From: Sphingobacteriales bacterium
GTDB lineage: Bacteria > Bacteroidota > Bacteroidia > Chitinophagales > Chitinophagaceae
DNA length: 64,000 bases
Direction: 5' to 3'
NCBI GenBank assembly: GCA_016235125.1
Contig: JACRLZ010000001.1
Span: 422,645-486,644 of the forward strand
Shown: in pieces, positions 1-64,000 of the stretch
Position numbering within the stretch: position 1 is the first letter of the stretch
How the letters are laid out: every line of letters starts with the position of its first letter
Program-made: the position numbers and the translations under genes
The notes under the pieces: model-generated
What the model was told of the DNA's origin: nothing
Database searches by the model: none
Seen by the model: only the letters and a program-made list of their open reading frames with translations

Positions 1-966
1 CTCATTCATAAACATTACTGCCCGAATGGTTCTTTTAGGTTTAATACCTAAATTTTTTATTGTTCGGATGATTTGAATGCTTTGCACACAGCCTGCCCCG
101 TCATCGTGGGCTCCCTCTCCAAGGTCCCAGCTGTCCAGGTGGCCACCGGCGGTGATTATTTCTTCCGGTTTCTCTGTTCCCCTGATTTCTCCAATCACAT
201 TATAACTGAGAACATCCGGCAATTTTTCGCAGCTCATTTTCATGAACAGTTCAACCTTCTTTTCCTTTTTAAATAACTCATGCAGCCATTCAGCATCCAG
301 TGTGCTGCAGGCCATGGCCGGAATTTTATTAACAGTGCTATCATAACGGGTGGCGCCTGTATGCGGATTATTATCGAGAGCATGAGTCACAGAACGTATC
401 ATCACAGCCACTGCGCCCAGTTTTGCAGCTTCAACAGGACCGCTACCCCTGTATCGTACCGCATCTCCATAGCCATTAAAAATCAGTTCTGGTTTCATCG
501 GATAATTGAAAAAAACTATTTTACCCTTTACCTTTTCCGCTCCCAATTTTTTTAACTCTTCAAAATTTGCTACTTCAATCAGTTCCGCTTTCAGTCCTGA
601 TGCCGGAGTACCCACACTCATGCCCAGTGCACAAACATTCAGCGCCTTTTTATTTTTCCCCCATTGAACAATACCCTGCTCTTTGGCGCCTCTTATCCAA
701 TGAGGTACCATGCAAGGTTGAAGATAAACTGTATCGGCTCCTGCTTCTTTCAACATAGTTGCCGTTGCTTCCACCGCTTTTTGCGCATTGGCGGAGCCAC
801 TCAGCCTTGCACCGATCTTTTTACACAAATATCTAAGGTCGTCATATGCTTTACCGTTTATCAGTATATCGTCTGCAATTCGCCTTACCATCAACGAATC
901 TTCATTTTGGGAAAATGCAAACAATGAGCAGATCATGCAATACGAAAGAAGGAGAATTTTTTTCAT
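1..966 (-). CDS. M28 family zinc peptidase, C-terminus cut by window edge
   Basis: Reading the minus strand from the ATG at 966 gives 322 residues that stay open to the window edge. An N-terminal signal peptide (MKKILLLSYCMICSLFAFSQ) is followed by a PA-type insert at about residues 95-230 and then the M28 metal site HLDSWDLGEGAHDDGAG starting at His276. The last visible codon (1-3) is a Glu in the MNE motif where M28 enzymes carry the catalytic base. Family members of the carboxypeptidase Q type remove amino acids from peptides outside the cytoplasm, so a secreted or periplasmic exopeptidase is likely. Substrate cannot be read from the sequence. It is divergent from bshA. Confidence 0.85.
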   Translation of the reverse strand, partial: MKKILLLSYCMICSLFAFSQNEDSLMVRRIADDILINGKAYDDLRYLCKKIGARLSGSANAQKAVEATATMLKEAGADTVYLQPCMVPHWIRGAKEQGIVQWGKNKKALNVCALGMSVGTPASGLKAELIEVANFEELKKLGAEKVKGKIVFFNYPMKPELIFNGYGDAVRYRGSGPVEAAKLGAVAVMIRSVTHALDNNPHTGATRYDSTVNKIPAMACSTLDAEWLHELFKKEKKVELFMKMSCEKLPDVLSYNVIGEIRGTEKPEEIITAGGHLDSWDLGEGAHDDGAGCVQSIQIIRTIKNLGIKPKRTIRAVMFMNE

Positions 967-1059
967 TTTAATCCGGGCCATTTAATTTGAAAATTGAAAA
1001 TAAGGAATTAACATGAACGGTAAATACGGTTGGGGCAAAGTTGATTACCTTCGGGGACT

Positions 1060-2199
1060 ATGACTATTAACAGGACCATGAGGATCGGTATTGTTTGTTA
1101 TCCTACATTCGGAGGATCGGGTGTACTGGCTACTGAATTAGGCAAGGCGCTTGCACAGAAAGGACACCTGGTGCATTTTATCACTTACCGGCAGCCGGTA
1201 AGGTTAGATGGCTTTATTCCGAATATTTTTTATCATGAAGTGCAGGTGCCCACCTACCCGCTTTTTGATTATCCGCCTTATGAAACTGCTTTGGCAAGCA
1301 CTATGGTGGATGTAATAAAAAATAATAATCTGGATCTTCTTCATGTGCATTATGCCATACCGCATGCATCCGCTGCTTATATGGCAAAACAGATTTTAAA
1401 AAAAGAAGGAAAGGACATTCCGGTCATCACCACATTGCATGGAACAGATATAACCCTTGTAGGAAGAGATAAGACCTATGCCCCTGTGGTTACATTTTCC
1501 ATCAACGAAAGCGATGCTATCACCGCAGTGTCCAATAGCCTGAGAGAAGATACCTATAAACATTTCAATATCACTAAAGATATTGAAGTGATAAAAAACT
1601 TTGTTGACGTCAGCCGTTTTAAACGCAAGCCGATTGATGCATTTAAAAAAATGATTGCCCCTGATGGAGAAAGAGTGATCATGCATGCTTCTAATTTCAG
1701 AAAACTGAAAAGGATACCGGATGTAATCAGAATTTTTAAAGAAGTAAACGACAAACTACCCAGTCGCCTGATGCTGGTGGGTGATGGCCCCGAAAGGCCT
1801 GCCGCAGAAGATCTCTGCCGGGAATTAAACCTGTGCGATGAAATCCGTTTTGTAGGCAAGCAGGAGCAGATGGAGGACATTCTTGCTATTGCTGATCTGT
1901 TTCTACTTCCATCAGAAACGGAAAGTTTTGGTTTGGCTGCACTGGAAGCAATGGCCGCTGGTGTACCCGTTGTTACAACCAACGCCGGAGGATTGTCAGA
2001 AATAAATATACCCGGTGAAACAGGTTATATGGGTGATGTGGGTGATGTAAAAGCAATGGGACAACAGGCAATAAAAATTCTGAGAGATGATGAAATATTG
2101 AAACAATTTAAACTAAGAGCTGCCGAGCAGGCAAAGAAGTATGACATTCACAACATCGTTCCGCAATATGAACTGCTTTATGAAAGGTTTTTGAAATAA
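1060..2199 (+). CDS. bshA: N-acetyl-alpha-D-glucosaminyl L-malate synthase BshA (bacillithiol synthesis)
   Basis: A GT4 family glycosyltransferase of 379 residues. The N-terminus carries the BshA-type block CYPTFGGSGVLATELG, and further on LHGTDITLVG, the nucleotide-sugar site GDGPERPA and the retaining E-x7-E motif in SETESFGLAALEAMAAG. The length matches BshA (about 377). BshA joins GlcNAc from UDP-GlcNAc to L-malate, the first step of bacillithiol synthesis in the cytoplasm, and bacillithiol is the usual low-molecular-weight thiol in Bacteroidota. The start may be 1060 or 1078; the second gives the more family-like beginning MRIGIVCYP. A near-consensus -7 box TACCTTCG lies at 1046-1053. 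No bshB or bshC is in the window. Confidence 0.93.
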   Translation: MTINRTMRIGIVCYPTFGGSGVLATELGKALAQKGHLVHFITYRQPVRLDGFIPNIFYHEVQVPTYPLFDYPPYETALASTMVDVIKNNNLDLLHVHYAIPHASAAYMAKQILKKEGKDIPVITTLHGTDITLVGRDKTYAPVVTFSINESDAITAVSNSLREDTYKHFNITKDIEVIKNFVDVSRFKRKPIDAFKKMIAPDGERVIMHASNFRKLKRIPDVIRIFKEVNDKLPSRLMLVGDGPERPAAEDLCRELNLCDEIRFVGKQEQMEDILAIADLFLLPSETESFGLAALEAMAAGVPVVTTNAGGLSEINIPGETGYMGDVGDVKAMGQQAIKILRDDEILKQFKLRAAEQAKKYDIHNIVPQYELLYERFLK

Positions 2200-2201
2200 A
2201 A

Positions 2202-2223
2202 AACGGCTCGTAGACGAACCGTT
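2202..2223 (-). terminator. rho-independent terminator between convergent genes
   Basis: Inverted repeat AACGGCTCGT / ACGAACCGTT with one mismatch. On the minus strand it is followed by a T-rich stretch (TTTTTTATTTC), so it best serves the EnvC-like gene that ends at 2242; the plus side after bshA is poor in T. Confidence 0.75.
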
Positions 2224-2241
2224 CTCTGAAATTCATTATAA

Positions 2242-3552
2242 TTATCTTCGCAACCAGGGCTCGGGGTTTACATTCTTTGTTTCAATCATCAGAATGAAAT
2301 CAATCTGGCCACTGCTTCCTTCATCATCCTTTCCTGCTCTTCCAAGAGCCTGCCCTGTTTTTACATTTGCCCCTTTGCTAATGCTTACCCCGGTAAGGTT
2401 ACTGTAGGTGGTGAAATATCTTCCATGCCTCACCGTCACAGCCATTCCATCACCCATATTGAATATGGCAACCACTTCTCCGTCAAAAACTGATTTAACG
2501 GTATTACCTGCCTGCGTACCGATTGTGATCCCGGGATTATCTCCTACCAGTTTTGTTCCTTCAATTTCATATTTCCCAAACCGGATTTTTAAATAGCCAT
2601 TATCAACCGGCCAGGGAAGCCTGCCTCTGTTGGTTTCAAAACCAGCATTCAATTTTATATCCGCATCGGAATTAAAAATTACAGTAGGCTTTTCGGTTGT
2701 AGCTTTTATCCGACTGGTTGGATTTACTACCGTTGTTGGATTAGTATTGGTTGATGGGTTTGTTCCTGCATTTTTCTTTGCTTCATCGGCGGCTCTTTTT
2801 GCTGCTTCCTTTTTGGCCGCTTCTATTTCTCTTCTTACTATAACATTTATTGAGTTCTGCAGATCCCTGTCTCGTTTTTTCTTCGCAGCTATTTGTTTTT
2901 GCAGATCTTTTTCCTGAGTTTTTAGCTTACTTACCACCGCATCTTTTTCTTTTTTCTGCTTTGCCAGTTCATCCACCTGTTTTGTCTGATTCTCCAGCGC
3001 AACATTTTTCTGTTCTTTTCTTCCAACCTGTTGCTGTTTTCGCTGAGAAATCATTTGTTGTGTCTCAATAATGTTAGCTACCTGTTTTTGCCTGTATTCC
3101 CGGTAACTTTTCAGGTAAGCTACCCGGCGGATGGCATCATTAAAGCTATTGGCCGAAAAAATAAAATTCAGATAATCGTAGCTGCTCCGGTTGGTATAAG
3201 CATATACCACAGTTTTCGCATATTGAGCTTTAAGGGTATCCATCTGTTTCTGCAGGCGGTATATTTCCAGGTTGCTCAGGTATATATCGTCATCAATGGA
3301 TCTTATTTCTTTGTTGATGCTGCTGATATATTTTTCCTGCAAATTGATTTTCCGGTTTAACACACTTAATTGACCCAGGGTTTGTTTAGTTTGCCCTTTT
3401 ACCTTATCATATAAACCCTGAATTTCACTCAGCTCTTTCTGAAGCTCTTTCCTTTCTTTTTCAAGCTGTGCTTTGTCCTCAACCGGCTGAGCAAAACAGT
3501 AAGCAGAAATTACTGTAGTCAATAAAAAACCAAAGAATACCTTTTTTTTCAT
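2242..3552 (-). CDS. EnvC-like murein hydrolase activator (coiled coil plus degenerate LytM/M23 domain)
   Basis: The start at 3552 (MKKKVFFGFLLTTVISAYCFAQ) gives a clean signal peptide and 436 residues; an upstream in-frame Met at 3615 would bury it. Residues about 25-240 are charged, Glu/Lys/Gln-rich coiled coil, then a low-complexity Asn/Thr/Pro linker, then a LytM domain from about 315. The zinc ligands of active M23 peptidases are missing: the first motif reads NPGITIGTQAG rather than HxGxD, and the last reads RHGRYFTTYSNL where HxH is expected. That is the pattern of EnvC-type proteins, which activate amidases rather than cut murein. It ends a leftward series with a DUF4292 lipoprotein, dut and ispF. 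Confidence 0.85.
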   Translation of the reverse strand: MKKKVFFGFLLTTVISAYCFAQPVEDKAQLEKERKELQKELSEIQGLYDKVKGQTKQTLGQLSVLNRKINLQEKYISSINKEIRSIDDDIYLSNLEIYRLQKQMDTLKAQYAKTVVYAYTNRSSYDYLNFIFSANSFNDAIRRVAYLKSYREYRQKQVANIIETQQMISQRKQQQVGRKEQKNVALENQTKQVDELAKQKKEKDAVVSKLKTQEKDLQKQIAAKKKRDRDLQNSINVIVRREIEAAKKEAAKRAADEAKKNAGTNPSTNTNPTTVVNPTSRIKATTEKPTVIFNSDADIKLNAGFETNRGRLPWPVDNGYLKIRFGKYEIEGTKLVGDNPGITIGTQAGNTVKSVFDGEVVAIFNMGDGMAVTVRHGRYFTTYSNLTGVSISKGANVKTGQALGRAGKDDEGSSGQIDFILMIETKNVNPEPWLRR

Positions 3553-3631
3553 GATGTCGTGGATAGAGGTTAAAAAAGAGGGTGCGGAAAGCAATTGAAT
3601 AACGGCAATATGCAAATTAAATTTTATCCCC

Positions 3632-4453
3632 TTAATTACGGGTATAATTTTTAGGAATATTAAACGGGAAACTTAACGTTTCATTAAAATCATATTGCCT
3701 GAATTCAAGTTTAAGATCCAACTTCTTTTTTTCTGATACACTTATTGTCCTTTCTGTGGGGAAATTACAACCCTTTTTATTCTCATAGTTAACATAGGTA
3801 AGATAACAGGTCCGGTTACGAAAGCCATCCAGGTCATCAAGTTTACAGCTGTACATCAGTTTGTCGGACTCGCCGATCGTAAAAAGGTTTTTAAAAAAAT
3901 CTCCGTTACTAAGCAGGGAGATAGTATTAGGTGTACGACTATAAGAAACAATGTTGGAATCCAGAAAAACAGGATTGCCTAACAGCAGATCCTGCAATGA
4001 AGAAAGATCAAGCGGTAGTGCAGTTACTTCCTGCAGATAGGAAACACTTCTTGGAATATATATCTTGTTCTGCTTGTCAAGAAGTTTTACAGAATCGGCA
4101 GTTATCAATGCCCTCAGTCCTTCAATACCTAAAATACCTGTAACGGATACCCAGATCACACTATCCTTGTACATCCGGATATGAGCATTGACATTATTCT
4201 TTTTACCTGAAGCATCTTCATAATCAATGTCAACTTTAGCAGAAAATGTTTTAAAATTTATCCGGTTATTAAGAATCAAACGATAATTATCTTTAATAAA
4301 GCTGATTGAGTCATCATGCGGATTTATTACCGGTACAGGATTTACTATAACAGTATCTTTTTTATTTATTGCTTCCTGAATTTTCTTGGTGGAACGGCAG
4401 GAGCACAGCATCACCACTGCAGAAATAAAAATTATAAATCCGAAACCCTTCAT
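3632..4453 (-). CDS. DUF4292 family lipoprotein
   Basis: 273 residues starting MKGFGFIIFISAVVMLCSC, a signal peptide with lipobox LCSC, so an envelope lipoprotein. The body reads like the DUF4292 family of Bacteroidota, with stretches such as INFKTFSAKVDIDYED and MYKDSVIWVSVTGILGIEGLRA near the N-terminal third. The family is thought to have a LolB/LppX-like fold and is often next to a TPR protein and an M23/EnvC-like protein; the EnvC-like neighbour is present here, 79 bases downstream. Exact role unknown. It lies 11 bases after dut and is probably cotranscribed with it. Confidence 0.75.
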   Translation of the reverse strand: MKGFGFIIFISAVVMLCSCRSTKKIQEAINKKDTVIVNPVPVINPHDDSISFIKDNYRLILNNRINFKTFSAKVDIDYEDASGKKNNVNAHIRMYKDSVIWVSVTGILGIEGLRALITADSVKLLDKQNKIYIPRSVSYLQEVTALPLDLSSLQDLLLGNPVFLDSNIVSYSRTPNTISLLSNGDFFKNLFTIGESDKLMYSCKLDDLDGFRNRTCYLTYVNYENKKGCNFPTERTISVSEKKKLDLKLEFRQYDFNETLSFPFNIPKNYTRN

Positions 4454-4464
4454 TTTTTCAAACT

Positions 4465-4908
4465 TTATGTTGTTCCTGTGTGTCCGAAACCTCCTGCATT
4501 CCGAACTGAAATACTGAGTTCATCAGCCTCTACCCATTGTGCTCTTTCCACTTTCTGAATTATCATTTGCGCTATCCTGTCGCCGGATAAAATGACCTGA
4601 TCTTCATTGGAAAGGTTGATTAAAATGATCTTAATTTCTCCCCGGTAATCACTGTCGATTGTACCGGGACTATTTAAGCAGGTAATGCCCTGTTTTACTG
4701 CCAAACCACTCCTTGGCCTGATCTGGGCTTCATACCCATCAGGAAGTTCAATAAACAATCCCGTAGGTATCAGTTCCCTTTGCAAAGGCTTTAAAGTAAC
4801 TGAATTCACAAGATCTGCCCGCAGGTCCATGCCCACCGAACCTCCTGTGGCATATTCAGGTAAAGGATTAGAGGAATGATTAATAATTTTTATGTTGACC
4901 GGTGACAT
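4465..4908 (-). CDS. dut: dUTP diphosphatase
   Basis: 147 residues from [13 protein letters not shown]. All five trimeric dUTPase motifs are visible: [14 protein letters not shown], the GTIDSDYRG loop with the catalytic Asp, RIAQMIIQ and the C-terminal [10 protein letters not shown] lid. The enzyme hydrolyses dUTP to dUMP and pyrophosphate in the cytoplasm, keeping uracil out of DNA and supplying dTMP synthesis. The longer reading frame from 4929 adds residues that overlap a promoter box and is unlikely. A perfect -7 box lies six bases upstream of this ATG. Confidence 0.95.
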
Positions 4909-4914
4909 TAAGAA

Positions 4915-4922
4915 CAAAGATA
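4915..4922 (-). promoter_or_regulatory. dut -7 box TATCTTTG, close to start codon
   Basis: Perfect match to the Bacteroidota -7 consensus TAnnTTTG on the minus strand, with only six bases (TTCTTA) before the dut ATG at 4908. Transcription would then begin at or next to the start codon. No clear TTG is seen at the -33 position. Confidence 0.55.
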
Positions 4923-4946
4923 ACCGCACAAAGTTGAAAACAGTAT

Positions 4947-5426
4947 TTAAACCTTCTTCAGCAAAACTGTGGCATAGGCCATTAATCCTTCTTCCCTGCC
5001 GGCAAAGCCCATCTTTTCAGTGGTTGTGGCTTTTACAGACACCTCCTTTTCATTAATACCTGCTACTTCTGCAATATTCTTTTGCATTTGGGCCACATAA
5101 GGTCTTATCCGGGGAGATTCGAGACAAACGGTGCTGTCAATGTTTACTATTGAATATCCATTGTGGCGAATCAGATCAATTGTCTTTTTTAATAAAATTT
5201 TACTGTCGATATTTTTATACTCCGGGTCGGTATTGGGAAAATGAAACCCGATATCACCCAATGAGAGTGCCCCGAGCATGGCATCACAAATCGCATGCAA
5301 AAGCACATCCGCATCGCTATGGCCAAGTGCTCCTTTGTGATGCGGGATGGTAACCCCTCCAATCCGAAATTCCCTGCCCTCGGCCAATTGGTGAAAGTCA
5401 ACTCCTGAGCCAATCCGGTAAGACAT
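4947..5426 (-). CDS. ispF: 2-C-methyl-D-erythritol 2,4-cyclodiphosphate synthase
   Basis: 159 residues, the usual length. Metal ligands are seen in GVDFHQL (Asp9, His11) and [17 protein letters not shown], the [11 protein letters not shown] segment binds the substrate, and [16 protein letters not shown] near the C-terminus is the family signature. It cyclises CDP-ME 2-phosphate to MEcPP, releasing CMP, in the non-mevalonate isoprenoid pathway. It lies 38 bases upstream of dut on the same strand and downstream of the porV terminator. Confidence 0.96.
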
Positions 5427-5500
5427 AATAAAGTTTTACAAGGCAAATATCAACAAAAGCTTCTTATCAGCATTTTTCGTTTTTGTCTTTTACTCAAAAA

Positions 5501-5526
5501 AAATGTCCCGCTTTTGCGGGACATTT
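5501..5526 (-). terminator. porV terminator
   Basis: Perfect 11-base inverted repeat AAATGTCCCGC / GCGGGACATTT with a TTTT loop. On the minus strand it follows the porV stop and runs into a T tract. Confidence 0.85.
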
Positions 5527-5546
5527 TATATTCAGTTATCTGAAAT

Positions 5547-6710
5547 TTATTTTTTGTCTTTTACTCTTGAACCATCGCCAAGATCAAACAACAAAGAGAA
5601 ACGAAGTGTGTTTGACAGCGGATTGCGGCTTACCCCATTTCCGGTAGGAAGCAGGTAAGCAAAATTGAAACCAAATGCATTATACTTAAGGCCAAGACCG
5701 GCAGTGAAATAACGACGGTTGCCTTTGTTCTTATTCTCATAGAAATAACCTGCACGAAGAGCAAACTGATTATTGTACCAGTATTCAGCGCCCAATGAAA
5801 CCTGGAATTCTTTTAATTCTTCGCTAAAACCATCAGGAGCATCGCCAAATGATTTGAACCAGCCGCTGATAACACTTGTTTTCCTGTAATCAATCAGACC
5901 TTGTGCATCACCTTCAGCCGGTGGAGTAGGTACCAGCAATTTATTAATATCAAGACCAAATGTTATTTGATTCCTGTCATTGTATTTTTTGGTATAGGTA
6001 GTACCCAAACCAAGGTTGGCAGGAATGAAATCTTTTGCATCGGCATTATTGGTATAGGCAATTTTTGCCCCAAGGTTTGTAAGAGTAACGCCCCATGTCC
6101 ATCCACTACCGGAAGCTTTTTTGCTGTCATTATACCAGCCCAGATCAGCAGCAACAGAACTACCGGTTTTGTAAGTAGTGCTTCCCTGGGTAAATCCATT
6201 TGCGAGATCAGAATTGATATATTTCAATGCAATACCGATACCGTTTTTAGCATTCAGTTTACGGGAATAGCCAACATCAATTCCAAATTCACGGGGACGA
6301 CCTTTTGAAATATCATTACCAAGGTTGTCTGTGAATGTGATGTTGCCGAGGCTGAAATAACGAAGTGACCCATAAACAGCCTGGTTGTCCTGGAATTTAT
6401 AAAAACCAGAAAGGCTGGCGAGGTATACATCGCTTACCAGATCATGCAGCCAGGGAGTGTAAGTAGCACCTACGCCTCCATTCATACTATTGAATGCAAC
6501 TTTACCCGCATTCCACAATCCGGCATATTGGTCAGGAGAAGTGGCAACGCCAATATCTCCCATACCGCCTGAACGGGCATCGGGTGAAATACGAAGGAAG
6601 GGAACAGCAGTTGTAACAACATTGATAGGTTGAACCTGGGCTTTTACAGCACTTGTCATACCACAAAAGAGCAGGATTCCGGCAGTTAGTTTTAAAGCAG
6701 TTGGTCTCAT
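5547..6710 (-). CDS. porV: type IX secretion outer-membrane protein PorV (LptO)
   Basis: 387 residues from MRPTALKLTAGILLFCGM, a signal peptide, with the PorV hallmark AVPFLRISPDARSGGMGDIG just after the cleavage site and a beta-barrel pattern up to the C-terminal LRFSLLFDLGDGSR. PorV is a FadL-like 14-strand barrel that shuttles type IX cargo from the translocon to the PorU-containing attachment complex. It is downstream of porU in the same orientation, as in Flavobacterium, but 400 bases apart and with its own promoter at 6758-6787. The longer frame from 6785 would start inside that promoter and is rejected. Confidence 0.93.
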   Translation of the reverse strand: MRPTALKLTAGILLFCGMTSAVKAQVQPINVVTTAVPFLRISPDARSGGMGDIGVATSPDQYAGLWNAGKVAFNSMNGGVGATYTPWLHDLVSDVYLASLSGFYKFQDNQAVYGSLRYFSLGNITFTDNLGNDISKGRPREFGIDVGYSRKLNAKNGIGIALKYINSDLANGFTQGSTTYKTGSSVAADLGWYNDSKKASGSGWTWGVTLTNLGAKIAYTNNADAKDFIPANLGLGTTYTKKYNDRNQITFGLDINKLLVPTPPAEGDAQGLIDYRKTSVISGWFKSFGDAPDGFSEELKEFQVSLGAEYWYNNQFALRAGYFYENKNKGNRRYFTAGLGLKYNAFGFNFAYLLPTGNGVSRNPLSNTLRFSLLFDLGDGSRVKDKK

Positions 6711-6757
6711 TAGTAAGTTTTTAATAATGGTGTAAATATAGAGCTTTTGATGAAATA

Positions 6758-6787
6758 CAAAACTAAAATAAGTGAATTTATCCAAAA
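6758..6787 (-). promoter_or_regulatory. porV promoter (-33 TTTTGG, -7 TAGTTTTG)
   Basis: On the minus strand TTTTGG is followed after about 17 bases by TAGTTTTG, a perfect TAnnTTTG box. This fits the Bacteroidota sigma-ABfr consensus. It predicts a leader of roughly 40 bases before the ATG at 6710. Confidence 0.7.
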
Positions 6788-7110
6788 CAAAAAAACAAGA
6801 ATTTTCAGGGATTTATTATAGCGGATTAAAAAAAATTCTGCACACAATTTTCTGCAAAAGCATCAGTTTCGAAACTAAAAACGCTTTTCCTGTTCTTTTA
6901 TTGTTATCGAAACTATTTTATACTATGGACAAATATATTGGTAATTCCGATTCAATAATTCTGACTTTTGCATGGCTAACTCAAAGATTGCATTGAATCA
7001 AAAATTTGATTGAATTTTTATATAAAACTGATTGAAAAACAATATTTTTTAAACATTATCAGTCACAGTAACTGTGACGATAATTCATAAAATACTTTTC
7101 GATAATGACC
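6788..7110. other. AT-rich spacer between porU and porV with a 17-base palindrome
   Basis: No convincing gene. The stretch is very AT-rich. The only strong structure is GTCACAGT-A-ACTGTGAC at 7062-7078, 32 bases past the porU stop on the minus strand. It could be a weak porU terminator (stem of 7, loop TTA, no good T tract) or an operator upstream of porV. Confidence 0.5.
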
Positions 7111-10100
7111 TTAAAAGATGACAAGCTTTTCTATAATCTCTTTCTTTTTCTTATCAGGAGCCATTACCCGTAATCTGTACAAATACACCCCCCTGCCGGG
7201 TTTATTTCCATAATCATCTTTTCCATCCCACTCCAATTCAGCTGATCGGTTACCTTCAGTAGTAATGGTATTGGAAATCGTTTTAATGACCCTGCCCGTT
7301 ATGGTCATTATTTCTACAGACACTTGCAACAGCTGGCCTGGCTTATTATGTTCAAACCAGAATTGAGTTTTTGTAGTAAAAGGGTTGGGATAATTGAGCA
7401 CATGGCTTAGTTCCAGTTCATCGTCATTGGCAACAACAAAGTCTAATATTGCCTCCCCGGAATTATTAAGCACATCCCATGCTTTTACTTTTAGACTATG
7501 TGGCCCGGGCGAAAGTTCCGGCAGCTGAAAATGCACAACACCCTGCTGATAGCTGTTCAGATTTCCCTGGTAAAAATCATTAAGGATAAAATATTTCCGG
7601 CTGTCATTATCCAGTGTCGCTACAATGTCATGACCGATCCCGGTGCCAACTGTATTAATGCCTGAGGAATCAGACAGCTTTACTATTAATACAGGATCTT
7701 GATCCGTGATGCCTCCATTTACAAATTGCTCATCATTTAAAAAGAGTTTTACCCGGGGGCCTTCATCATCCGAACCTGTATTGACAGCAACTCCACCAAT
7801 AATGAAATTGGTAAAAAAGCCATGGGCATCTGTCACCCCATCTTCCGCATAAAAACTCAGTTTTCCATTTCCATAACTATAGTTAATGTCTTGGGGCACT
7901 TTAAAACTGAATTGAAACTTTCCGTTTACTACCGATGATTTACCCTTAAACAGGATATTTGTCTGCGTTTGAAAAGAAGCTACCTGGCTGCCCGGGTCAT
8001 TGGCAAGAGTACTTATGGTTTGCGGCTTATCAAATACACTTGCATAGACATTGCCATTGAAGTTGGTAAGCGTATTTCCGGATAGATCGGTTACCTCGCC
8101 TTCAATCACAACTTTTTCAGTTGCACTGAGTGTATCGGCTACCGGAACCGGTACTCCGTTGATTTTTGTTGCCTTTACTTTCAGCGCAGGAAATCCAAGT
8201 GTTAATGCCGGATCACCAAGCAGTGTAAACTTCCTGTTATTGGCCACATCCGCCAGGTTCTGGTAAGTATAATTTTTGGCATCCTTCACCGCATCGCCCA
8301 ATGTTCGGTATCTGCCATTCAAATCCGGTTGAAGGGCAAACTGCAGGTAGTTATTATTCATGATACGGTTGCTAAAGGCAAATACCGGCCGGGTGGTTGT
8401 CATCAATGCAATGGCGCCGGTTTTATTTCTCAGTAGAATATTTTCACCAATAGAATAACTCATTGGATTATCATAAGGTGCAAAATCACAGGTGGCAGTA
8501 ATGAACAAGGGCAGTTTATCCGGATTATTCCAGTTATTGACTATTGACTGATCAAGAATGGTTTCCTCCGCCAGTCGGCCTGATCCGCCATGCCCGTTAT
8601 AATTCCAGATAAGTGTTCCGTTATAAATCCGGTTATTGCTTGCCTGGTTTGCCTGCGGATAACGGCTGCCACCCGGTCCGGTTTCCTGCTGAAATGCATC
8701 AAGATAAATTTTTTGCTGATTAAAAACCGGCCCGACTATAGCTGCTGTTCCGCTGATAATTTCTGCATCCTGCAAATGCAAATTGTTATCCTCGTCATCA
8801 GCAATAAAGCTGAGATTGTTTCTCCATGGCCCCAGGCTTTGGGGGGAAAGATAGGCGCTTATTTTATCAACAAAATTTTTTGCTTCGTCAATGCTCTTTG
8901 CTGGTATTCTTCCGATACCAATATCCAAAAGATTTGTTACCACCCCCGAATTGATATCTTCATTGTCATCGAGAAATCCAAAAAAATCGTCTGAAGTATA
9001 AGAAGCAAGCGGATCAAGAGCAAGATTGTTTTCATAAGCCGGAACAAGATTGATATTTCCATTTATTCTGTCCTTATAGTCATACGAAGCATCGCCAAAT
9101 AATAAAAGATATTTGGGTTTATTTGTGCCGCCTGAACCATATTTATCCCAATACATTTTTACAAAATCCCTGATAGCCGTTGGATCGGGGCTGCCGCTGG
9201 CAAATTCATTAAATACCTGATCGGTAGTTACTACCAATGTTCTCAGCCCATTCGTTTGCTGGTGAAGCTGTGCCAGCCTTTGCGCCTGCTGAAATAAGGA
9301 AGTATGTGTGATTATTAAAAAATCAACCGGCGTAGTGCTATGCAAATCCTGATTGTTGATCTTACCAATGGTTGACGGTATTAAAAAATTTGTTGAATTA
9401 AAGGCAATATATTCCCTCAACCTTGAACAAGAGTTGACAAACCTGAATTCATTACTTACAAAATTGCCCTGCATTTTTGATGGATTCAGAGGATCCGTAA
9501 TATCCCAAACCTGTGTTGCAGCACTTGCATTACTTATGACAAATTCACCAATGTTATTACCAACGCTTAACCAATCACGGAAAAGCAATTGATCTGTTCC
9601 GTTCAAAGAGAGATTTCTCCGGGCAAATACTTCAAACCAGTTGAGCCAGCCTTGAGAATTAAAGCTGCCCGGCACATAACTGAAACCAATATTTATTGGA
9701 CCGGAACTGATATTGGCGGATGCTATTGCAGTCGATTGTTGTGCAAACAAATCGTAAAGTCCGCCAGTAACGGGATTAACCAGCATTTGAGTCAGGGGCT
9801 GAGAGTTTATTCCAATATCGAACCGGCTGGAGACAGCAACCGATCTTGCCACACAATTAGTTTTTATCGTCGCCTGACTATTTGATGAAATATTCGAAAG
9901 CGGGATAGAATAATTCCTTGCCAGTGTCCTGCCGGGCAGGTTTGAAAATTCTTCTCCATACCACTCTTTGCCACTTGTCAAAAAATTTACTGTATCCAGT
10001 TCATGAAAATATCTTTCTGAAAAACCATTGACTGTGATATTGGGAAATGAAACCAGTTGATTTGTGGCTATTCTTTTACCATTTCCACCAATACTCAAAT

Positions 10101-10536
10101 AATAATAAGACTTGTCGCTGTAAAAATTTTTTTTGTGTGAGAACCGTTGATTCAAAGAATCTTTGACCCACTCATGGGGACCGGAGGCAAAAAACAGGAT
10201 ATAATCAGGCCCATTAACAATGCCGTCTCCCCCATCCGCCACCATTATTGCATTTTCCGTCAGATCGTCGGTCCATGGTCCCGAATTAGTCTCAGAAAGC
10301 ATTGTTCCCCCATTTCCATAAAGCCTTATTGAAGAGGAAGCAAGGTTGCTTGTATTTACCCCAAGGCCATTAAGAAAAGGAACATCCATTTTGTAAATAC
10401 CCGGACTACTTACACTGAGTTTAAACCAGTTACCCGAAGAAAGAACGGAATTAGATAAATATACTCTTTGAGAAGCCGCAGAAAATGAGCTTGATACAAG
10501 GGCTGCGATAAATAATATCCTTTCGTTAATTTTCAT
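7111..10536 (-). CDS. porU: type IX secretion sortase PorU (gingipain-like C25 peptidase)
   Basis: 1141 residues with an N-terminal signal peptide (ILFIAALVSSSFSAASQ). The C25 domain spans about residues 395-790; the catalytic pair is His649 in YNGHGGSG and Cys683 in TATCDFAPYDNP, close to the spacing in Porphyromonas PorU. The C-terminus holds an Ig-like region and a type A sorting-like domain (LNYPNPFTTKTQF, then GRGVYLYRLRV). PorU sits on the outer membrane, cuts sorting domains off cargo and joins cargo to A-LPS or another anchor. It is divergent from gldJ and upstream of porV, the arrangement known from Flavobacterium johnsoniae. Confidence 0.94.
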   Translation of the reverse strand: MKINERILFIAALVSSSFSAASQRVYLSNSVLSSGNWFKLSVSSPGIYKMDVPFLNGLGVNTSNLASSSIRLYGNGGTMLSETNSGPWTDDLTENAIMVADGGDGIVNGPDYILFFASGPHEWVKDSLNQRFSHKKNFYSDKSYYYLSIGGNGKRIATNQLVSFPNITVNGFSERYFHELDTVNFLTSGKEWYGEEFSNLPGRTLARNYSIPLSNISSNSQATIKTNCVARSVAVSSRFDIGINSQPLTQMLVNPVTGGLYDLFAQQSTAIASANISSGPINIGFSYVPGSFNSQGWLNWFEVFARRNLSLNGTDQLLFRDWLSVGNNIGEFVISNASAATQVWDITDPLNPSKMQGNFVSNEFRFVNSCSRLREYIAFNSTNFLIPSTIGKINNQDLHSTTPVDFLIITHTSLFQQAQRLAQLHQQTNGLRTLVVTTDQVFNEFASGSPDPTAIRDFVKMYWDKYGSGGTNKPKYLLLFGDASYDYKDRINGNINLVPAYENNLALDPLASYTSDDFFGFLDDNEDINSGVVTNLLDIGIGRIPAKSIDEAKNFVDKISAYLSPQSLGPWRNNLSFIADDEDNNLHLQDAEIISGTAAIVGPVFNQQKIYLDAFQQETGPGGSRYPQANQASNNRIYNGTLIWNYNGHGGSGRLAEETILDQSIVNNWNNPDKLPLFITATCDFAPYDNPMSYSIGENILLRNKTGAIALMTTTRPVFAFSNRIMNNNYLQFALQPDLNGRYRTLGDAVKDAKNYTYQNLADVANNRKFTLLGDPALTLGFPALKVKATKINGVPVPVADTLSATEKVVIEGEVTDLSGNTLTNFNGNVYASVFDKPQTISTLANDPGSQVASFQTQTNILFKGKSSVVNGKFQFSFKVPQDINYSYGNGKLSFYAEDGVTDAHGFFTNFIIGGVAVNTGSDDEGPRVKLFLNDEQFVNGGITDQDPVLIVKLSDSSGINTVGTGIGHDIVATLDNDSRKYFILNDFYQGNLNSYQQGVVHFQLPELSPGPHSLKVKAWDVLNNSGEAILDFVVANDDELELSHVLNYPNPFTTKTQFWFEHNKPGQLLQVSVEIMTITGRVIKTISNTITTEGNRSAELEWDGKDDYGNKPGRGVYLYRLRVMAPDKKKKEIIEKLVIF

Positions 10537-10715
10537 AGTTGAAAAACAATTCCTCTGAAGGGATTTTCGGTCGTGAAAATAGAATTTCTTCTATTCTACA
10601 TATTACGAAAGTGCCTATATTCGCTTCCTGTAATTTCAGGCCGGCTGGTAAAACCTGCAAACAGGTGCAATATTTTACCCCATCCGGCGTTAAAAATATT
10701 CCAATTCATAGGTTT

Positions 10716-12299
10716 ATGCAAAAAACTGTAACAGTGAAAAACTTAGCTATTCTGATGTCCTGTGTGGTGCTGCTGGCATCCTGTAAAGGAAAAGGCCTTT
10801 TTGGCAAAAAGAAATATGATAAATCTGAAACCACCGGCTGGAACTACAATGACAAAAACATGGGTGGTTACCAGGTATCTAAATCCAAAGAACAAGGCAC
10901 AGGCCCGGGTCTCATTTTTGTTCAGGGTGGCACCTTCACCATGGGACAAACCGAAGAGGATGTAATGGGTGACTGGAATAATATTCCCCGCCGTGTTTCT
11001 GTTCCTTCTTTCTATATTGACCGCACCGAGGTAGCTAATGTACATTACCGTGAATATCTGCACTGGCTTGCAATTGTATTTGATCCTTCTGACCCGGCCA
11101 ATCAGAAAATCATGGAAAATGCATTGCCTGATACTCTTTGCTGGAGAAGTGAGTTGAGTTATAACGAACCTTTGGTTGAATTCTACCTTCGTCACCCCGG
11201 ATTCAACGAATATCCTGTGGTAGGTGTAAGCTGGAAACAGGCTCATGATTTTTGCCTCTGGAGAAGTGACAGGGTGAATGAAAAAATTCTGAAAGACAAA
11301 AATTATATCAATAAAGCTAACCTGAAACCCGGTGCGCAGCAGGGTGAAAACAATTTTACCACAAAGTCTTATTTACTGGGTTTATACACTGCTCCTCCGG
11401 GTAAAATAAAAACCCCGAAAGGACAGCCTAAGACAACAGTAGCCACCATGGAATCAGGCATTTTACTTCCTGATTATCGTTTGCCTTTTGAAGCAGAGTG
11501 GGAATATGCTGCCTATGGTTTGATCAATCAAAACCCTCATCCAAGCATTAAAGAAGGTAAGAGAGGTGAAGAGTTAGCTTCTAACAAACAAATGTATCCA
11601 TGGGCACAAAATATCAATGGCCTTCGTGACACCCGTCATGGAAGCTGGCAGGGAACCTTCCTGGCAAACTTTAAAAGAGGCTCAGGCGATAATGCCGGCG
11701 TAGCTGGTGGTTTGAACGACCGGGCATTTTACACAGCTCCCGTAAAATCTTTTTATCCTAATGGTTTCGGCCTTTATAATATGGCAGGAAACGTAAGCGA
11801 ATGGGTGCAGGATGTGTACCGTCCCTTATCTACACTTGATTTCGATGATATGCCTGCCCCTTTCCGTGGAAATAAATACCAGAAAATCTATAAGAATGCA
11901 AATAATGAAGCAGAAGTGGACAGCGCCGGTAAAGTGAAAATGATAGATGTAAAAGATGAAGAGGTGAAGAATCGCCGCAATTATCAAAGAGGTGATGTAA
12001 TTAATTTCCTTGATGGCGACAGTTTATCACAGGCAGCTTATGGATACGGAATAACAACGCTGATCAGTGATAAATCGAGAGTGTATAAGGGAGGAAGCTG
12101 GAACGATCGTCCTTATTGGCTTACCCCCGGCAGCCGCCGTTTCCTTGAAGAAGACCAGTCATTAAGCACACTGGGTTTCCGCTGTGCTATGGATCGTATG
12201 GGCAGTCCTGAAGGTAATGGCCGCAAAACAGGTCAGCAATACAAAACAAGAAGACAAAACACCAAGAGCAGTGGCAAAAGCAAAAAATCAAAAAAGTAA
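10716..12299 (+). CDS. gldJ: gliding motility lipoprotein GldJ (SUMF1/FGE fold)
   Basis: 527 residues from ATG 10716, which gives a lipoprotein signal ending LLASC; the frame is open back to 10539 but that adds a non-signal stretch. An FGE-sulfatase domain follows, with GLIFVQGGTFTMGQTEEDV near residues 60-80, EWEYAAYG, NMAGNVSEWVQDVY and GGSWNDRPYW, and ends in a Lys/Ser-rich tail. GldJ and GldK are paralogous; the position between porU and murF argues for GldJ, as in F. johnsoniae. GldJ is an outer-membrane-associated lipoprotein needed for gliding and type IX secretion. A terminator follows the stop. Confidence 0.9.
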   Translation: MQKTVTVKNLAILMSCVVLLASCKGKGLFGKKKYDKSETTGWNYNDKNMGGYQVSKSKEQGTGPGLIFVQGGTFTMGQTEEDVMGDWNNIPRRVSVPSFYIDRTEVANVHYREYLHWLAIVFDPSDPANQKIMENALPDTLCWRSELSYNEPLVEFYLRHPGFNEYPVVGVSWKQAHDFCLWRSDRVNEKILKDKNYINKANLKPGAQQGENNFTTKSYLLGLYTAPPGKIKTPKGQPKTTVATMESGILLPDYRLPFEAEWEYAAYGLINQNPHPSIKEGKRGEELASNKQMYPWAQNINGLRDTRHGSWQGTFLANFKRGSGDNAGVAGGLNDRAFYTAPVKSFYPNGFGLYNMAGNVSEWVQDVYRPLSTLDFDDMPAPFRGNKYQKIYKNANNEAEVDSAGKVKMIDVKDEEVKNRRNYQRGDVINFLDGDSLSQAAYGYGITTLISDKSRVYKGGSWNDRPYWLTPGSRRFLEEDQSLSTLGFRCAMDRMGSPEGNGRKTGQQYKTRRQNTKSSGKSKKSKK

Positions 12300-12327
12300 G
12301 TAACCCTGTTCCTGACAAATAATTCAG

Positions 12328-12353
12328 CCCCGGTCAATGTTACCGGGGTTTTT
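12328..12353 (+). terminator. gldJ terminator
   Basis: CCCCGGT / ACCGGGG stem of seven with a seven-base loop, followed by TTTTT. It separates gldJ from murF, which has its own -7 box. Confidence 0.85.
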
Positions 12354-12387
12354 CATTTTCTTATCATTCCGGGTTTATAGAAGAGAT

Positions 12388-12395
12388 TATTTTTG
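12388..12395 (+). promoter_or_regulatory. murF -7 box TATTTTTG four bases before ATG
   Basis: Perfect TAnnTTTG, followed by CTTC and the murF ATG at 12400. The same CTTCATG context occurs at gltX. It suggests a leaderless transcript. Confidence 0.55.
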
Positions 12396-12399
12396 CTTC

Positions 12400-13677
12400 A
12401 TGACGACAGAACAACTTTATGAGGTCTTTAAAAAACATCCTTCGGTACAAACTGACACAAGGAAATTAAAGGCGGGTGACATTTTTTTTGCATTAAAAGG
12501 GGAGCATTTCAATGGTAATGCATTTGCGAAACAGGCAATAGATGCCGGCGCCGCTTATGCTGTTATTGACGAAAATAAATATGATATTCCCGGAAGAACT
12601 CTATCGGTAGAAAATGTATTGGTTACACTGCAGCAATTGGCCCTGTACCATCGCCGGCGGTTCTCTGTTCCGGTTATTGCCATCACCGGCAGCAACGGCA
12701 AAACAACAACAAAAGAACTTATTCATGCTGTTTTGGCAACCACTTTTAAAACATATACCACTGAAGGCAATTTAAACAATCACATTGGTGTTCCGCTTAC
12801 ATTATTGAAAGTGAAAGCAGATGCTGAGATGATAGTTGTGGAAATGGGCGCCAATCACCAGAAAGAAATTGCTTCCTATTGTTCTTACGCATTACCCACT
12901 CATGGCCTCATCACCAATTGCGGAAAAGCTCACCTGGAAGGATTTGGAAATGTGGAAGGCGTGAAAAAAGGAAAAGGAGAATTATTCGACCATTTGAGAA
13001 ACCACAAAGGCACTGCATTTGTAATGTGGGATTACGATTATCTCCGTGAAATGAGCAATGGGATTCCAACCATCATTAAATATGGCACAGCAGATGCAGA
13101 TGTTGAAGGCGCAGTAATAGCGAATGGTCCCTACCTTGAAATGCAAATAAAAAAAGGAGCTGATCTTCGAAACATCAAAACACAGTTGGTAGGCGGGTAT
13201 AATTCAGCAAATGTATTGGCAGCCGTGGCCGTAGGCAAACATTTTGGCGTAGATGATGAAAAAATTAATTCCGCTATTGAAAACTATCAGCCCTCCAATA
13301 GCCGGTCACAATTGATAAAAAAGGGGAACAATACCATCATCATGGATGCTTATAACGCCAATCCGGGCAGTATGAAGCTCGCAATCGAAAATTTTTCAAA
13401 ACAAAATGCTGCAAAAAAGATTTTGCTGCTTGGCGCTATGGCTGAATTGGGCAAAGAAAGCCTGAAAGAACACGAGGCAATTATTGACCTGATAGCTAAA
13501 ACAAAATGGAATGAAGTGGCGCTTGTAGGCGGTGATTTTCTAAAGATCAATCACCCTTACCACAAATTTGAAAACTCAATAGAGGCAAAAGAATGGATGA
13601 AGCGACAGAATTTTGAAAATACACACATGCTTATCAAAGGAAGCCGCAGTATGCAAATGGAAAAAGTGCTGGACTAA
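12400..13677 (+). CDS. murF: UDP-N-acetylmuramoyl-tripeptide--D-alanyl-D-alanine ligase
   Basis: 425 residues from MTTEQLYEVFKKHPSVQTD. The Mur ligase ATP loop is AITGSNGKTTTKEL, followed by NLNNHIGVPLTLL, EMGANHQKEI and the C-terminal-domain motif DAYNANPGSM, all as in active MurF. It adds D-Ala-D-Ala to UDP-MurNAc-tripeptide in the cytoplasm, completing the peptidoglycan precursor stem. The start is set by the short Mur-type N-terminus; the upstream frame from 12337 overlaps the gldJ terminator. A second MurF-like domain is fused to alanine racemase at 38.7-41.2 kb. Confidence 0.95.
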   Translation: MTTEQLYEVFKKHPSVQTDTRKLKAGDIFFALKGEHFNGNAFAKQAIDAGAAYAVIDENKYDIPGRTLSVENVLVTLQQLALYHRRRFSVPVIAITGSNGKTTTKELIHAVLATTFKTYTTEGNLNNHIGVPLTLLKVKADAEMIVVEMGANHQKEIASYCSYALPTHGLITNCGKAHLEGFGNVEGVKKGKGELFDHLRNHKGTAFVMWDYDYLREMSNGIPTIIKYGTADADVEGAVIANGPYLEMQIKKGADLRNIKTQLVGGYNSANVLAAVAVGKHFGVDDEKINSAIENYQPSNSRSQLIKKGNNTIIMDAYNANPGSMKLAIENFSKQNAAKKILLLGAMAELGKESLKEHEAIIDLIAKTKWNEVALVGGDFLKINHPYHKFENSIEAKEWMKRQNFENTHMLIKGSRSMQMEKVLD

Positions 13678-13746
13678 TGCCTTAGAACAATAATCTTACT
13701 TCAACTTCATTTCTATTTACGACCTTTGCACTCCTAAAAATTGAAT

Positions 13747-14205
13747 ATGCCGGAAAGAATAAGAAACCGGGGATATTTATCTTCTGTCTTCGGTTGCCAC
13801 TGCCCCCGCTGCAGAGAAGGAAAATTGTTCAAAAACAAAATGACTTTTCGTTTTAAAAAAAATATGCAGATGAATGAAATCTGCCCGGTATGCGGACAGC
13901 CAAGTGAACTGGAAGTGGGTTTTTATTATGGTACCAGCTATGTGAGTTATGCCCTCACTGTTGCACTTAGTGTTGCAAGCCTTATTGCATGGTGGGTAAT
14001 TATCGGTTTATCCACCGATGATAATCGTTTCTTTTTCTGGCTTGGTTTTAATGCTCTTTTGCTTTTTTTGCTGCAAGCCTGGCTGATGCGCTTTAGCCGC
14101 AGCATCTGGATCTCATGGTTTGTAAAATTTGACAGGGATTGGAAACAGCACAAACCTGCTGATATATCCGAAAGATTAAATGCTGAACAGGCGAATAACT
14201 GGTAA
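13747..14205 (+). CDS. DUF983 family membrane protein
   Basis: 152 residues from [13 protein letters not shown]. The N-terminal half has two CxxC pairs, [12 protein letters not shown] and CPVCGQPSE, then [17 protein letters not shown], the family signature, and two hydrophobic helices at about residues 65-115. DUF983 proteins are small zinc-ribbon membrane proteins of unknown role, common in Bacteroidota and Alphaproteobacteria. A TTG six bases upstream in frame is less likely as the start. Confidence 0.85.
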
Positions 14206-14240
14206 CACCGGAATCATTATTTTTGCTCCCCTTTAATTCC

Positions 14241-14327
14241 GGAGACCTGCTCGAGTGGTTGAAGAGGCACGCCTGGAAAGTGTGTATACGGGAAACCGTA
14301 TCGAGGGTTCGAATCCCTCGGTCTCCG
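14241..14327 (+). tRNA. tRNA-Ser (GGA)
   Basis: 87 bases folding as a class II tRNA. The acceptor stem GGAGACC pairs with GGTCTCC, the anticodon arm is CACGC-CTGGAAA-GTGTG giving anticodon GGA, a long variable arm TACGG-GAAA-CCGTA follows, and the T arm is GAGGG-TTCGAAT-CCCTC. The discriminator base is G, as in tRNA-Ser. CCA is not encoded. It reads UCC and UCU codons. Confidence 0.97.
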
Positions 14328-14334
14328 CTCTTCT

Positions 14335-15102
14335 TTAAAGTTTAAATAATTTTTGAGCTCTGTCAGTTGTAAGTTGACCAACTTCCTCTGAAGTAACTTT
14401 TTTTACCAGAGCAATTTTTTCAACCACATATTTCAGATAAGAAGGTTCATTCCTTTTTCCTCTGAAAGGAACGGGGGCAAGGTAGGGCGCATCCGTTTCT
14501 AAAACCACATTCACAAGGTCAATGCCCTCCATTACTTTATCGAGTCCTGAATTTTTAAAAGTAATTACTCCGCCAATACCCAGAAAAAAACCAAGATCCA
14601 CAATTTGCTTTGCCTGTTCTGTGTTGCCAGAAAAGCAATGGAAAACTCCTTTTAATTTTCCTTTCTGATACTGAGCAATCATTTTAATGCACTCATCAAT
14701 CGAATTACGGGAATGAATGACTACAGGAATATCAAACTCCAAGGCCCACCTGATTTGCTCTTCAAAGGCCTTATACTGCTCCGAAATGAATGTTTTGTCC
14801 CAGTAGAAATCAAGCCCTGTTTCACCAACGGCTTTGAAAGGCCTTTTTTCAAAATAAACCCTGGCTTTTTCTAACTCCTCCTCAAAATCTTCTTTAACTG
14901 AACAAGGATGCAGACCCATCATACTCTGGTAAATGCCCCGGCTGTTTGTCTCCAATTCGAGCATTTGTTCATGGGTGGAAGAGTCAATAGCCGGAAGTAA
15001 AACAACAGAAATACCCTCATTTTGGGCTCTTTCCAGTATTTTTTCCCTGTCCTGATTAAATTCAGATAAATAGATATGTGAATGTGTGTCTATCAACGTC
15101 AT
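14335..15102 (-). CDS. TatD family metal-dependent DNase/hydrolase
   Basis: 255 residues, the usual length. Metal ligands are seen in IDTHSHIYL (His7, His9), [23 protein letters not shown] and ETDAPYLAP near the C-terminus. TatD-type enzymes are 3'-5' DNases acting in DNA repair and turnover, although many paralogues are not tested. It converges on the tRNA-Ser gene. A -7-like box GACTTTTG (one mismatch) is upstream on the minus strand. Confidence 0.92.
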
Positions 15103-15218
15103 TCTCAGAGACTTTGCAGCGCAAAAGTCCGCAAAAAACTTTAAGATTCTTTTAAACTTTTCTCAATAAATCCTATCTTATCTCCGTTATTTTGCTTTAC
15201 TACTTAAAACTATAGTTT

Positions 15219-16121
15219 ATGAAATACCGGTTTAACCCTCTCCAACTGGTAATCCTTTCTCTCTTTTTCGGCCTTTTAATGATTGTTTCCTGTACAAAGG
15301 AAAGAAGCCAAAGTGGCAGCGATGATGAACAGGAAATCACCGCTTCACAGGTATCGGGAGAATCAGATGCTGAGGCTGAGATAATTTTCAATGGAATTTT
15401 TGACGATGCCATGGGTGTAAGTGATGAAGTAGGAATGGCGGGAACGGGTATATTTGGCCGTGTAAATGCCTGCCCAACTGTTACTGTGGTTCATTTAAAT
15501 CCTCCATCTGTTTTCCCAATTAAAGTTATACTTGATTTTGGACCTAATGGATGTGTTGGCAATGACGGACATCTCAGAAAAGGGAAGATTATTATTGTGT
15601 ATACTAACCGGCTTGTTTATCCCGGAGCATCGGCCACAACGGTTTTTGAAGGTTTCTATTTTGACAGTGTTCATGTTGAGGGAACCCATAAAATTACCAA
15701 TACAACAAACCCTGTAAATACTACTCCTGCACATCCAAGACAATTTACAGTTGATGTGATTAATGCAAAACTCAGCTTTCCGAACGGAAACTTTACTGAG
15801 TGGAATAGTCATAAAGTTATCACCCAGTTTGAAGGACAGGGTACAAATGATCCCCGTGATGATCAGTTTAAAGTTGAAGGCAGCGCCTATGGAAAAGTAA
15901 AAAGAGGGGCTTTACTCGTAGTTTGGGAGTCGAATATTATTGAACCTCTTATAAAGCGTTTTAACTGTCGCTGGATCGTAAAGGGAAAAATAAAAACAAT
16001 CAGGCGAAACCTGGCTGTAAACAGCCCCTGGGTAGCGGTTCTGGATTTTGGTAATGGCACATGTGACAACCAGGCCATCCTGACGATAAACGGGGTGCCT
16101 CACCAAATTACTTTGCCATAA
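15219..16121 (+). CDS. lipoprotein of unknown function
   Basis: 300 residues. The N-terminus has a hydrophobic segment ending IVSCTKE, a lipobox, followed by a Ser/Asp/Glu-rich linker (about residues 27-55). The rest is predicted beta-rich with motifs such as LDFGPNGCVGNDGHLRKGKI and, near the end, LDFGNGTCDNQAILTINGV, which looks like a weak repeat of the first (LDFG, N, G, C) and suggests two related halves. I do not recognise a named family. Many similar outer-membrane lipoproteins occur in Chitinophagaceae. It stands alone, followed by a terminator. Confidence 0.8.
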   Translation: MKYRFNPLQLVILSLFFGLLMIVSCTKERSQSGSDDEQEITASQVSGESDAEAEIIFNGIFDDAMGVSDEVGMAGTGIFGRVNACPTVTVVHLNPPSVFPIKVILDFGPNGCVGNDGHLRKGKIIIVYTNRLVYPGASATTVFEGFYFDSVHVEGTHKITNTTNPVNTTPAHPRQFTVDVINAKLSFPNGNFTEWNSHKVITQFEGQGTNDPRDDQFKVEGSAYGKVKRGALLVVWESNIIEPLIKRFNCRWIVKGKIKTIRRNLAVNSPWVAVLDFGNGTCDNQAILTINGVPHQITLP

Positions 16122-16174
16122 TTCAAAAAATATTATACCTTTAAACCAGTTTTCATAGGGTACGGATTAAAAAC

Positions 16175-16208
16175 GGGCCAGGGTTTCTACCCAGGCCCTA
16201 ACTTTTTT
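16175..16208. terminator. bidirectional terminator
   Basis: GGGCCAGGGT / ACCCAGGCCC stem with one A-A mismatch and a TTCT loop, a T run on the plus side and an A run on the left. It serves both the lipoprotein gene and the convergent deacetylase. Confidence 0.8.
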
Positions 16209-16227
16209 ATACCCGACCCGCCTTCTT

Positions 16228-16947
16228 TCAGACTGAAATCTTGTCAAATTTGAATCCCGATTTGGTAAAATCTTCCAGTAAATGTGGCAAAATAAAGCGC
16301 ATCCTGTCCCATGCCTTCTCGCTGTCATGCAACACAATTATATCGCCCCCGGAGATTTTATTTTTTATCCTCTTATAGCATTTTTCCGGACTCACTGATG
16401 CATCCCAATCCCCGGCCAGAATATTCCACATTACAATTGTCATCTTATCCGTCCGCAAACCCCTTATTTGTTTTCTCCTCATTCTTCCATATGGCGGTCT
16501 GAATAAGCGGCTTTTAATAAAACGGCCAGCTTCCAGAACATCGTTTATATAAATTTCTGTTGTGTTTTTCCATCCATTTATGTGCCGCTGTGTATGATTG
16601 CCCGTTGCATGGCCTTCAGAAATGAGCCGTTGGTAAACCTCCGGGTAGCGGTTCACATTTTCGCCAATACAAAAAAAAGTGGCGCTGGCGCCGTACTGCT
16701 TTAATTGGTCAAGAATAAAAGGAGTGATAGAGGGATGCGGCCCATCGTCAAATGTGAGATAAAGAGTTTTCACATTATCAGGCATACTCCAAAGACAGCC
16801 GGGATATAATTTCTTCAGCCACCAGGGAGTTTTAATCAGGTACCTGTCTTTTCTCAGAAACTGAAAAAATGATTTCCTTTTTGACTTATTATAATGTGGT
16901 GCAATAAAGGTCATGCCGGCAAATATACTTAATGAAATATGCTTCAT
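16228..16947 (-). CDS. polysaccharide deacetylase family protein (NodB domain)
   Basis: About 239 residues. The NodB domain carries TFDDGPHPS (catalytic base and metal Asp), GNHTQRH (metal histidines), RPPYGRM, and LHDSEKA near the end. Family members remove N- or O-acetyl groups from peptidoglycan, chitin oligomers or exopolysaccharide. No clean signal peptide is seen: the N-terminus is KHISLSIFAGMTFIAPHYNK, and the true start could be 16962, 16947 or an internal Met near 16914. The substrate is not evident. Confidence 0.88.
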   Translation of the reverse strand: MKHISLSIFAGMTFIAPHYNKSKRKSFFQFLRKDRYLIKTPWWLKKLYPGCLWSMPDNVKTLYLTFDDGPHPSITPFILDQLKQYGASATFFCIGENVNRYPEVYQRLISEGHATGNHTQRHINGWKNTTEIYINDVLEAGRFIKSRLFRPPYGRMRRKQIRGLRTDKMTIVMWNILAGDWDASVSPEKCYKRIKNKISGGDIIVLHDSEKAWDRMRFILPHLLEDFTKSGFKFDKISV

Positions 16948-17004
16948 GTTGATGCGATTCAATCATTCGGTTAAAATCATTTTCCATCTGCAAAATCAGC
17001 GGTC

Positions 17005-17012
17005 TATCTTTG
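17005..17012 (+). promoter_or_regulatory. gltX -7 box TATCTTTG four bases before ATG
   Basis: Perfect TAnnTTTG followed by CTTC and the gltX ATG at 17017, the same arrangement as murF. It suggests a leaderless transcript. No TTG is obvious at -33. Confidence 0.55.
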
Positions 17013-17016
17013 CTTC

Positions 17017-18537
17017 ATGTCAAAAAGAGTACGGGTACGTTTTGCTCCTTCGCCAACAGGCGGTTTACATCTGGGAGGTGTAAGGACTGTTCTGTACAAT
17101 TATTTATTTGCCAAAAAGCATGGTGGAGAGTTTATCGTAAGAATTGAAGATACTGACCAGAGCAGGTACATCCCCGGCGCAGAAGAATATATTTTTGATA
17201 CTTTGAAATGGTGTGGACTGGAGCCAGACGAAAGTGTGCAGCATGGCGGCAATTATGGTCCTTACCGGCAAAGTGAAAGAAAAGAAAGCTATCGCAAATA
17301 TGCAGAACAATTAGTGAAAGACGGTCATGCGTATTATGCTTTTGATACCCCTGAGGAGTTGGAAAAGATGCGGCATGATTACAAAACTGAACAAAACCCT
17401 TCACCTCAGTATGATCATAGCATTCGCATGAATATGCGGAATTCACTTACTCTTTCACCTGAAGAATCTCAACAATTGCTCGCTGCAGGAACAAGATATG
17501 TTATCCGTATTAAAATGCCGGAACATGAAACCGTAAGTTTTACTGATATGATCCGGGGCGAAGTGCATTTTGAAACTTCATTGGTTGATGATAAGGTTTT
17601 ATTGAAAGCCGATGGAATGCCTACATATCATCTGGCTGTTGTAGCGGATGATTATCTGATGAAAATTTCTCATGCTTTTCGGGGCGAAGAATGGCTTCCC
17701 TCCGCCCCTGTCCATATACTGCTCTGGAAGTATTTGTTTGGGCTGGAAAATATGCCGCAATGGGCCCATCTTCCACTGATACTTGGACCAAACGGGAAAC
17801 TAAGCAAAAGAGATGCCGCCAAATATGGCTTCCCCGTTTTTGCCATGAACTGGAAAGACCCCAATACAGGAGAACTGACAGAAGGCTTCAAAGAAAAGGG
17901 GTTTTTACCAGAAGCATTTATCAACTACCTCGCCTTACTTGGCTGGAATGACGGCACAGACCAGGAAATGTTTTCTAAAGAAGAACTGGTTGAAAGATTT
18001 TCCATGGAAAGAGTGCATAGTGCCGGGGCAAAATTTGATTACGAAAAGGCGAAATGGTTCAATCATGAATGGATTAAGAAGTCAGAAGCCGGAAGCCTGA
18101 AGTCGGAAGTCAGAAATCTTTTACCTGGAAAAGGAATTACTGACATCAGCGATGCTTTGCTTGGTAAAGTAATTGGTTTGGTTAAGGACCGCTGCACATT
18201 GCTTACTGATTTTTATGACCAGAGTTGGTTTTTCTTTAAAGCTCCCGAAACATGGGATCTGGATGCCGTAAAGTCCAAATGGAATGAGGACAAAAAGAAT
18301 TTTTTTCTGGCCTATGTTGAAAAACTTCAGTCGTTGATCGAATGGAATGCTGTTGCACTTGAAAATATTTTTAAAGAACTGGCATCTGAGAAAAATATAA
18401 AGCCGGGTGAACTGCAACTGCCCTTCCGCATTATGCTGGTTGGTGGCAAGTTTGGCCCGCCGGTGTTTAGTATTGCCGAAGCGCTGGGTTGCGATGAAAC
18501 AACTAAACGCATTAATGCCGCAATAAAAATATTTTGA
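17017..18537 (+). CDS. gltX: glutamate--tRNA ligase
   Basis: 506 residues. The class I HIGH site is FAPSPTGGLHLGGVRT at residues 9-24 and the KMSKS site is GKLSKRDAAKYG near residue 262. The enzyme charges tRNA-Glu, and possibly tRNA-Gln where gatCAB exists. In the linker after the catalytic core (about 18078-18116) the DNA becomes a purine-rich repeat of GAAGTC/GGAAGYC units encoding KKSEAGSLKSEVRN, which looks like an inserted low-complexity segment. The frame is intact through it. Confidence 0.95.
   Translation: MSKRVRVRFAPSPTGGLHLGGVRTVLYNYLFAKKHGGEFIVRIEDTDQSRYIPGAEEYIFDTLKWCGLEPDESVQHGGNYGPYRQSERKESYRKYAEQLVKDGHAYYAFDTPEELEKMRHDYKTEQNPSPQYDHSIRMNMRNSLTLSPEESQQLLAAGTRYVIRIKMPEHETVSFTDMIRGEVHFETSLVDDKVLLKADGMPTYHLAVVADDYLMKISHAFRGEEWLPSAPVHILLWKYLFGLENMPQWAHLPLILGPNGKLSKRDAAKYGFPVFAMNWKDPNTGELTEGFKEKGFLPEAFINYLALLGWNDGTDQEMFSKEELVERFSMERVHSAGAKFDYEKAKWFNHEWIKKSEAGSLKSEVRNLLPGKGITDISDALLGKVIGLVKDRCTLLTDFYDQSWFFFKAPETWDLDAVKSKWNEDKKNFFLAYVEKLQSLIEWNAVALENIFKELASEKNIKPGELQLPFRIMLVGGKFGPPVFSIAEALGCDETTKRINAAIKIF
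18078..18116 (+). repeat. short purine-rich repeat inside gltX
   Basis: Imperfect units GTCAGAAGCC, GGAAGCCTGA, AGTCGGAAGT, CAGAAA in tandem. The unit (A/G)GAAGYC resembles low-complexity repeats found between genes in related genomes; here it is in frame in a coding linker. Confidence 0.5.
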
Positions 18538-18579
18538 TACCCGTTTAACCTTCAGCAGTTCATTTTGTCTGAAATATCT

Positions 18580-19812
18580 ATGAAAAAACTGTTACCCCTG
18601 ATTGCTTTAGCTACACTTTTTTCCTGCCAGAAAGAATCTGGCTCAGGAGGCGGAGGCAACACAACCCCTACCACCGATAGTTTTACTGTTACTGTTAATA
18701 ATGGATACGGTTCCGGCAAATATAAAACCGGCGACACAGTTCATATTTTCAGCATTGCTTATAATACAGATCAATTGTTTAATATTTGGACAAGTTCAGA
18801 TATCTCCCTGTTAAATGGTAAAGATGAGTGGCATACCTGGTTTATCATGCCGGCAAGAAATGTAAGCTTTACCGGCAGCATAAAAAATATTACTCCTGTT
18901 ACACTAAGCTTTGAACAGATAAGAGGCCGTGACAGGCTTAAACCAGTCTATTATTATTTTCCGGCCGGCCATAAAGGATTTGTCTATCTCCTGCATGGAA
19001 CCGGTGGCTCGGCACAGCATTTTGTAAACAGCTACGAATACCAGCAATTGATCAAAGACCTGGTGAGTGATAATTTCGGAGTAATTGTTACCGAAGCCGA
19101 AGAGATCACACTGAATACTGACCTTAATGGCGACGGTAAACTAAGATGGAACCCGACTCCACTTGACTCTACCACTAATGTTGATTATGCCAACATTAAA
19201 ATAATTACGGACACATTTTACAACCGCGGTGTCACCAACCGCGGTAAGTTGCGTTATTCAGCAGGGATGAGCAATGGCGGAAATTTTTCCGCTTATCTTT
19301 CTTATCTGTTCAATTATAAAGCTGGTATCAGTTATTGCGCCCCTGCCGGGAATATTTTAGCTATTGTTTCTACTATACCTTTTCAATTTTGCATGGCGAG
19401 GTTTGACAACAATGAAAATGTAGGACCCACAGGTAATGCAAATGCATTGACCAATTCACAAACCCTGACCAACCGTGGCATTTGCAGTAAGTTTTTTATG
19501 CATGAACACAGTCCTCTCTATCCGGAGAGATTTGCAAGAAAGGGAGATATTACATTATCTAAATCAGCTTCAGTTTTCAATGAATTAAAGACAAAGGGAT
19601 TTCTTGATAACAAAAACTATTTCATTGGTTTTTCCGATGCGCTGGTCACAGCATACCAGGCAAACCCCACTGCATTTCCTGAACTGAATAGTCTGAATGT
19701 CTTGCAGAAACTAACTGTGATAGAACAAATTGACCTTGCCGTGGCCGATCACCAGATGTACAGTGATTACAACAGGGCAACGCTGAAATTTTTTAATTCG
19801 CAGTGTAACTAG
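18580..19812 (+). CDS. lipoprotein with InlB-like B repeat and alpha/beta-hydrolase domain
   Basis: 410 residues from MKKLLPLIALATLFSCQKE, with lipobox FSCQ and a Gly/Thr linker. Residues about 30-110 (VNNGYGSGKYKTGDTVHIFS ... FIMPARNVSFTGS) match the divergent InlB B-repeat pattern, a small surface-adhesion-type module. The rest looks like an alpha/beta hydrolase: LLHGTGGSAQHF as oxyanion loop, YSAGMSNGGNFSAY as nucleophile elbow (G-x-S-x-G), and VADHQMYSD as a possible catalytic His near the C-terminus. A cell-surface esterase is likely; substrate unknown. Its stop overlaps the convergent aldo/keto reductase stop through the shared CTAG at 19809-19812. Confidence 0.75.
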   Translation: MKKLLPLIALATLFSCQKESGSGGGGNTTPTTDSFTVTVNNGYGSGKYKTGDTVHIFSIAYNTDQLFNIWTSSDISLLNGKDEWHTWFIMPARNVSFTGSIKNITPVTLSFEQIRGRDRLKPVYYYFPAGHKGFVYLLHGTGGSAQHFVNSYEYQQLIKDLVSDNFGVIVTEAEEITLNTDLNGDGKLRWNPTPLDSTTNVDYANIKIITDTFYNRGVTNRGKLRYSAGMSNGGNFSAYLSYLFNYKAGISYCAPAGNILAIVSTIPFQFCMARFDNNENVGPTGNANALTNSQTLTNRGICSKFFMHEHSPLYPERFARKGDITLSKSASVFNELKTKGFLDNKNYFIGFSDALVTAYQANPTAFPELNSLNVLQKLTVIEQIDLAVADHQMYSDYNRATLKFFNSQCN

Positions 19813-20798
19813 CTTTGTTTTTGTATCATCCCGAGCACGGAGACAAAATCATTTAACCCGAGTTGCTCAATCAGCTTCATATCTGCTTCATCTAATTTGA
19901 ATAACCCCGTAGTGTTAAGTTTTACCTGGCTTGCTGTCCGGATACCTGCAATGATCGTAGACACTTCTTTATAACTGAGTATATAACTTAAAGCCAGTTG
20001 TGTTTTGCTGCAATGATATTTTTCACATAATGCCCAAACCGGTTTCAAAACATTGTTTGATGCATCAATCACTTCCTTCGTCAGTCTTTTTTTGCGATGG
20101 TCATTATCCGGAAAATTAATATATGTATCGAATTTTCCTGTCAGCAAACCAAACTGCAAAGCCATTCTTACAATTATTCCATAACCGCTCTCTGCAGATT
20201 TCTTTAACAATGGCAATGCTTTTTGATTCAAGAGATTCAGCACTAACTGAAACCCATTCCCGATCTTACTCTTAATAAAGAATTCTGCTTCCGGTTCGGG
20301 ATCAAATGTATTTAATGATATTCCCCAGTAACGGATTTTGCCTTGCTTCTGCAACTGATGCATAGCAGCAATACATTCGCCATTTTGCAGATGAGAAAGC
20401 CTTGCCGTATGCAGCTGGTAAAAGTCAATTTCATTTCTCCGCAACCTTCTTAATGAGGCTTCACAGGCATTGAGAATATATTCCCCGGAATAATCCACGG
20501 TAAACTGATTATTTTTTGAAACATTCCCGGCCTTTGTTGCAATAATCACTTCTTTATTTTTTCCGATCGTTTTTCCCAATAATTTTTCCGAATGCCCCAA
20601 TCCGTAAATATCTGCCGTGTCAAAAAAATTGATACCTGCATCCAGCGCAGCATGCATTGCCTTTACTGAAACAGCATCATCAGCATCACCCCAACCAATG
20701 GCAGTGTTGCCAATCATTGCTCCGCCTCCGATAGCCCATGCTCCAAAACCAATTTCACTAATCAACAGATCAGTATTGCCAAATTTTCTGTATTGCAT
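19809..20798 (-). CDS. aldo/keto reductase
   Basis: 329 residues of the AKR superfamily. The tetrad is visible: Asp in FFDTADIYG, Tyr in DIYGLGHSEKLLG, Lys in IATKAG and His in FYQLHTARL. The C-terminal half has the NADP-binding pattern TIIAGIRTASQV. Substrate unknown; this type (YajO/Tas-like) reduces various aldehydes and ketones. It is divergent from the B12-binding protein gene, 53 bases apart. Confidence 0.9.
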   Translation of the reverse strand: MQYRKFGNTDLLISEIGFGAWAIGGGAMIGNTAIGWGDADDAVSVKAMHAALDAGINFFDTADIYGLGHSEKLLGKTIGKNKEVIIATKAGNVSKNNQFTVDYSGEYILNACEASLRRLRRNEIDFYQLHTARLSHLQNGECIAAMHQLQKQGKIRYWGISLNTFDPEPEAEFFIKSKIGNGFQLVLNLLNQKALPLLKKSAESGYGIIVRMALQFGLLTGKFDTYINFPDNDHRKKRLTKEVIDASNNVLKPVWALCEKYHCSKTQLALSYILSYKEVSTIIAGIRTASQVKLNTTGLFKLDEADMKLIEQLGLNDFVSVLGMIQKQS

Positions 20799-20830
20799 AA
20801 CCTAAATTAAGCCAGTTGGCCGGAGAAATG

Positions 20831-20838
20831 TATTTTTG
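20831..20838 (+). promoter_or_regulatory. -7 box TATTTTTG for the B12-binding protein gene
   Basis: Perfect TAnnTTTG 13 bases upstream of the ATG at 20852 in the divergent intergenic region. Confidence 0.5.
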
Positions 20839-20851
20839 AAAAAATTATTAA

Positions 20852-21262
20852 ATGGGAAACAGGCCGATAAGGGTATTGGTTGCTAAAGTTGGATTGGATG
20901 GCCATGACCGTGGCGCAAAAGTTATCGCCACTGCATTGCGGGATGCGGGTATGGAAGTAATTTATACCGGCCTTCGCCAGACCCCTGAAATGGTAGTAAA
21001 TGCCGCTTTGCAGGAAGATGTGGATGCAATCGGCATCAGCATACTTTCCGGTGCACACATGACGGTATTTCCAAAACTGATTGCCCTATTAAAAGAAAAA
21101 GGAATGAATGATGTACTGCTGACCGGTGGCGGCATTATTCCTGAAGATGATATGAAAGCGCTGAATGAAATGGGTGTGGGGAAATTATTTGCACCGGGAA
21201 CCCCAACATCAGAAATTGCTGATTATATCAAACTGTGGGTTAAAGAAAACAGGAACTTCTAA
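20852..21262 (+). CDS. standalone cobalamin-binding domain protein (methylmalonyl-CoA mutase small-domain type)
   Basis: 136 residues made only of a B12-binding Rossmann domain. The three family motifs are present: [11 protein letters not shown] (DxHxxG, lower axial His), ISILSGAHM (SxL) and LTGGGIIP (GG). The sequence is closest in pattern to the C-terminal domain of methylmalonyl-CoA mutase. Acyl-CoA mutases of the isobutyryl or 2-hydroxyisobutyryl type have such a domain as a separate subunit, so it could be a mutase small subunit; no large subunit is in the window. It is nine bases upstream of a crotonase gene, likely an operon. Confidence 0.88.
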
Positions 21263-21271
21263 AAGTATTTT

Positions 21272-22048
21272 ATGTACCAGACCTTACTGATCATTTTAGA
21301 GAATGGGATACTCACAGTAGTTATCAACCGTGTGGAAAAGATGAATGCGTTGAACAGAGAAGTACTGACAGAACTGAATAAAGTACTTGATGAAGTGGAA
21401 AGGAATCCCGAGGTCAGGTCTGTGATCATTACCGGGGCAGGATCAAAAGCATTTGTGGCCGGCGCTGATATTTCTGAATTCAACGGGTTAAATAAGGAAG
21501 AAGCGATGGCATTAGCCAAACGGGGACAGGACACTTTCTTCAGAATAGAAAATTCCTCCAAACCCATTGTTGCCGCAGTCAATGGGTTTGCACTGGGAGG
21601 TGGTTGTGAGTTAGCGATGAGCTGCCATTTCCGGGTAGCAGCAGATAATGCAAAGTTTGGTCAGCCGGAGGTGAACTTAGGTTTGATACCCGGCTATGGA
21701 GGTACGCAAAGATTGGTTCAGCTGATCGGCAAGGGAAAAGCAATGGAATTGCTGATGAGTGCCCAGATGATTGATGCCAATGAAGCAAAACAACTGGGTC
21801 TTGTAAATTATGTGACCGCACCTGACAGCTTGCTGGCACAGACCAGGGAAATTTTATCCCTGATCAATTCAAAAGCACCCTTGGCTGTTGCCGGTTGCAT
21901 CAAAGCGGCTAATGCAGTATTTGATGAAACGCAAAATGGTTTTGAAATCGAAATAAAAGAATTTGGCAATTGCTTCAATACTGAAGATATGAAAGAAGGA
22001 ACATCAGCTTTCCTGGAAAAAAGAAAAGCAAATTTCAGGGGGAAATAA
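21272..22048 (+). CDS. enoyl-CoA hydratase/crotonase family protein
   Basis: 258 residues. Oxyanion-hole segments are AGADISEF and NGFALGGGCELAMSC, and the second catalytic Glu is in QPEVNLGLIPGYGGTQRL, so both hydratase glutamates are kept. It probably hydrates short-chain enoyl-CoA in beta-oxidation or branched-chain amino acid breakdown. Its position after a B12-binding mutase domain fits acyl-CoA metabolism. An unknown secreted protein begins 17 bases downstream. Confidence 0.92.
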   Translation: MYQTLLIILENGILTVVINRVEKMNALNREVLTELNKVLDEVERNPEVRSVIITGAGSKAFVAGADISEFNGLNKEEAMALAKRGQDTFFRIENSSKPIVAAVNGFALGGGCELAMSCHFRVAADNAKFGQPEVNLGLIPGYGGTQRLVQLIGKGKAMELLMSAQMIDANEAKQLGLVNYVTAPDSLLAQTREILSLINSKAPLAVAGCIKAANAVFDETQNGFEIEIKEFGNCFNTEDMKEGTSAFLEKRKANFRGK

Positions 22049-22065
22049 TTTCAAAAAAACTCATT

Positions 22066-23115
22066 ATGAAAAAAATATTTATTATTTGTTTCAGCTGCTA
22101 TATATATTCAGGTATCCCGGCACAACAAACATCAGCAAAAGAATCTTCACATAACGGGCCCAAACTCGCCAAACAATTACTGCAATTACTGGACTATGCC
22201 AAAGATGGATTTAAATCTATTAAAGGAGAAGAAATCAAAACATATAGTGCAGACCTGGGTACATCCTCATATTTTGATCAAAAAATTTATTCCAGATTCA
22301 AAACTGCTTTTTTACCGGAAGAAGCTGCAAAAAGCGAAATACGTTATTATCCTGATGATAAATCCACAAAGTTTATTGCTTCTTTCGATTACATGTTTAT
22401 CCCAGGGTTCTACTTTTCAAGCCTTTTTGATACATTGAAAAAAGAACTGGGGAATAGTTTTACGTATGAAGCTGATGAGAAAAGTATCAGGAGGGATGGT
22501 CATTATGAAAAAAGTCAGAAAGCTGTGTTTTACCGGAAAGATTCAAGACAGCCGCAAATAGAACTCATCTTCAATCTGGATAATGATACAATCACAAATG
22601 GAATGCCGCCCGGAATATTGATCGTAGTTGAAGGGTTAAAAAACCAATCACCGATTGCAGATACTAAGTCATCAGCAAATCAAACCAATCTTACAAAACA
22701 ATTACTGGAATTACTGGACTATGCAAAGGATAGGTTTAAGACAATTAAAGGAGAACCCAATGAAGCCATGAACGAGAAAAATAAATACTCTGTTGCAAAG
22801 TATTTCAAGACAAGCATTGCGCTTAAAGAAGCTGTAGAAAATTATATAGAAGAAACCAATTCAAAAATTAAATTCAAAGCTGATTTCGGCAGGAATCTTA
22901 CAATAACAGGAGGTAAGGAATTATTCAAAGACCTTTCAAAGAAGATAAAGGAAGGGGCATGGGATGATTTTGAAATTAAAGAATACTCCGGATACATTTT
23001 TGGGGATTATCTGCGAATTCGCCGGAAGAATGATTATACACATTCCATTTTGCTGACTTTTGATGATGGAGAATATAATGAGACCTCCCCAAAAGTTTAT
23101 ATAACTGTCGAATGA
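22066..23115 (+). CDS. secreted protein with a duplicated unknown domain
   Basis: 349 residues starting KKIFIICFSCYIYSGIPAQQ, a signal peptide. The mature part is two related halves: LAKQLLQLLDYAKDGFKSIK at about residue 35 and LTKQLLELLDYAKDRFKTIK at about residue 210, each followed by an alpha/beta region ending in an exposed strand (GILIVVEG; PKVYITVE). I do not recognise the family. A more distant third copy seems to form the C-terminus of the MORN protein downstream. Probably periplasmic. No transmembrane segment or lipobox is seen. Confidence 0.8.
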   Translation: MKKIFIICFSCYIYSGIPAQQTSAKESSHNGPKLAKQLLQLLDYAKDGFKSIKGEEIKTYSADLGTSSYFDQKIYSRFKTAFLPEEAAKSEIRYYPDDKSTKFIASFDYMFIPGFYFSSLFDTLKKELGNSFTYEADEKSIRRDGHYEKSQKAVFYRKDSRQPQIELIFNLDNDTITNGMPPGILIVVEGLKNQSPIADTKSSANQTNLTKQLLELLDYAKDRFKTIKGEPNEAMNEKNKYSVAKYFKTSIALKEAVENYIEETNSKIKFKADFGRNLTITGGKELFKDLSKKIKEGAWDDFEIKEYSGYIFGDYLRIRRKNDYTHSILLTFDDGEYNETSPKVYITVE

Positions 23116-23189
23116 ATTTTTTAAAATTCTCTCCCGGGAGTATTGCTCCACTATTAAAAAAAATATAGTTTCGTAAAGTCAAAACACCC

Positions 23190-24842
23190 ATGATGCAAAA
23201 ACTATACTTCTTTTGCATCTGTATTTTTATATCCATAAATACAGATGCGCAAATCACCACAGGCCGGGTAAGGTGGAAAAGCGCCTCAAATATCTATTAT
23301 ACTTATACAGGCGAACTAAAAGATGGTAAACCCCATGGCAGAGGATTCGCTATTTCGGAAGATAAAGGCGATATATGGATACAGGTATTTGGAGAATTTA
23401 AAGACGGGATGATTGACGGCAGTACCGTTATCCGGCATAGCACCGGTAAGATCATAGTGGCAAAATGGAAACAAAACAAACCTGAAGGAACCGGAGTGAT
23501 AATAACACCTGATGAGAACATTGAATACGGAAATTTCCTAAACGGAATAATGGAAGGACGGGTAATCAATATTCATTGGAATAATAAGATAGTAATTAGC
23601 AATAACAAAAACGGAAAGGGAAATGGCCGGGCTATTGTGATAGCCCCGGATGGTAATACTATCACTGATAGAATATATATTAATGATACTGCCAACGGCC
23701 CCGGTTATCAATACGAAGTAAAAAACAAGCAGCTATTTGAAGGCATCTGGGAAAAAGGAGATTGGGTAAAAGCAACAACCGGAAATTTTCCATCCTTTAT
23801 GCGAAACAGCAGGTTGAGCGGTGCGGTCAAATCAGATCACATTTATATTTCTTCTGATTTTGTCAGACAAGGTAACATGGATCAATTTCATGATACCTGT
23901 TTCCTTTATGACACCAAAAATAATAATCGCTGGTTTGGATACTGGGAAAGGGGCCAATTCCGGAGCGGTGTCCGGCTAACTGGTGACAGTGTCCGTACTA
24001 TCGGGCAATTCGATGAAAAAGGATTTAACCTTGGTTTTGGTGTGGAATATAAAAAAGAACGGTATTTATACATAGGTAATTATAAGGAAGGAAAATTGGA
24101 CGGGAATGGTATAATGATTGATATTGACGACTCCACTATTTATGATGGATATTTATCCGCAAACAATTATTCCGGCAGGGCAACACGGCTTTTGAAAAAT
24201 AAAGAAATCAAAATTGGAAATTTTGAAAAAGGAAGGTTGGTTGGAGAAGGGAAAACCATTTTTCCCGACGGACGATCCGTTTCGGGCATGTATGAAGATG
24301 GCAAATTGTCGTTGACCAGCATAAAAGAAGTAGTAAAACCAGATGGAAAAAAAATTGACATTCACCCGAAAGATATCAATACAGCCATAAATTTTTTACT
24401 GAAAGAATGGGAAAACAATTTTATGAATATCAATAGCGGTGAGGAATCTGAAACTGAAACCGGGTATTACAGCTGGTATGATTTTCCGCAGGGGTTCAGT
24501 ATTATCAAACCGGACAGGACTGGAATAGATGGAAAACCGCATAATGAATTTTCATCTGATATGGGGGAACATGGCGATTATTATCTTTTAAAAAATATAT
24601 ATAACCGTCTTTGCAAAGAAATATCTGGTTGCACCATCACTTCACTTGCAAAAGGAAAATCATTCAAATTAATTCCTAAAATAAATAAGTTGCCGGAGGA
24701 TGGACAATTTGAAAGGATAGCAAGCTTCTTCACCATACCGGCATATCCCGGGAAAAAAAGCGACCCGCAAATCCGTGTAATGATGGAGAACAAAGGCGAC
24801 GCATACCGTCTGACAGTGGATATCATTTCAAAATGGAAATAA
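23190..24842 (+). CDS. secreted MORN-repeat protein
   Basis: 550 residues with a signal peptide (LYFFCICIFISINTDAQ). From about residue 30 to 375 come repeated MORN-like units such as YTGELKDGKPHGRGFA, GNFLNGIMEGRV, YIGNYKEGKLDGNGI and GNFEKGRLVGEGKTIFPDG. The last 160 residues are different and resemble the duplicated domain of the upstream gene (LLKEWENNF..I.SGEE near 400; PQIRVMMENKGDAYRLTVDI at the end). MORN repeats form long beta sheets; in Bacteroidota they are common in exported proteins of unknown role. It lies 74 bases after the previous gene, across a CTCCCGGGAG palindrome (23131-23140). Confidence 0.85.
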   Translation: MMQKLYFFCICIFISINTDAQITTGRVRWKSASNIYYTYTGELKDGKPHGRGFAISEDKGDIWIQVFGEFKDGMIDGSTVIRHSTGKIIVAKWKQNKPEGTGVIITPDENIEYGNFLNGIMEGRVINIHWNNKIVISNNKNGKGNGRAIVIAPDGNTITDRIYINDTANGPGYQYEVKNKQLFEGIWEKGDWVKATTGNFPSFMRNSRLSGAVKSDHIYISSDFVRQGNMDQFHDTCFLYDTKNNNRWFGYWERGQFRSGVRLTGDSVRTIGQFDEKGFNLGFGVEYKKERYLYIGNYKEGKLDGNGIMIDIDDSTIYDGYLSANNYSGRATRLLKNKEIKIGNFEKGRLVGEGKTIFPDGRSVSGMYEDGKLSLTSIKEVVKPDGKKIDIHPKDINTAINFLLKEWENNFMNINSGEESETETGYYSWYDFPQGFSIIKPDRTGIDGKPHNEFSSDMGEHGDYYLLKNIYNRLCKEISGCTITSLAKGKSFKLIPKINKLPEDGQFERIASFFTIPAYPGKKSDPQIRVMMENKGDAYRLTVDIISKWK

Positions 24843-24855
24843 GACTGTCCCTGAT

Positions 24856-26274
24856 TTATTTTTCCACCAGCTTCTCATCGATCAGATAGGCAGCCACACC
24901 ACTAATATTATCATTTCCCTGTGCATCTTCGATATAAACTTTAAAAGAAGTGATAGTAGCAGCCGGAAATGTCAATATTCTTTTTCTGCCAACACTTGTT
25001 CCCAATATTTGACCGATGGCTTTATCCCCTTTGTAAAGAACAATACTAAAACTTCGGACCGTCTGGCCAAGATGTATGGCTTCCCGTAAAACAATACAAT
25101 TGACTTTTTCAGGATTTTTCAATTGCACTACAAAATTCTGCATATTGATGGCATATGTTTGCGAGGGAGCATCAATACCCCTTATCTGTATGGGTCTTTC
25201 TGAAAAATCTTTCTGGCTGAACTGGTAATAGGTGTCTGCGTCTTTAATAAGGTTATCTGCAAAACTTTCATCTTTCAATTTTTTAAATCCTGCAAGGGCT
25301 ATGGAATCTTTTTCAGTGATCCGGCCACTTCTGTCCGGCGGCACATTCAATAAAAGGTTGGCTCCCCTGCCGACTGATTTCAGGTAAAGGGAAAAAAGTT
25401 GTTGTGCTGTTTTTATTTTCTTGTCTTCCGATGAATGATAAAACCAGCCGGGACGAATGCTTACATCGCATTCCGCAGGCATCCAGAATTTGCCATAGTA
25501 ATTTCCCCTGTTTAAAGTATCTGTTGGCGGAGCACCTAATCCTCTTTTGAATCCTGCGGTATCTAAAAAATTCCAGTTGGGCTCTCCGGCAATCCCGCTT
25601 TCATTTCCTACCCAGCGAATGTCGGGACCAATATCACTAAAGATTACTGTTTGCGGAGAATATTTTCGGACGGTGCTTTCAAATCTTTTCCAGTCATATA
25701 CCTGTTTTTTACCATTAGGTCCCTCCCCGTTTGCTCCATCCCACCAGAGTTCCCATACAGGGCCATAGTTCTGTAAAACCTCTTTCAGCATATTTACAAA
25801 AACATCGTTGTACTTAGCTGTGCCATAGTCCGGGTGATTTCTGTCCCATGGAGAAAGATAGACACCGAACTTCAATCCATACTCTCTGCAGGCTTGTGAA
25901 AGTTCTTTCAGCACATCACCTTTGCCCTCCTGCCATTTGCTTTCTCTTACTGTGTGAGTGGAGAATTTACTTGGCCATAAACAAAATCCATCATGATGCT
26001 TAGCTGTGATAATAATTCCTTTTGCTCCGGCTGCCTTTGCTACCCTGCACCATTGACGGCAATCCAACTGTGAAGGATTAAAAACATTTTCCGGTTCATT
26101 TCCTTCACCCCACTCTTTGTCAGTAAATGTATTGGGACCAAAATGAGCAAATAAATAAAACTCCATATCATGCCATGCCAATTGCTGCCGGGTGGGCAAT
26201 GACATTGAATTATTTGTTTGGGTGCGGCCTGTTAATGTTGCTAAAATCAAAAAGCCTAAAAAACATTTTTTCAT
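24856..26274 (-). CDS. alpha-L-fucosidase, GH29
   Basis: 472 residues with a signal peptide. GH29 motifs: WHDMEFYLFAHFGPNTF near 34-50, ITAKHHDGFCLWPSKFS at 89-105, LSPWDRN, and the nucleophile Asp179 in VWELWWDGANG. The acid/base is less clearly placed, as is usual in subfamily B, and the sequence fits the B type found in Bacteroidota that cut alpha-1,3/4-fucose. A C-terminal beta-sandwich follows from about residue 345. Probably periplasmic. Its ATG overlaps the stop of the upstream phosphatase gene (ATGA), so translation is likely coupled. Confidence 0.93.
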   Translation of the reverse strand: MKKCFLGFLILATLTGRTQTNNSMSLPTRQQLAWHDMEFYLFAHFGPNTFTDKEWGEGNEPENVFNPSQLDCRQWCRVAKAAGAKGIIITAKHHDGFCLWPSKFSTHTVRESKWQEGKGDVLKELSQACREYGLKFGVYLSPWDRNHPDYGTAKYNDVFVNMLKEVLQNYGPVWELWWDGANGEGPNGKKQVYDWKRFESTVRKYSPQTVIFSDIGPDIRWVGNESGIAGEPNWNFLDTAGFKRGLGAPPTDTLNRGNYYGKFWMPAECDVSIRPGWFYHSSEDKKIKTAQQLFSLYLKSVGRGANLLLNVPPDRSGRITEKDSIALAGFKKLKDESFADNLIKDADTYYQFSQKDFSERPIQIRGIDAPSQTYAINMQNFVVQLKNPEKVNCIVLREAIHLGQTVRSFSIVLYKGDKAIGQILGTSVGRKRILTFPAATITSFKVYIEDAQGNDNISGVAAYLIDEKLVEK

Positions 26275-27365
26275 TTCCTCATTTTGAAAACATACAAAAT
26301 AGGTTCGGCAATCGGATGATCAGATTTATAAACATAGCCCATCAGGTTTGCAAATGTTTGAGCAAATTGCTTCTGGTAAAGTTGCATCTCCGTACTCATT
26401 TCTCCTCTTACAGGAGTGTCCGGCCCCATCACTGCAAACCATATCTCATGTGAATCTGCAATTTTATTATTATGGCTTGTCCATTCATCTTTATTGGCAT
26501 CTCCCCTGCCATGATCGACTGTAACAAATAAAGTGGTTTTATTTTTATACTGCGGATCTTTTTGAACAAAATCCCAGATCTGCTTCAACCATGCATCCAC
26601 CTGGTGAGCGGCATCAAGATAAGACCGGTACCTGCCTTCATGCGCCCATTCATCCGTTTCCCCGTATGCAATATATAACACCCTTGGCTTCTTTGTTTTT
26701 AAGTACTCCATCGCTGAGTAATGAGTGAAGACATCGAGACATTCTTCCTCGCCGAAAGGTCTGTACGAATCATTATTCATGGAATTTATAAGATTCTCAA
26801 AAGGGTTTGGATTATTTCCTCCTGCAGGATTAAAAGCAGACACAACCGGGATTTTACTCCTCTCCTCATTCAGGATTCTGTCAAATGCACCCCATGCGCC
26901 AAAGGCAGCCACTTTTCCTTTCAATTTAGACTGATTATTCAGGAATTCAAGAACTGTTACATGCGGGTTAGCCGGAAAGCTATTACTGTTTACAGCAGTA
27001 TCCGGATAACCCGTCATTATTTCATTGTACCCGGGATAGCTGAACCAGTAAGGATTTGCATTGTCAACTTTAGATCCGAGATCCCTGTTGCCAAACAATC
27101 CTCCATTTTCCTCAACAGTATTCCATAGAGAAGGAAGCAATTTCTTTCTTCTTTCATTCGCATCACAACTCCAGTAGTTTTTATAAATATATTGGCTGTC
27201 TCCCTGGTTGTATTTACCGTTATCAGCAATGGCAGAATCCATGCCTTTAAACACTTCCTGCCAGCGAAAGCCATCCATTGTGATAATAATTATGTTTTCA
27301 GTTTGCCGCTGGGCCGATGCAAAAAATGAAACAAACAAGCCGGTAATTAAAATGAGTTTTTGCAT
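26271..27365 (-). CDS. secreted alkaline-phosphatase-superfamily protein
   Basis: 364 residues with a signal peptide (LILITGLFVSFFASAQ). Superfamily metal motifs are IIITMDGFRWQEVF near the mature N-terminus, SYPGYNEIMTGYPDT where the nucleophile Thr is expected, and LFVTVDHGRGD near residue 290. This places it with phosphodiesterase, phosphatase or sulfatase-like hydrolases; the substrate is unknown. It sits between a beta-galactosidase and a fucosidase gene in one operon, which suggests removing a phosphate or other ester from the same glycan. Confidence 0.85.
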   Translation of the reverse strand: MQKLILITGLFVSFFASAQRQTENIIIITMDGFRWQEVFKGMDSAIADNGKYNQGDSQYIYKNYWSCDANERRKKLLPSLWNTVEENGGLFGNRDLGSKVDNANPYWFSYPGYNEIMTGYPDTAVNSNSFPANPHVTVLEFLNNQSKLKGKVAAFGAWGAFDRILNEERSKIPVVSAFNPAGGNNPNPFENLINSMNNDSYRPFGEEECLDVFTHYSAMEYLKTKKPRVLYIAYGETDEWAHEGRYRSYLDAAHQVDAWLKQIWDFVQKDPQYKNKTTLFVTVDHGRGDANKDEWTSHNNKIADSHEIWFAVMGPDTPVRGEMSTEMQLYQKQFAQTFANLMGYVYKSDHPIAEPILYVFKMRK

Positions 27366-27376
27366 AAATTCCTTTT

Positions 27377-29191
27377 TTATTCCAATGTTTTCTTTGCGCT
27401 GATACCGGCAACATTCAACTGATGAAGATCAAAAACAATGATCTCATTCCTGCCATTGTTCAGCCATGTTGCGGGACAATATAACCTCATTTGCGGGCCA
27501 ATGTTCCAGTATCTGCCCAGGTTATGACCGTTCACATATACAATACCCTTTGAATAATTGCTCATGTCGAAATAAGTATCCCCCGTTTTATCAAGCATAA
27601 ATTCGCCTTTAAAAAATAATCCTTGTTTATCGTTTACCATCCCTCTTGATGGTTGCGCTGCCTGCTTTACAAATTTATACTCCATTGGCAAAGGATAAAT
27701 TTTCCAGTTCATTAATGTCATTCCATTCAAAGTCACACGGTCGGTGATGCCCTTTCTGTCAATCATGTACTGGGCAAAATTGATATGTCCCATCCCCTCT
27801 ACTAAAATTTCGAGTACAGGATTATTTACAATAACATCGGGCTTGGGCAAATCAATTGTCCACTTGCCCCCGTCTCTGAAAACAGTATCAATAAATTTAT
27901 GATTTAAAAAAACCAGTGCATAATCATGCGGTTCCAGGATGGTAAGCTTGCCGCCCTTGTGACCAATTAGTTCTGTTCTGTACAATATCAGCCCCTGGTT
28001 TTGATTAAACGCTTCCATCGGCTTAGGCTGAACCGATTCAACAGGTGCAGGCAGGTTATGCCAGATGGAATTCATGATTTTCATTTCAATCGCCGGAATT
28101 TCAATTACCGGAACAGATTCAGGAATATCCGGAATTTTATAGTCAACATATTTTTCAATCAGGCCTCGCAGTATGAAAAACTTTGCAGTTGGTTGGCCCT
28201 GTTCATTAATAGGCGCATCATAATCATAACTGGTGATATCCGGCTGGTATTGGGTAGGAGAAAATGCATTGGCTCCGGCAGTAAATCCAAAATTGGTTCC
28301 GCCATGAACTACATATAAGTTGAACGATTTTTTATGTTGTAATAAAAATTCCACTTCCCGTTTTAAATTATTGGTATCAGGCCTGGCAAATTTTTCTCCC
28401 CAATGTGTCAGCCAGCCGGGATAAGTTTCGCTGCTGAATGAGGGAACATCGGGATTTCTTTTTTTTGCTTGTTCAAAATCTGCTTCGCTGCCGCCGCTGT
28501 CAAGCCCGATGGCAGCGCCATCAATATTTCCTGCTTCAAGCATATAAGCTGTTGGCCCGTCTGCTGTGAAAAAAGGAATAGTGATGCCATTTTTTAGCCA
28601 AAGTTTTCTCAATTCCTCCAGATACGTTTTATCATTTCCAAAACTTCCATATTCATTTTCTATCTGGAGCATCAATATCGGCCCGCCATTGTTACATTGT
28701 AAGGATTTTATTTCCTTTGATAAATGAAATATATACCTGTTTACTGCCGACATATACCTCGAATCCATACACCTGATTTTTATATCCGGTATTTTAAGCA
28801 GGTAAGTTGGTAATCCTCCAAAATCCCATTCTGCACATACATAAGGTCCGGGCCTCAGCAATACCCACATTTTTTCCTGCTGGCAAATTTTTATAAACCC
28901 AGCAATATTCCTGTTCCCTGTTTTATAATCAAATACTCCTTCTTTCAGTTCATGATAGTTCCAGAAAATATATGCGGCAATGGCATTGCAGCCCATTGCC
29001 TTTGCCATCCGGATACGATGTCGCCAGTATTCCCCGGGAATTCTCGCCGGATGCATTTCTCCACTGATGATCTGAAAAGGCTTGCCATCCAGTAAAAACT
29101 CATTTTCACCAAATGAAAAAATATGTTTGTTCTGAGAAAAGGAAGCAGTAAAAAACAGAACCAAAAGAAACAGGCAGGTCAGCTTTTTCAT
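27377..29191 (-). CDS. beta-galactosidase, GH35
   Basis: 604 residues from MKKLTCLFLLVLFFTASFSQ, a signal peptide. The GH35 (beta/alpha)8 domain has ISGEMHPARIPGEYW, the acid/base Glu180 in LQIENEYGSFG and the nucleophile Glu255 in SFSSETYPGW. Two C-terminal beta-sandwich domains follow, ending in GIVYVNGHNLGRYWNIGPQ. It removes terminal beta-galactose in the periplasm or at the surface. First gene of a three-gene operon with the phosphatase (11 bases downstream) and GH29 fucosidase. It is divergent from fumC. Confidence 0.93.
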   Translation of the reverse strand: MKKLTCLFLLVLFFTASFSQNKHIFSFGENEFLLDGKPFQIISGEMHPARIPGEYWRHRIRMAKAMGCNAIAAYIFWNYHELKEGVFDYKTGNRNIAGFIKICQQEKMWVLLRPGPYVCAEWDFGGLPTYLLKIPDIKIRCMDSRYMSAVNRYIFHLSKEIKSLQCNNGGPILMLQIENEYGSFGNDKTYLEELRKLWLKNGITIPFFTADGPTAYMLEAGNIDGAAIGLDSGGSEADFEQAKKRNPDVPSFSSETYPGWLTHWGEKFARPDTNNLKREVEFLLQHKKSFNLYVVHGGTNFGFTAGANAFSPTQYQPDITSYDYDAPINEQGQPTAKFFILRGLIEKYVDYKIPDIPESVPVIEIPAIEMKIMNSIWHNLPAPVESVQPKPMEAFNQNQGLILYRTELIGHKGGKLTILEPHDYALVFLNHKFIDTVFRDGGKWTIDLPKPDVIVNNPVLEILVEGMGHINFAQYMIDRKGITDRVTLNGMTLMNWKIYPLPMEYKFVKQAAQPSRGMVNDKQGLFFKGEFMLDKTGDTYFDMSNYSKGIVYVNGHNLGRYWNIGPQMRLYCPATWLNNGRNEIIVFDLHQLNVAGISAKKTLE

Positions 29192-29259
29192 AGCCCAATT
29201 TAGCACTGTACAAGGAACTTAAAAAGCCAAAAATGCTGCAACCGTTTGCCTCTTTGGCC

Positions 29260-29267
29260 TACCTTTG
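29260..29267 (+). promoter_or_regulatory. fumC -7 box TACCTTTG
   Basis: Perfect TAnnTTTG 27 bases upstream of the fumC ATG at 29295. Confidence 0.5.
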
Positions 29268-29294
29268 CGGCTGAATAAAATTTCATTCTTTTTT

Positions 29295-30695
29295 ATGGAA
29301 TACAGGATTGAAAAAGACACCATGGGTGAAGTGAAAGTGCCCGTTGACGCCTATTACGGAGCCCAGACCCAGCGCAGCATTGACAACTTTAAAATTGCAC
29401 AGGATATCAACAAAATGCCCAAAGAAATTATCAGGGCCTTTGCTTATCTGAAACATGCAGCAGCCATCACCAATCTTGAAGCAGGGGTATTGACAAAAAA
29501 TAAAACAGGTTTGATTGCCAGAGTGTGTAAAGAGATTTTAGCCGGAAAATTGGATGAATATTTTCCTTTGGTGGTATGGCAAACCGGCAGTGGCACCCAA
29601 AGCAATATGAACGTAAATGAAGTGATTGCTTACAGAGGCCATGTGTTGAAGGGTGGCAAACTTACAGACAAAGAAAAATTTCTTCATCCAAATGATGATG
29701 TAAATAAATCCCAGTCATCAAACGATACTTTTCCCACAGCCATGCATATTGCGGCTTACAAAATATTGATTGAGACAACTATTCCCGGAATAAAAAAACT
29801 GAGAGACACATTAGCAAAAAAAAGTAAGAAATACATGAAAGTGGTAAAGATCGGCCGTACTCACTTCATGGATGCCACGCCATTAACGGTAGGTCAGGAA
29901 TTCAGCGGTTATGTTTCCCAGCTTGATCATGGTCTGAAGGCAATTAAAAATTCATTACTGCATCTCAGCGAGCTAGCCCTCGGAGGTACCGCTGTAGGCA
30001 CAGGTATCAATACGCCGCCTGACTATGCAAAGAATGTCGCTAAGCATATTGCAACATTAACGGGGTTTCCTTTTAAAACTGCCGGCAATAAATTTGAAGC
30101 GCTGGCGGCACATGATGCCATAGTGGAAGCACATGGCGCTTTAAAAACCGTTGCGGTAAGCCTGATGAAGATTGCCAATGATATCCGAATGCTTTCATCG
30201 GGGCCAAGAAGCGGCATTGGAGAAATTTTTATCCCCGATAATGAACCCGGATCATCCATTATGCCCGGGAAAGTAAATCCAACACAATGTGAGGCGTTGA
30301 CCATGATAGCTGCCCAGGTAATGGGCAACGATGTTGCAATCAATATTGGCGGGGCTACCGGCCATTTTGAGTTGAATGTTTTCAAACCGGTGATGGTCTA
30401 TAATTTCCTGCACAGCGCAAGATTAATCGGTGAAGGATGCGTTTCCTTCAACGATAAATGCGCCATTGGCATTGAGCCAATTCAAAAAAACATTACCGAG
30501 CATGTAAATAACAGTTTGATGCTGGTAACGGCGCTTAACACAAAAATTGGTTATTATAAAGCCGCTGAAATAGCTCAAAAAGCACACAAAGAAGGAACAA
30601 CATTGAAGGCAATGGCAGTAAAACTGGGATATGTTACTCCTGAACAATTTGATGAATGGGTAAGACCTGAAAAAATGGTAGGCAATATAAAATGA
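29295..30695 (+). CDS. fumC: class II fumarate hydratase
   Basis: 466 residues from [20 protein letters not shown]. Family motifs are [35 protein letters not shown], the [12 protein letters not shown] region and the signature [15 protein letters not shown]. It interconverts fumarate and malate in the TCA cycle without an iron-sulfur cluster. The frame is open upstream to 29265 but this ATG matches the family start. Confidence 0.96.
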
Positions 30696-30841
30696 CCATT
30701 CGTAAATTTTCTACCGTAAAATCCCAATCGGCATACAAACCCCTCCATTTTTATCTCCTGAAATTTGCGAATAAGGTGGTTTTGTGTCTATCTTAACATA
30801 GCATTAATCCAAACCCGGTTGTAAACCAAAATCCACTACCG

Positions 30842-31063
30842 ATGAAAAGCATTAACCTTCCGCCGCTCTTTTTTCTTACAAATCCCCTGAGGGCAGTAAG
30901 CAAAAATTTTTCTTCAGACAATAATAATGGTCGGTCTCCGTATTTGAAAGCTATATTATCCGGTACTGCCAGGTCTTCTGACAATAATCAGGCTCCGGGA
31001 GCCAGCAATGATAAGGAAGCTGCCCTCCGCTACATTAAGGAGAGTAAAAAACTGAAAAAATAA
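30842..31063 (+). CDS. possible small protein of unknown function
   Basis: 73 residues, MKSINLPPLFFLTNPLRAVS then a polar, charged tail ending KEAALRYIKESKKLKK. The codons look reasonable and the C-terminus could form a helix. No family is recognised, and no -7 box is clear upstream. It lies in an otherwise empty 476-base gap between fumC and a sugar dehydrogenase gene and stops 53 bases before a terminator hairpin. Could be chance. Confidence 0.35.
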   Translation: MKSINLPPLFFLTNPLRAVSKNFSSDNNNGRSPYLKAILSGTARSSDNNQAPGASNDKEAALRYIKESKKLKK

Positions 31064-31115
31064 TTTCAAGAAATTATTTTCACCCGTAACCCTAAGCATA
31101 ACCCAAAAAACAAAT

Positions 31116-31135
31116 GTCCCCCTAAAATGGGGGAC
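31116..31135. terminator. hairpin terminator
   Basis: GTCCCCC / GGGGGAC stem of seven with a TAAAAT loop; A run on the left (T run for the minus strand) and TTTGCTTGT on the right. It serves the dehydrogenase gene ending at 31172 and perhaps the small plus-strand frame. Confidence 0.75.
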
Positions 31136-31171
31136 TTTGCTTGTATCCGGGTTTGTTGTAACAATACTTGT

Positions 31172-33010
31172 CTATTCCTTAATGAATTTTTCTATCTGCA
31201 CTTCCATATCATACCCGTTGAATAATTTCAGCAGATAGTTGCCGGGGTTCAATCCAGAAACATCAATAGCGAAATCATTTTGAAAGCTTGTTTGTTGTTT
31301 TATTATCCGGCCATAAATATCACACACCTGTGCAAGTAATGGTTTCCGTAGATTCTTTTTTCCATGAATGAAAAGTTGTTCATGAACAGGATTGGGGTAT
31401 ATCTGCACAAGATCGGTTACTACAGGCGGCTTGCTTGGAGGATTTGTATTTAGGGGTAATGTGATCAGTGTTTTGTAACTTAATTTTAAAACCTTGCCTC
31501 CGTCTTTTGTTGAAGTACTGCTTCCGTTAAAGCCGCCGGTGGGACCGGATGTAGAGCCGGTGCTGTCCATCACCACCCAGAATGTGCCGCTATTGGCCAC
31601 TGGGTCAATTGCTGCATCCCGCACCCGCCAGCCATGCAGTAATGGAAATGTGTCGACCGTATTGGAAGAAGAAGAGCTATCAACAAAATCTCCTGTTGAT
31701 TTTAGTTTCATGCGATACATTCCGTATTTAAGTGATGTAACCAGGAGTGAATATTTCCAACCCGGAATGTTGCCTTTGTAAAAATCTATGCTTGAAGGTG
31801 CAATGGTTGGCCAGGTAAATATGTTGGAGCCGCTGGCAGGTATGGAAGCTGCTCCCCAGTTAAAAGTGTCGAACAAAGGACGACGCATGCTGTTCGTATT
31901 GGCCCATGTAATCTCGCTGTAATTGACGTTTTGCGATGCCAACTGATCATTATTGGGATAAGCATCCAGTGATGAATAATTATCATCAGCCATACCGGCT
32001 ACTTTTGGCCATCCATAATTCCCGCCAACAAGAATATCATTTACTTCATCATCTGATCTGTCGCCGTGTTCTGAACTGTATAATCTCCAGGTACCATTTA
32101 CATTCCCCCAAACTATGCCCTGCGCATTGCGATGGCCATAACTGAAAACAGGTGTTTTCATTGTGCCTCCACCAACGGTACTATGCACAAACGGATTATC
32201 ATTGGGGATCCACTCTCTCCATTTATCATAATCATGTATCGGGCTTCCGGGTACCCCATCTGCATCAGGCTCAGTATTCAAGCGTAAAATTTTTCCTTCA
32301 CAGGTGTCTCTTGTTTGTGCATAGTTTGTTCTTGATGTATTGTTAAACTGACCTGCCCCCATATCTCCAATAGTGTAATAAAGTTTATATGTGGCATCGG
32401 CTTCCGTAACAGGACTTAATGTTATTCTTCCCGAATTATGATCATTGCTCCCCGGCAAGTTTGAAATAACAGTATCCATTATTGTCAAAGTATCTTTTGA
32501 TGGAGCAGGGCTACCCGCCTCACCGGCAAAGTAAAACCTGCATCGGACAATTTTGGTTCTGAAATAACAAGGCGAACCGGGGCCAACAGGACAAGGAGTG
32601 CCTGTTGTTTTAAAAACATAAGCCAGATATACCCACGGTTTGCCGGTATAAAAATCGGGGTGTATAGCAAGCCCCTGCATTCCTCCCTGTGGCCAGGTAC
32701 CGATAGATCTTCCAAAATTTATTTCGCCTGTGGCAAGGGGAATTTTTAAAATTTGTTGAGGGGGGTCATTCTTATCTGCTTGTGTCCGGGATGCGCTGAT
32801 ACGAAGAACTCTGTATCCTCTTGCTTCTGTAATCCATAAAGAATCATCAGGGCCATAAGTAATTTCCCAGGGATAACCCAGATTTTTTGCAACGGTATCA
32901 ATATTAAAAAGTATGGTAGTGGAATCAACCACCTGTGCATTGACCCTCATCTCTGAATAAATGAAGAGGCATGCCAGGGCAAGCCATGAAAAGGCGTTTT
33001 GTTTTTTCAT
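31172..33010 (-). CDS. secreted PQQ-type sugar dehydrogenase-like protein with type IX sorting domain
   Basis: 612 residues from MKKQNAFSWLALACLFI, with a signal peptide. The core resembles soluble glucose/sorbosone dehydrogenase: GYPWEITYGPDDSLWITEARG, GLAIHPDF, NDHNSGRI, YGHRNAQGIVWG, SSEHGDRSDDEVN and GGNYGWP, a six-blade propeller that binds PQQ and calcium in characterised members. The C-terminal 75 residues (VQIYPNPVHEQLFI ... GLNPGNYLLKLF) are a type A type IX sorting domain, so it is exported to the surface. Ten bases before the ATG read AATCCGTATC, shared with the two neighbouring cargo genes. Which sugar it oxidises is unknown. Confidence 0.88.
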   Translation of the reverse strand: MKKQNAFSWLALACLFIYSEMRVNAQVVDSTTILFNIDTVAKNLGYPWEITYGPDDSLWITEARGYRVLRISASRTQADKNDPPQQILKIPLATGEINFGRSIGTWPQGGMQGLAIHPDFYTGKPWVYLAYVFKTTGTPCPVGPGSPCYFRTKIVRCRFYFAGEAGSPAPSKDTLTIMDTVISNLPGSNDHNSGRITLSPVTEADATYKLYYTIGDMGAGQFNNTSRTNYAQTRDTCEGKILRLNTEPDADGVPGSPIHDYDKWREWIPNDNPFVHSTVGGGTMKTPVFSYGHRNAQGIVWGNVNGTWRLYSSEHGDRSDDEVNDILVGGNYGWPKVAGMADDNYSSLDAYPNNDQLASQNVNYSEITWANTNSMRRPLFDTFNWGAASIPASGSNIFTWPTIAPSSIDFYKGNIPGWKYSLLVTSLKYGMYRMKLKSTGDFVDSSSSSNTVDTFPLLHGWRVRDAAIDPVANSGTFWVVMDSTGSTSGPTGGFNGSSTSTKDGGKVLKLSYKTLITLPLNTNPPSKPPVVTDLVQIYPNPVHEQLFIHGKKNLRKPLLAQVCDIYGRIIKQQTSFQNDFAIDVSGLNPGNYLLKLFNGYDMEVQIEKFIKE

Positions 33011-33191
33011 GATACGGATTCGCAAGCACCAAATTAGTTCCTGATCCTGGTTGTGACAATAGGGGTTTTTTAAGGAAAATGCCTCAGTAATTTTCGTTTC
33101 AGATCAGGATAAACTTCTCTTGACTAAGGGTGTTTACTTATTTATTTTTATTCCCGAAACCCGAACCACCGAGAATTTGAAATCCGTGCTT

Positions 33192-35483
33192 ATGAATAAA
33201 TATCTACTTCGGGTATTATTATCCATTCCCTGTTTTATTTTCTGCAGTTTTTTGCTTTGCCTTCCCGAAAAAGGCCAATGTCAGAGTATTGATTTTGGCA
33301 AAAGCTATATTAATGTAACAAAGGGTACGAATGGTGGAACCGTCGAGACAGGCGATACATTGGAAATCAGGGCATCGTTTGTAGTTCGTTCCGGTACTTA
33401 TGATAGTTGCCGCTATCAGGATGTTGTTCCGGCAGGAACTGCTTATATAGCCGGTACAGTAAGGGTTCTTACAAATGAAGGGAAAATCTATAAACAGTTT
33501 ACCGATGCGTATGGTGATGATCCCGGCTGGATAACCGGTTTAAATATTACCATTCACCTGGGGTATAATACCGCTGCTGCTCCTGCCACTGCTTTTAGAA
33601 GGGGAAGAGTGGCCAATACCCATAAACCATCTTTTTTTGGAAGTACCTGCATCATGATAGCTTCATTCAGGATCAGGATTATAGCTGCTACAGGCACCAA
33701 TATCAGTACCGGAGGAGGGAATATGACATACAAAAACGGGGTAAACCCGATTCAGACTTTTACTTTCCCTAATAATTTATTACAGGTATATCCGAATTAT
33801 GGTATCTGCTCAAACACAGTTGGCGTAAATGCAATAGGAACTGAATTCAATGGAACATTTGGAAGCGGCCAACCCCGGAACAGGGGAACTTCTGCCAACG
33901 TACCAGTAGGCTATACTTATGCCATTTTTACCAGTAACAGTCCTAATGATTATTATTATGGGGTTGCAAATAATACCAGCACCAATACAGGTTATACCAC
34001 ATTAAATACATGGCCTAAACCAGATGCCAGTGCACCAACGCACAGGGTATTCCAGGTTTGGGATATCATCGGCGATCATACCGGGGCCGCATCGCCTGCT
34101 GCAGGAAATCCTGCAGCTGATACTGTAGCTAATTCAAATGCCGGATATATGCTTATCATCAATGCTGCATATAGGATTGACTCAGCATTCCAGCAAACCA
34201 TTTCCGGCTTATGCCCCAATACTTATTATGAAGTATCCTGCTGGATGAGAAATATTTGCTCCAAATGCGGCTGTGATTCTAATGGTAAAGGCGCCAGCAA
34301 CAGTTCCGGACCTCCATTCTATATCCCAACATCTCCCGGAGATTCTTCAGGTGTTCGCCCAAACCTTACATTTGAAATTGATGGCATCGACTATTACACT
34401 ACCGGAAATTTATTATATACCGGCCAATGGATAAAGAAAGGGTTTACATATCTAACCGGGCCTGTGCAAACAAGTTTTACACTAAAATTTTTCAATAATG
34501 CTCCCGGCGGGGGTGGTAATGACTGGTCTTTGGATGATATTTCGGTAAGCACCTGCTCGCCAAATATGACATATGCGCCCAGCAATAACCCGATAGTTTG
34601 TGACAGTAATATCATTGTACTACGGGATACGGTAAGATCTTATTTCAACAATTATGTTTACTACAAATGGCAAAGAAGTACAGACGGTGGAGCAACATGG
34701 TCAGATGTGACACCTGCTTCCGGACCGGCTATACCATTCTGGAATGGAACAGCATGGGAATATGTTAGCTCCTATACAGTTCCGGTTAGCCAGACACAAC
34801 TGATTAATAATGGAGATATGTATCGTCTGGTTGTTGCAACAACCTTAAGTAATCTCTCCAATGCGAATTGCCGGTTTACTGATGTTACCTCAATCATTAC
34901 CCTGAATGTTATTGATTGCAGCACACCTCTCGAAGTACAGCTTCTCTCATTTAATGGCCGCATAAAAGACAGGCAGGTAAATCTTTTTTGGGAAATAACC
35001 ACTGAATCAAAACAATTGTATTTTGATATTGAAAAAAGCTATGACGGAATATCCTTTTTTACAATCGGAACTATTAACAGGAATGAGGATGAGACCGGAG
35101 AAAACAGTTATTCCTTTGCCGACCACGACCTGCCTCTAAATGGAATTTCTTTTTACCGGTTGAGGGTTTATAATACTACCGGTAAATCAGTCTATTCAAA
35201 AATCATCGAAGTACTTCTTTCTGATGCCGGTTTTGGAATAGAATCGGTTATCAATCCCTTTTCTTCAGAGCTTTCATTCATTTTAAATTCCGACAAAGTT
35301 AAAACCGTAAAAGTTCAATTGATTGACGGAATCGGAAATATGATCAGCAAGCAAGTATTTAAAATCCCTGTTGGTGCCACCAGGATATCAATTGACAAGA
35401 CCCCCAGGCTGTCACCCGGTTTATACTTTTTAAGGGTGGAGTCAAATGAAAAAACTCTGCTTAGAAAGGTTTTAAAACAATAA
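33192..35483 (+). CDS. type IX secreted protein, first of two tandem paralogues
   Basis: 763 residues from MNKYLLRVLLSIPCF, with a signal peptide. Residues about 35-200 form a beta-rich domain beginning IDFGKSYINVTKG; residues about 215-460 form a Cys-rich jelly-roll-like module with CWMRNICSKCGCDSNG and ending GGGGNDWSLDDISV, a pattern common in carbohydrate-binding domains; an Ig-like part follows (YYKWQRSTDGGATW), then the type A sorting domain (VINPFSSELSFIL ... LSPGLYFLRV). Closely similar in order and sequence to the next gene. Function not known; a surface glycan-binding or adhesion role is inferred. The frame opens at 33120, but the Met at 33192 has the signal peptide. Confidence 0.85.
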   Translation: MNKYLLRVLLSIPCFIFCSFLLCLPEKGQCQSIDFGKSYINVTKGTNGGTVETGDTLEIRASFVVRSGTYDSCRYQDVVPAGTAYIAGTVRVLTNEGKIYKQFTDAYGDDPGWITGLNITIHLGYNTAAAPATAFRRGRVANTHKPSFFGSTCIMIASFRIRIIAATGTNISTGGGNMTYKNGVNPIQTFTFPNNLLQVYPNYGICSNTVGVNAIGTEFNGTFGSGQPRNRGTSANVPVGYTYAIFTSNSPNDYYYGVANNTSTNTGYTTLNTWPKPDASAPTHRVFQVWDIIGDHTGAASPAAGNPAADTVANSNAGYMLIINAAYRIDSAFQQTISGLCPNTYYEVSCWMRNICSKCGCDSNGKGASNSSGPPFYIPTSPGDSSGVRPNLTFEIDGIDYYTTGNLLYTGQWIKKGFTYLTGPVQTSFTLKFFNNAPGGGGNDWSLDDISVSTCSPNMTYAPSNNPIVCDSNIIVLRDTVRSYFNNYVYYKWQRSTDGGATWSDVTPASGPAIPFWNGTAWEYVSSYTVPVSQTQLINNGDMYRLVVATTLSNLSNANCRFTDVTSIITLNVIDCSTPLEVQLLSFNGRIKDRQVNLFWEITTESKQLYFDIEKSYDGISFFTIGTINRNEDETGENSYSFADHDLPLNGISFYRLRVYNTTGKSVYSKIIEVLLSDAGFGIESVINPFSSELSFILNSDKVKTVKVQLIDGIGNMISKQVFKIPVGATRISIDKTPRLSPGLYFLRVESNEKTLLRKVLKQ

Positions 35484-35658
35484 AAAAAAATTTATCCTTT
35501 TTTACCGGATCGGTTATCCCGGATTTTAGTGGTTTCTATTTACTGATTACGGGTGCTTAATTGTAACGAGTAAGCGTTTACTCCTATTGATACGGGGTGT
35601 TTATTAATCTATTTTTAATAGTTGAAGTCTACCCTGTGAGGCAACGAAATCCGTATCT

Positions 35659-37941
35659 ATGAAAAAAAATACACTCCGGTTATTTTTTTTACTGCGCTAT
35701 GCTTTTCTTTTTATACCATTCCTTTTAACAACAAAAGAAGGGAAGTGTCAAAATGTTGATTTCGGCAAAAGTTACATCAACGTAACCAAGGGAGCAAACG
35801 GAGGGACTGTTGAAACAGGTGACATACTGGAAATCAGGGCCTCTTTCGTAGTAAAATCAGGAACTTATGACAGTTGCCGGTTCCAGGATGTTGTTCCTAC
35901 CGGTACTTCATTTATTTCCGGAAGTATCAGTGTACTTACCAATGAAGGAAAATACTACAAACAATTTACAGATGCATATGGAGATGATTGTGGCTGGATA
36001 AGTGGAAGCAATATAACTATTCATCTTGGTTATAAATCCAGCGCTTCACCGGCCACTGCTTTTAGAAGAGGTAGGGTAGGAAACACACATAAACCCTCCT
36101 TTTATGGCAGTACTTGTATCATGATTGCAGCCTATCGGGTTACGGTAACGGCCGGTACAGGAACTAATGTCAGCACCGGTGGGGGAAATATCACTTACAA
36201 AAGCGGATCGAATCCCATTCAAACCTATACATTTCCGGCAAACACACTTCAGGTATATTCCAATTATGGCATTTGTTCAAACACAGTTGGTGTAAATGCA
36301 ATAGGTACGGAAACCAATGGTACGTTTGGGAGTGGTCAACCCCGCAACAGGGGAACTTCCTCAAATGTTCCAACAGGATATACTTATAACTATTTTGGAG
36401 TTAACTCTCCCCAGGACTATTATTATGGAATAGCCAATAACACTTCTACCCGTGAGAACTATAGTACTTTAAACAACTGGTCAAAACCTGATAACACGTC
36501 GCCTACGCATCGTATTTTTAATGTTTGGGATATTATTGGAGATCACACCGGGGCAGCATCCCAAACTGCCGGAAATACAGCAGCTGATACTGTGGCAAAT
36601 CCTGATGCAGGTTACATGCTTGTGATCAATGCCGCTTATCGCATAGATTCCGCATTTCAACAAACCATTTCAGGTCTTTGCCCAAGCACATATTATGAAG
36701 TCTCCTGCTGGATGAGAAATATTTGTTCCAAATGCGGATGCGATTCCAACGGAGTAGGTAATACCGGCGGAGGTTATATTCCTACTGCTGCCGGTGATTC
36801 ATCGGGTGTACGGCCCAATCTTACATTTGAAATTGATGGCATAGATTATTACACTACCGGTGATATGCTATACACTGGCCAATGGATAAAAAAAGGGTTT
36901 ACATTTCTTACGGGTTCATCACAGACCAGTTTCACACTCAAATTTTTTAATAATGCCCCGGGCGGTGGTGGAAACGACTGGGCATTGGATGATATTTCAG
37001 TAAGCACCTGTTCTCCTTCAATGCTCTATGGTCCCACACAAAACCCAACAGTATGCGATAGTAATATTCTTACATTAACGGATACGGTGAGGTCTTTCTT
37101 TGATAATTATGTTTATTATAAATGGCAGCGAAGTACTGACGGCGGAGGAAACTGGACTGATGTAACATCAGCCACAGGCCCGGTTTCGCCAACCTGGAAT
37201 GGCTCAGAATGGGAATACATTACTTCCTATACTGTACCTACTTCGCAAACCTTATTGTCTAATAATGGCGACATGTACAGGTTAGTAGTAGCTACATCTC
37301 TCACTAACCTTTCGGATATAAATTGCCGTTTTTCAGACCCCACTATTGTTACCCTGAATGTAATTGACTGCAATAATCCGCTTCAAACAGAACTTTTGTC
37401 TTTTACAGGGCATAAAGAAAATGAAAGAGCCCGGTTAAAATGGAGTACCGGGGAGGAATCTGAATTACTTTTTTTTGATATTGAAAAAAGTGTTGATGGC
37501 ATTGATTATACAAAAATAGCGACATTAAACTGCTACAATAATCCCGGTGAAATAAATAATTATTCTTTTACCGACCCGATTCCATTAACTAACAAAGGCA
37601 ATTATTACCGGCTGAGGATGTATGACAACCTGGGAAAATCGAAATATTCCAAAACTGTTCTACTCTCCTCTTCAGCTTCAACTTTCTCTTTTATTTCAGT
37701 TATTAACCCTTTTGAGAATGATCTGAATTTTGAAGTACTTTCTGATAAAAATGCAAAGGCCGAAGCTGATCTTATTGATCAGACAGGAAAAGTTATAAGA
37801 AAAAAACGGTTTCAGGTAAATTCAGGCGTCAGTAGGTTGACAATTGATAACACATCAACTATAGCTCCGGGACTGTATTTCCTCCGGGTAGTTTCCGGTG
37901 GAGTGGTACTCCAAAGGAGGGTAATAAAAGACGTCAGGTAA
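35659..37941 (+). CDS. type IX secreted protein, second of two tandem paralogues
   Basis: 760 residues, MKKNTLRLFFLLRYAFLFIPF as signal peptide. It has the same domains as the preceding gene: VDFGKSYINVTKGANGGTVE, CWMRNICSKCGCDSNG, NNAPGGGGNDWALDDISV, YYKWQRSTDGGGNW and a type A sorting domain (VINPFENDLNFEV ... IAPGLYFLRV). The sorting domains differ more than the rest. The region upstream repeats that of the first copy, including a GGGTGTTTA block exactly 64 bases before the ATG and AATCCGTATC next to it, so the duplication included the leader. It converges on lspA, whose stop is 4 bases away. Confidence 0.85.
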   Translation: MKKNTLRLFFLLRYAFLFIPFLLTTKEGKCQNVDFGKSYINVTKGANGGTVETGDILEIRASFVVKSGTYDSCRFQDVVPTGTSFISGSISVLTNEGKYYKQFTDAYGDDCGWISGSNITIHLGYKSSASPATAFRRGRVGNTHKPSFYGSTCIMIAAYRVTVTAGTGTNVSTGGGNITYKSGSNPIQTYTFPANTLQVYSNYGICSNTVGVNAIGTETNGTFGSGQPRNRGTSSNVPTGYTYNYFGVNSPQDYYYGIANNTSTRENYSTLNNWSKPDNTSPTHRIFNVWDIIGDHTGAASQTAGNTAADTVANPDAGYMLVINAAYRIDSAFQQTISGLCPSTYYEVSCWMRNICSKCGCDSNGVGNTGGGYIPTAAGDSSGVRPNLTFEIDGIDYYTTGDMLYTGQWIKKGFTFLTGSSQTSFTLKFFNNAPGGGGNDWALDDISVSTCSPSMLYGPTQNPTVCDSNILTLTDTVRSFFDNYVYYKWQRSTDGGGNWTDVTSATGPVSPTWNGSEWEYITSYTVPTSQTLLSNNGDMYRLVVATSLTNLSDINCRFSDPTIVTLNVIDCNNPLQTELLSFTGHKENERARLKWSTGEESELLFFDIEKSVDGIDYTKIATLNCYNNPGEINNYSFTDPIPLTNKGNYYRLRMYDNLGKSKYSKTVLLSSSASTFSFISVINPFENDLNFEVLSDKNAKAEADLIDQTGKVIRKKRFQVNSGVSRLTIDNTSTIAPGLYFLRVVSGGVVLQRRVIKDVR

Positions 37942-37945
37942 ACAA

Positions 37946-38659
37946 TCAGAGTATCTGTACCTTATCGCTTACATCCGTACTGGTTTCAACTGTTGGATTA
38001 GCTCTTTCAGTGTTATGCTTTTTAAAAAACCGTTTCTGAAAAATCAATAGAGCAATTACGCCGGTAGAAATAGAAGCATCCGCAATATTGAATATCGGGC
38101 TGAAAAATGTGAACTTGTCACCGCCCACAAAGGGAAACCAGGATGGAAAATATTTATCTTCCAGTATAGGGAAGTAAAGCATATCCACCACACTGCCATG
38201 TAAAAAAGATGAATACCCGGGTGAAGCAAATTGCGCTACACCTGCATATCTCACATAATCATTAATAGCGGGGTCATAATGTAATCCCTTATCGAATATC
38301 ATTCCGTAAAACATACTGTCGATAAGATTGCCCAGGGCTCCCGCATAAATCAAAGCTGCGCAAATGATAAACCCTTTTTTGTATTGCTGTTTTACTATTT
38401 TTCCAAGATACCAGGTGCCGAATATCACTGCTGCAAGCCGGAAAAGTGTAAGAATCATTTTACCCGTTTCATTGCCGAATTTCCAGCCCCAGGCCATGCC
38501 CGGATTTTCAATGAAATGCAAACGAAACCACCTCATGCCCAAAACATTCATAACCGGCCCTTCGGGATAATTGGTTTTCACCCAGATTTTTAAAGTCTGA
38601 TCAACCAAAATAATGGCGGCAATTATTAAGATAACATACTTTAGTTTCAGCGACTTCAT
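37946..38659 (-). CDS. lspA: lipoprotein signal peptidase (signal peptidase II)
   Basis: 237 residues from MKSLKLKYVILIIAAI. Four membrane helices are visible. The aspartyl protease pair is Asp114 in GNLIDSMFYG and Asp194 in FNIADASISTG, and ENPGMAWG matches the family. It cuts diacylated prolipoproteins before the lipobox Cys; the window has many such clients, including GldJ and HmuY. It is longer than the about 160 residues of E. coli LspA because of an about 50-residue periplasmic insert between the two Asp motifs, as usual in Bacteroidota. A perfect -7 box is six bases before the ATG. Confidence 0.95.
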   Translation of the reverse strand: MKSLKLKYVILIIAAIILVDQTLKIWVKTNYPEGPVMNVLGMRWFRLHFIENPGMAWGWKFGNETGKMILTLFRLAAVIFGTWYLGKIVKQQYKKGFIICAALIYAGALGNLIDSMFYGMIFDKGLHYDPAINDYVRYAGVAQFASPGYSSFLHGSVVDMLYFPILEDKYFPSWFPFVGGDKFTFFSPIFNIADASISTGVIALLIFQKRFFKKHNTERANPTVETSTDVSDKVQIL

Positions 38660-38665
38660 AACGGG

Positions 38666-38673
38666 CAAATATA
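38666..38673 (-). promoter_or_regulatory. lspA -7 box TATATTTG six bases before ATG
   Basis: Perfect TAnnTTTG on the minus strand, with CCCGTT between it and the ATG at 38659. It separates lspA from murF-alr and predicts a near-leaderless mRNA. Confidence 0.55.
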
Positions 38674-38713
38674 CAGTTTTGATTCCGGAGGGTAATCGTG
38701 ATGCTGTTAAATA

Positions 38714-41173
38714 TTATTCTTCGAAATAAACTCTCTTAACCCGCTGTGAAACTCCTGTCATTATTTCGTACGGGATAGTGCCAGCCCATTCAGCTACTTG
38801 CTGAACGGATAATTCTTTTCCGAATATTATAACATTATCTCCCTCATTCAAACCGGGAATATCTGTCACATCGATCATAAACATATCCATGCAGACAGTA
38901 CCAATTACGGTAGCAAGTTTTCCATTGACCCAAACCTTCCCAACCCCATTTCCCAGTCTGCGTGGGTAGCCATCAGCATAACCGAGACGAACAGTAGCAA
39001 TTACGGAATCTCTTTCAACAACACCTCTCCGGTTATAGCTTACCGACTCACCTTTTTTCAAATGTTTGATTTGTGCAACAGTTGATTTTAAAGTAGCTAC
39101 CGTTTGCAACTGAAGTTTATTGCTCCCGGCGCTGTCCACACCATATAATCCAATTCCCAATCTTACCATATCCAACTGCAATTGCGGATGCCGGATCACG
39201 GCTGCTGAATTGGAAATATGACTCAGAAAAGAATAACCAATCCTGCGTTGGAGTTTTTTTGACGCCTCGTCAAAAAGTTTGAACTGGTTAAGGGTAAAGC
39301 TATCCTGCTCTTTCTCTTCGCTGGCCGTCAAATGTGAAAAAACACTTTGAACCCTAAAAGAAGAAGTTGATAAGAGATGATCTGCAAGTTCATCCATCTC
39401 TTCTGCTGTAAAGCCCAGCCGGTTCATCCCGGTCTCAATTTCGATATGAACCGGATAATGTTCCATTCCCTCCTGCTGTAAAAATTTATCAAATGACTTT
39501 AGCAAATCAAATGAATAGATTTCCGGTTCAAGATTATTTTCTATAATTGATTCAAATGCATTTTCATCAGGATTCATTACCATGATCGGGATCGTAATAC
39601 CGGATCTTCTGAGTTCAACGCCTTCATCTGCATAAGCCACACCCAGATAATCTACTTTGTGAAACTGCAATACTCCTGCAATTTCGGCCCCACCGCTTCC
39701 GTATGCAAAGGCCTTCACCATCGCCATCACCTTGGTAAATGGTTTCAGCAATTTCTGATATTCTTTCAGGTTATGTGCAATGGCATTGAGATTTATTTCA
39801 AGTACGGTCTGATGCACTTTTTGCTCCAGTAAGGAAACAATTTGTTCAAATGAAAAAAACCTGGCGCCCTTCACTAATATCGCTTCCTCCCTGAACCTTG
39901 AAGAACGAAACTGTTTTAAAAAGCTATCAGTTGATTCAAATAACTCTACCTGAATTTGACGGTCCATTCCCGAAGCATATCGTGAAATTTTTTCACCAAT
40001 CCCTACCAGACGGGAAATATGATGGCTCTTCAAACTGTCAGCAATCAGGCTGTATAATTCTTCATCCGGAATATTGCTCTGCAAAAAATCTGAAAGTATC
40101 ACCGTCTTTTTTGTACCTGCCCCCTGCTGATCAAGAAAATTCAGGGCTATTTCCAGTGAACTGAGATCGGTGCTGTAACTATCGTTGATAATAATACAAT
40201 GGTTTATCCCTTTTTTCATTTCCAGCCGCATATTTACCGCATGCAGTTTCATCATCCGGTTTCTTATTGTTTCAGCGCTTATTTTCAGATGAAGTAATAC
40301 ACAACAACAGGTAATTGCATTTTCAATGGAGGCATCGTCTGTAAATGGAATTTCAAAATGCTGTCCCTGGAGGCGGATGATTGTTTTTCTCTCCTCTTTT
40401 GAAATATCGGAAACAACAAAATCGTTTGACCCGGCAGGCCCCCATGTCAGCAGCTCAATATCGTTTCCCATCATTTCTACAGTTTCTCTTCCTGTTTCAA
40501 AATCAATATCCCGGCCTATAATGGTTTTACAATTTCTGAAGAGAGCAATTTTTTCTCTGAACTTATGACCCGCATCTACAAAACCCTCGCTATGAGCTTC
40601 CCCAATATTAGTGAGTATGCCAAATGTTGGCTGAATGATTTTCTCCAACCTCAGCATTTCTCCCTGTTCAGAAATTCCTGCTTCAAATATCCCCAGCGTA
40701 TGGTGCTCATTCATTTGCCATACACTGAGTGGCACTCCAATTTGTGAATTGTAGCTTTTGGGACTTCGCACAATATTATAATCCTGGTGCAGCAACTGAT
40801 ACAGCCATTCTTTTACTATCGTTTTGCCATTACTCCCGGTGATGCCGATTACAGGATAATGAAATTGCCGGCGGTGATATGCTGCCAGTTGCTGCAATGC
40901 CATTTGCGCATCATCCACGAAAATGAAATTTGCATCAGGGAACCTGTCTGCATAAATTTTATCAGTAACAACAAAATTTTTTACCCCTTTTGTATATAAA
41001 TCAACTATAAATTGCTGTCCATCTCTCCTTGGCCCTTTCAATGCAAAAAACAAAGAATTGGCAGGAGCATACAACTTGCGGCTGTCTGTCAGCAAATGCT
41101 CAATAGTGATATCATTACTGATTCTACTTTCAGCATCAAGTACTGAGGCGATATGACTGAACAGGTAAGACAA
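38714..41173 (-). CDS. MurF-like / alanine racemase fusion
   Basis: 819 residues. Residues 1 to about 450 are a Mur ligase fold with ATP loop GITGSNGKTIVKEW, KSYNSQIGVPLSVW and LTNIGEAHSEGF. Residues from about 455 are alanine racemase: the PLP Lys487 in AMVKAFAYGSG, SVSYNRRG, RLGYADGYPRRLGN and the catalytic GTVCMDMFMIDV region. The fusion is typical of Bacteroidota. The MurF half has DSYSTDLSSL where MurF at 12.4 kb has DAYNANPGSM, so its ligase activity is doubtful; the racemase half looks intact and should supply D-Ala. It starts three bases after terC ends. Confidence 0.92.
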   Translation of the reverse strand: MSYLFSHIASVLDAESRISNDITIEHLLTDSRKLYAPANSLFFALKGPRRDGQQFIVDLYTKGVKNFVVTDKIYADRFPDANFIFVDDAQMALQQLAAYHRRQFHYPVIGITGSNGKTIVKEWLYQLLHQDYNIVRSPKSYNSQIGVPLSVWQMNEHHTLGIFEAGISEQGEMLRLEKIIQPTFGILTNIGEAHSEGFVDAGHKFREKIALFRNCKTIIGRDIDFETGRETVEMMGNDIELLTWGPAGSNDFVVSDISKEERKTIIRLQGQHFEIPFTDDASIENAITCCCVLLHLKISAETIRNRMMKLHAVNMRLEMKKGINHCIIINDSYSTDLSSLEIALNFLDQQGAGTKKTVILSDFLQSNIPDEELYSLIADSLKSHHISRLVGIGEKISRYASGMDRQIQVELFESTDSFLKQFRSSRFREEAILVKGARFFSFEQIVSLLEQKVHQTVLEINLNAIAHNLKEYQKLLKPFTKVMAMVKAFAYGSGGAEIAGVLQFHKVDYLGVAYADEGVELRRSGITIPIMVMNPDENAFESIIENNLEPEIYSFDLLKSFDKFLQQEGMEHYPVHIEIETGMNRLGFTAEEMDELADHLLSTSSFRVQSVFSHLTASEEKEQDSFTLNQFKLFDEASKKLQRRIGYSFLSHISNSAAVIRHPQLQLDMVRLGIGLYGVDSAGSNKLQLQTVATLKSTVAQIKHLKKGESVSYNRRGVVERDSVIATVRLGYADGYPRRLGNGVGKVWVNGKLATVIGTVCMDMFMIDVTDIPGLNEGDNVIIFGKELSVQQVAEWAGTIPYEIMTGVSQRVKRVYFEE

Positions 41174-41176
41174 TAA

Positions 41177-42145
41177 TTAAACGCTTTTATCCTCCACATC
41201 GGGAGGCACTCCTTCTTTCTTCATAAAAATGGAATAAAAGATTGAACCCGCAATACAAACAACTATTACTCCCAGTGAGATAAACACCTGCAGATCTTTA
41301 TCAATATTCCATTGACTGATCCAGTGTTCGCCCAGCATTTTCAGGCCGATAAACACCAATACAATGGCAATTCCCTGCTGCAAGTAATCGAAACGGCTTA
41401 CTGCGCCACGCAGCAGGAAAAAAAGTGACCGCAATCCAAGGACGGCAAAAATGTTCGATGTATATATTACCAGTTTATCTCTTGAAATTCCCATCACTGC
41501 AGGAATGGAATCCAATGCAAATACAAGATCAACAGCGGCCAGCATGATAACAACTACAAACAAAGTAGTGTAAACCGGTTTGCCGTTTTCCACTATCCTG
41601 TAACGGCCATCACCATCATGCGGGGCCAGCGGAAGAAATTTTTTCATAAACCGGTAAATCTTGGTTTCCTGCGGCTTGAATTCCTCATCATCGGAACTGG
41701 TAAACATTTTATACCCTGTATAAATAAGAAACGCCCCGAAAATGTAAAGGACCCATTCAAATTTGTGAACTAAGGCTACTCCGGCAGTAATAAAAATAAC
41801 CCTGAAAATAATCGCCATCAATATACCAATAAGTAATACCCTTCCATAAAATTTTTCCTTAACTCCAAATGCAGAAAAAATAAGGATGAAAACAAAAATG
41901 TTATCAATGCTTAAGCTCCACTCCATAAGGTAACTACTCAGGTATTGCAATGCAAGGTTTTGCCCTTTTTGAATCCACATAAAAACAAAAAAGGCCATAG
42001 CCAGCCCCACCCAGAAAAAAGTCTGTACCAGCGCCTGCTTAATAGTTACCTTCTTACCCTTTTTGCTTAACAAACCAAGGTCAAAGGCTAATGCAAGTAG
42101 TAACACAACTCCAAAAACAAGATAAGTGATCTGATCGTTCGTCAT
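41177..42145 (-). CDS. TerC/Alx family integral membrane protein
   Basis: 322 residues with seven or eight membrane helices. Family motifs include EWSLSIDNIFVFILIFSAF and VMLAAVDLVFALDSIPAVMG, whose acidic residues lie within helices. TerC/Alx proteins act in metal-ion (often manganese) export or metalation of exported proteins and were first tied to tellurite resistance. No manganese riboswitch is evident upstream; a -7-like box TATCTTTA is about 20 bases before the ATG. Likely cotranscribed with murF-alr. Confidence 0.92.
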   Translation of the reverse strand: MTNDQITYLVFGVVLLLALAFDLGLLSKKGKKVTIKQALVQTFFWVGLAMAFFVFMWIQKGQNLALQYLSSYLMEWSLSIDNIFVFILIFSAFGVKEKFYGRVLLIGILMAIIFRVIFITAGVALVHKFEWVLYIFGAFLIYTGYKMFTSSDDEEFKPQETKIYRFMKKFLPLAPHDGDGRYRIVENGKPVYTTLFVVVIMLAAVDLVFALDSIPAVMGISRDKLVIYTSNIFAVLGLRSLFFLLRGAVSRFDYLQQGIAIVLVFIGLKMLGEHWISQWNIDKDLQVFISLGVIVVCIAGSIFYSIFMKKEGVPPDVEDKSV

Positions 42146-42203
42146 GCAGTGGAATTAAAACATTTTGTAAAGATACAGGCAATGGCTGTGGTAAAAGAAA
42201 GGA

Positions 42204-43946
42204 TCAAAAAGCATATTTATTTTTTCTTATTTGCTGATATACGAGGCCAAACAATAGTATCAGCAGCACCGGAGCTCCAATATTGATAAACTGCCAGAAA
42301 GTTTTCCCTGCTTTTACTTTTTTTGTATCCAGGAGCCTCAACACAATATCTTTATTTCTTGTTTCTGCAATAGCGGGATTACTAACGAGATATTCAACGC
42401 AGTTAAGTAAAAATTCCCGGTTTGCAGCAGGAACAAAAAGTTTTCCTGCCTCGGTTTGTTTTGTGTACTCTGAATAAGTGTATTTATTCCAACCCATCGG
42501 TAAAGGCAGCATCCGCTCTTTTTCATCAGGGATATAATCATTGAATACAATATCGCCATCGGCCACAACAATCATTTTATTTTCCACAGATTCGTCACTG
42601 AAAAGGATTCCAAAGGCAGATAAAGAATCTCTTTGCGACTGTGTTACCCGGTTTTTATAAAGTGATGAAAATTTTCCTTCGAGCAACATGGCTACCGGAA
42701 TGGCGTTGCGTTTGAATTTTTCATCCTCAGGTACATTTTTATTTTCATTCAGGCTGATCAATGCAGGAGTACTAATTATTCGGGAATTGGCAGAAGAAAC
42801 AAGTAATGGTGTCTTCGTCACATTCTTTACCTGTATTGTATCAATGGAATTGGCAAACCGGCTGCTTATATACCCGAGGTTTTTGCTTAACCGGCTGTTG
42901 GTAGGATTAAGCAATGGAAAATAATTCCAGTGCAACAGTTCAATCTGTGGATTTTCCTGTGTGCCGCCTACTACAAAGGGTATCAGCTCACATTGAAGAT
43001 CCATTACAAGATCAGTGTTGATACGAAGTCCATACCGGAAAAATAAATCTGTCAGGTTCAGGTTACGATCGTATGCAATTGTTTCAGGCTTAAAAGCAAG
43101 GCTGTCCTGCTCTGCAATCAGGTTATCAATAAAACAAAGTAGTTTTCCGCCATGCATTACAAATTGATCAATTTTCAGTTTTTCTGCTTCAGTAAACTGG
43201 TCGGCAGGTTTTACTATCAGTAATACATTCACAGCTTCAGGAATCCGGGGCTGCGATTTTAAATCCAGCATTTTGAAATCGTAATCCTTATTGAGGGTTT
43301 GTGAAAGATCATATACGCTGGCATCCACCGGCTCGCCGTTGCCTGTTGAATAAGCAATGCCGGGTTTTTGATTTTGCGTCAATCTGTCCAGGGCTTTGGC
43401 AAACTGGTATTCCATCAATGCTTCTGCGCTGTTTATTTCATCCTGGGATATTCTGCTGCTGGCGCCGGGATATAAGTTTATCAGTTGCTGTGTATGTTTA
43501 TATTTTATTAAAGCAACCGGAAAAATAATATTACTGTTCTTCCCTTCCTTTTTCTGAAAAGTAAGATTAATGGGAATAGCCCCCATGGCAGTTAATGAAT
43601 CGCCGTATAAAATATCGGTGCCGGGCAACTTATCCTGCGGGGAAATAAACCGGTAATGAATTTTTGAACCATTCCGGTCTTTTAATAATGCCAGAAACTC
43701 CTTAGTAGTATTTGCAAGCTTTTTAAACCCTGACGGGAACTCTCCTTTCAGAAACACATCAATCTGCACATCATCATCCAGCTTTATGAGTAAATCTTTT
43801 GTCGCTTTGCTGAGTGTGTATCTTTTTTCTTTGGTGAGGTCATAGCGGGCATGAAATACAGAAGCAAGATAATTGACGGCAAACAAAATCACCAGCAGCA
43901 GAAGCCACCAGTATTTTGAAGCAAATATTTTCTTTATCCCTTTCAT
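42204..43946 (-). CDS. gldG: gliding-motility ABC transporter accessory protein GldG
   Basis: 580 residues. A membrane anchor lies at about residues 12-30 and another at about 555-573 (TFWQFINIGAPVLLILLFGLVY); between them is a long periplasmic GldG-type domain (SKATKDLLIKLDDDVQIDVF, GAIPINL, AYSTGNGEPVDASVYDL). With GldF and the ATPase GldA it forms an ABC transporter found in many gliding Bacteroidota; its substrate is not known. It follows gldF directly, and the gldF stop abuts the gldG start. gldA is not in the window. Confidence 0.93.
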   Translation of the reverse strand: MKGIKKIFASKYWWLLLLVILFAVNYLASVFHARYDLTKEKRYTLSKATKDLLIKLDDDVQIDVFLKGEFPSGFKKLANTTKEFLALLKDRNGSKIHYRFISPQDKLPGTDILYGDSLTAMGAIPINLTFQKKEGKNSNIIFPVALIKYKHTQQLINLYPGASSRISQDEINSAEALMEYQFAKALDRLTQNQKPGIAYSTGNGEPVDASVYDLSQTLNKDYDFKMLDLKSQPRIPEAVNVLLIVKPADQFTEAEKLKIDQFVMHGGKLLCFIDNLIAEQDSLAFKPETIAYDRNLNLTDLFFRYGLRINTDLVMDLQCELIPFVVGGTQENPQIELLHWNYFPLLNPTNSRLSKNLGYISSRFANSIDTIQVKNVTKTPLLVSSANSRIISTPALISLNENKNVPEDEKFKRNAIPVAMLLEGKFSSLYKNRVTQSQRDSLSAFGILFSDESVENKMIVVADGDIVFNDYIPDEKERMLPLPMGWNKYTYSEYTKQTEAGKLFVPAANREFLLNCVEYLVSNPAIAETRNKDIVLRLLDTKKVKAGKTFWQFINIGAPVLLILLFGLVYQQIRKNKYAF

Positions 43947-44666
43947 TTATTTTTTCAGCAGATTCCGGTTCGTTATAGTTAAGAATAAAAATATCACTGA
44001 CAGGAAATAAATGATATCTCTCGTATCAATCAATCCCCTGCTGATGCTGCGGTAATGAAAGTCAATACCCAGCATCTCTACGTAATAATCTGGTCCGTTG
44101 TTCAATGCCGTTAATTTACTGATAGCGCTGAAACCGTAATACAGCAATGCACAACCAATCAGGCCTGCAATAAATGCCACTACCGCATTGTTGGTAAAAC
44201 TGCTGCAACAAATACTGATGGCTGTAAACACAGCAGCCAAAAAAAACAAGCCGATATAAGAACCGATGGTGGCTCCCATATCCAACCCATCATTTGATGA
44301 AAGTTTTTGCACCGAAAAAATATAAATGACGGTTGGGATTAATGCAATAAAAACTACCAGCAGGCTGCCGAAATATTTCCCGGAAATGATCTGCCAGCGG
44401 GTCAGCGGCCTTGTCTGTAGTATTTCATAAGTGCCGGTTTTAAATTCTTCGGCAAAGCTTCTCATGGTAATGGCGGGGATAAGTAATAATAATATCCATG
44501 GAGCCAATTGAAAAAAACGATCGAGGGTGGCATAGCCAAAGTCGAAGATATTATCATCAAAAACAAAGAGAACTAATCCGCTGACCAGGAGAAAAACAAT
44601 GATAGCAATATAGCCGGTAAGGCTGCTGAAAAACTGTCGGAGTTCTTTTTTGCAAACGGACCACAT
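43947..44666 (-). CDS. gldF: gliding-motility ABC transporter permease GldF
   Basis: About 239 residues from MWSVCKKELRQFFSSLTGYI, with six membrane helices (ABC-2 permease). The motif MRSFAEEFKTGTYEILQTRP after the second helix is typical of GldF and of Nos-type permeases. Membrane partner of GldG. The frame extends back to 44714, but that would translate a hairpin (44689-44707) and adds residues unlike the family. Lies downstream of the isc genes on the same strand. Confidence 0.92.
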   Translation of the reverse strand: MWSVCKKELRQFFSSLTGYIAIIVFLLVSGLVLFVFDDNIFDFGYATLDRFFQLAPWILLLLIPAITMRSFAEEFKTGTYEILQTRPLTRWQIISGKYFGSLLVVFIALIPTVIYIFSVQKLSSNDGLDMGATIGSYIGLFFLAAVFTAISICCSSFTNNAVVAFIAGLIGCALLYYGFSAISKLTALNNGPDYYVEMLGIDFHYRSISRGLIDTRDIIYFLSVIFLFLTITNRNLLKK

Positions 44667-44688
44667 GGAATGCAAAATACTAAAGGAA

Positions 44689-44763
44689 ACCGGAACTCTG
44701 TTCCGGTCTTTCAAGTAATAACAATTTTATCTGGAATATGCAACAACGGAACAGAGTTCCGTT
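44689..44763. repeat. pair of mutually complementary hairpins between iscA and gldF
   Basis: ACCGGAACTCTGTTCCGGT at 44689-44707 and AACGGAACAGAGTTCCGTT at 44745-44763 are each an inverted repeat with a three-base loop, and their cores (CGGAACTCTGTTCCG and CGGAACAGAGTTCCG) are reverse complements. The region can fold as two small hairpins or one long stem. It lies past the iscA stop and 23 bases before the GldF ATG. Confidence 0.7.
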
Positions 44764-44766
44764 TTC

Positions 44767-45123
44767 CTACACTGCAAAACTTTCTCCGCAACCGCAGGTC
44801 CGGCTGGCATTGGGATTGCTGAAATAAAACCCTTTGCCATTTAAGCCATCGGAAAAATCAAGTGTGGTATTTACGAGGTATAAAAAACTTTTCAGATCAG
44901 TCACCACCTTTACTCCATTGTCTTCAAATACCTGGTCCATGGCTTTTTGTTCGTTGTCGAAATCCAGTTTGTAGCTGAGGCCTGAACAGCCGCCGCCCAC
45001 TACGCCCACACGAAGAAAATAAGAAGGATCATTGGCAATACCTGCATCGGCCATTAGCTGTTGTACTTTGGCTTTTGCCTTATCACTTATATAAATGCTG
45101 TTTTCTAATGCTGTTGCACTCAT
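44767..45123 (-). CDS. iron-sulfur cluster assembly protein, IscA/HesB family
   Basis: 118 residues. The three family cysteines are Cys46 in VGGGCSGLSY and Cys110/Cys112 in RTCGCGESFAV. It carries iron or [2Fe-2S] clusters from the IscU scaffold to target enzymes. It is the third gene of an iscS-iscU-iscA operon, 11 bases after iscU. Confidence 0.94.
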   Translation of the reverse strand: MSATALENSIYISDKAKAKVQQLMADAGIANDPSYFLRVGVVGGGCSGLSYKLDFDNEQKAMDQVFEDNGVKVVTDLKSFLYLVNTTLDFSDGLNGKGFYFSNPNASRTCGCGESFAV

Positions 45124-45134
45124 CGCCCCTGCAT

Positions 45135-45554
45135 TTAATGGATAACACTTTCATCAAACTTCAACTCCTCTAATCCGTTTTTCTTACGATAATCATTTAT
45201 CGCTGCTTTGATAGCATCTTCTGCCAAAACGGAACAGTGGATCTTTACCGGAGGCAGGTGCAGTTCTTCCACTATCTCCATGTTGTCAATCTTTGCGGCG
45301 TCTTCAATACTTTTTCCCTTCAGCCACTCGGTGGCCAGAGAAGATGAAGCAATCGCAGACCCACATCCAAATGTTTTGAACTTGGCATCCCTGATAACGC
45401 CGGTAGCTTCATCCACTTCAATCTGCAGGCGCATTACGTCGCCGCACTCAGGTGCACCAACAAGACCTGTACCTACATTGGATTTACTTTTATCCAGCGT
45501 TCCTACATTTTTAGGATTCTGGTAGTGGTTTATTACTTTTTCACTATATGCCAT
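45135..45554 (-). CDS. iscU: iron-sulfur cluster scaffold IscU
   Basis: 139 residues. Cluster ligands are Cys37 in GAPECGDVMRLQ (with Asp39), Cys64 in FGCGSAIASSS and Cys107 in VKIHCSVLAEDA, and the HscA-binding LPPVK is at about 100-104. It builds [2Fe-2S] clusters with sulfur from IscS. It is 24 bases after iscS. Confidence 0.96.
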   Translation of the reverse strand: MAYSEKVINHYQNPKNVGTLDKSKSNVGTGLVGAPECGDVMRLQIEVDEATGVIRDAKFKTFGCGSAIASSSLATEWLKGKSIEDAAKIDNMEIVEELHLPPVKIHCSVLAEDAIKAAINDYRKKNGLEELKFDESVIH

Positions 45555-45578
45555 AGTAGTAGATTTAAAAGTTGATGA

Positions 45579-46796
45579 TTAATGATGTGCCCATTCAATC
45601 GTATTCAGGTCAATTCCTTCCTTGTACATTTCCCAGAGAGGACTCATTTCTCTTAATTTATTTACCGTATTGGTCACCTGTTCAATTGTATAATCAATTT
45701 GTTCTTCATTTGTAAATCTTCCCAGCCCAAAGCGAAGCGAACTATGTGCCAGGTCATCTCCCAGCCCCAAAGCTTTTAATACATATGATGGTTCCAAAGA
45801 GGCTGACGTACAAGCCGAGCCGGATGACACTGCAATGTTTTTATTGAAGCCCATCATCAACCCCTCTCCTTCCACATATTTAAATGAAATATTAGTTACA
45901 TGCGGAAGACGTTTTTCTTTATCGCCGTTGAGATATGATTCTTCAATTTTTAATAAAGCATTTTCCAGTTTATCTCTCAGCTTGCTTACCCTTGCCGTTT
46001 CTTCTGCCATTTCATTCATGCAGATTTCACAGGCCTTGCCAAAACCTACAATGCCCGGGACATTTAATGTGCCGCTACGCATTCCCCTTTCATGACCACC
46101 CCCATCTATCTGTGCTGTAACTTTTACCCTTGGGTTTTTACGGCGAACATATAAAGCTCCGACACCTTTCGGTCCATACATTTTATGAGCAGAAAAAGCC
46201 ATCAGGTCAATACCATCTTTATTTACATCAACAGGCACTTTACCTACGGCCTGTGTGGCGTCAGAAAACAAAAGGATTCCTTTCTTTTTTGCAATTTTAC
46301 TGATCTCCTTTACCGGCATGATGGTGCCAATCTCATTGTTTGCATACATCAATGCAATCAGTACAGTTGTTGGCTTTATTGCCGCTTCTAATTCTGCCAG
46401 ATCAATAAGGCCGTTGTCTTTTACTTTCAGATAAGTAACTTCACCCCCTTCTTTCTCAATGTGCTTGCAGGTATCCAGCACGGCTTTGTGTTCAATATTG
46501 CAGGTAATAATATGATTGCCTTTACTGGCATACATTTCAAACACACCCTTCAGCGCAAGATTATCGGCTTCAGTCGCTCCTGATGTAAAAATGATTTCCT
46601 TGGGGTCTGCCCCTATTAATTTCGCTACCTGTTCTCTTGCATAATCCACTGCTTCTTCGGCTTGCCAGCCAAAAGGATGATTTCTGCTGGCCGCATTGCC
46701 AAAATTATTGGTGAAATAAGGTATCATCGCTTCCACCACCCTTGGGTCGCAAGGCGTTGTGGCATTATGGTCTAAATAGATAGGGAACTGCAGCAT
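45579..46796 (-). CDS. iscS: cysteine desulfurase IscS
   Basis: 405 residues, a class V PLP enzyme. The PLP Lys205 is in [13 protein letters not shown], the persulfide Cys329 in [13 protein letters not shown], and the N-terminal [14 protein letters not shown] is typical. It turns cysteine into alanine and a persulfide for iron-sulfur clusters and tRNA thiolation. First gene of the isc operon; IscR, HscA, HscB and Fdx are not alongside. Divergent from mce across a short region with a -7 box and a dyad. Confidence 0.96.
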
Positions 46797-46831
46797 AAAA
46801 TATCAAACTCAATGTTTTTGTTTCTTTGATG

Positions 46832-46839
46832 CAAAATTA
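46832..46839 (-). promoter_or_regulatory. iscS -7 box TAATTTTG
   Basis: Perfect TAnnTTTG on the minus strand, 35 bases upstream of the iscS ATG, giving a leader of about 30 bases. Confidence 0.55.
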
Positions 46840-46858
46840 ACCCAAAAGGTTCTTTCTG

Positions 46859-46910
46859 AAAGGCTTAATTTAGTCCCGAGACCGAATTTTACCGAATTCG
46901 GAAAGCCTTT
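46859..46910. promoter_or_regulatory. dyad in the iscS-mce intergenic region (operator candidate)
   Basis: Perfect 8-base arms AAAGGCTT and AAGCCTTT enclose two direct copies of ACCGAATT, the second part of the palindrome CCGAATTCGG (46892-46901). It lies upstream of the iscS -7 box and before mce, so it could bind a regulator of either gene. It does not fit the E. coli IscR site. Confidence 0.4.
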
Positions 46911-46923
46911 TAAAATTCAATAA

Positions 46924-47325
46924 ATGCAAAAAGTAGAACATATCGGAATAGCGGTTAAAAGTCTCGCAGAATCAATCCCCTTGTACGAAAAACTCCTTAA
47001 TACTCCCTGCTATAAAACGGAACTGGTGGAAACGGAAAAGGTAAATACTGCTTTTTTTAAAACAGGTGACAATAAGATTGAACTGCTGGAAAGCACAGAG
47101 CCTGGCGGTGTAATTGCCCGCTTCATTGAAAAAAAGGGGGAAGGCATTCATCATATCGCTTTTGAAGTAACAGATATTCAGCTGGAAATGGAGCGGCTGA
47201 AAAAGCAGGGGTTTGTATTACTGAGTGAAAAACCCAAGACCGGCGCCGACAATAAATTAGTCTGCTTCCTTCACCCTAAACATACCAATGGGGTGTTGAT
47301 CGAATTATGTATGGAAATAAAGTGA
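46924..47325 (+). CDS. mce: methylmalonyl-CoA epimerase
   Basis: 133 residues of the vicinal-oxygen-chelate fold. The metal ligands lie in EHIGIAVKSL, GIHHIAFEV and LIELCMEIK, and the family pattern FFKTGDNKIELLESTEPGG is present. It interconverts R- and S-methylmalonyl-CoA, linking propionyl-CoA and succinyl-CoA together with the B12 mutase. The mutase is not in the window apart from a mutase-type B12 domain at 20.9 kb. Confidence 0.94.
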   Translation: MQKVEHIGIAVKSLAESIPLYEKLLNTPCYKTELVETEKVNTAFFKTGDNKIELLESTEPGGVIARFIEKKGEGIHHIAFEVTDIQLEMERLKKQGFVLLSEKPKTGADNKLVCFLHPKHTNGVLIELCMEIK

Positions 47326-47428
47326 CCCCGGTAAAAAAAATTGCATTCCTGAAAACCGGTGTGATTTTTTTATCGTAACTCCTGCTGGCGTCAATCTCTG
47401 CCGCCATAAAATTTTTAACCAACAAAAG

Positions 47429-47872
47429 ATGTTTATGAAAAAGATCGTAAAACTATTTTTACCGGTATTACTAATACTGGTAATCAACGAACAAACATTT
47501 GCCCAGGAGTCGCTTTACAAACGATTGGGCGGCTATGATGCCGTCGCAGCCGTAACAGATGATTTTATTACCCGATTGGCCACTCATAAAGATCTCTCCC
47601 GGTTTTTTACAGGTGCCAGTGATGATACCAAAAAAAGAATTCGGCAGCACATAGTCGATTTTCTTTGTAATGGTGCAGGAGGGCCCTGTGCTTATATCGG
47701 CCGTACGATGAAAGATGCACACAAGGGTCTAAAAATATCTGAAAACGACTGGAAAATAACGGCAGGTCTTCTTGTCGAAACTCTCAACAAATTCATGGTG
47801 CCTCAAAAAGAACAAAATGAATTGCTGGCAATAGTCAGTTCCTTAAAAAAAGATATAGTAGAAGTAAATTAG
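47429..47872 (+). CDS. exported group 1 truncated haemoglobin
   Basis: 147 residues (or 145 from the Met at 47435). The signal peptide IVKLFLPVLLILVINEQTFA precedes a truncated globin, QESLYKRLGGYDAVAAVTDD onward. The proximal His98 is in KDAHKGLKIS. At the B10 site, where group 1 proteins mostly have Tyr (FY), this one has FI (residues 46-47), which should change oxygen or NO chemistry. Likely periplasmic. Roles in NO, peroxide or haem handling are possible. Confidence 0.87.
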   Translation: MFMKKIVKLFLPVLLILVINEQTFAQESLYKRLGGYDAVAAVTDDFITRLATHKDLSRFFTGASDDTKKRIRQHIVDFLCNGAGGPCAYIGRTMKDAHKGLKISENDWKITAGLLVETLNKFMVPQKEQNELLAIVSSLKKDIVEVN

Positions 47873-47877
47873 AAAAG

Positions 47878-47900
47878 CGGGACTCCGGTCCCGTTTTTTT
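47878..47900 (+). terminator. globin gene terminator
   Basis: CGGGAC / GTCCCG stem with TCCG loop and seven T. The T run reaches into the rnc stop codon on the other strand. Confidence 0.9.
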
Positions 47901-48642
47901 ATTCCCCGTTTTCATCGGCCACAGAATCTGCATTTATAATACCCAGTTTTTCAACCGCCACCTGGGCTGCTATTTGCGATGCGTCTTTTTTGTTAAACGC
48001 TTTGCCTTCTGCAATATTTCTTCCGTCAACTACCGCTGCAACTGTAAATAATCTTCTTCCGTTTTCCAGTTTTTCATTTAAAGTTTCAAACTCCAGCACT
48101 TTACCGTTTTTATTAGCCCATCCGTATAGTTTGTTCTTATGGTTGATCTCAAGATTTTCCAGGTCGTCCATAAACATATGGGGCAGGATGATACATTCCA
48201 TTACCCATTTGCTGGTCTTCTTATATCCATGGTCAAGATAAATGGCCCCTACCAGGGCTTCGAGTGTATTCCCGAATATCTGGCTTACTTTGAGAGAACC
48301 ATCGAGTTTATTATAGAGAGTGATCTTTTTTAACCCCATGCGAATGGCAATCTCATTCAGTTGCTGGCGGTTCACCATTTTACTGCGCATCTCGGTCAGG
48401 AAGCCCTCTTCTTTATAAGGATACCTTTTGAAAAGATAATCAGCAATCAAAGCACTCAATACAGCATCGCCGAGATATTCCAGCCGTTCATTATTTTCAT
48501 CGGTACCTTCTCTTACAGAACGATGTGTAAGAGCTGTTTTATAAAGAGAGAGATTACCCGGCTTGAAGCCAAGTATGTTCTTAAGTTCTTTCTTGAAATT
48601 TGAACCTTCGTGTTTGGAAAAAAGATTTTTAAAGAAATCCAC
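47899..48642 (-). CDS. rnc: ribonuclease III
   Basis: 247 residues. The catalytic signature NERLEYLGDAVL is at residues 51-62 and the second acidic site NTLEALVGAIYLDHG at about 129-143; a double-strand RNA-binding domain (NKLYGWANKNGKVLEFETLN ... AAQVAVEKLG) fills the C-terminal part. It cuts double-stranded RNA in rRNA and mRNA processing. It is downstream of fabF, as often in Bacteroidota (acpP-fabF-rnc). Confidence 0.96.
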   Translation of the reverse strand: MDFFKNLFSKHEGSNFKKELKNILGFKPGNLSLYKTALTHRSVREGTDENNERLEYLGDAVLSALIADYLFKRYPYKEEGFLTEMRSKMVNRQQLNEIAIRMGLKKITLYNKLDGSLKVSQIFGNTLEALVGAIYLDHGYKKTSKWVMECIILPHMFMDDLENLEINHKNKLYGWANKNGKVLEFETLNEKLENGRRLFTVAAVVDGRNIAEGKAFNKKDASQIAAQVAVEKLGIINADSVADENGE

Positions 48643-48663
48643 GGCTGTTAAGCTACTGAAAAT

Positions 48664-48799
48664 AGTTGATTAGTGAATTGGTTAATCAGGAGAAGTGTCA
48701 ATTAATGTCCGAAATGGATTTATTGAAACTCCCGTAAATAAAAACTGAAAAGGAGGAACGCTGATTGAAAAACCAATACCAAATTAACTAATAAACCAA
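48664..48799. repeat. rnc-fabF spacer with imperfect inverted ends
   Basis: The left segment (48664-48686, around GAATTGGTTAAT) and the right segment (about 48779-48795, around AACCAATTAACC) are imperfect inverted repeats, about three in four bases matching. It may form a large stem or be a relic of a small mobile repeat; no coding sequence is seen. Confidence 0.35.
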
Positions 48800-50053
48800 T
48801 TAACCGACATACTTCTTCACAATCACACAGGCATTATGTCCGCCAAAGCCAAAAGTGTTGCTCAGTGCTGCCCTTACTGTCCGTGACTGTGCTTTGTTAA
48901 AAGTAAAATTGAGTTTCGGGTCCAGTTCCGGATCATCAGTAAAGTGATTAATAGTGGGCGGCACCGTATCATGCATTACTGCTTTTATGCTGGCAATCGC
49001 CTCTATTACTCCCGCCGCACCCAGGCAATGACCTGTCATGGATTTAGTAGCACTGATGTTGAGATGATATGCATGATCGCCAAATACGGCTGTTATTGCT
49101 TTCACTTCGGCCCCATCACCGATAGGTGTGGATGTACCATGTGTGTTGATATAATCAATTTCATCTGGCCGCATGTTTGCATCTTCCAGCGCAGCCATCA
49201 TAACATTTTTGGCGCCTAATCCTTCGGGATGCGGGGCTGTGATATGATGTGCATCCGCGGTGGCGCCTGCGCCTGCTACTTCACAATAAATTTTTGCGCC
49301 TCTTGCTTTGGCATGTTCCAGTTCTTCCAAAACCAATATGCCGCAGGCTTCTCCCATTACAAAACCATCCCTATCCTTATCATAAGGCCTGCTGGCTGTT
49401 TTTGGATCATCATTTCTTTCACTCATTGCTTTCATGGCATTAAATCCGCCTACACCTGCCTCACTGATCACTGCTTCACTTCCACCTGTTAAAATAATAT
49501 CTGATTTACCCAGCCGGATAAGATTATAAGCGTCCATCATGGCATTGGTGCTGCTGGCACAGGCACTTACTACGGCGAAGTTTGGCCCCCGGAGATTATG
49601 CCGCATACTTATTTGGCCTGCTGCAATATCCAATATCATCTTGGGTATAAAGAACGGGTTGAAACGTGGAGTACCATCACCTCTTGCAAAGTCAGTCACT
49701 TCATGCTGAAAGGTTATCAGACCACCGATACCGCTGGCAAATACAACACCGACTCTGTCCGGATTAATATTGTCTTTATTCAACCCTGCATCGGTCATGG
49801 CCTGATCGCTTACCACTAATGCAAACTGGGTGAACCGGTCAATCTTTCTGGCTTCTTTTCGGTCAAGAAACTGTGTAGGTTCAAATCCTTTTACTTCGCA
49901 GGCAAATTTTGTACGAAACTTAGATGCATCAAAAAGAGTGATCATATCAGCGCCGGAGACTCCGTTCACCAAACCATTCCAGTAATCATCAATATTATTA
50001 CCGAGCGGTGTTATGCAACCCATTCCCGTAACAACTACCCTTTTTAATTCCAT
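48800..50053 (-). CDS. fabF: 3-oxoacyl-ACP synthase II
   Basis: 417 residues, a KAS II. The catalytic triad is Cys164 in VVSACASSTNAM, His305 in YINTHGTSTPIGDG and His342 in SMTGHCLGAAG. It elongates acyl-ACP with malonyl-ACP in fatty acid synthesis. It follows acpP on the same strand but two hairpins lie between them. Starts MELKRVVVTGMGCITPLGNN, the family beginning. Confidence 0.97.
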   Translation of the reverse strand: MELKRVVVTGMGCITPLGNNIDDYWNGLVNGVSGADMITLFDASKFRTKFACEVKGFEPTQFLDRKEARKIDRFTQFALVVSDQAMTDAGLNKDNINPDRVGVVFASGIGGLITFQHEVTDFARGDGTPRFNPFFIPKMILDIAAGQISMRHNLRGPNFAVVSACASSTNAMMDAYNLIRLGKSDIILTGGSEAVISEAGVGGFNAMKAMSERNDDPKTASRPYDKDRDGFVMGEACGILVLEELEHAKARGAKIYCEVAGAGATADAHHITAPHPEGLGAKNVMMAALEDANMRPDEIDYINTHGTSTPIGDGAEVKAITAVFGDHAYHLNISATKSMTGHCLGAAGVIEAIASIKAVMHDTVPPTINHFTDDPELDPKLNFTFNKAQSRTVRAALSNTFGFGGHNACVIVKKYVG

Positions 50054-50128
50054 ATGGCGGTAAGATAAATCAGTTTAATGAAAGATAAAATTTCGCCTTT
50101 CAAAGCTACACATTGTATCACATAAAAA

Positions 50129-50162
50129 CCGCCTTCGCTGCACGGTTACAGTCGGAAGGCGG
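50129..50162 (-). terminator. terminator hairpin between acpP and fabF
   Basis: CCGCCTTC / GAAGGCGG stem, followed on the minus strand by TTTTTATG. Second of two hairpins downstream of acpP. Confidence 0.75.
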
Positions 50163-50173
50163 AATTAAGTTTA

Positions 50174-50196
50174 ATACCCCGCCTGAAGCGGGGTAT
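50174..50196 (-). terminator. hairpin directly downstream of acpP
   Basis: Nine-base perfect stem ATACCCCGC / GCGGGGTAT with loop CTGAA; no T tract on the minus side, so perhaps an RNA-stabilising 3' structure. Confidence 0.6.
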
Positions 50197-50231
50197 TTCA
50201 ATCTCACCCGTTATAAAAACAATGATTGATT

Positions 50232-50468
50232 TTACTTGGCATGTTCATCCAGGTAAGCGATTGCCTGACCTACTGTAGTGATGGTCTCGGCCTGCTCGTC
50301 AGGAATAGAGATATTGAATTCTTTTTCAAATTCCATGATCAGCTCTACCGTGTCTAATGAATCGGCGCCCAGATCATTGGTGAATGAAGCTTCATTGGTT
50401 ACTTCTGCTTCGTCAACTCCCAGTTTGTCAACGATAATTTTCTTTACTCTTGATGCGATGTCTGACAT
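50232..50468 (-). CDS. acpP: acyl carrier protein
   Basis: 78 residues, acidic. The phosphopantetheine Ser37 is in [16 protein letters not shown]. It carries growing acyl chains for FabF and other enzymes. A good promoter is upstream. Confidence 0.97.
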
Positions 50469-50494
50469 GTTCTTTAAGTTTTGTTTACAGGCAG

Positions 50495-50521
50495 CAAAAA
50501 TATACTTTTTGAATTAATCAA
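50495..50521 (-). promoter_or_regulatory. acpP promoter (TTG, TATTTTTG)
   Basis: On the minus strand TTG is followed after 16 bases by TATTTTTG, a perfect -7 box, 26 bases before the ATG. Confidence 0.6.
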
Positions 50522-50700
50522 CGCTATAAAGCTGCTTTTTTCCCCTTTTACTCCAATTTATTGAAAACGAAGGTATAGGATTATGTCAAAGGCCGTATAT
50601 GCCTGTTAAATAAGCCAACAAACGGTTGGCAGTGTTATAAGTTCTTTGTATTTTGTCCGGGAGACTCCATTGGAGAACTCATACGGTTAATGAATGGGTT

Positions 50701-51129
50701 ATGGCGTTAAAAATTATTGATCATGGCAGCAATGAATACTGGCAGATGGTGAAGCTGCGGGATGATATTTTGCGCAGACCTCTCGGTCTTGGATTTACCC
50801 AACAGGAATTGGAAAAGGAAAAAGATAATATGCTGATCGGTGCATTTGAAGACGACCAGATGCTGGGATGTTGTATGCTGGTTGAGAAAAATCCTGAAGT
50901 GGTACGCCTTCGCCAAATGGCTGTATTAAATGATCTGCAGGGAAAGGGTATTGGAAGGGCGCTGATGAATTTTGCTGAAAACCTTGCAAGGGACAGAGGC
51001 TATAAAATTCTTTCCATGCATGCCCGGAAAAATGTCGCTGGTTTTTATGAGAAGATGGGATATAAAATTGCCAGTGATGAATTCACCGAAATTACCATCC
51101 CTCATTATGTAATGGAAAAACAGCTTTAA
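50701..51129 (+). CDS. GNAT family N-acetyltransferase
   Basis: 142 residues from MALKIIDHGSNEYWQMV. The acetyl-CoA loop is LQGKGIGRALMNFAE at about residue 80 and AGFYEKMGYKI is the usual motif B. Close in pattern to ElaA/YitI-like acetyltransferases; substrate unknown. The longer frame from 50653 has no family-like start. Confidence 0.9.
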   Translation: MALKIIDHGSNEYWQMVKLRDDILRRPLGLGFTQQELEKEKDNMLIGAFEDDQMLGCCMLVEKNPEVVRLRQMAVLNDLQGKGIGRALMNFAENLARDRGYKILSMHARKNVAGFYEKMGYKIASDEFTEITIPHYVMEKQL

Positions 51130-51211
51130 TAAGATAATAGGTGATAAATAACAGTATAATTGGATTCAAACTGAAAGAACTATTATCTGCTCATTTTTAA
51201 TTATTTTCTCC

Positions 51212-51691
51212 CTACTTTTTTTTCACTTTCTCTTTCAGCAGTTTTCTTAATTCAAATACCTCATCAGTATCCCTGCATCCGCTTTTGGGAACAAGTATGA
51301 ATGAGCGGCTGTCAAAATACAGGTGAAAGAAATTCGGGCTTTCAATAAAATTCTTTAATGCAGCCCATTGCCATGTCCTGGAACCTCTTTCATGTCCTAA
51401 TGTAAATCCCTCATCCTTAAAATCCATACTGAAGTTATGTTTGAACGTAACAGCACGCCGATACACCATTCCGGGCAGTAAAAACCAGAAGCTTATCATC
51501 AATACAATCCATAAAAAAGAACCAACAAAGAAAGCCAATGGTGTGATCTTACCCAGAGCATAAAGAGTGATTGAGACCAGTGCAAAAACATTCACCAGTA
51601 TCAGCATAATACGTATTTCCGGCCGGCTTATAAAATGATATCGCAGGGCCTGCATTACCTGCCGTTTATCATATCCAAAATAAATTATCAT
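51212..51691 (-). CDS. YcxB-like membrane protein
   Basis: 159 residues. Two adjacent membrane helices occur at about residues 28-75 (IMLILVNVFALVSITLYALG; FFVGSFLWIVLMISFWFLLP), followed by a soluble part with FKDEGFTLGHERGSRTWQWA and FILVPKSG, the pattern of the YcxB-like domain. Function unknown. It starts 16 bases after the PhoD-like gene on the same strand and is probably cotranscribed. Confidence 0.75.
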   Translation of the reverse strand: MIIYFGYDKRQVMQALRYHFISRPEIRIMLILVNVFALVSITLYALGKITPLAFFVGSFLWIVLMISFWFLLPGMVYRRAVTFKHNFSMDFKDEGFTLGHERGSRTWQWAALKNFIESPNFFHLYFDSRSFILVPKSGCRDTDEVFELRKLLKEKVKKK

Positions 51692-51707
51692 AACAATTTC
51701 CCGTTAT

Positions 51708-53057
51708 TTATTCCTTTGGCGTTTTTAAATCCTTTTCTGAAATACTCCATTCGCCGAAGGGTTCTCCTTTTATCCCGTAAAAATTCACCGTCAGTTTTCT
51801 TTCGCCTCTTTTACCGCTGAAAGAAACCTTGGTGTAGTTCTGTTTTTCGTCAATACCCAGAATACGATAAGGATTGTTTTTCTCAGCTCCGCCAAAACTG
51901 TGTGTGCCCGAAGTAAGCGGTGAAGCCGTTACGTCATACAATGAATATGTACCCGGCCTGTCCACTTTTATTATCTCGCTGTGATGGCGGTCGCCGGTAA
52001 GAAACACCACTCCGTTTATCTTATTGTCCATTAAAAAATTCATCAGTTCATCATATTCAACCGGGAACCTGGATAATTTGTCAAAAGGCGAAACAGGGTT
52101 AAGCACCTGGCTGCCCATGGCGATAATTTTAAAAGTAGCGCTGCTGTACAATAAGGAATTTCTCAGCCATTCCATTTGCTGTTTACCCAGCATTCTTTTC
52201 TCCGGATTGGGCTTACCATCCACAGAATCTTTCATTCTGTCGGCGCTGCGCCACCAGCGGTCGTCGGTCAAAAAAATATCTGCATCGCCCCAGCTAAGCA
52301 TGGTGTAAGTACCTTGCCCATTTTCACCATATGAAGGATTACACCAGTATCTTTTCCATATCTCACGGCTTACATCTTTCAGAATATAATATTTTCCAAT
52401 ATCATTCGGTCCATAATCATGATCATCCCACATGGCATATTGAGGCATGGCCTTCCAGAAGTTCTGTAAAACAGGCATTGCCTTATCATGACTTGCCCTG
52501 TACCAAAGCCCCCATTCACTGTAATAATCTACTTCTCTTGTGTACCATTCATCACCCAACCAAACCATAAAAGCAGATTTCTCTTTGGCCATCGTTTCAA
52601 AAATGGACGAATCGCCACCATAAGGTTTACCCGGTCTGTCATATTCGGGCTGATTAAAATAAGCACAACTCCCGGTTAGAAAACTGAAATCAGGTGGAGA
52701 CTTTCTCCATTGCCAGAGATCTTTTGTGGTGAATTCCCCCGTTTGAGATACAGGTTTTCCGTTTATTAAAAACCTATACCGGTAAGTGCTGTTCATATCC
52801 AGACCGCCGATAGTGAAACAGATAGGATTGAATTCATTGCCCAATTCTCCTTTATATGAAATTGTTTTTACGTTTTTTAAATCACTGACTTTATTGTATT
52901 GCAGGGAAACTGTTTTTACCTCCTGTGAAACTTCAACCCAAACTTTTGCATCCCTTAACTCAACAGCGCCAAGCATGGGGCCGGAAATTATTTTTGGTTG
53001 TGCTAATGAAATAATTGGAAAAAGAAAAAAGATAGGAGGAGTTAAAAATTTTTTCAT
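51708..53057 (-). CDS. PhoD-like alkaline phosphatase/phosphodiesterase
   Basis: 449 residues from MKKFLTPPIFFLFPIISLAQ, a signal peptide. The metallophosphatase site is visible in LTGSCAYF, WLGDEWYTRE, MWDDHDYGPND and FLTGDRHHSE, as in the PhoD family. An N-terminal Fn3-like region (about 25-110) precedes it. It hydrolyses phosphomonoesters or diesters outside the cytoplasm, perhaps for phosphate supply. Confidence 0.9.
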   Translation of the reverse strand: MKKFLTPPIFFLFPIISLAQPKIISGPMLGAVELRDAKVWVEVSQEVKTVSLQYNKVSDLKNVKTISYKGELGNEFNPICFTIGGLDMNSTYRYRFLINGKPVSQTGEFTTKDLWQWRKSPPDFSFLTGSCAYFNQPEYDRPGKPYGGDSSIFETMAKEKSAFMVWLGDEWYTREVDYYSEWGLWYRASHDKAMPVLQNFWKAMPQYAMWDDHDYGPNDIGKYYILKDVSREIWKRYWCNPSYGENGQGTYTMLSWGDADIFLTDDRWWRSADRMKDSVDGKPNPEKRMLGKQQMEWLRNSLLYSSATFKIIAMGSQVLNPVSPFDKLSRFPVEYDELMNFLMDNKINGVVFLTGDRHHSEIIKVDRPGTYSLYDVTASPLTSGTHSFGGAEKNNPYRILGIDEKQNYTKVSFSGKRGERKLTVNFYGIKGEPFGEWSISEKDLKTPKE

Positions 53058-53114
53058 CGGAATTTTTTTTGGGAGCACAAGATAAGACAGAAATAAGAAC
53101 CTGCTGAAATGAAA

Positions 53115-53141
53115 AGAGCCACTCTTTATAAGAATGGCTCT
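53115..53141 (-). terminator. terminator of the collagen-like gene
   Basis: AGAGCCA / TGGCTCT with an imperfect inner stem; on the minus strand it is followed by CTTTTC. Confidence 0.7.
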
Positions 53142-53162
53142 ATATATTTTAAATAAAAAATA

Positions 53163-53825
53163 TTAAGGTTGAATACGGAGCAGGCTGCAGATTTGTGCAT
53201 AGGACATAGCCTTCAACTGGCTTTCAGTATAAACCCGTCCATTAATTTCGGCGGCCTTTTCAGTTGTTCTGCCACCAGCAACACCACCGGGAATAATAAC
53301 ATATCTTAACTCAGCAGAAGGAGTAATGCCTACCGTTCCAGCAGGATTGAGTAGTTGCGATATATAAAATATTTTACCAACAACCGGTATTTGAGCAACT
53401 TGAAAAGTATTGCCACCGAAAGGGCCAAGGAAAGGCAATGAATATGGTGGTTGGCCCACAAATCTCAGATATGATAAAATCACACCGTTATCCAATATTG
53501 CAGAAGTTACACCAGGAGCAGTTCTGATAACTCTTGTAGCTGTCCCATAAACAAAAAAGGACGAGTCTGCTGGCGTACCTAAAGAGCCATATGTAAACCA
53601 AGGTGAATAAATAACATTGGCTGTTCCGGCAGGACCAGTAGGGCCGGTAGTACCAGCAGGACCGGCAGGACCAGTGGGACCGGCAGGACCAGTTGAGCCG
53701 GTAGCTCCTGTTGGACCTTGTGGACCCGTAGCACCGGCAGGACCTTCAGGGCCTTCTTTTGTACAACTAACGGCTATAAAAGTAATTGCTAAAGCAAGAA
53801 GCGAAAGAAGTCTGAACTTTCTCAT
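53163..53825 (-). CDS. lipoprotein with collagen-like repeats
   Basis: 220 residues from [20 protein letters not shown], lipobox VSCTK. Residues 25-66 are 14 Gly-Xaa-Yaa triplets such as [14 protein letters not shown], long enough to form a collagen-like triple helix. The C-terminal 150 residues are a globular domain of unknown family ([18 protein letters not shown] ... [15 protein letters not shown]). Similar lipoproteins with a short collagen stretch are common in Bacteroidota. The upstream frame to 53891 lacks a signal and is not used. Confidence 0.88.
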
Positions 53826-53978
53826 ACAATTTTTTTTGGCTGTTAAATTAGTTTCGGTTTTAAAAGTAAAAGGAAATTTCCTTTTCTCCAACTTGGTTTT
53901 AAAGGTAAAGGAAAAATAATCAATTCATTGCCCGTTTTATAAAAAAATTTTTACACCCCTTTTTTTGCCGAACAATGA

Positions 53979-53986
53979 TATATTTG
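53979..53986 (+). promoter_or_regulatory. -7 box TATATTTG of the barrel protein gene
   Basis: Perfect TAnnTTTG 23 bases upstream of the ATG at 54010. Confidence 0.5.
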
Positions 53987-54009
53987 TTCCTTCCTAAAAA
54001 CATGGCAAT

Positions 54010-54759
54010 ATGCAAAAAAAAACCGGTCTTCCACTATACCTTTTATTGATATTTTCCATACCTGCCGGCGCCCAGCTAAAAAAGGGAAATATGATGGCCG
54101 GAGCCAATGTGGGCAGTGTGCTGTTTAATTCCGGAAGCGCCGATATAACCGTGGCGCAGATAGGCAGTAATACATCCAAAATTACCAGCTATAACGTCAG
54201 TATAGGCCCTTCTTTGGGTTGGTTTATTTCAGATAATACAGTGGTGGGTGCAGCCCTGAATATCAATCCCTACAGCAATAAAACCACTTATGAGCAAAGC
54301 GGCTCCACCTATCAGAGTGATAAGAATACGAATTTCAATATCGGGCTGGGGGGCTTTGCCCGTCATTATTTTGGGTCTCCGGGTTCCATGATGCCCTTTG
54401 GCCAACTGGGGCTTAATTTTGGTATAAGCACCTTAAAAACCGAAGGTTTTTTCTATGGTGGCTCTGGACCCACTGCATACAAAATAAGCTATGATGGCAG
54501 CTCTAATGGTGGATTTTTTGCCAATTCCACATTTCAGTTTGGCTTCACTAAAATGGTTGGTGATTTAACAGGCCTTGATTTTTATATCGGCTATAATTTT
54601 TCTTATAATAAAAATACATTCAAGAAAACTACCCTGAGAGATGATGGCAATGACGGCAGCATAGATTCAAGGGGAGAAAATGAAACCACCAGCAAATTCA
54701 CCAATCATGGTTTCCTGTTGGGTGTGGGGTTCCAAGTGTTTTTGAAGGGGAAAAAATAA
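54010..54759 (+). CDS. outer-membrane beta-barrel protein
   Basis: 249 residues with a signal peptide (LPLYLLLIFSIPAGAQ). The mature protein alternates polar and hydrophobic residues in strands typical of 8-strand porin-like barrels (KKGNMMAGANVG, SIGPSLGWFISDNTVVG, HGFLLGVGFQVFLKGKK at the C-terminus). Function is not known; these small barrels are common in Bacteroidota. Confidence 0.85.
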   Translation: MQKKTGLPLYLLLIFSIPAGAQLKKGNMMAGANVGSVLFNSGSADITVAQIGSNTSKITSYNVSIGPSLGWFISDNTVVGAALNINPYSNKTTYEQSGSTYQSDKNTNFNIGLGGFARHYFGSPGSMMPFGQLGLNFGISTLKTEGFFYGGSGPTAYKISYDGSSNGGFFANSTFQFGFTKMVGDLTGLDFYIGYNFSYNKNTFKKTTLRDDGNDGSIDSRGENETTSKFTNHGFLLGVGFQVFLKGKK

Positions 54760-54784
54760 TTATTACAATACGTACAAAATAAAG

Positions 54785-54805
54785 ACCCCGGCTCAAGGCC
54801 GGGGT
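54785..54805 (-). terminator. bidirectional terminator hairpin
   Basis: ACCCCGGC / GCCGGGGT stem of eight with a five-base loop. The minus side is T-rich (CTTTATTTTG), so it best serves the DksA-like gene; it also ends the barrel gene. Confidence 0.75.
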
Positions 54806-54832
54806 GACAGTATTGCTTATTAAAATCATTTC

Positions 54833-55657
54833 CTATTTATTCATCATCTGTTTAGCCTCAATGCTAAGTGTGGCATGCGGAACGGCTCTTAACCTTGCCT
54901 TATCTATGAGCTTACCGGTAACACGACAGATACCATAGGTTTTATTCTCAATCCGCATCATAGCTTTTTCCAGGTGATCTATAAAAGTGATCTGGCGGCT
55001 GGCCATCTGGCTTAGTTGCTCCCTTTCCATACTCACACCGCCATCTTCCATGGTCATGTAACGGGCCTCATCCATATCACCCCCTTCGTCTTTCCGGGTT
55101 ATCAATCCCTGCAGGTAAGCCAATTCCTTTTTAGCAGCATCCAGTTTCTTCTGAATGATCTCCCTGAACTCAGCAAGATCAGAATCCGAGTACCGCATGG
55201 TGGGGCCAGACTGTAATTGCATTGTAGCACTATCCAGGACTGACTTGGTAAACTCAGGTTCATATTTCACTGAACTCTTGGTAGTGGTTTTCGGAATCAC
55301 AATCTTAGCGGGTTTAGGCGGTTCTTTTTTAATCACCGGCTGCACTTTAGGTTTTATTGAAACCAGAGATTTAGGATCTACCGAACCGGGTTTTTTAACC
55401 ACGGGTTTTTGAGCCGGCGGAGGGGGTACAGTAGCTTTTACCGCAGGCTTAGCTGGTGCTTTTGGAGCAGCTTTCTTTACTACTGGCTTCTTTGCTGCCA
55501 CCTTTTTAGGAGCAGGCTTTGCTGCCTTTTTTGCTGGCTTTGATTTAGGCACAGATTTTTTCACAGTTTTCTTTGCTGCCGGTTTCTTAGCGGCAGGCTT
55601 TTTTTTAGGGGCGGGTCTGGCAGCCTTTTTAGAGGCTTGTTTTTTCTTGGTAGCCAT
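54833..55657 (-). CDS. DksA/TraR-like protein with Lys/Ala/Pro-rich tail and degenerate zinc finger
   Basis: 274 residues from MATKKKQASKKAARPAP. The first about 135 residues are histone H1-like, rich in Lys, Ala and Pro (KKPAAKKTVKK repeats). Then a DksA-like coiled coil (DLAEFREIIQKKLDAAKKEL, MSMEREQ-type region) and a zinc-finger region, YGICRVTGKLIDKARLRAVP. In DksA four Cys bind zinc; here only Cys244 remains, the others being Thr, Leu or absent. It could bind RNA polymerase or DNA without zinc. It is four bases downstream of ileS and cotranscribed. Confidence 0.85.
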   Translation of the reverse strand: MATKKKQASKKAARPAPKKKPAAKKPAAKKTVKKSVPKSKPAKKAAKPAPKKVAAKKPVVKKAAPKAPAKPAVKATVPPPPAQKPVVKKPGSVDPKSLVSIKPKVQPVIKKEPPKPAKIVIPKTTTKSSVKYEPEFTKSVLDSATMQLQSGPTMRYSDSDLAEFREIIQKKLDAAKKELAYLQGLITRKDEGGDMDEARYMTMEDGGVSMEREQLSQMASRQITFIDHLEKAMMRIENKTYGICRVTGKLIDKARLRAVPHATLSIEAKQMMNK

Positions 55658-55661
55658 ATTA

Positions 55662-58600
55662 TTACCCTTTTTTTGAAACAATCACATTTAGCGAAACATC
55701 GTTGATTTCTATCTCAGTTCCGTCCTGAATTTCAGGCATAAACTCCAGCTTATCCGCCAGAATTTCGGCGCAAATATAGTCTTTAAACCGAGCCAAAGAA
55801 TCTTTTAATGCATTGATAGCAGATGCTTTCACCTCTATCCTGTCAGTGAGTTCAAAACCACTGTCCTTGCGGATCTTCTGGATACGGTTCACAAATTCCC
55901 GGGCATTGCCTTCGGCTTCCAGTTCCGGGGTCACAGTTACATCCAGCGCTACTGTCAGACTTCCCTTATTGGCCACCGTCCAGCCCGGAATATCCTCACT
56001 GCTGATCTCCACCTCGGCAATCTGTAATATTACAGGTTCGCCGTCAACTGGCAAATTAAATTGACCTGCTTTTTCAAACAGAGCTATCTCATCCTGTTTT
56101 AATTCTGTAAGGGCAGCAGATACAGCTTTCATTTTGGAGCCAAGCTTTTTACCCAAGGCAACAAAATTGGGCTTGATCTTTTTGCTGATAAAAGTATTGT
56201 CAGTGTTCAAGTATTCGACCTCTTTTACATTCACTTCAGCTTTTATCAAATCTTCCACTCTCTGTAGCTGCTCTTTCATGGAGGGATTCAGAACCGGTAT
56301 CAACACTTTCTGCAAAGGCTGCCTCACTTTTATATTTACTTTCTTACGCAGTGATAATATTAATGAAGAAGCATCCTGCGCCAGTTGCATCCTTTCTTCC
56401 AGTGGCAAATCAATAGCCCCGGCATTGGCAACAGGATAATCGGCATGATGAACTGATTCAACTTTATGTCTTCCGGTTACTGCATTCAGGTTCTGGAAAA
56501 GATTGTCGCTGAAAAAAGGTGATATTGGTGCAATCAATCTTGTCAATGTCTCCAGGCACTCATATAGTGTTTGATAAGCGCAAATCTTATCCTGCTCATA
56601 TTCTCCTTTCCAAAAACGACGGCGGCAAAGACGCACATACCAGTTACTGAGATGTTCGTCCACAAAATCCTCAATCAAACGTCCGGCCTGTGTAGGCTCA
56701 TAATCATCCATAAACTCATTTACCCTTTTTACCAATGTATTCAGGGATGAAAGTATCCAGCGGTCAATTTCAGGTCGTTCATTTAGTGGTACATATTTTT
56801 CCTTAAAAGCAAAACCATCCACATTGGCATAAAGGGCGAAGAATTGGTATGTATTGTATAATGTACCGAAGAATTTTCGCTGCACTTCTTTGATACCATC
56901 AATATCAAACTTCATATTGTCCCAGGGAGAAGCATTGGTGATGAGGTACCATCTTGTTGCATCAGCACCGAAAGTTTCAATTGTTTTGAAAGGGTCCACC
57001 ACATTACCCAATCGTTTACTCATCTTGTTGCCATTCTTGTCAAGCACCAGGCCATTACTCACACAGGTTTTATACGCTACCGAATCAAACACCAACACAG
57101 CAATTGCATGGAGTGTATAAAACCAGCCTCTTGTCTGATCAACCCCTTCGGCAATAAAATCTGCGGGAAAAGCCCCATCCCAGCCTTCCCTGAAGGGGAA
57201 AGAGTTACCCTCTTTCAATTTTTGCTGATCCAATCCCCATTGGGCATAGGGCATAGCGCCGCTGTCAAACCAAACATCGATTAAATCGGGGACTCTTTTC
57301 ATCGGCTTACCGGAATCACTCACTAAAATGATTTCATCAACATAAGGCTTATGTAAATCTATTTTCCCTCTTTGTAAAATTTGAGCAATTATTTTGGCAG
57401 TTGACTCATAGAATCCAGCTTTATTCGCTTTCTCAATTTCCTTCTTCAATTCTTCTATACTACCGATACATTTTTCCTCACCCCCGTCTTCTGTTTTCCA
57501 GATGGGCAATGGAGTACCCCAGAACCTTGAGCGACTCAGATTCCAGTCCACCATATTTTCTAACCAGTTTCCAAAGCGACCTTCGCCTGTTGATTTGGGT
57601 TTCCAGTTGATGGTTTTATTCAGCTGCACCATCCGGTCTTTGATGGCTGTAGTTTTAATGAACCATGCATCCAAAGGATAATACAAAACTGGTTTATCTG
57701 TTCTCCAGCAATGCGGGTAACTGTGTTCGTATTTCTCAACTTTAAATGCCCTGTTTTCTTTTTTTAGTTTGACAGCTATGTCAATATTTACATCCACATA
57801 GTTTGGGTCGTCTGTATAGTTCTTAACATAACGCCCAGCGAATTCTCCCATACCTTGAATGAACCGACCTGTCCTGTCAACTCCTATAAGAAATCCGAGA
57901 TTGTTCTTAATTCCTATTTTATAGTCGTCTGCCCCAAAAGCAGGCGCGGTGTGCACAATGCCCGTGCCGTCTTCAGTTGTAACGAAATCACCAGCAATAA
58001 CTTTGAATGCATCACCAACAGCTTCTTTATTAAATCTGGGATTATTTGCATCAAATTTCAGTAGCTGATCATATCTGCACCCTTCTATTTGTGAGCCTTT
58101 GAATTCAGCTATAATTTCCCATTCAACACTTTTCTTCTTTATGCTATCATCCTGAATAATTATTGAATATTTAGTCCCCACCCCATCACTTGTACTTGTA
58201 CCATCAAAATATTTTGGCATTAATTGTTTTGCTAAAACAACATTGATAGGATTGTATAAATACGGATTAGTTGTTTTTACTAATACATAATCAATATTAG
58301 CACCAACCGTCAATCCAAGATTTGAAGGCAATGTCCACGGAGTGGTCGTCCATGCAAGGAAAAAAATTTCATCATTCGATGTTCCCTGTTCATTATTCAA
58401 TATTGCCTTAAATAAAAACTCACTTTTTTCATCCCTAACGGCCTTAAACATCGCCACACAACTCGTATCCTTCACATCTTTATAAGTGCCCGGTTGGTTC
58501 AGCTCATGCGAACTCAAACCCGTTCCGGCCGCCGGTGAGTAAGGCTGAATGCTAACACTTTCATAAAGCAATCCTTTTTTGTATAACTCTTTCAGCAACC

Positions 58601-59087
58601 ACCATAGGGTTTCAATGTATTCATTCTTGAAAGTGATATAAGGATCATTCAGGTCAACCCAATAACCCATCTTGCGGGTCAGGTCGTCCCATTTGTCTTT
58701 ATAGCGAAGTACCGCTTCCCGGCATTTTTTATTATATTCTTCAACAGAAATTTTTTTACCGATATCTTCTTTGGTGATGCCCAACTCTTTTTCAACTCCT
58801 AATTCAATTGGTAAGCCATGTGTATCCCAGCCGCCTTTGCGTTTTACCTGGAAACCTTTCATGGTTTTGTAACGACAAACCAGGTCCTTCAATGTTCTTG
58901 AAATAACATGATGAATACCGGGCATACCATTGGCGCTGGGCGGCCCTTCATAAAACACAAAGGGTGTGGCGCCTTCACGAAGTGAAACGCTTCTTTCAAA
59001 TGCTCCTGTTTCCGACCATCTGGCAAGTATTTCCTGCTCAAATGCAGGGAGATTCAACCCGGTAAATTCTCTGTACTTAGCACTCAT
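55662..59087 (-). CDS. ileS: isoleucine--tRNA ligase, large (type 2-like) form
   Basis: 1141 residues. The class I HIGH site is PSANGMPGIHHVISRTL (His59/His60), the KMSKS site is GNKMSKRLGN with Lys688, the editing domain holds WTTTPWTLPSNLGL, and the C-terminal ELEAEGNAREFVNRIQKIRK is that of the long type 2 or eukaryotic-like enzymes. Charges tRNA-Ile. Type 2 enzymes are often less sensitive to mupirocin. Upstream box TAACTTTG at 59107-59114. Followed by the DksA-like gene. Confidence 0.95.
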   Translation of the reverse strand: MSAKYREFTGLNLPAFEQEILARWSETGAFERSVSLREGATPFVFYEGPPSANGMPGIHHVISRTLKDLVCRYKTMKGFQVKRKGGWDTHGLPIELGVEKELGITKEDIGKKISVEEYNKKCREAVLRYKDKWDDLTRKMGYWVDLNDPYITFKNEYIETLWWLLKELYKKGLLYESVSIQPYSPAAGTGLSSHELNQPGTYKDVKDTSCVAMFKAVRDEKSEFLFKAILNNEQGTSNDEIFFLAWTTTPWTLPSNLGLTVGANIDYVLVKTTNPYLYNPINVVLAKQLMPKYFDGTSTSDGVGTKYSIIIQDDSIKKKSVEWEIIAEFKGSQIEGCRYDQLLKFDANNPRFNKEAVGDAFKVIAGDFVTTEDGTGIVHTAPAFGADDYKIGIKNNLGFLIGVDRTGRFIQGMGEFAGRYVKNYTDDPNYVDVNIDIAVKLKKENRAFKVEKYEHSYPHCWRTDKPVLYYPLDAWFIKTTAIKDRMVQLNKTINWKPKSTGEGRFGNWLENMVDWNLSRSRFWGTPLPIWKTEDGGEEKCIGSIEELKKEIEKANKAGFYESTAKIIAQILQRGKIDLHKPYVDEIILVSDSGKPMKRVPDLIDVWFDSGAMPYAQWGLDQQKLKEGNSFPFREGWDGAFPADFIAEGVDQTRGWFYTLHAIAVLVFDSVAYKTCVSNGLVLDKNGNKMSKRLGNVVDPFKTIETFGADATRWYLITNASPWDNMKFDIDGIKEVQRKFFGTLYNTYQFFALYANVDGFAFKEKYVPLNERPEIDRWILSSLNTLVKRVNEFMDDYEPTQAGRLIEDFVDEHLSNWYVRLCRRRFWKGEYEQDKICAYQTLYECLETLTRLIAPISPFFSDNLFQNLNAVTGRHKVESVHHADYPVANAGAIDLPLEERMQLAQDASSLILSLRKKVNIKVRQPLQKVLIPVLNPSMKEQLQRVEDLIKAEVNVKEVEYLNTDNTFISKKIKPNFVALGKKLGSKMKAVSAALTELKQDEIALFEKAGQFNLPVDGEPVILQIAEVEISSEDIPGWTVANKGSLTVALDVTVTPELEAEGNAREFVNRIQKIRKDSGFELTDRIEVKASAINALKDSLARFKDYICAEILADKLEFMPEIQDGTEIEINDVSLNVIVSKKG

Positions 59088-59106
59088 ATTCTTTCTAAAA
59101 AGATGG

Positions 59107-59114
59107 CAAAGTTA
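59107..59114 (-). promoter_or_regulatory. ileS -7 box TAACTTTG
   Basis: Perfect TAnnTTTG on the minus strand, 19 bases upstream of the ileS ATG. Confidence 0.55.
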
Positions 59115-59190
59115 AGGAAAAGCGGAAGGCCGTTCTGCAAAAGGGCTTTGAAATGGAGTAGTTTGACAGAGATTATAAAAGACGGCTATA

Positions 59191-59910
59191 TCAGTTTATA
59201 ACATACCTGAGTCTGATAGCACAGGGAAAATAAGGAGCGCCGGTTTCTTCCTGTAATAATGGACCAGTCGGGCCATCTGCGGGCCGTACACGGTAAACCT
59301 GATAGCCTGGCGGAATTGTTTTTAGCTTTACAAAACGTTGCTTGCCCCCGATGCCGGCTGTAAATTCAAGTTTCCATTTTTCGTCAGCAGAAAGATTGAA
59401 TGTGCCTCCAAAAAGCAACGCCCCGCCCAAGTTGTTGGTACTGGCGCTGAAAGAGACATTATAAAGCGTATCCTGTATTGACCGATTAACAAAATTACCT
59501 TTTGATGAAAATGAAAAAGGTTTGTACCTGAATTCAATACCTATAAAAGGCTGCCGCCTTTCCCTTCTTCGCCGGTTGGCATTTCCAAAATTTATCAGCG
59601 GTTTCCATTGCTGAAGAAAATGATACCGGTACTGCGCCAGTACCCTTGCACCGTGAAGCCGGCTGACATTCTGCCAATCATAAAACGGGGTTTTAGCAAC
59701 ATAAGCCAATTCAAAAAAATATTCGCTTCTTTCAGAAAAACGGCAACCATAGGAAGGTCCCAATGCAAACATGGGTTCCGCAATTGAAAAAAAATTCAGA
59801 GAAAAATATTTCTCTTTTTCGTCAAAGCCAGCATTTAATTTGTTCTTTTTAAACTGTGAAAAAACAGGGACAGATACAAACATTAAAAAAAGAAACAAAT
59901 AATTCTTCAT
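59191..59910 (-). CDS. exported protein of unknown function, probable outer-membrane barrel
   Basis: 239 residues with a signal peptide (NYLFLFLMFVSVPVFSQF). The mature part has barrel-like strands (FALGPSYGCRFSERSEYFFE, RVLAQYRYHF, PFIGIEFRYKPFSF, LLFGGTFNLS) and ends in an aromatic strand RLRYVIN typical of outer-membrane barrels. I do not recognise the family. Stands alone downstream of hmuY on the same strand. Confidence 0.75.
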   Translation of the reverse strand: MKNYLFLFLMFVSVPVFSQFKKNKLNAGFDEKEKYFSLNFFSIAEPMFALGPSYGCRFSERSEYFFELAYVAKTPFYDWQNVSRLHGARVLAQYRYHFLQQWKPLINFGNANRRRRERRQPFIGIEFRYKPFSFSSKGNFVNRSIQDTLYNVSFSASTNNLGGALLFGGTFNLSADEKWKLEFTAGIGGKQRFVKLKTIPPGYQVYRVRPADGPTGPLLQEETGAPYFPCAIRLRYVIN

Positions 59911-60117
59911 GCAATCTTAAATTGTTCTTCACATTGACCTTCCTTTTAATCATAATGCTGCATAAAAGATTATTCATCGCAGAACAGCCCTTGTAATTTT
60001 TTTATCCGAAATGTTTTGTCATCTGAATTTTCTGTATTTAACCTCCATGATATGTCCTTGTCATCAGGTTTTTCAACCACAAGGTTCATAAAAGCGTTAT
60101 TTGTCAGAAATAAAAAA

Positions 60118-60138
60118 CCGTCCGATGCATCGGGACGG
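60118..60138 (-). terminator. hmuY operon terminator
   Basis: CCGTCC-GATGCATCG-GGACGG hairpin followed on the minus strand by TTTTTTATTTC, 26 bases past the hmuY stop. Confidence 0.85.
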
Positions 60139-60163
60139 CGTTAAGGCTATTTCAAAGGAGTTA

Positions 60164-60736
60164 TCAGAACTTAGTATCGTTATTGGGCTGGTAAGTGTAA
60201 CGGAAGTTATAGATCAGACGCTGGGGCACTGGCCCTGTAAAAGGTTCGTAGTTCACACTCAACAATTCCATTTTGGCATAGTGTCCGTCGGCCGTTTTGA
60301 AAATAAATGTTTTTCCTGCCTTGGGAACAAATGCATGGGTGGCAGGATTGTAATCATACCAGCTACCATCTTTAATAGCTCTTTGAGAGGATGTGGTATC
60401 ATAAGCATAGCCTGAAGTGGGCGCCGCAGTCACATTATCATATAATGCATCCTGAAGGATAACACCTGCATTTCCCGGACCGCTGGCATTGCTGTTCACT
60501 AAAAATGTGGTAAGCCGCAGTGCAAAATCCCATTTTGTAGTGGCTGAATCTGAATTGGCAACTACTGCAGTATCCTTAAAACTGAAAAAAGTAAACGGTG
60601 TTGCTGAACTGAAATTTACCGTTATGCTCTTTGTTTTTACCGTGGTGGGCAATGGAGTCACTACAGTATTGTCTTTGCTGCATGCGGCAAAGACCGATGC
60701 AATAATTGCGGCAGCATAAATGATCTTGTTTTTCAT
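60164..60736 (-). CDS. hmuY: HmuY-type haem-binding lipoprotein
   Basis: 190 residues, MKNKIIYAAAIIASVFAACSKD, lipobox AACS. The HmuY family pattern is seen in TKWDFALRLTTFLVNSN and, near the C-terminus, KTADGHYAKMELLSV and YNFRYTYQPN. In Porphyromonas, HmuY takes haem from host proteins and passes it to HmuR. Haem-ligand His pairs are not certain here. The ATG overlaps the stop of the receptor gene upstream (ATGA), so they are coupled. Confidence 0.87.
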   Translation of the reverse strand: MKNKIIYAAAIIASVFAACSKDNTVVTPLPTTVKTKSITVNFSSATPFTFFSFKDTAVVANSDSATTKWDFALRLTTFLVNSNASGPGNAGVILQDALYDNVTAAPTSGYAYDTTSSQRAIKDGSWYDYNPATHAFVPKAGKTFIFKTADGHYAKMELLSVNYEPFTGPVPQRLIYNFRYTYQPNNDTKF

Positions 60737-62907
60737 TTTTGATGTTGTTTATGTTTATTATTGTTGTTTGCCAATGAATAATTGAGATTGATAAAAAATA
60801 AACGGCCGGCAATATTGCTGAGCCTCGCCGGGTTGGTATAGTTTAAAAGATTTTCAACTCCGCATTGCGTACTGAAACAATGAAGAAAGGATTTGCTGAC
60901 GGCAAAATTCGTCATCCAGAAACCGCTCACCATTTCGGCAGGATCGTCAGCAATATTGTTTCCATTGAGATCGGTAAAACCAAATTGACCCCTATACACA
61001 GCTCTTGCATAAATATTCCAACCGGTTTTGCCGTCATTGTACTCAACCTTAAAATTGGCCGTATGCTTTGAACGATTAAAAAGTCCGAAATAATCGGAAT
61101 GTTTTACAGGCGAAGTAACATAGGTGTTTAAATCTCTTTTATACAGCTTGCCCTCATCAATCTTTTTCAGTACGTCTTTATCTTTTGCATCGAGAAACTG
61201 GTAGCCGGCAGAAAATGAAATAGTTTTGACCAGCCTGTATTTAATGTTTAGTTCGACACCCCGGGTATAAACTTTTCCGATATTATGATAGCTGAATATG
61301 GGTTGTCCGTTACTTCTGTTGAATGTCAAAGAAAAACTTTCAATGAGGTTTTGAATATCATTGCGGAAAAGGCCTGCTTCCATATTCCATTTGTCACCAT
61401 TAAATTTTGCACCGATATGTGAGCCGAATGAAGTTTCAGGCTTCAGATCATTTTCTTTCAGATAAGGGTTAATATCAGCGCCGGGCTGCAATAATCCCTG
61501 TTGTTGTAACTGTTGCAGTTGAGAGGATAGCTCTTTTGCTCCAATCAACGAATAACCGATCTGTGAATTATAAAAACTGAGATAAAGATGCCTGAAGTCG
61601 GGAGCCTTGAACCCCCAGCCCGATGATGCTGTGAATTTCCATTTACTGCCAGGTTTGAAAGCAACCGCAATCCTTGGACTGATCTTAGCTGCGAAATCAC
61701 TCCGCTTGTCAATGCGTCCTCCGGCGATCAAAGTGAATTTATCATGCAGCAGGCTCCATTCCTTTTGTGTAAATGCGTATAAAGTTGTAAGGTTCCTTTT
61801 TCCTGCATAACGGCTGGCATCAATCATTTCAAAATATGCTCCTGCGCCGGCTACATAGTTATTGGTCTTATGCTTGCTTTCAAATTGCAATTCCGGTTTC
61901 AGTATGGATTGGTCAAAAGAAGTTTCATCAAACCGGGTTGTGGTTTTATCAAGATTCACAAATGAATTGTTCCGGTAATGATCATAAAATGTTCTGAAAT
62001 AAAATCTATGTTCCGGCTTTACCTGCCAGCGCAGTTGCACAAAAGCGGATTGATCTTTTTCTTTAGTATAGCCTTTTGCAACAGCAGGTTGATTTTGCCA
62101 AAGTATCTGGTAATCGTTGTTTTGTTTGGAATCAAATTGCCTTAACGAAGCAAGCAATTGCAATTTGTTTGAAAAATCATGTGCGACTTTCAATTGCCCG
62201 TTCCATTCCCTGAAAGGATCAACGGTTTTTCCATAAATAGTTTTATCAAGGTCATAGCCGGAAGAGGAATAGCGATTGATAAAAAGCTGGATCCCGGTTT
62301 TATTGAAGCGGTTGCCATAAGAAAGACCTGTACCCCATGTATTGTTAGTGGCACGATGAATCTGAACTTCCGCTGTGGCCTTTAGCGGCGACTGCGTAAT
62401 AATATTTATAACACCGGCCATTGCTTCGCTGCCGTATAAGGAGGAAGATGGACCCTTTACAATTTCAATTTGCCTGATATTACCCGTTCCTAATCTTCCA
62501 AGTTTCAAAATACCGCCGTTCCTGCCGATAAGCGGTTCTCCATCTATTAATATTAATGTGTATGCAGGATCAAGTCCCAGCATTTGCACCCCTTGTCCGA
62601 AAGGATTTGGATAACCATTCAATGCAGAACCCAGTGAACTGTTGACGATAACCAGTCCTGTTTGCTCTTGCAAAATATCCTGCAAGCGAAGCGAACCTGT
62701 TTGCCTGATCGTTTTTTGAGAAATCAACTGAACCGGCACTGCCACATTACCCATCTTTCTTTCGCTGCGGTTGGCAGTGATTATAACTTCTGCAAGCTGC
62801 TGCTCCTTATTAAAATTGCTGTCGGGAACATAACCTGGAAGGTCTTGAGCCGTCGCATTGAATCCGAAAAGCAGTGTGATAATGGCCGGGAGTAATGTTT
62901 TTGTCAT
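60733..62907 (-). CDS. TonB-dependent outer-membrane receptor, HmuR-like
   Basis: 724 residues from MTKTLLPAIITLLFGFNATA. The TonB box region is near EQQLAEVIITANRSERK, the plug domain has ILIDGEPLIGRNGG and VKGPSSSLYGSEAMAGVINI, and a 22-strand barrel ends FFINLNYSLANNNN. Gene order receptor-HmuY supports haem or haem-protein uptake; FKAPDFRHLYLSF resembles the haem-receptor barrel motif. It uses TonB energy at the outer membrane. The start at 62907 gives the signal peptide. Confidence 0.88.
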   Translation of the reverse strand: MTKTLLPAIITLLFGFNATAQDLPGYVPDSNFNKEQQLAEVIITANRSERKMGNVAVPVQLISQKTIRQTGSLRLQDILQEQTGLVIVNSSLGSALNGYPNPFGQGVQMLGLDPAYTLILIDGEPLIGRNGGILKLGRLGTGNIRQIEIVKGPSSSLYGSEAMAGVINIITQSPLKATAEVQIHRATNNTWGTGLSYGNRFNKTGIQLFINRYSSSGYDLDKTIYGKTVDPFREWNGQLKVAHDFSNKLQLLASLRQFDSKQNNDYQILWQNQPAVAKGYTKEKDQSAFVQLRWQVKPEHRFYFRTFYDHYRNNSFVNLDKTTTRFDETSFDQSILKPELQFESKHKTNNYVAGAGAYFEMIDASRYAGKRNLTTLYAFTQKEWSLLHDKFTLIAGGRIDKRSDFAAKISPRIAVAFKPGSKWKFTASSGWGFKAPDFRHLYLSFYNSQIGYSLIGAKELSSQLQQLQQQGLLQPGADINPYLKENDLKPETSFGSHIGAKFNGDKWNMEAGLFRNDIQNLIESFSLTFNRSNGQPIFSYHNIGKVYTRGVELNIKYRLVKTISFSAGYQFLDAKDKDVLKKIDEGKLYKRDLNTYVTSPVKHSDYFGLFNRSKHTANFKVEYNDGKTGWNIYARAVYRGQFGFTDLNGNNIADDPAEMVSGFWMTNFAVSKSFLHCFSTQCGVENLLNYTNPARLSNIAGRLFFINLNYSLANNNNKHKQHQK

Positions 62908-63027
62908 ATCCGGCACAAAGGTTCATCAGCAATTTTTCTGATTTATCATGTAGTTGTCATGAAATGAAACTGTAAATTTCTTTGACAAAAAAATGACGGC
63001 ACATTGCTAAACAATCATGTCATAATC

Positions 63028-63039
63028 TGACAAAAGTCA
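63028..63039. promoter_or_regulatory. inverted repeat TGACAAAAGTCA upstream of the HmuR-like gene
   Basis: Short dyad TGAC-AAAA-GTCA, within a larger CATGTCA/TGACAAAAGTCATG context, between the two receptor genes. A regulator site is possible; it does not match the E. coli Fur box. Confidence 0.3.
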
Positions 63040-63071
63040 TGTAAAAAGTTTTAGAATATTTTCAGGAGTTG

Positions 63072-64000
63072 CTATTTTCCGGCGTTTAGTTTCGCTCCCA
63101 CACTTACGAAGAATGTTCTTCCATCAGCCGGTAATGCACCGGGACCGGGATAGCCACCAGCCCGGCGGGTAAAATATCTTTCATCAAATAAGTTGTTGAT
63201 ACCTGCTTTAATATTTAAGCCTTTTGAAAATTTATAGGTAGCAGTTAAATCAGTAATAGTATAAGAAGGAATCAACCCATTATTACCATTTGCTGTAGGC
63301 GTTGCAGTGTTATTTGCATCGCTGAAAGTCTCCCCAACATAATTTACCTGCACTGTAAGCAAAAAAGATTTGTAACCGCCGGTAATGCCGCTGCGCAAAA
63401 TATGTTCAGGTGCATTCTCCACTTTCTTGCCTTTAGTTGCAGCATCTTTATGATTGCTGCTGTAACGGGCATTGGTATAGCTGTAAGAACCAAACACAAT
63501 CAAATCAGCTTTTGATTTTTTTGCAAAGGCTCTTACAGGGTTAAACTCCGCATAGCTCTCAATTCCTTTACTGCTGCTGTTGCCTACATTGGTGATAAGA
63601 TGATAAGAAGGTGTACCTGTAACAGCGATGGTTCCTACACGGTTATTGTATTGCAGGTAATATGCACTTACATCAAATTGTAAATAATCTTTTACTTTAC
63701 CACGGTAACCAAAATCAATATTATATCCTTTGGCATCTTTCAGATCCGGGTCAACCACATCTGTAGTAGGTGGTGCCTGCAGGTTGGCAAACTGAATAGG
63801 GCGATAAGCCTGTGTGATGTTTCCGTAAAATTCTGTCTTGGGTGTGATGTGATATTCTGTACCGATACCGGCCAGTATAAAGCCCCTGCTGCGTGTAATA
63901 TTCTGCAATAATATTTCAGTGCCCCCTGAAGTATAGCCATTGCGGCCTGAAGCGGAACCTTCCAGCCATTCATAACGGATACCCGGAATCACTATCATTT
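63072..64000 (-). CDS. TonB-dependent receptor, FecA-like, N-terminus beyond window
   Basis: The visible 309 residues are the C-terminal barrel of a TonB-dependent receptor: GIGTEYHITPKTEFYGNITQ, AYRPIQFANLQAPPT, LITNVGNSSSKGIESYAEF, then NLFDERYFTRRAGGYPGPG and a final strand TFFVSVGAKLNAGK. This pattern is that of FecA, the ferric citrate receptor, and relatives. The frame stays open to the window end. Next to the HmuR/HmuY pair, it points to an iron acquisition cluster. Confidence 0.85.
   Translation of the reverse strand, partial: MIVIPGIRYEWLEGSASGRNGYTSGGTEILLQNITRSRGFILAGIGTEYHITPKTEFYGNITQAYRPIQFANLQAPPTTDVVDPDLKDAKGYNIDFGYRGKVKDYLQFDVSAYYLQYNNRVGTIAVTGTPSYHLITNVGNSSSKGIESYAEFNPVRAFAKKSKADLIVFGSYSYTNARYSSNHKDAATKGKKVENAPEHILRSGITGGYKSFLLTVQVNYVGETFSDANNTATPTANGNNGLIPSYTITDLTATYKFSKGLNIKAGINNLFDERYFTRRAGGYPGPGALPADGRTFFVSVGAKLNAGK

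Follow-up and report, generated by a model that had tools for sequence, protein, structure and literature searches.

The locus described here raises the question of whether the products of two adjacent open reading frames, P0001 and P0002, are exported and contain between them a single uncatalogued domain three times, once fused to MORN repeats, and what such a domain might do. The window, by which we mean the whole stretch of 64,000 nucleotides that was analysed, lies in a 3.6 Mb genome whose relatives are Chitinophagaceae. Both reading frames were present at the positions given in the original prediction, and the locus was divided into the following features.

22066 to 23115, plus strand: P0001, an open reading frame of 349 amino acids with two domain copies, predicted to be exported.
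22066 to 22122, plus strand: signal peptide of P0001, residues 1-19, assigned by eye; MKKIFIICFSCYIYSGIPA followed by QQ.
22156 to 22641, plus strand: domain copy 1 (repeat 1), approximately residues 31-192, which aligns to copy 2 and is part of the P0001-type profile.
22672 to 23112, plus strand: domain copy 2 (repeat 2), residues 203-349, assigned from its score with the single-domain HMM and from an AF2 model.
23116 to 23189, no strand: the intergenic gap of 74 bases between P0001 and P0002.
23190 to 24842, plus strand: P0002, 550 amino acids, MORN repeats and a C-terminal domain, predicted to be exported.
23295 to 24344, plus strand: MORN-repeat region of P0002, approximately residues 36-385, assigned from a Pfam match and the alignment of orthologues.
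24345 to 24839, plus strand: domain copy 3, the C-terminal domain of P0002, residues 386-550, conserved in MORN orthologues and assigned from the single-domain HMM and AF2.

An enoyl-CoA-hydratase-like gene ends 17 bases 5′ of P0001. P0001 and P0002 are on the same strand, no terminator-like site was found in the 74 bases between them, and their co-transcription is possible. The Bacteroidota promoter pattern occurred in the window at a frequency not above chance. Read by eye, the N-terminus of each protein is a signal peptide of Bacteroidota type with AQ as its last residues; that of P0001 has a lysine-rich start, a hydrophobic core and an A-Q site typical of Bacteroidota. On the strength of these signal peptides P0001 and P0002 are predicted to be exported, and to be periplasmic or associated with the outer membrane.

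Alignment of the two halves of P0001 from end to end gave a Smith-Waterman score of 106 (BLOSUM62), compared with 34.7 ± 6.1 for shuffled sequences, and none of 1000 shuffles reached the real score. P0001 is thus an internal duplication, as had been proposed. The first helix is the main site of identity between the halves (LxKQLLxLLDYAKDxFKxIKGE), with 55 of 66 nucleotides identical in the DNA. When this helix was left out, the real score was reached by 8 of 1000 shuffles, and the remainder of the alignment is still above chance.

Compared directly, the P0001 repeats and the C-terminus of P0002 do not match significantly. Pairwise alignments with BLOSUM62 were equalled by 181 and 929 of 1000 shuffles; with BLOSUM45 the corresponding counts were 2 of 1000 for repeat 1 and 455 of 1000 for repeat 2. 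An hhalign comparison of the two P0001 repeats alone with the MORN C-termini was also not significant (P 0.46). Each side was therefore enlarged separately with its own relatives, the P0001-type set being gathered from P0001 only and the MORN and single-domain set from P0002 only.

A scan of the genome contigs and viral contigs with P0001 itself gave no match, and weak same-genus matches (RpsB and others) were judged on reading to be due to chance. A profile of the P0001 halves picked up a two-domain protein of 336 amino acids (L074/L063). The pair of P0001 and L063 picked up two more proteins, one of 173 amino acids with a single domain (L075) and one of 536 amino acids in which two copies follow another N-terminal module (L076). 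These matches are individually weak (E 2e-4 to 4e-4 per genome), and the HMM and profile-profile tests described below therefore matter. From the P0002 side, eight full-length relatives were found in other genera of Chitinophagaceae, approximately 27-33% identical to P0002 and with the C-terminal domain conserved. With a profile of the MORN C-terminal domain only, the domain was detected in 32 of 149 genomes of the family, mostly in single-domain proteins of exported type, approximately 175-215 amino acids long and with the motif DYPNxFKNIKG...Y.S...PGA...W...D..A..KY..L. Most of these likewise show signal peptides by eye, and one is encoded in the same genome as P0001 and P0002 (L066:4082-4669). 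No single-domain members were found in the viral contigs searched. When the whole phylum was searched with the single-domain profile, matches came from 8 of 395 genomes, all of them Chitinophagaceae, so that among the genomes searched the domain is confined to this family.

The two sets were then compared. An HMM built from 29 single-domain relatives, gathered from the MORN C-terminus only and without P0001, scored 24.3 bits with the P0002 C-terminus, 17.6 bits with L063 and 13.9 bits with repeat 2 of P0001, a score reached by none of about 1,900 scored shuffles. Repeat 1 alone matched weakly (3.7 bits; 22 of about 1,700 shuffles scored at least as high). When the seven P0001-type domains were aligned by hhalign to the MORN C-termini together with approximately 26 single-domain proteins, the probability was 94.1%, the P value 1.2e-7 and the score 49.8. 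Permuting the columns of the P0001-type alignment 150 times gave no score above 14.6, and the seven-domain profile reversed gave P values of at least 0.3. With the MORN C-termini only, the score was 41.5 and the column-permuted maximum 14.2. The alignment is in register from helix 1 through the middle strands to helix 2, and the motif pair on which the likeness had been proposed, LLDYAKDGFKSIKGEE and LLKEWENNFMNINSGEE, falls in the same profile columns. As the two sets were collected without each other, the match between their profiles is not circular, and the family can be taken as established. Sequence comparison thus bears out the original prediction of one domain present three times: the P0001 repeats and the C-terminal domain of P0002 very probably form one family.

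The domain was found alone and in tandem, and also C-terminal to MORN repeats or to a second kind of N-terminal module; the first three of these architectures had been anticipated. The family length had been put at about 160 residues, which holds approximately, the domain being nearer 150. The other N-terminal module, in the predicted exported protein L076:1342-2949, resembles by eye a LamG/DUF1080-type sandwich, and no Pfam or PDB match to it was obtained.

The supposition that the domain was uncatalogued also held. P0001 had no match in Pfam, NCBIfam or the PDB sequences; the domain had none above cut-off in Pfam and NCBIfam, and PDB sequence searches with it matched no chain. Pfam matches such as DUF3993, End3 and KWL1 occurred in isolation, did not reach the cut-off or were spread across single members, and were rejected. 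On these searches neither Pfam nor NCBIfam contains the domain family. The repeats of P0002 are a known family (PF02493, E 2.9e-9, 36.7 bits against a cut-off of 22.5, four stretches). In solved examples such repeats serve as modules for protein-protein interaction (PMC7725318). P0002 has them in common with proteins such as MORN1 of T. brucei, over residues ~36-385, but MORN1 consists of repeats only and is cytoplasmic (PMC7725318), whereas P0002 is predicted to be exported and to carry the uncatalogued alpha/beta domain at its C-terminus.

AF2 modelled the C-terminal domain of P0002, from a ten-row alignment, with a pLDDT of 80 and a pTM of 0.81, as two helices, each followed by a set of strands. 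The model of P0001 repeat 2, made from the two repeats only with no MORN sequence, had a pLDDT of 62 and a pTM of 0.60, with the order H-E-E-E-H-E-E-E-E. The models suggest a family of approximately 150 residues with a helix, three strands, a helix and four strands. The expectation that the predicted structures would match was therefore borne out in part: the order of elements is the same in models from independent alignments, but the repeat-2 model is of low confidence and the Foldseek neighbours of the two differ. Class II tRNA synthetases, found with the repeat-2 model, were discarded because of its low confidence.

For the P0002 domain, Foldseek returned Mog1p, the PknH extracellular domain, TiME, PsbP, BamC, EagT6 and START-like proteins. 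The domain could thus be a true, highly diverged member of the Mog1p/PsbP fold superfamily (DcrB, LpqN, PknH sensor). The best PDB neighbours of this confident model are of that kind (1eq6, probability 0.85; 4esq, 0.93; 3jcu_P, 0.82), and DcrB and PA1624 are precedents for folds recognisable by structure only, PA1624 being an exported protein whose Mog1p/PsbP likeness was revealed by its crystal structure alone (PMC7716261). The fold, as represented by Mog1p, PsbP, DcrB/DUF1795, EagT6 and the PknH extracellular domain, also combines helices with an antiparallel sheet, and its bacterial members are mostly exported and non-catalytic, as is proposed here for the P0002 domain. Every match, however, had a TM-score of at most 0.38 and an E value above 0.02, so that the likeness is weak; the TM-scores of the Mog1p/PsbP neighbours were 0.31-0.38 (3jcu_P, 0.38; 4esq, 0.36), below the usual 0.5, and other helix-grip folds (START, Aha1, PYL) scored alike. 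There was no sequence match to PDB chains, nor to the Pfam families of the superfamily among 30 single-domain and tandem members, P0001 and P0002. Membership of this superfamily is therefore conceivable but unlikely.

In the single-domain set, conservation is highest at the AQ cleavage site and at D45, G55, G75, G133 and P138. No conserved set of His, Cys or Ser, or of other catalytic-type residues, was found in the single-domain alignment, which strongly suggests a domain without catalysis, and therefore most likely a binding or scaffold module.

Gene neighbourhoods point to a possible setting. An OMP_b-brl_3-type gene was present in 14 of 26 single-domain loci, mostly directly adjacent on the same strand and often on both sides, and a GLPGLI/Porph_ging-type gene in five of the 26 (confirmed by Pfam for one member). 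In the genome of P0001 and P0002 the single-domain gene lies between two OMP_b-brl_3 genes (L066:781-7644, contig C6), both of which match PF14905 (E 1e-37). This order, with the single-domain gene flanked by receptor genes, recurs in many genera. The shared neighbourhood may be one inherited locus, and hence one event. The domain itself is unrelated to PF14905 or to GLPGLI/Porph_ging (PF09697), and P0001 and P0002, unlike the single-domain members, have no such neighbours, no OMP_b-brl_3 gene being found beside either. We infer the link to receptors from this one conserved neighbourhood, which is absent from the window.

The absence of conserved catalytic-type residues from the single-domain set, the fast evolution of the domain and its fusion to interaction repeats lead us to infer a non-catalytic periplasmic binding domain. 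The domain would act as a binding or scaffold module, by analogy with PsbP, DcrB and Mog1p/PsbP-type sensor domains. Its commonest form would serve OMP_b-brl_3 outer-membrane receptors as an independent periplasmic accessory; P0001 would be a tandem, bivalent version, and in P0002 a rod of MORN repeats, which are protein-interaction repeats, would bear the domain at its end and could position it. We put forward this combination of exported binding proteins, with receptor accessories, a bivalent P0001 and a rod-mounted P0002, as a tentative reading only.

The usual site of the MORN gene bears on whether P0001 and P0002 work together. Of 12 other MORN loci, 9 have secA in divergent orientation upstream and 9 have atpG downstream, with scpB and lysA usually next; a genus-mate locus (L112) has the same arrangement. 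The secA-atpG site of the genome studied here (L131, C3:110000-123500) contains secA, a lipoprotein gene and atpG only, whereas the sites with which it was compared (L112, L113, L080 and L082-L085) have a MORN gene between secA and atpG. The MORN gene has therefore moved or been replaced. P0002 is also far more diverged (~28-32% identity) than its relatives, many of which share 40-73%.

It had been suggested that P0001 and P0002 are perhaps parts of one periplasmic assembly; pairing between their paralogous domains would hold it together. The two genes lie side by side on one strand, no terminator-like site was found in the 74 bases that separate them, their products have a homologous domain in common, and the MORN gene, away from its usual site, now adjoins P0001. 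However, the adjacency was seen in one genome and therefore has no comparative support: no P0001-type gene was found beside the MORN gene in 12 other genomes, where it is usually at the secA-atpG site, and the three other P0001-type genes (L074, L075 and L076) are in unrelated surroundings with no common neighbours and no MORN gene beside them. We consider a joint assembly improbable. A wider version is more doubtful still: the domain would be a Chitinophagaceae-specific periplasmic pairing module of new fold whose single forms serve outer-membrane receptors, and P0001 and P0002 would have been recruited as partners into a new envelope assembly once the MORN gene had moved away from the secA-atpG site. 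It is very improbable that the P0001 repeats and the C-terminal domain of P0002 belong to different families and owe their likeness to convergence of an amphipathic helix, a glycine and a few strands, since the non-significant direct comparisons, the weak HMM match of repeat 1 and the differing Foldseek neighbours are outweighed by the profile-profile score and its controls, the alignment in register and the common AF2 order.

The single family of P0001 repeats and MORN C-termini links hypothetical Chitinophagaceae envelope proteins of three kinds, the receptor-adjacent single-domain proteins, the secA-linked MORN proteins and the tandem proteins, all of which curators can now annotate. The receptor-adjacent proteins offer a direct route to function. 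The new family overturns nothing known.

Two further observations concern neighbouring genes. At the secA-atpG site the MORN gene is followed by an unannotated, conserved lipoprotein gene (CNxxEIGxxxDVNPExIYxDY...), seen at L082:7735-8448, L080, L084, L085 and L112 and also at L131, where the MORN gene is absent; its product had no Pfam match. In the window, alpha-L-fucosidase-like, alkaline-phosphatase/phosphodiesterase-like and beta-galactosidase-like genes, identified by reading, lie in a row on the minus strand at 24856-29206, and possibly form a glycan-degrading cluster.
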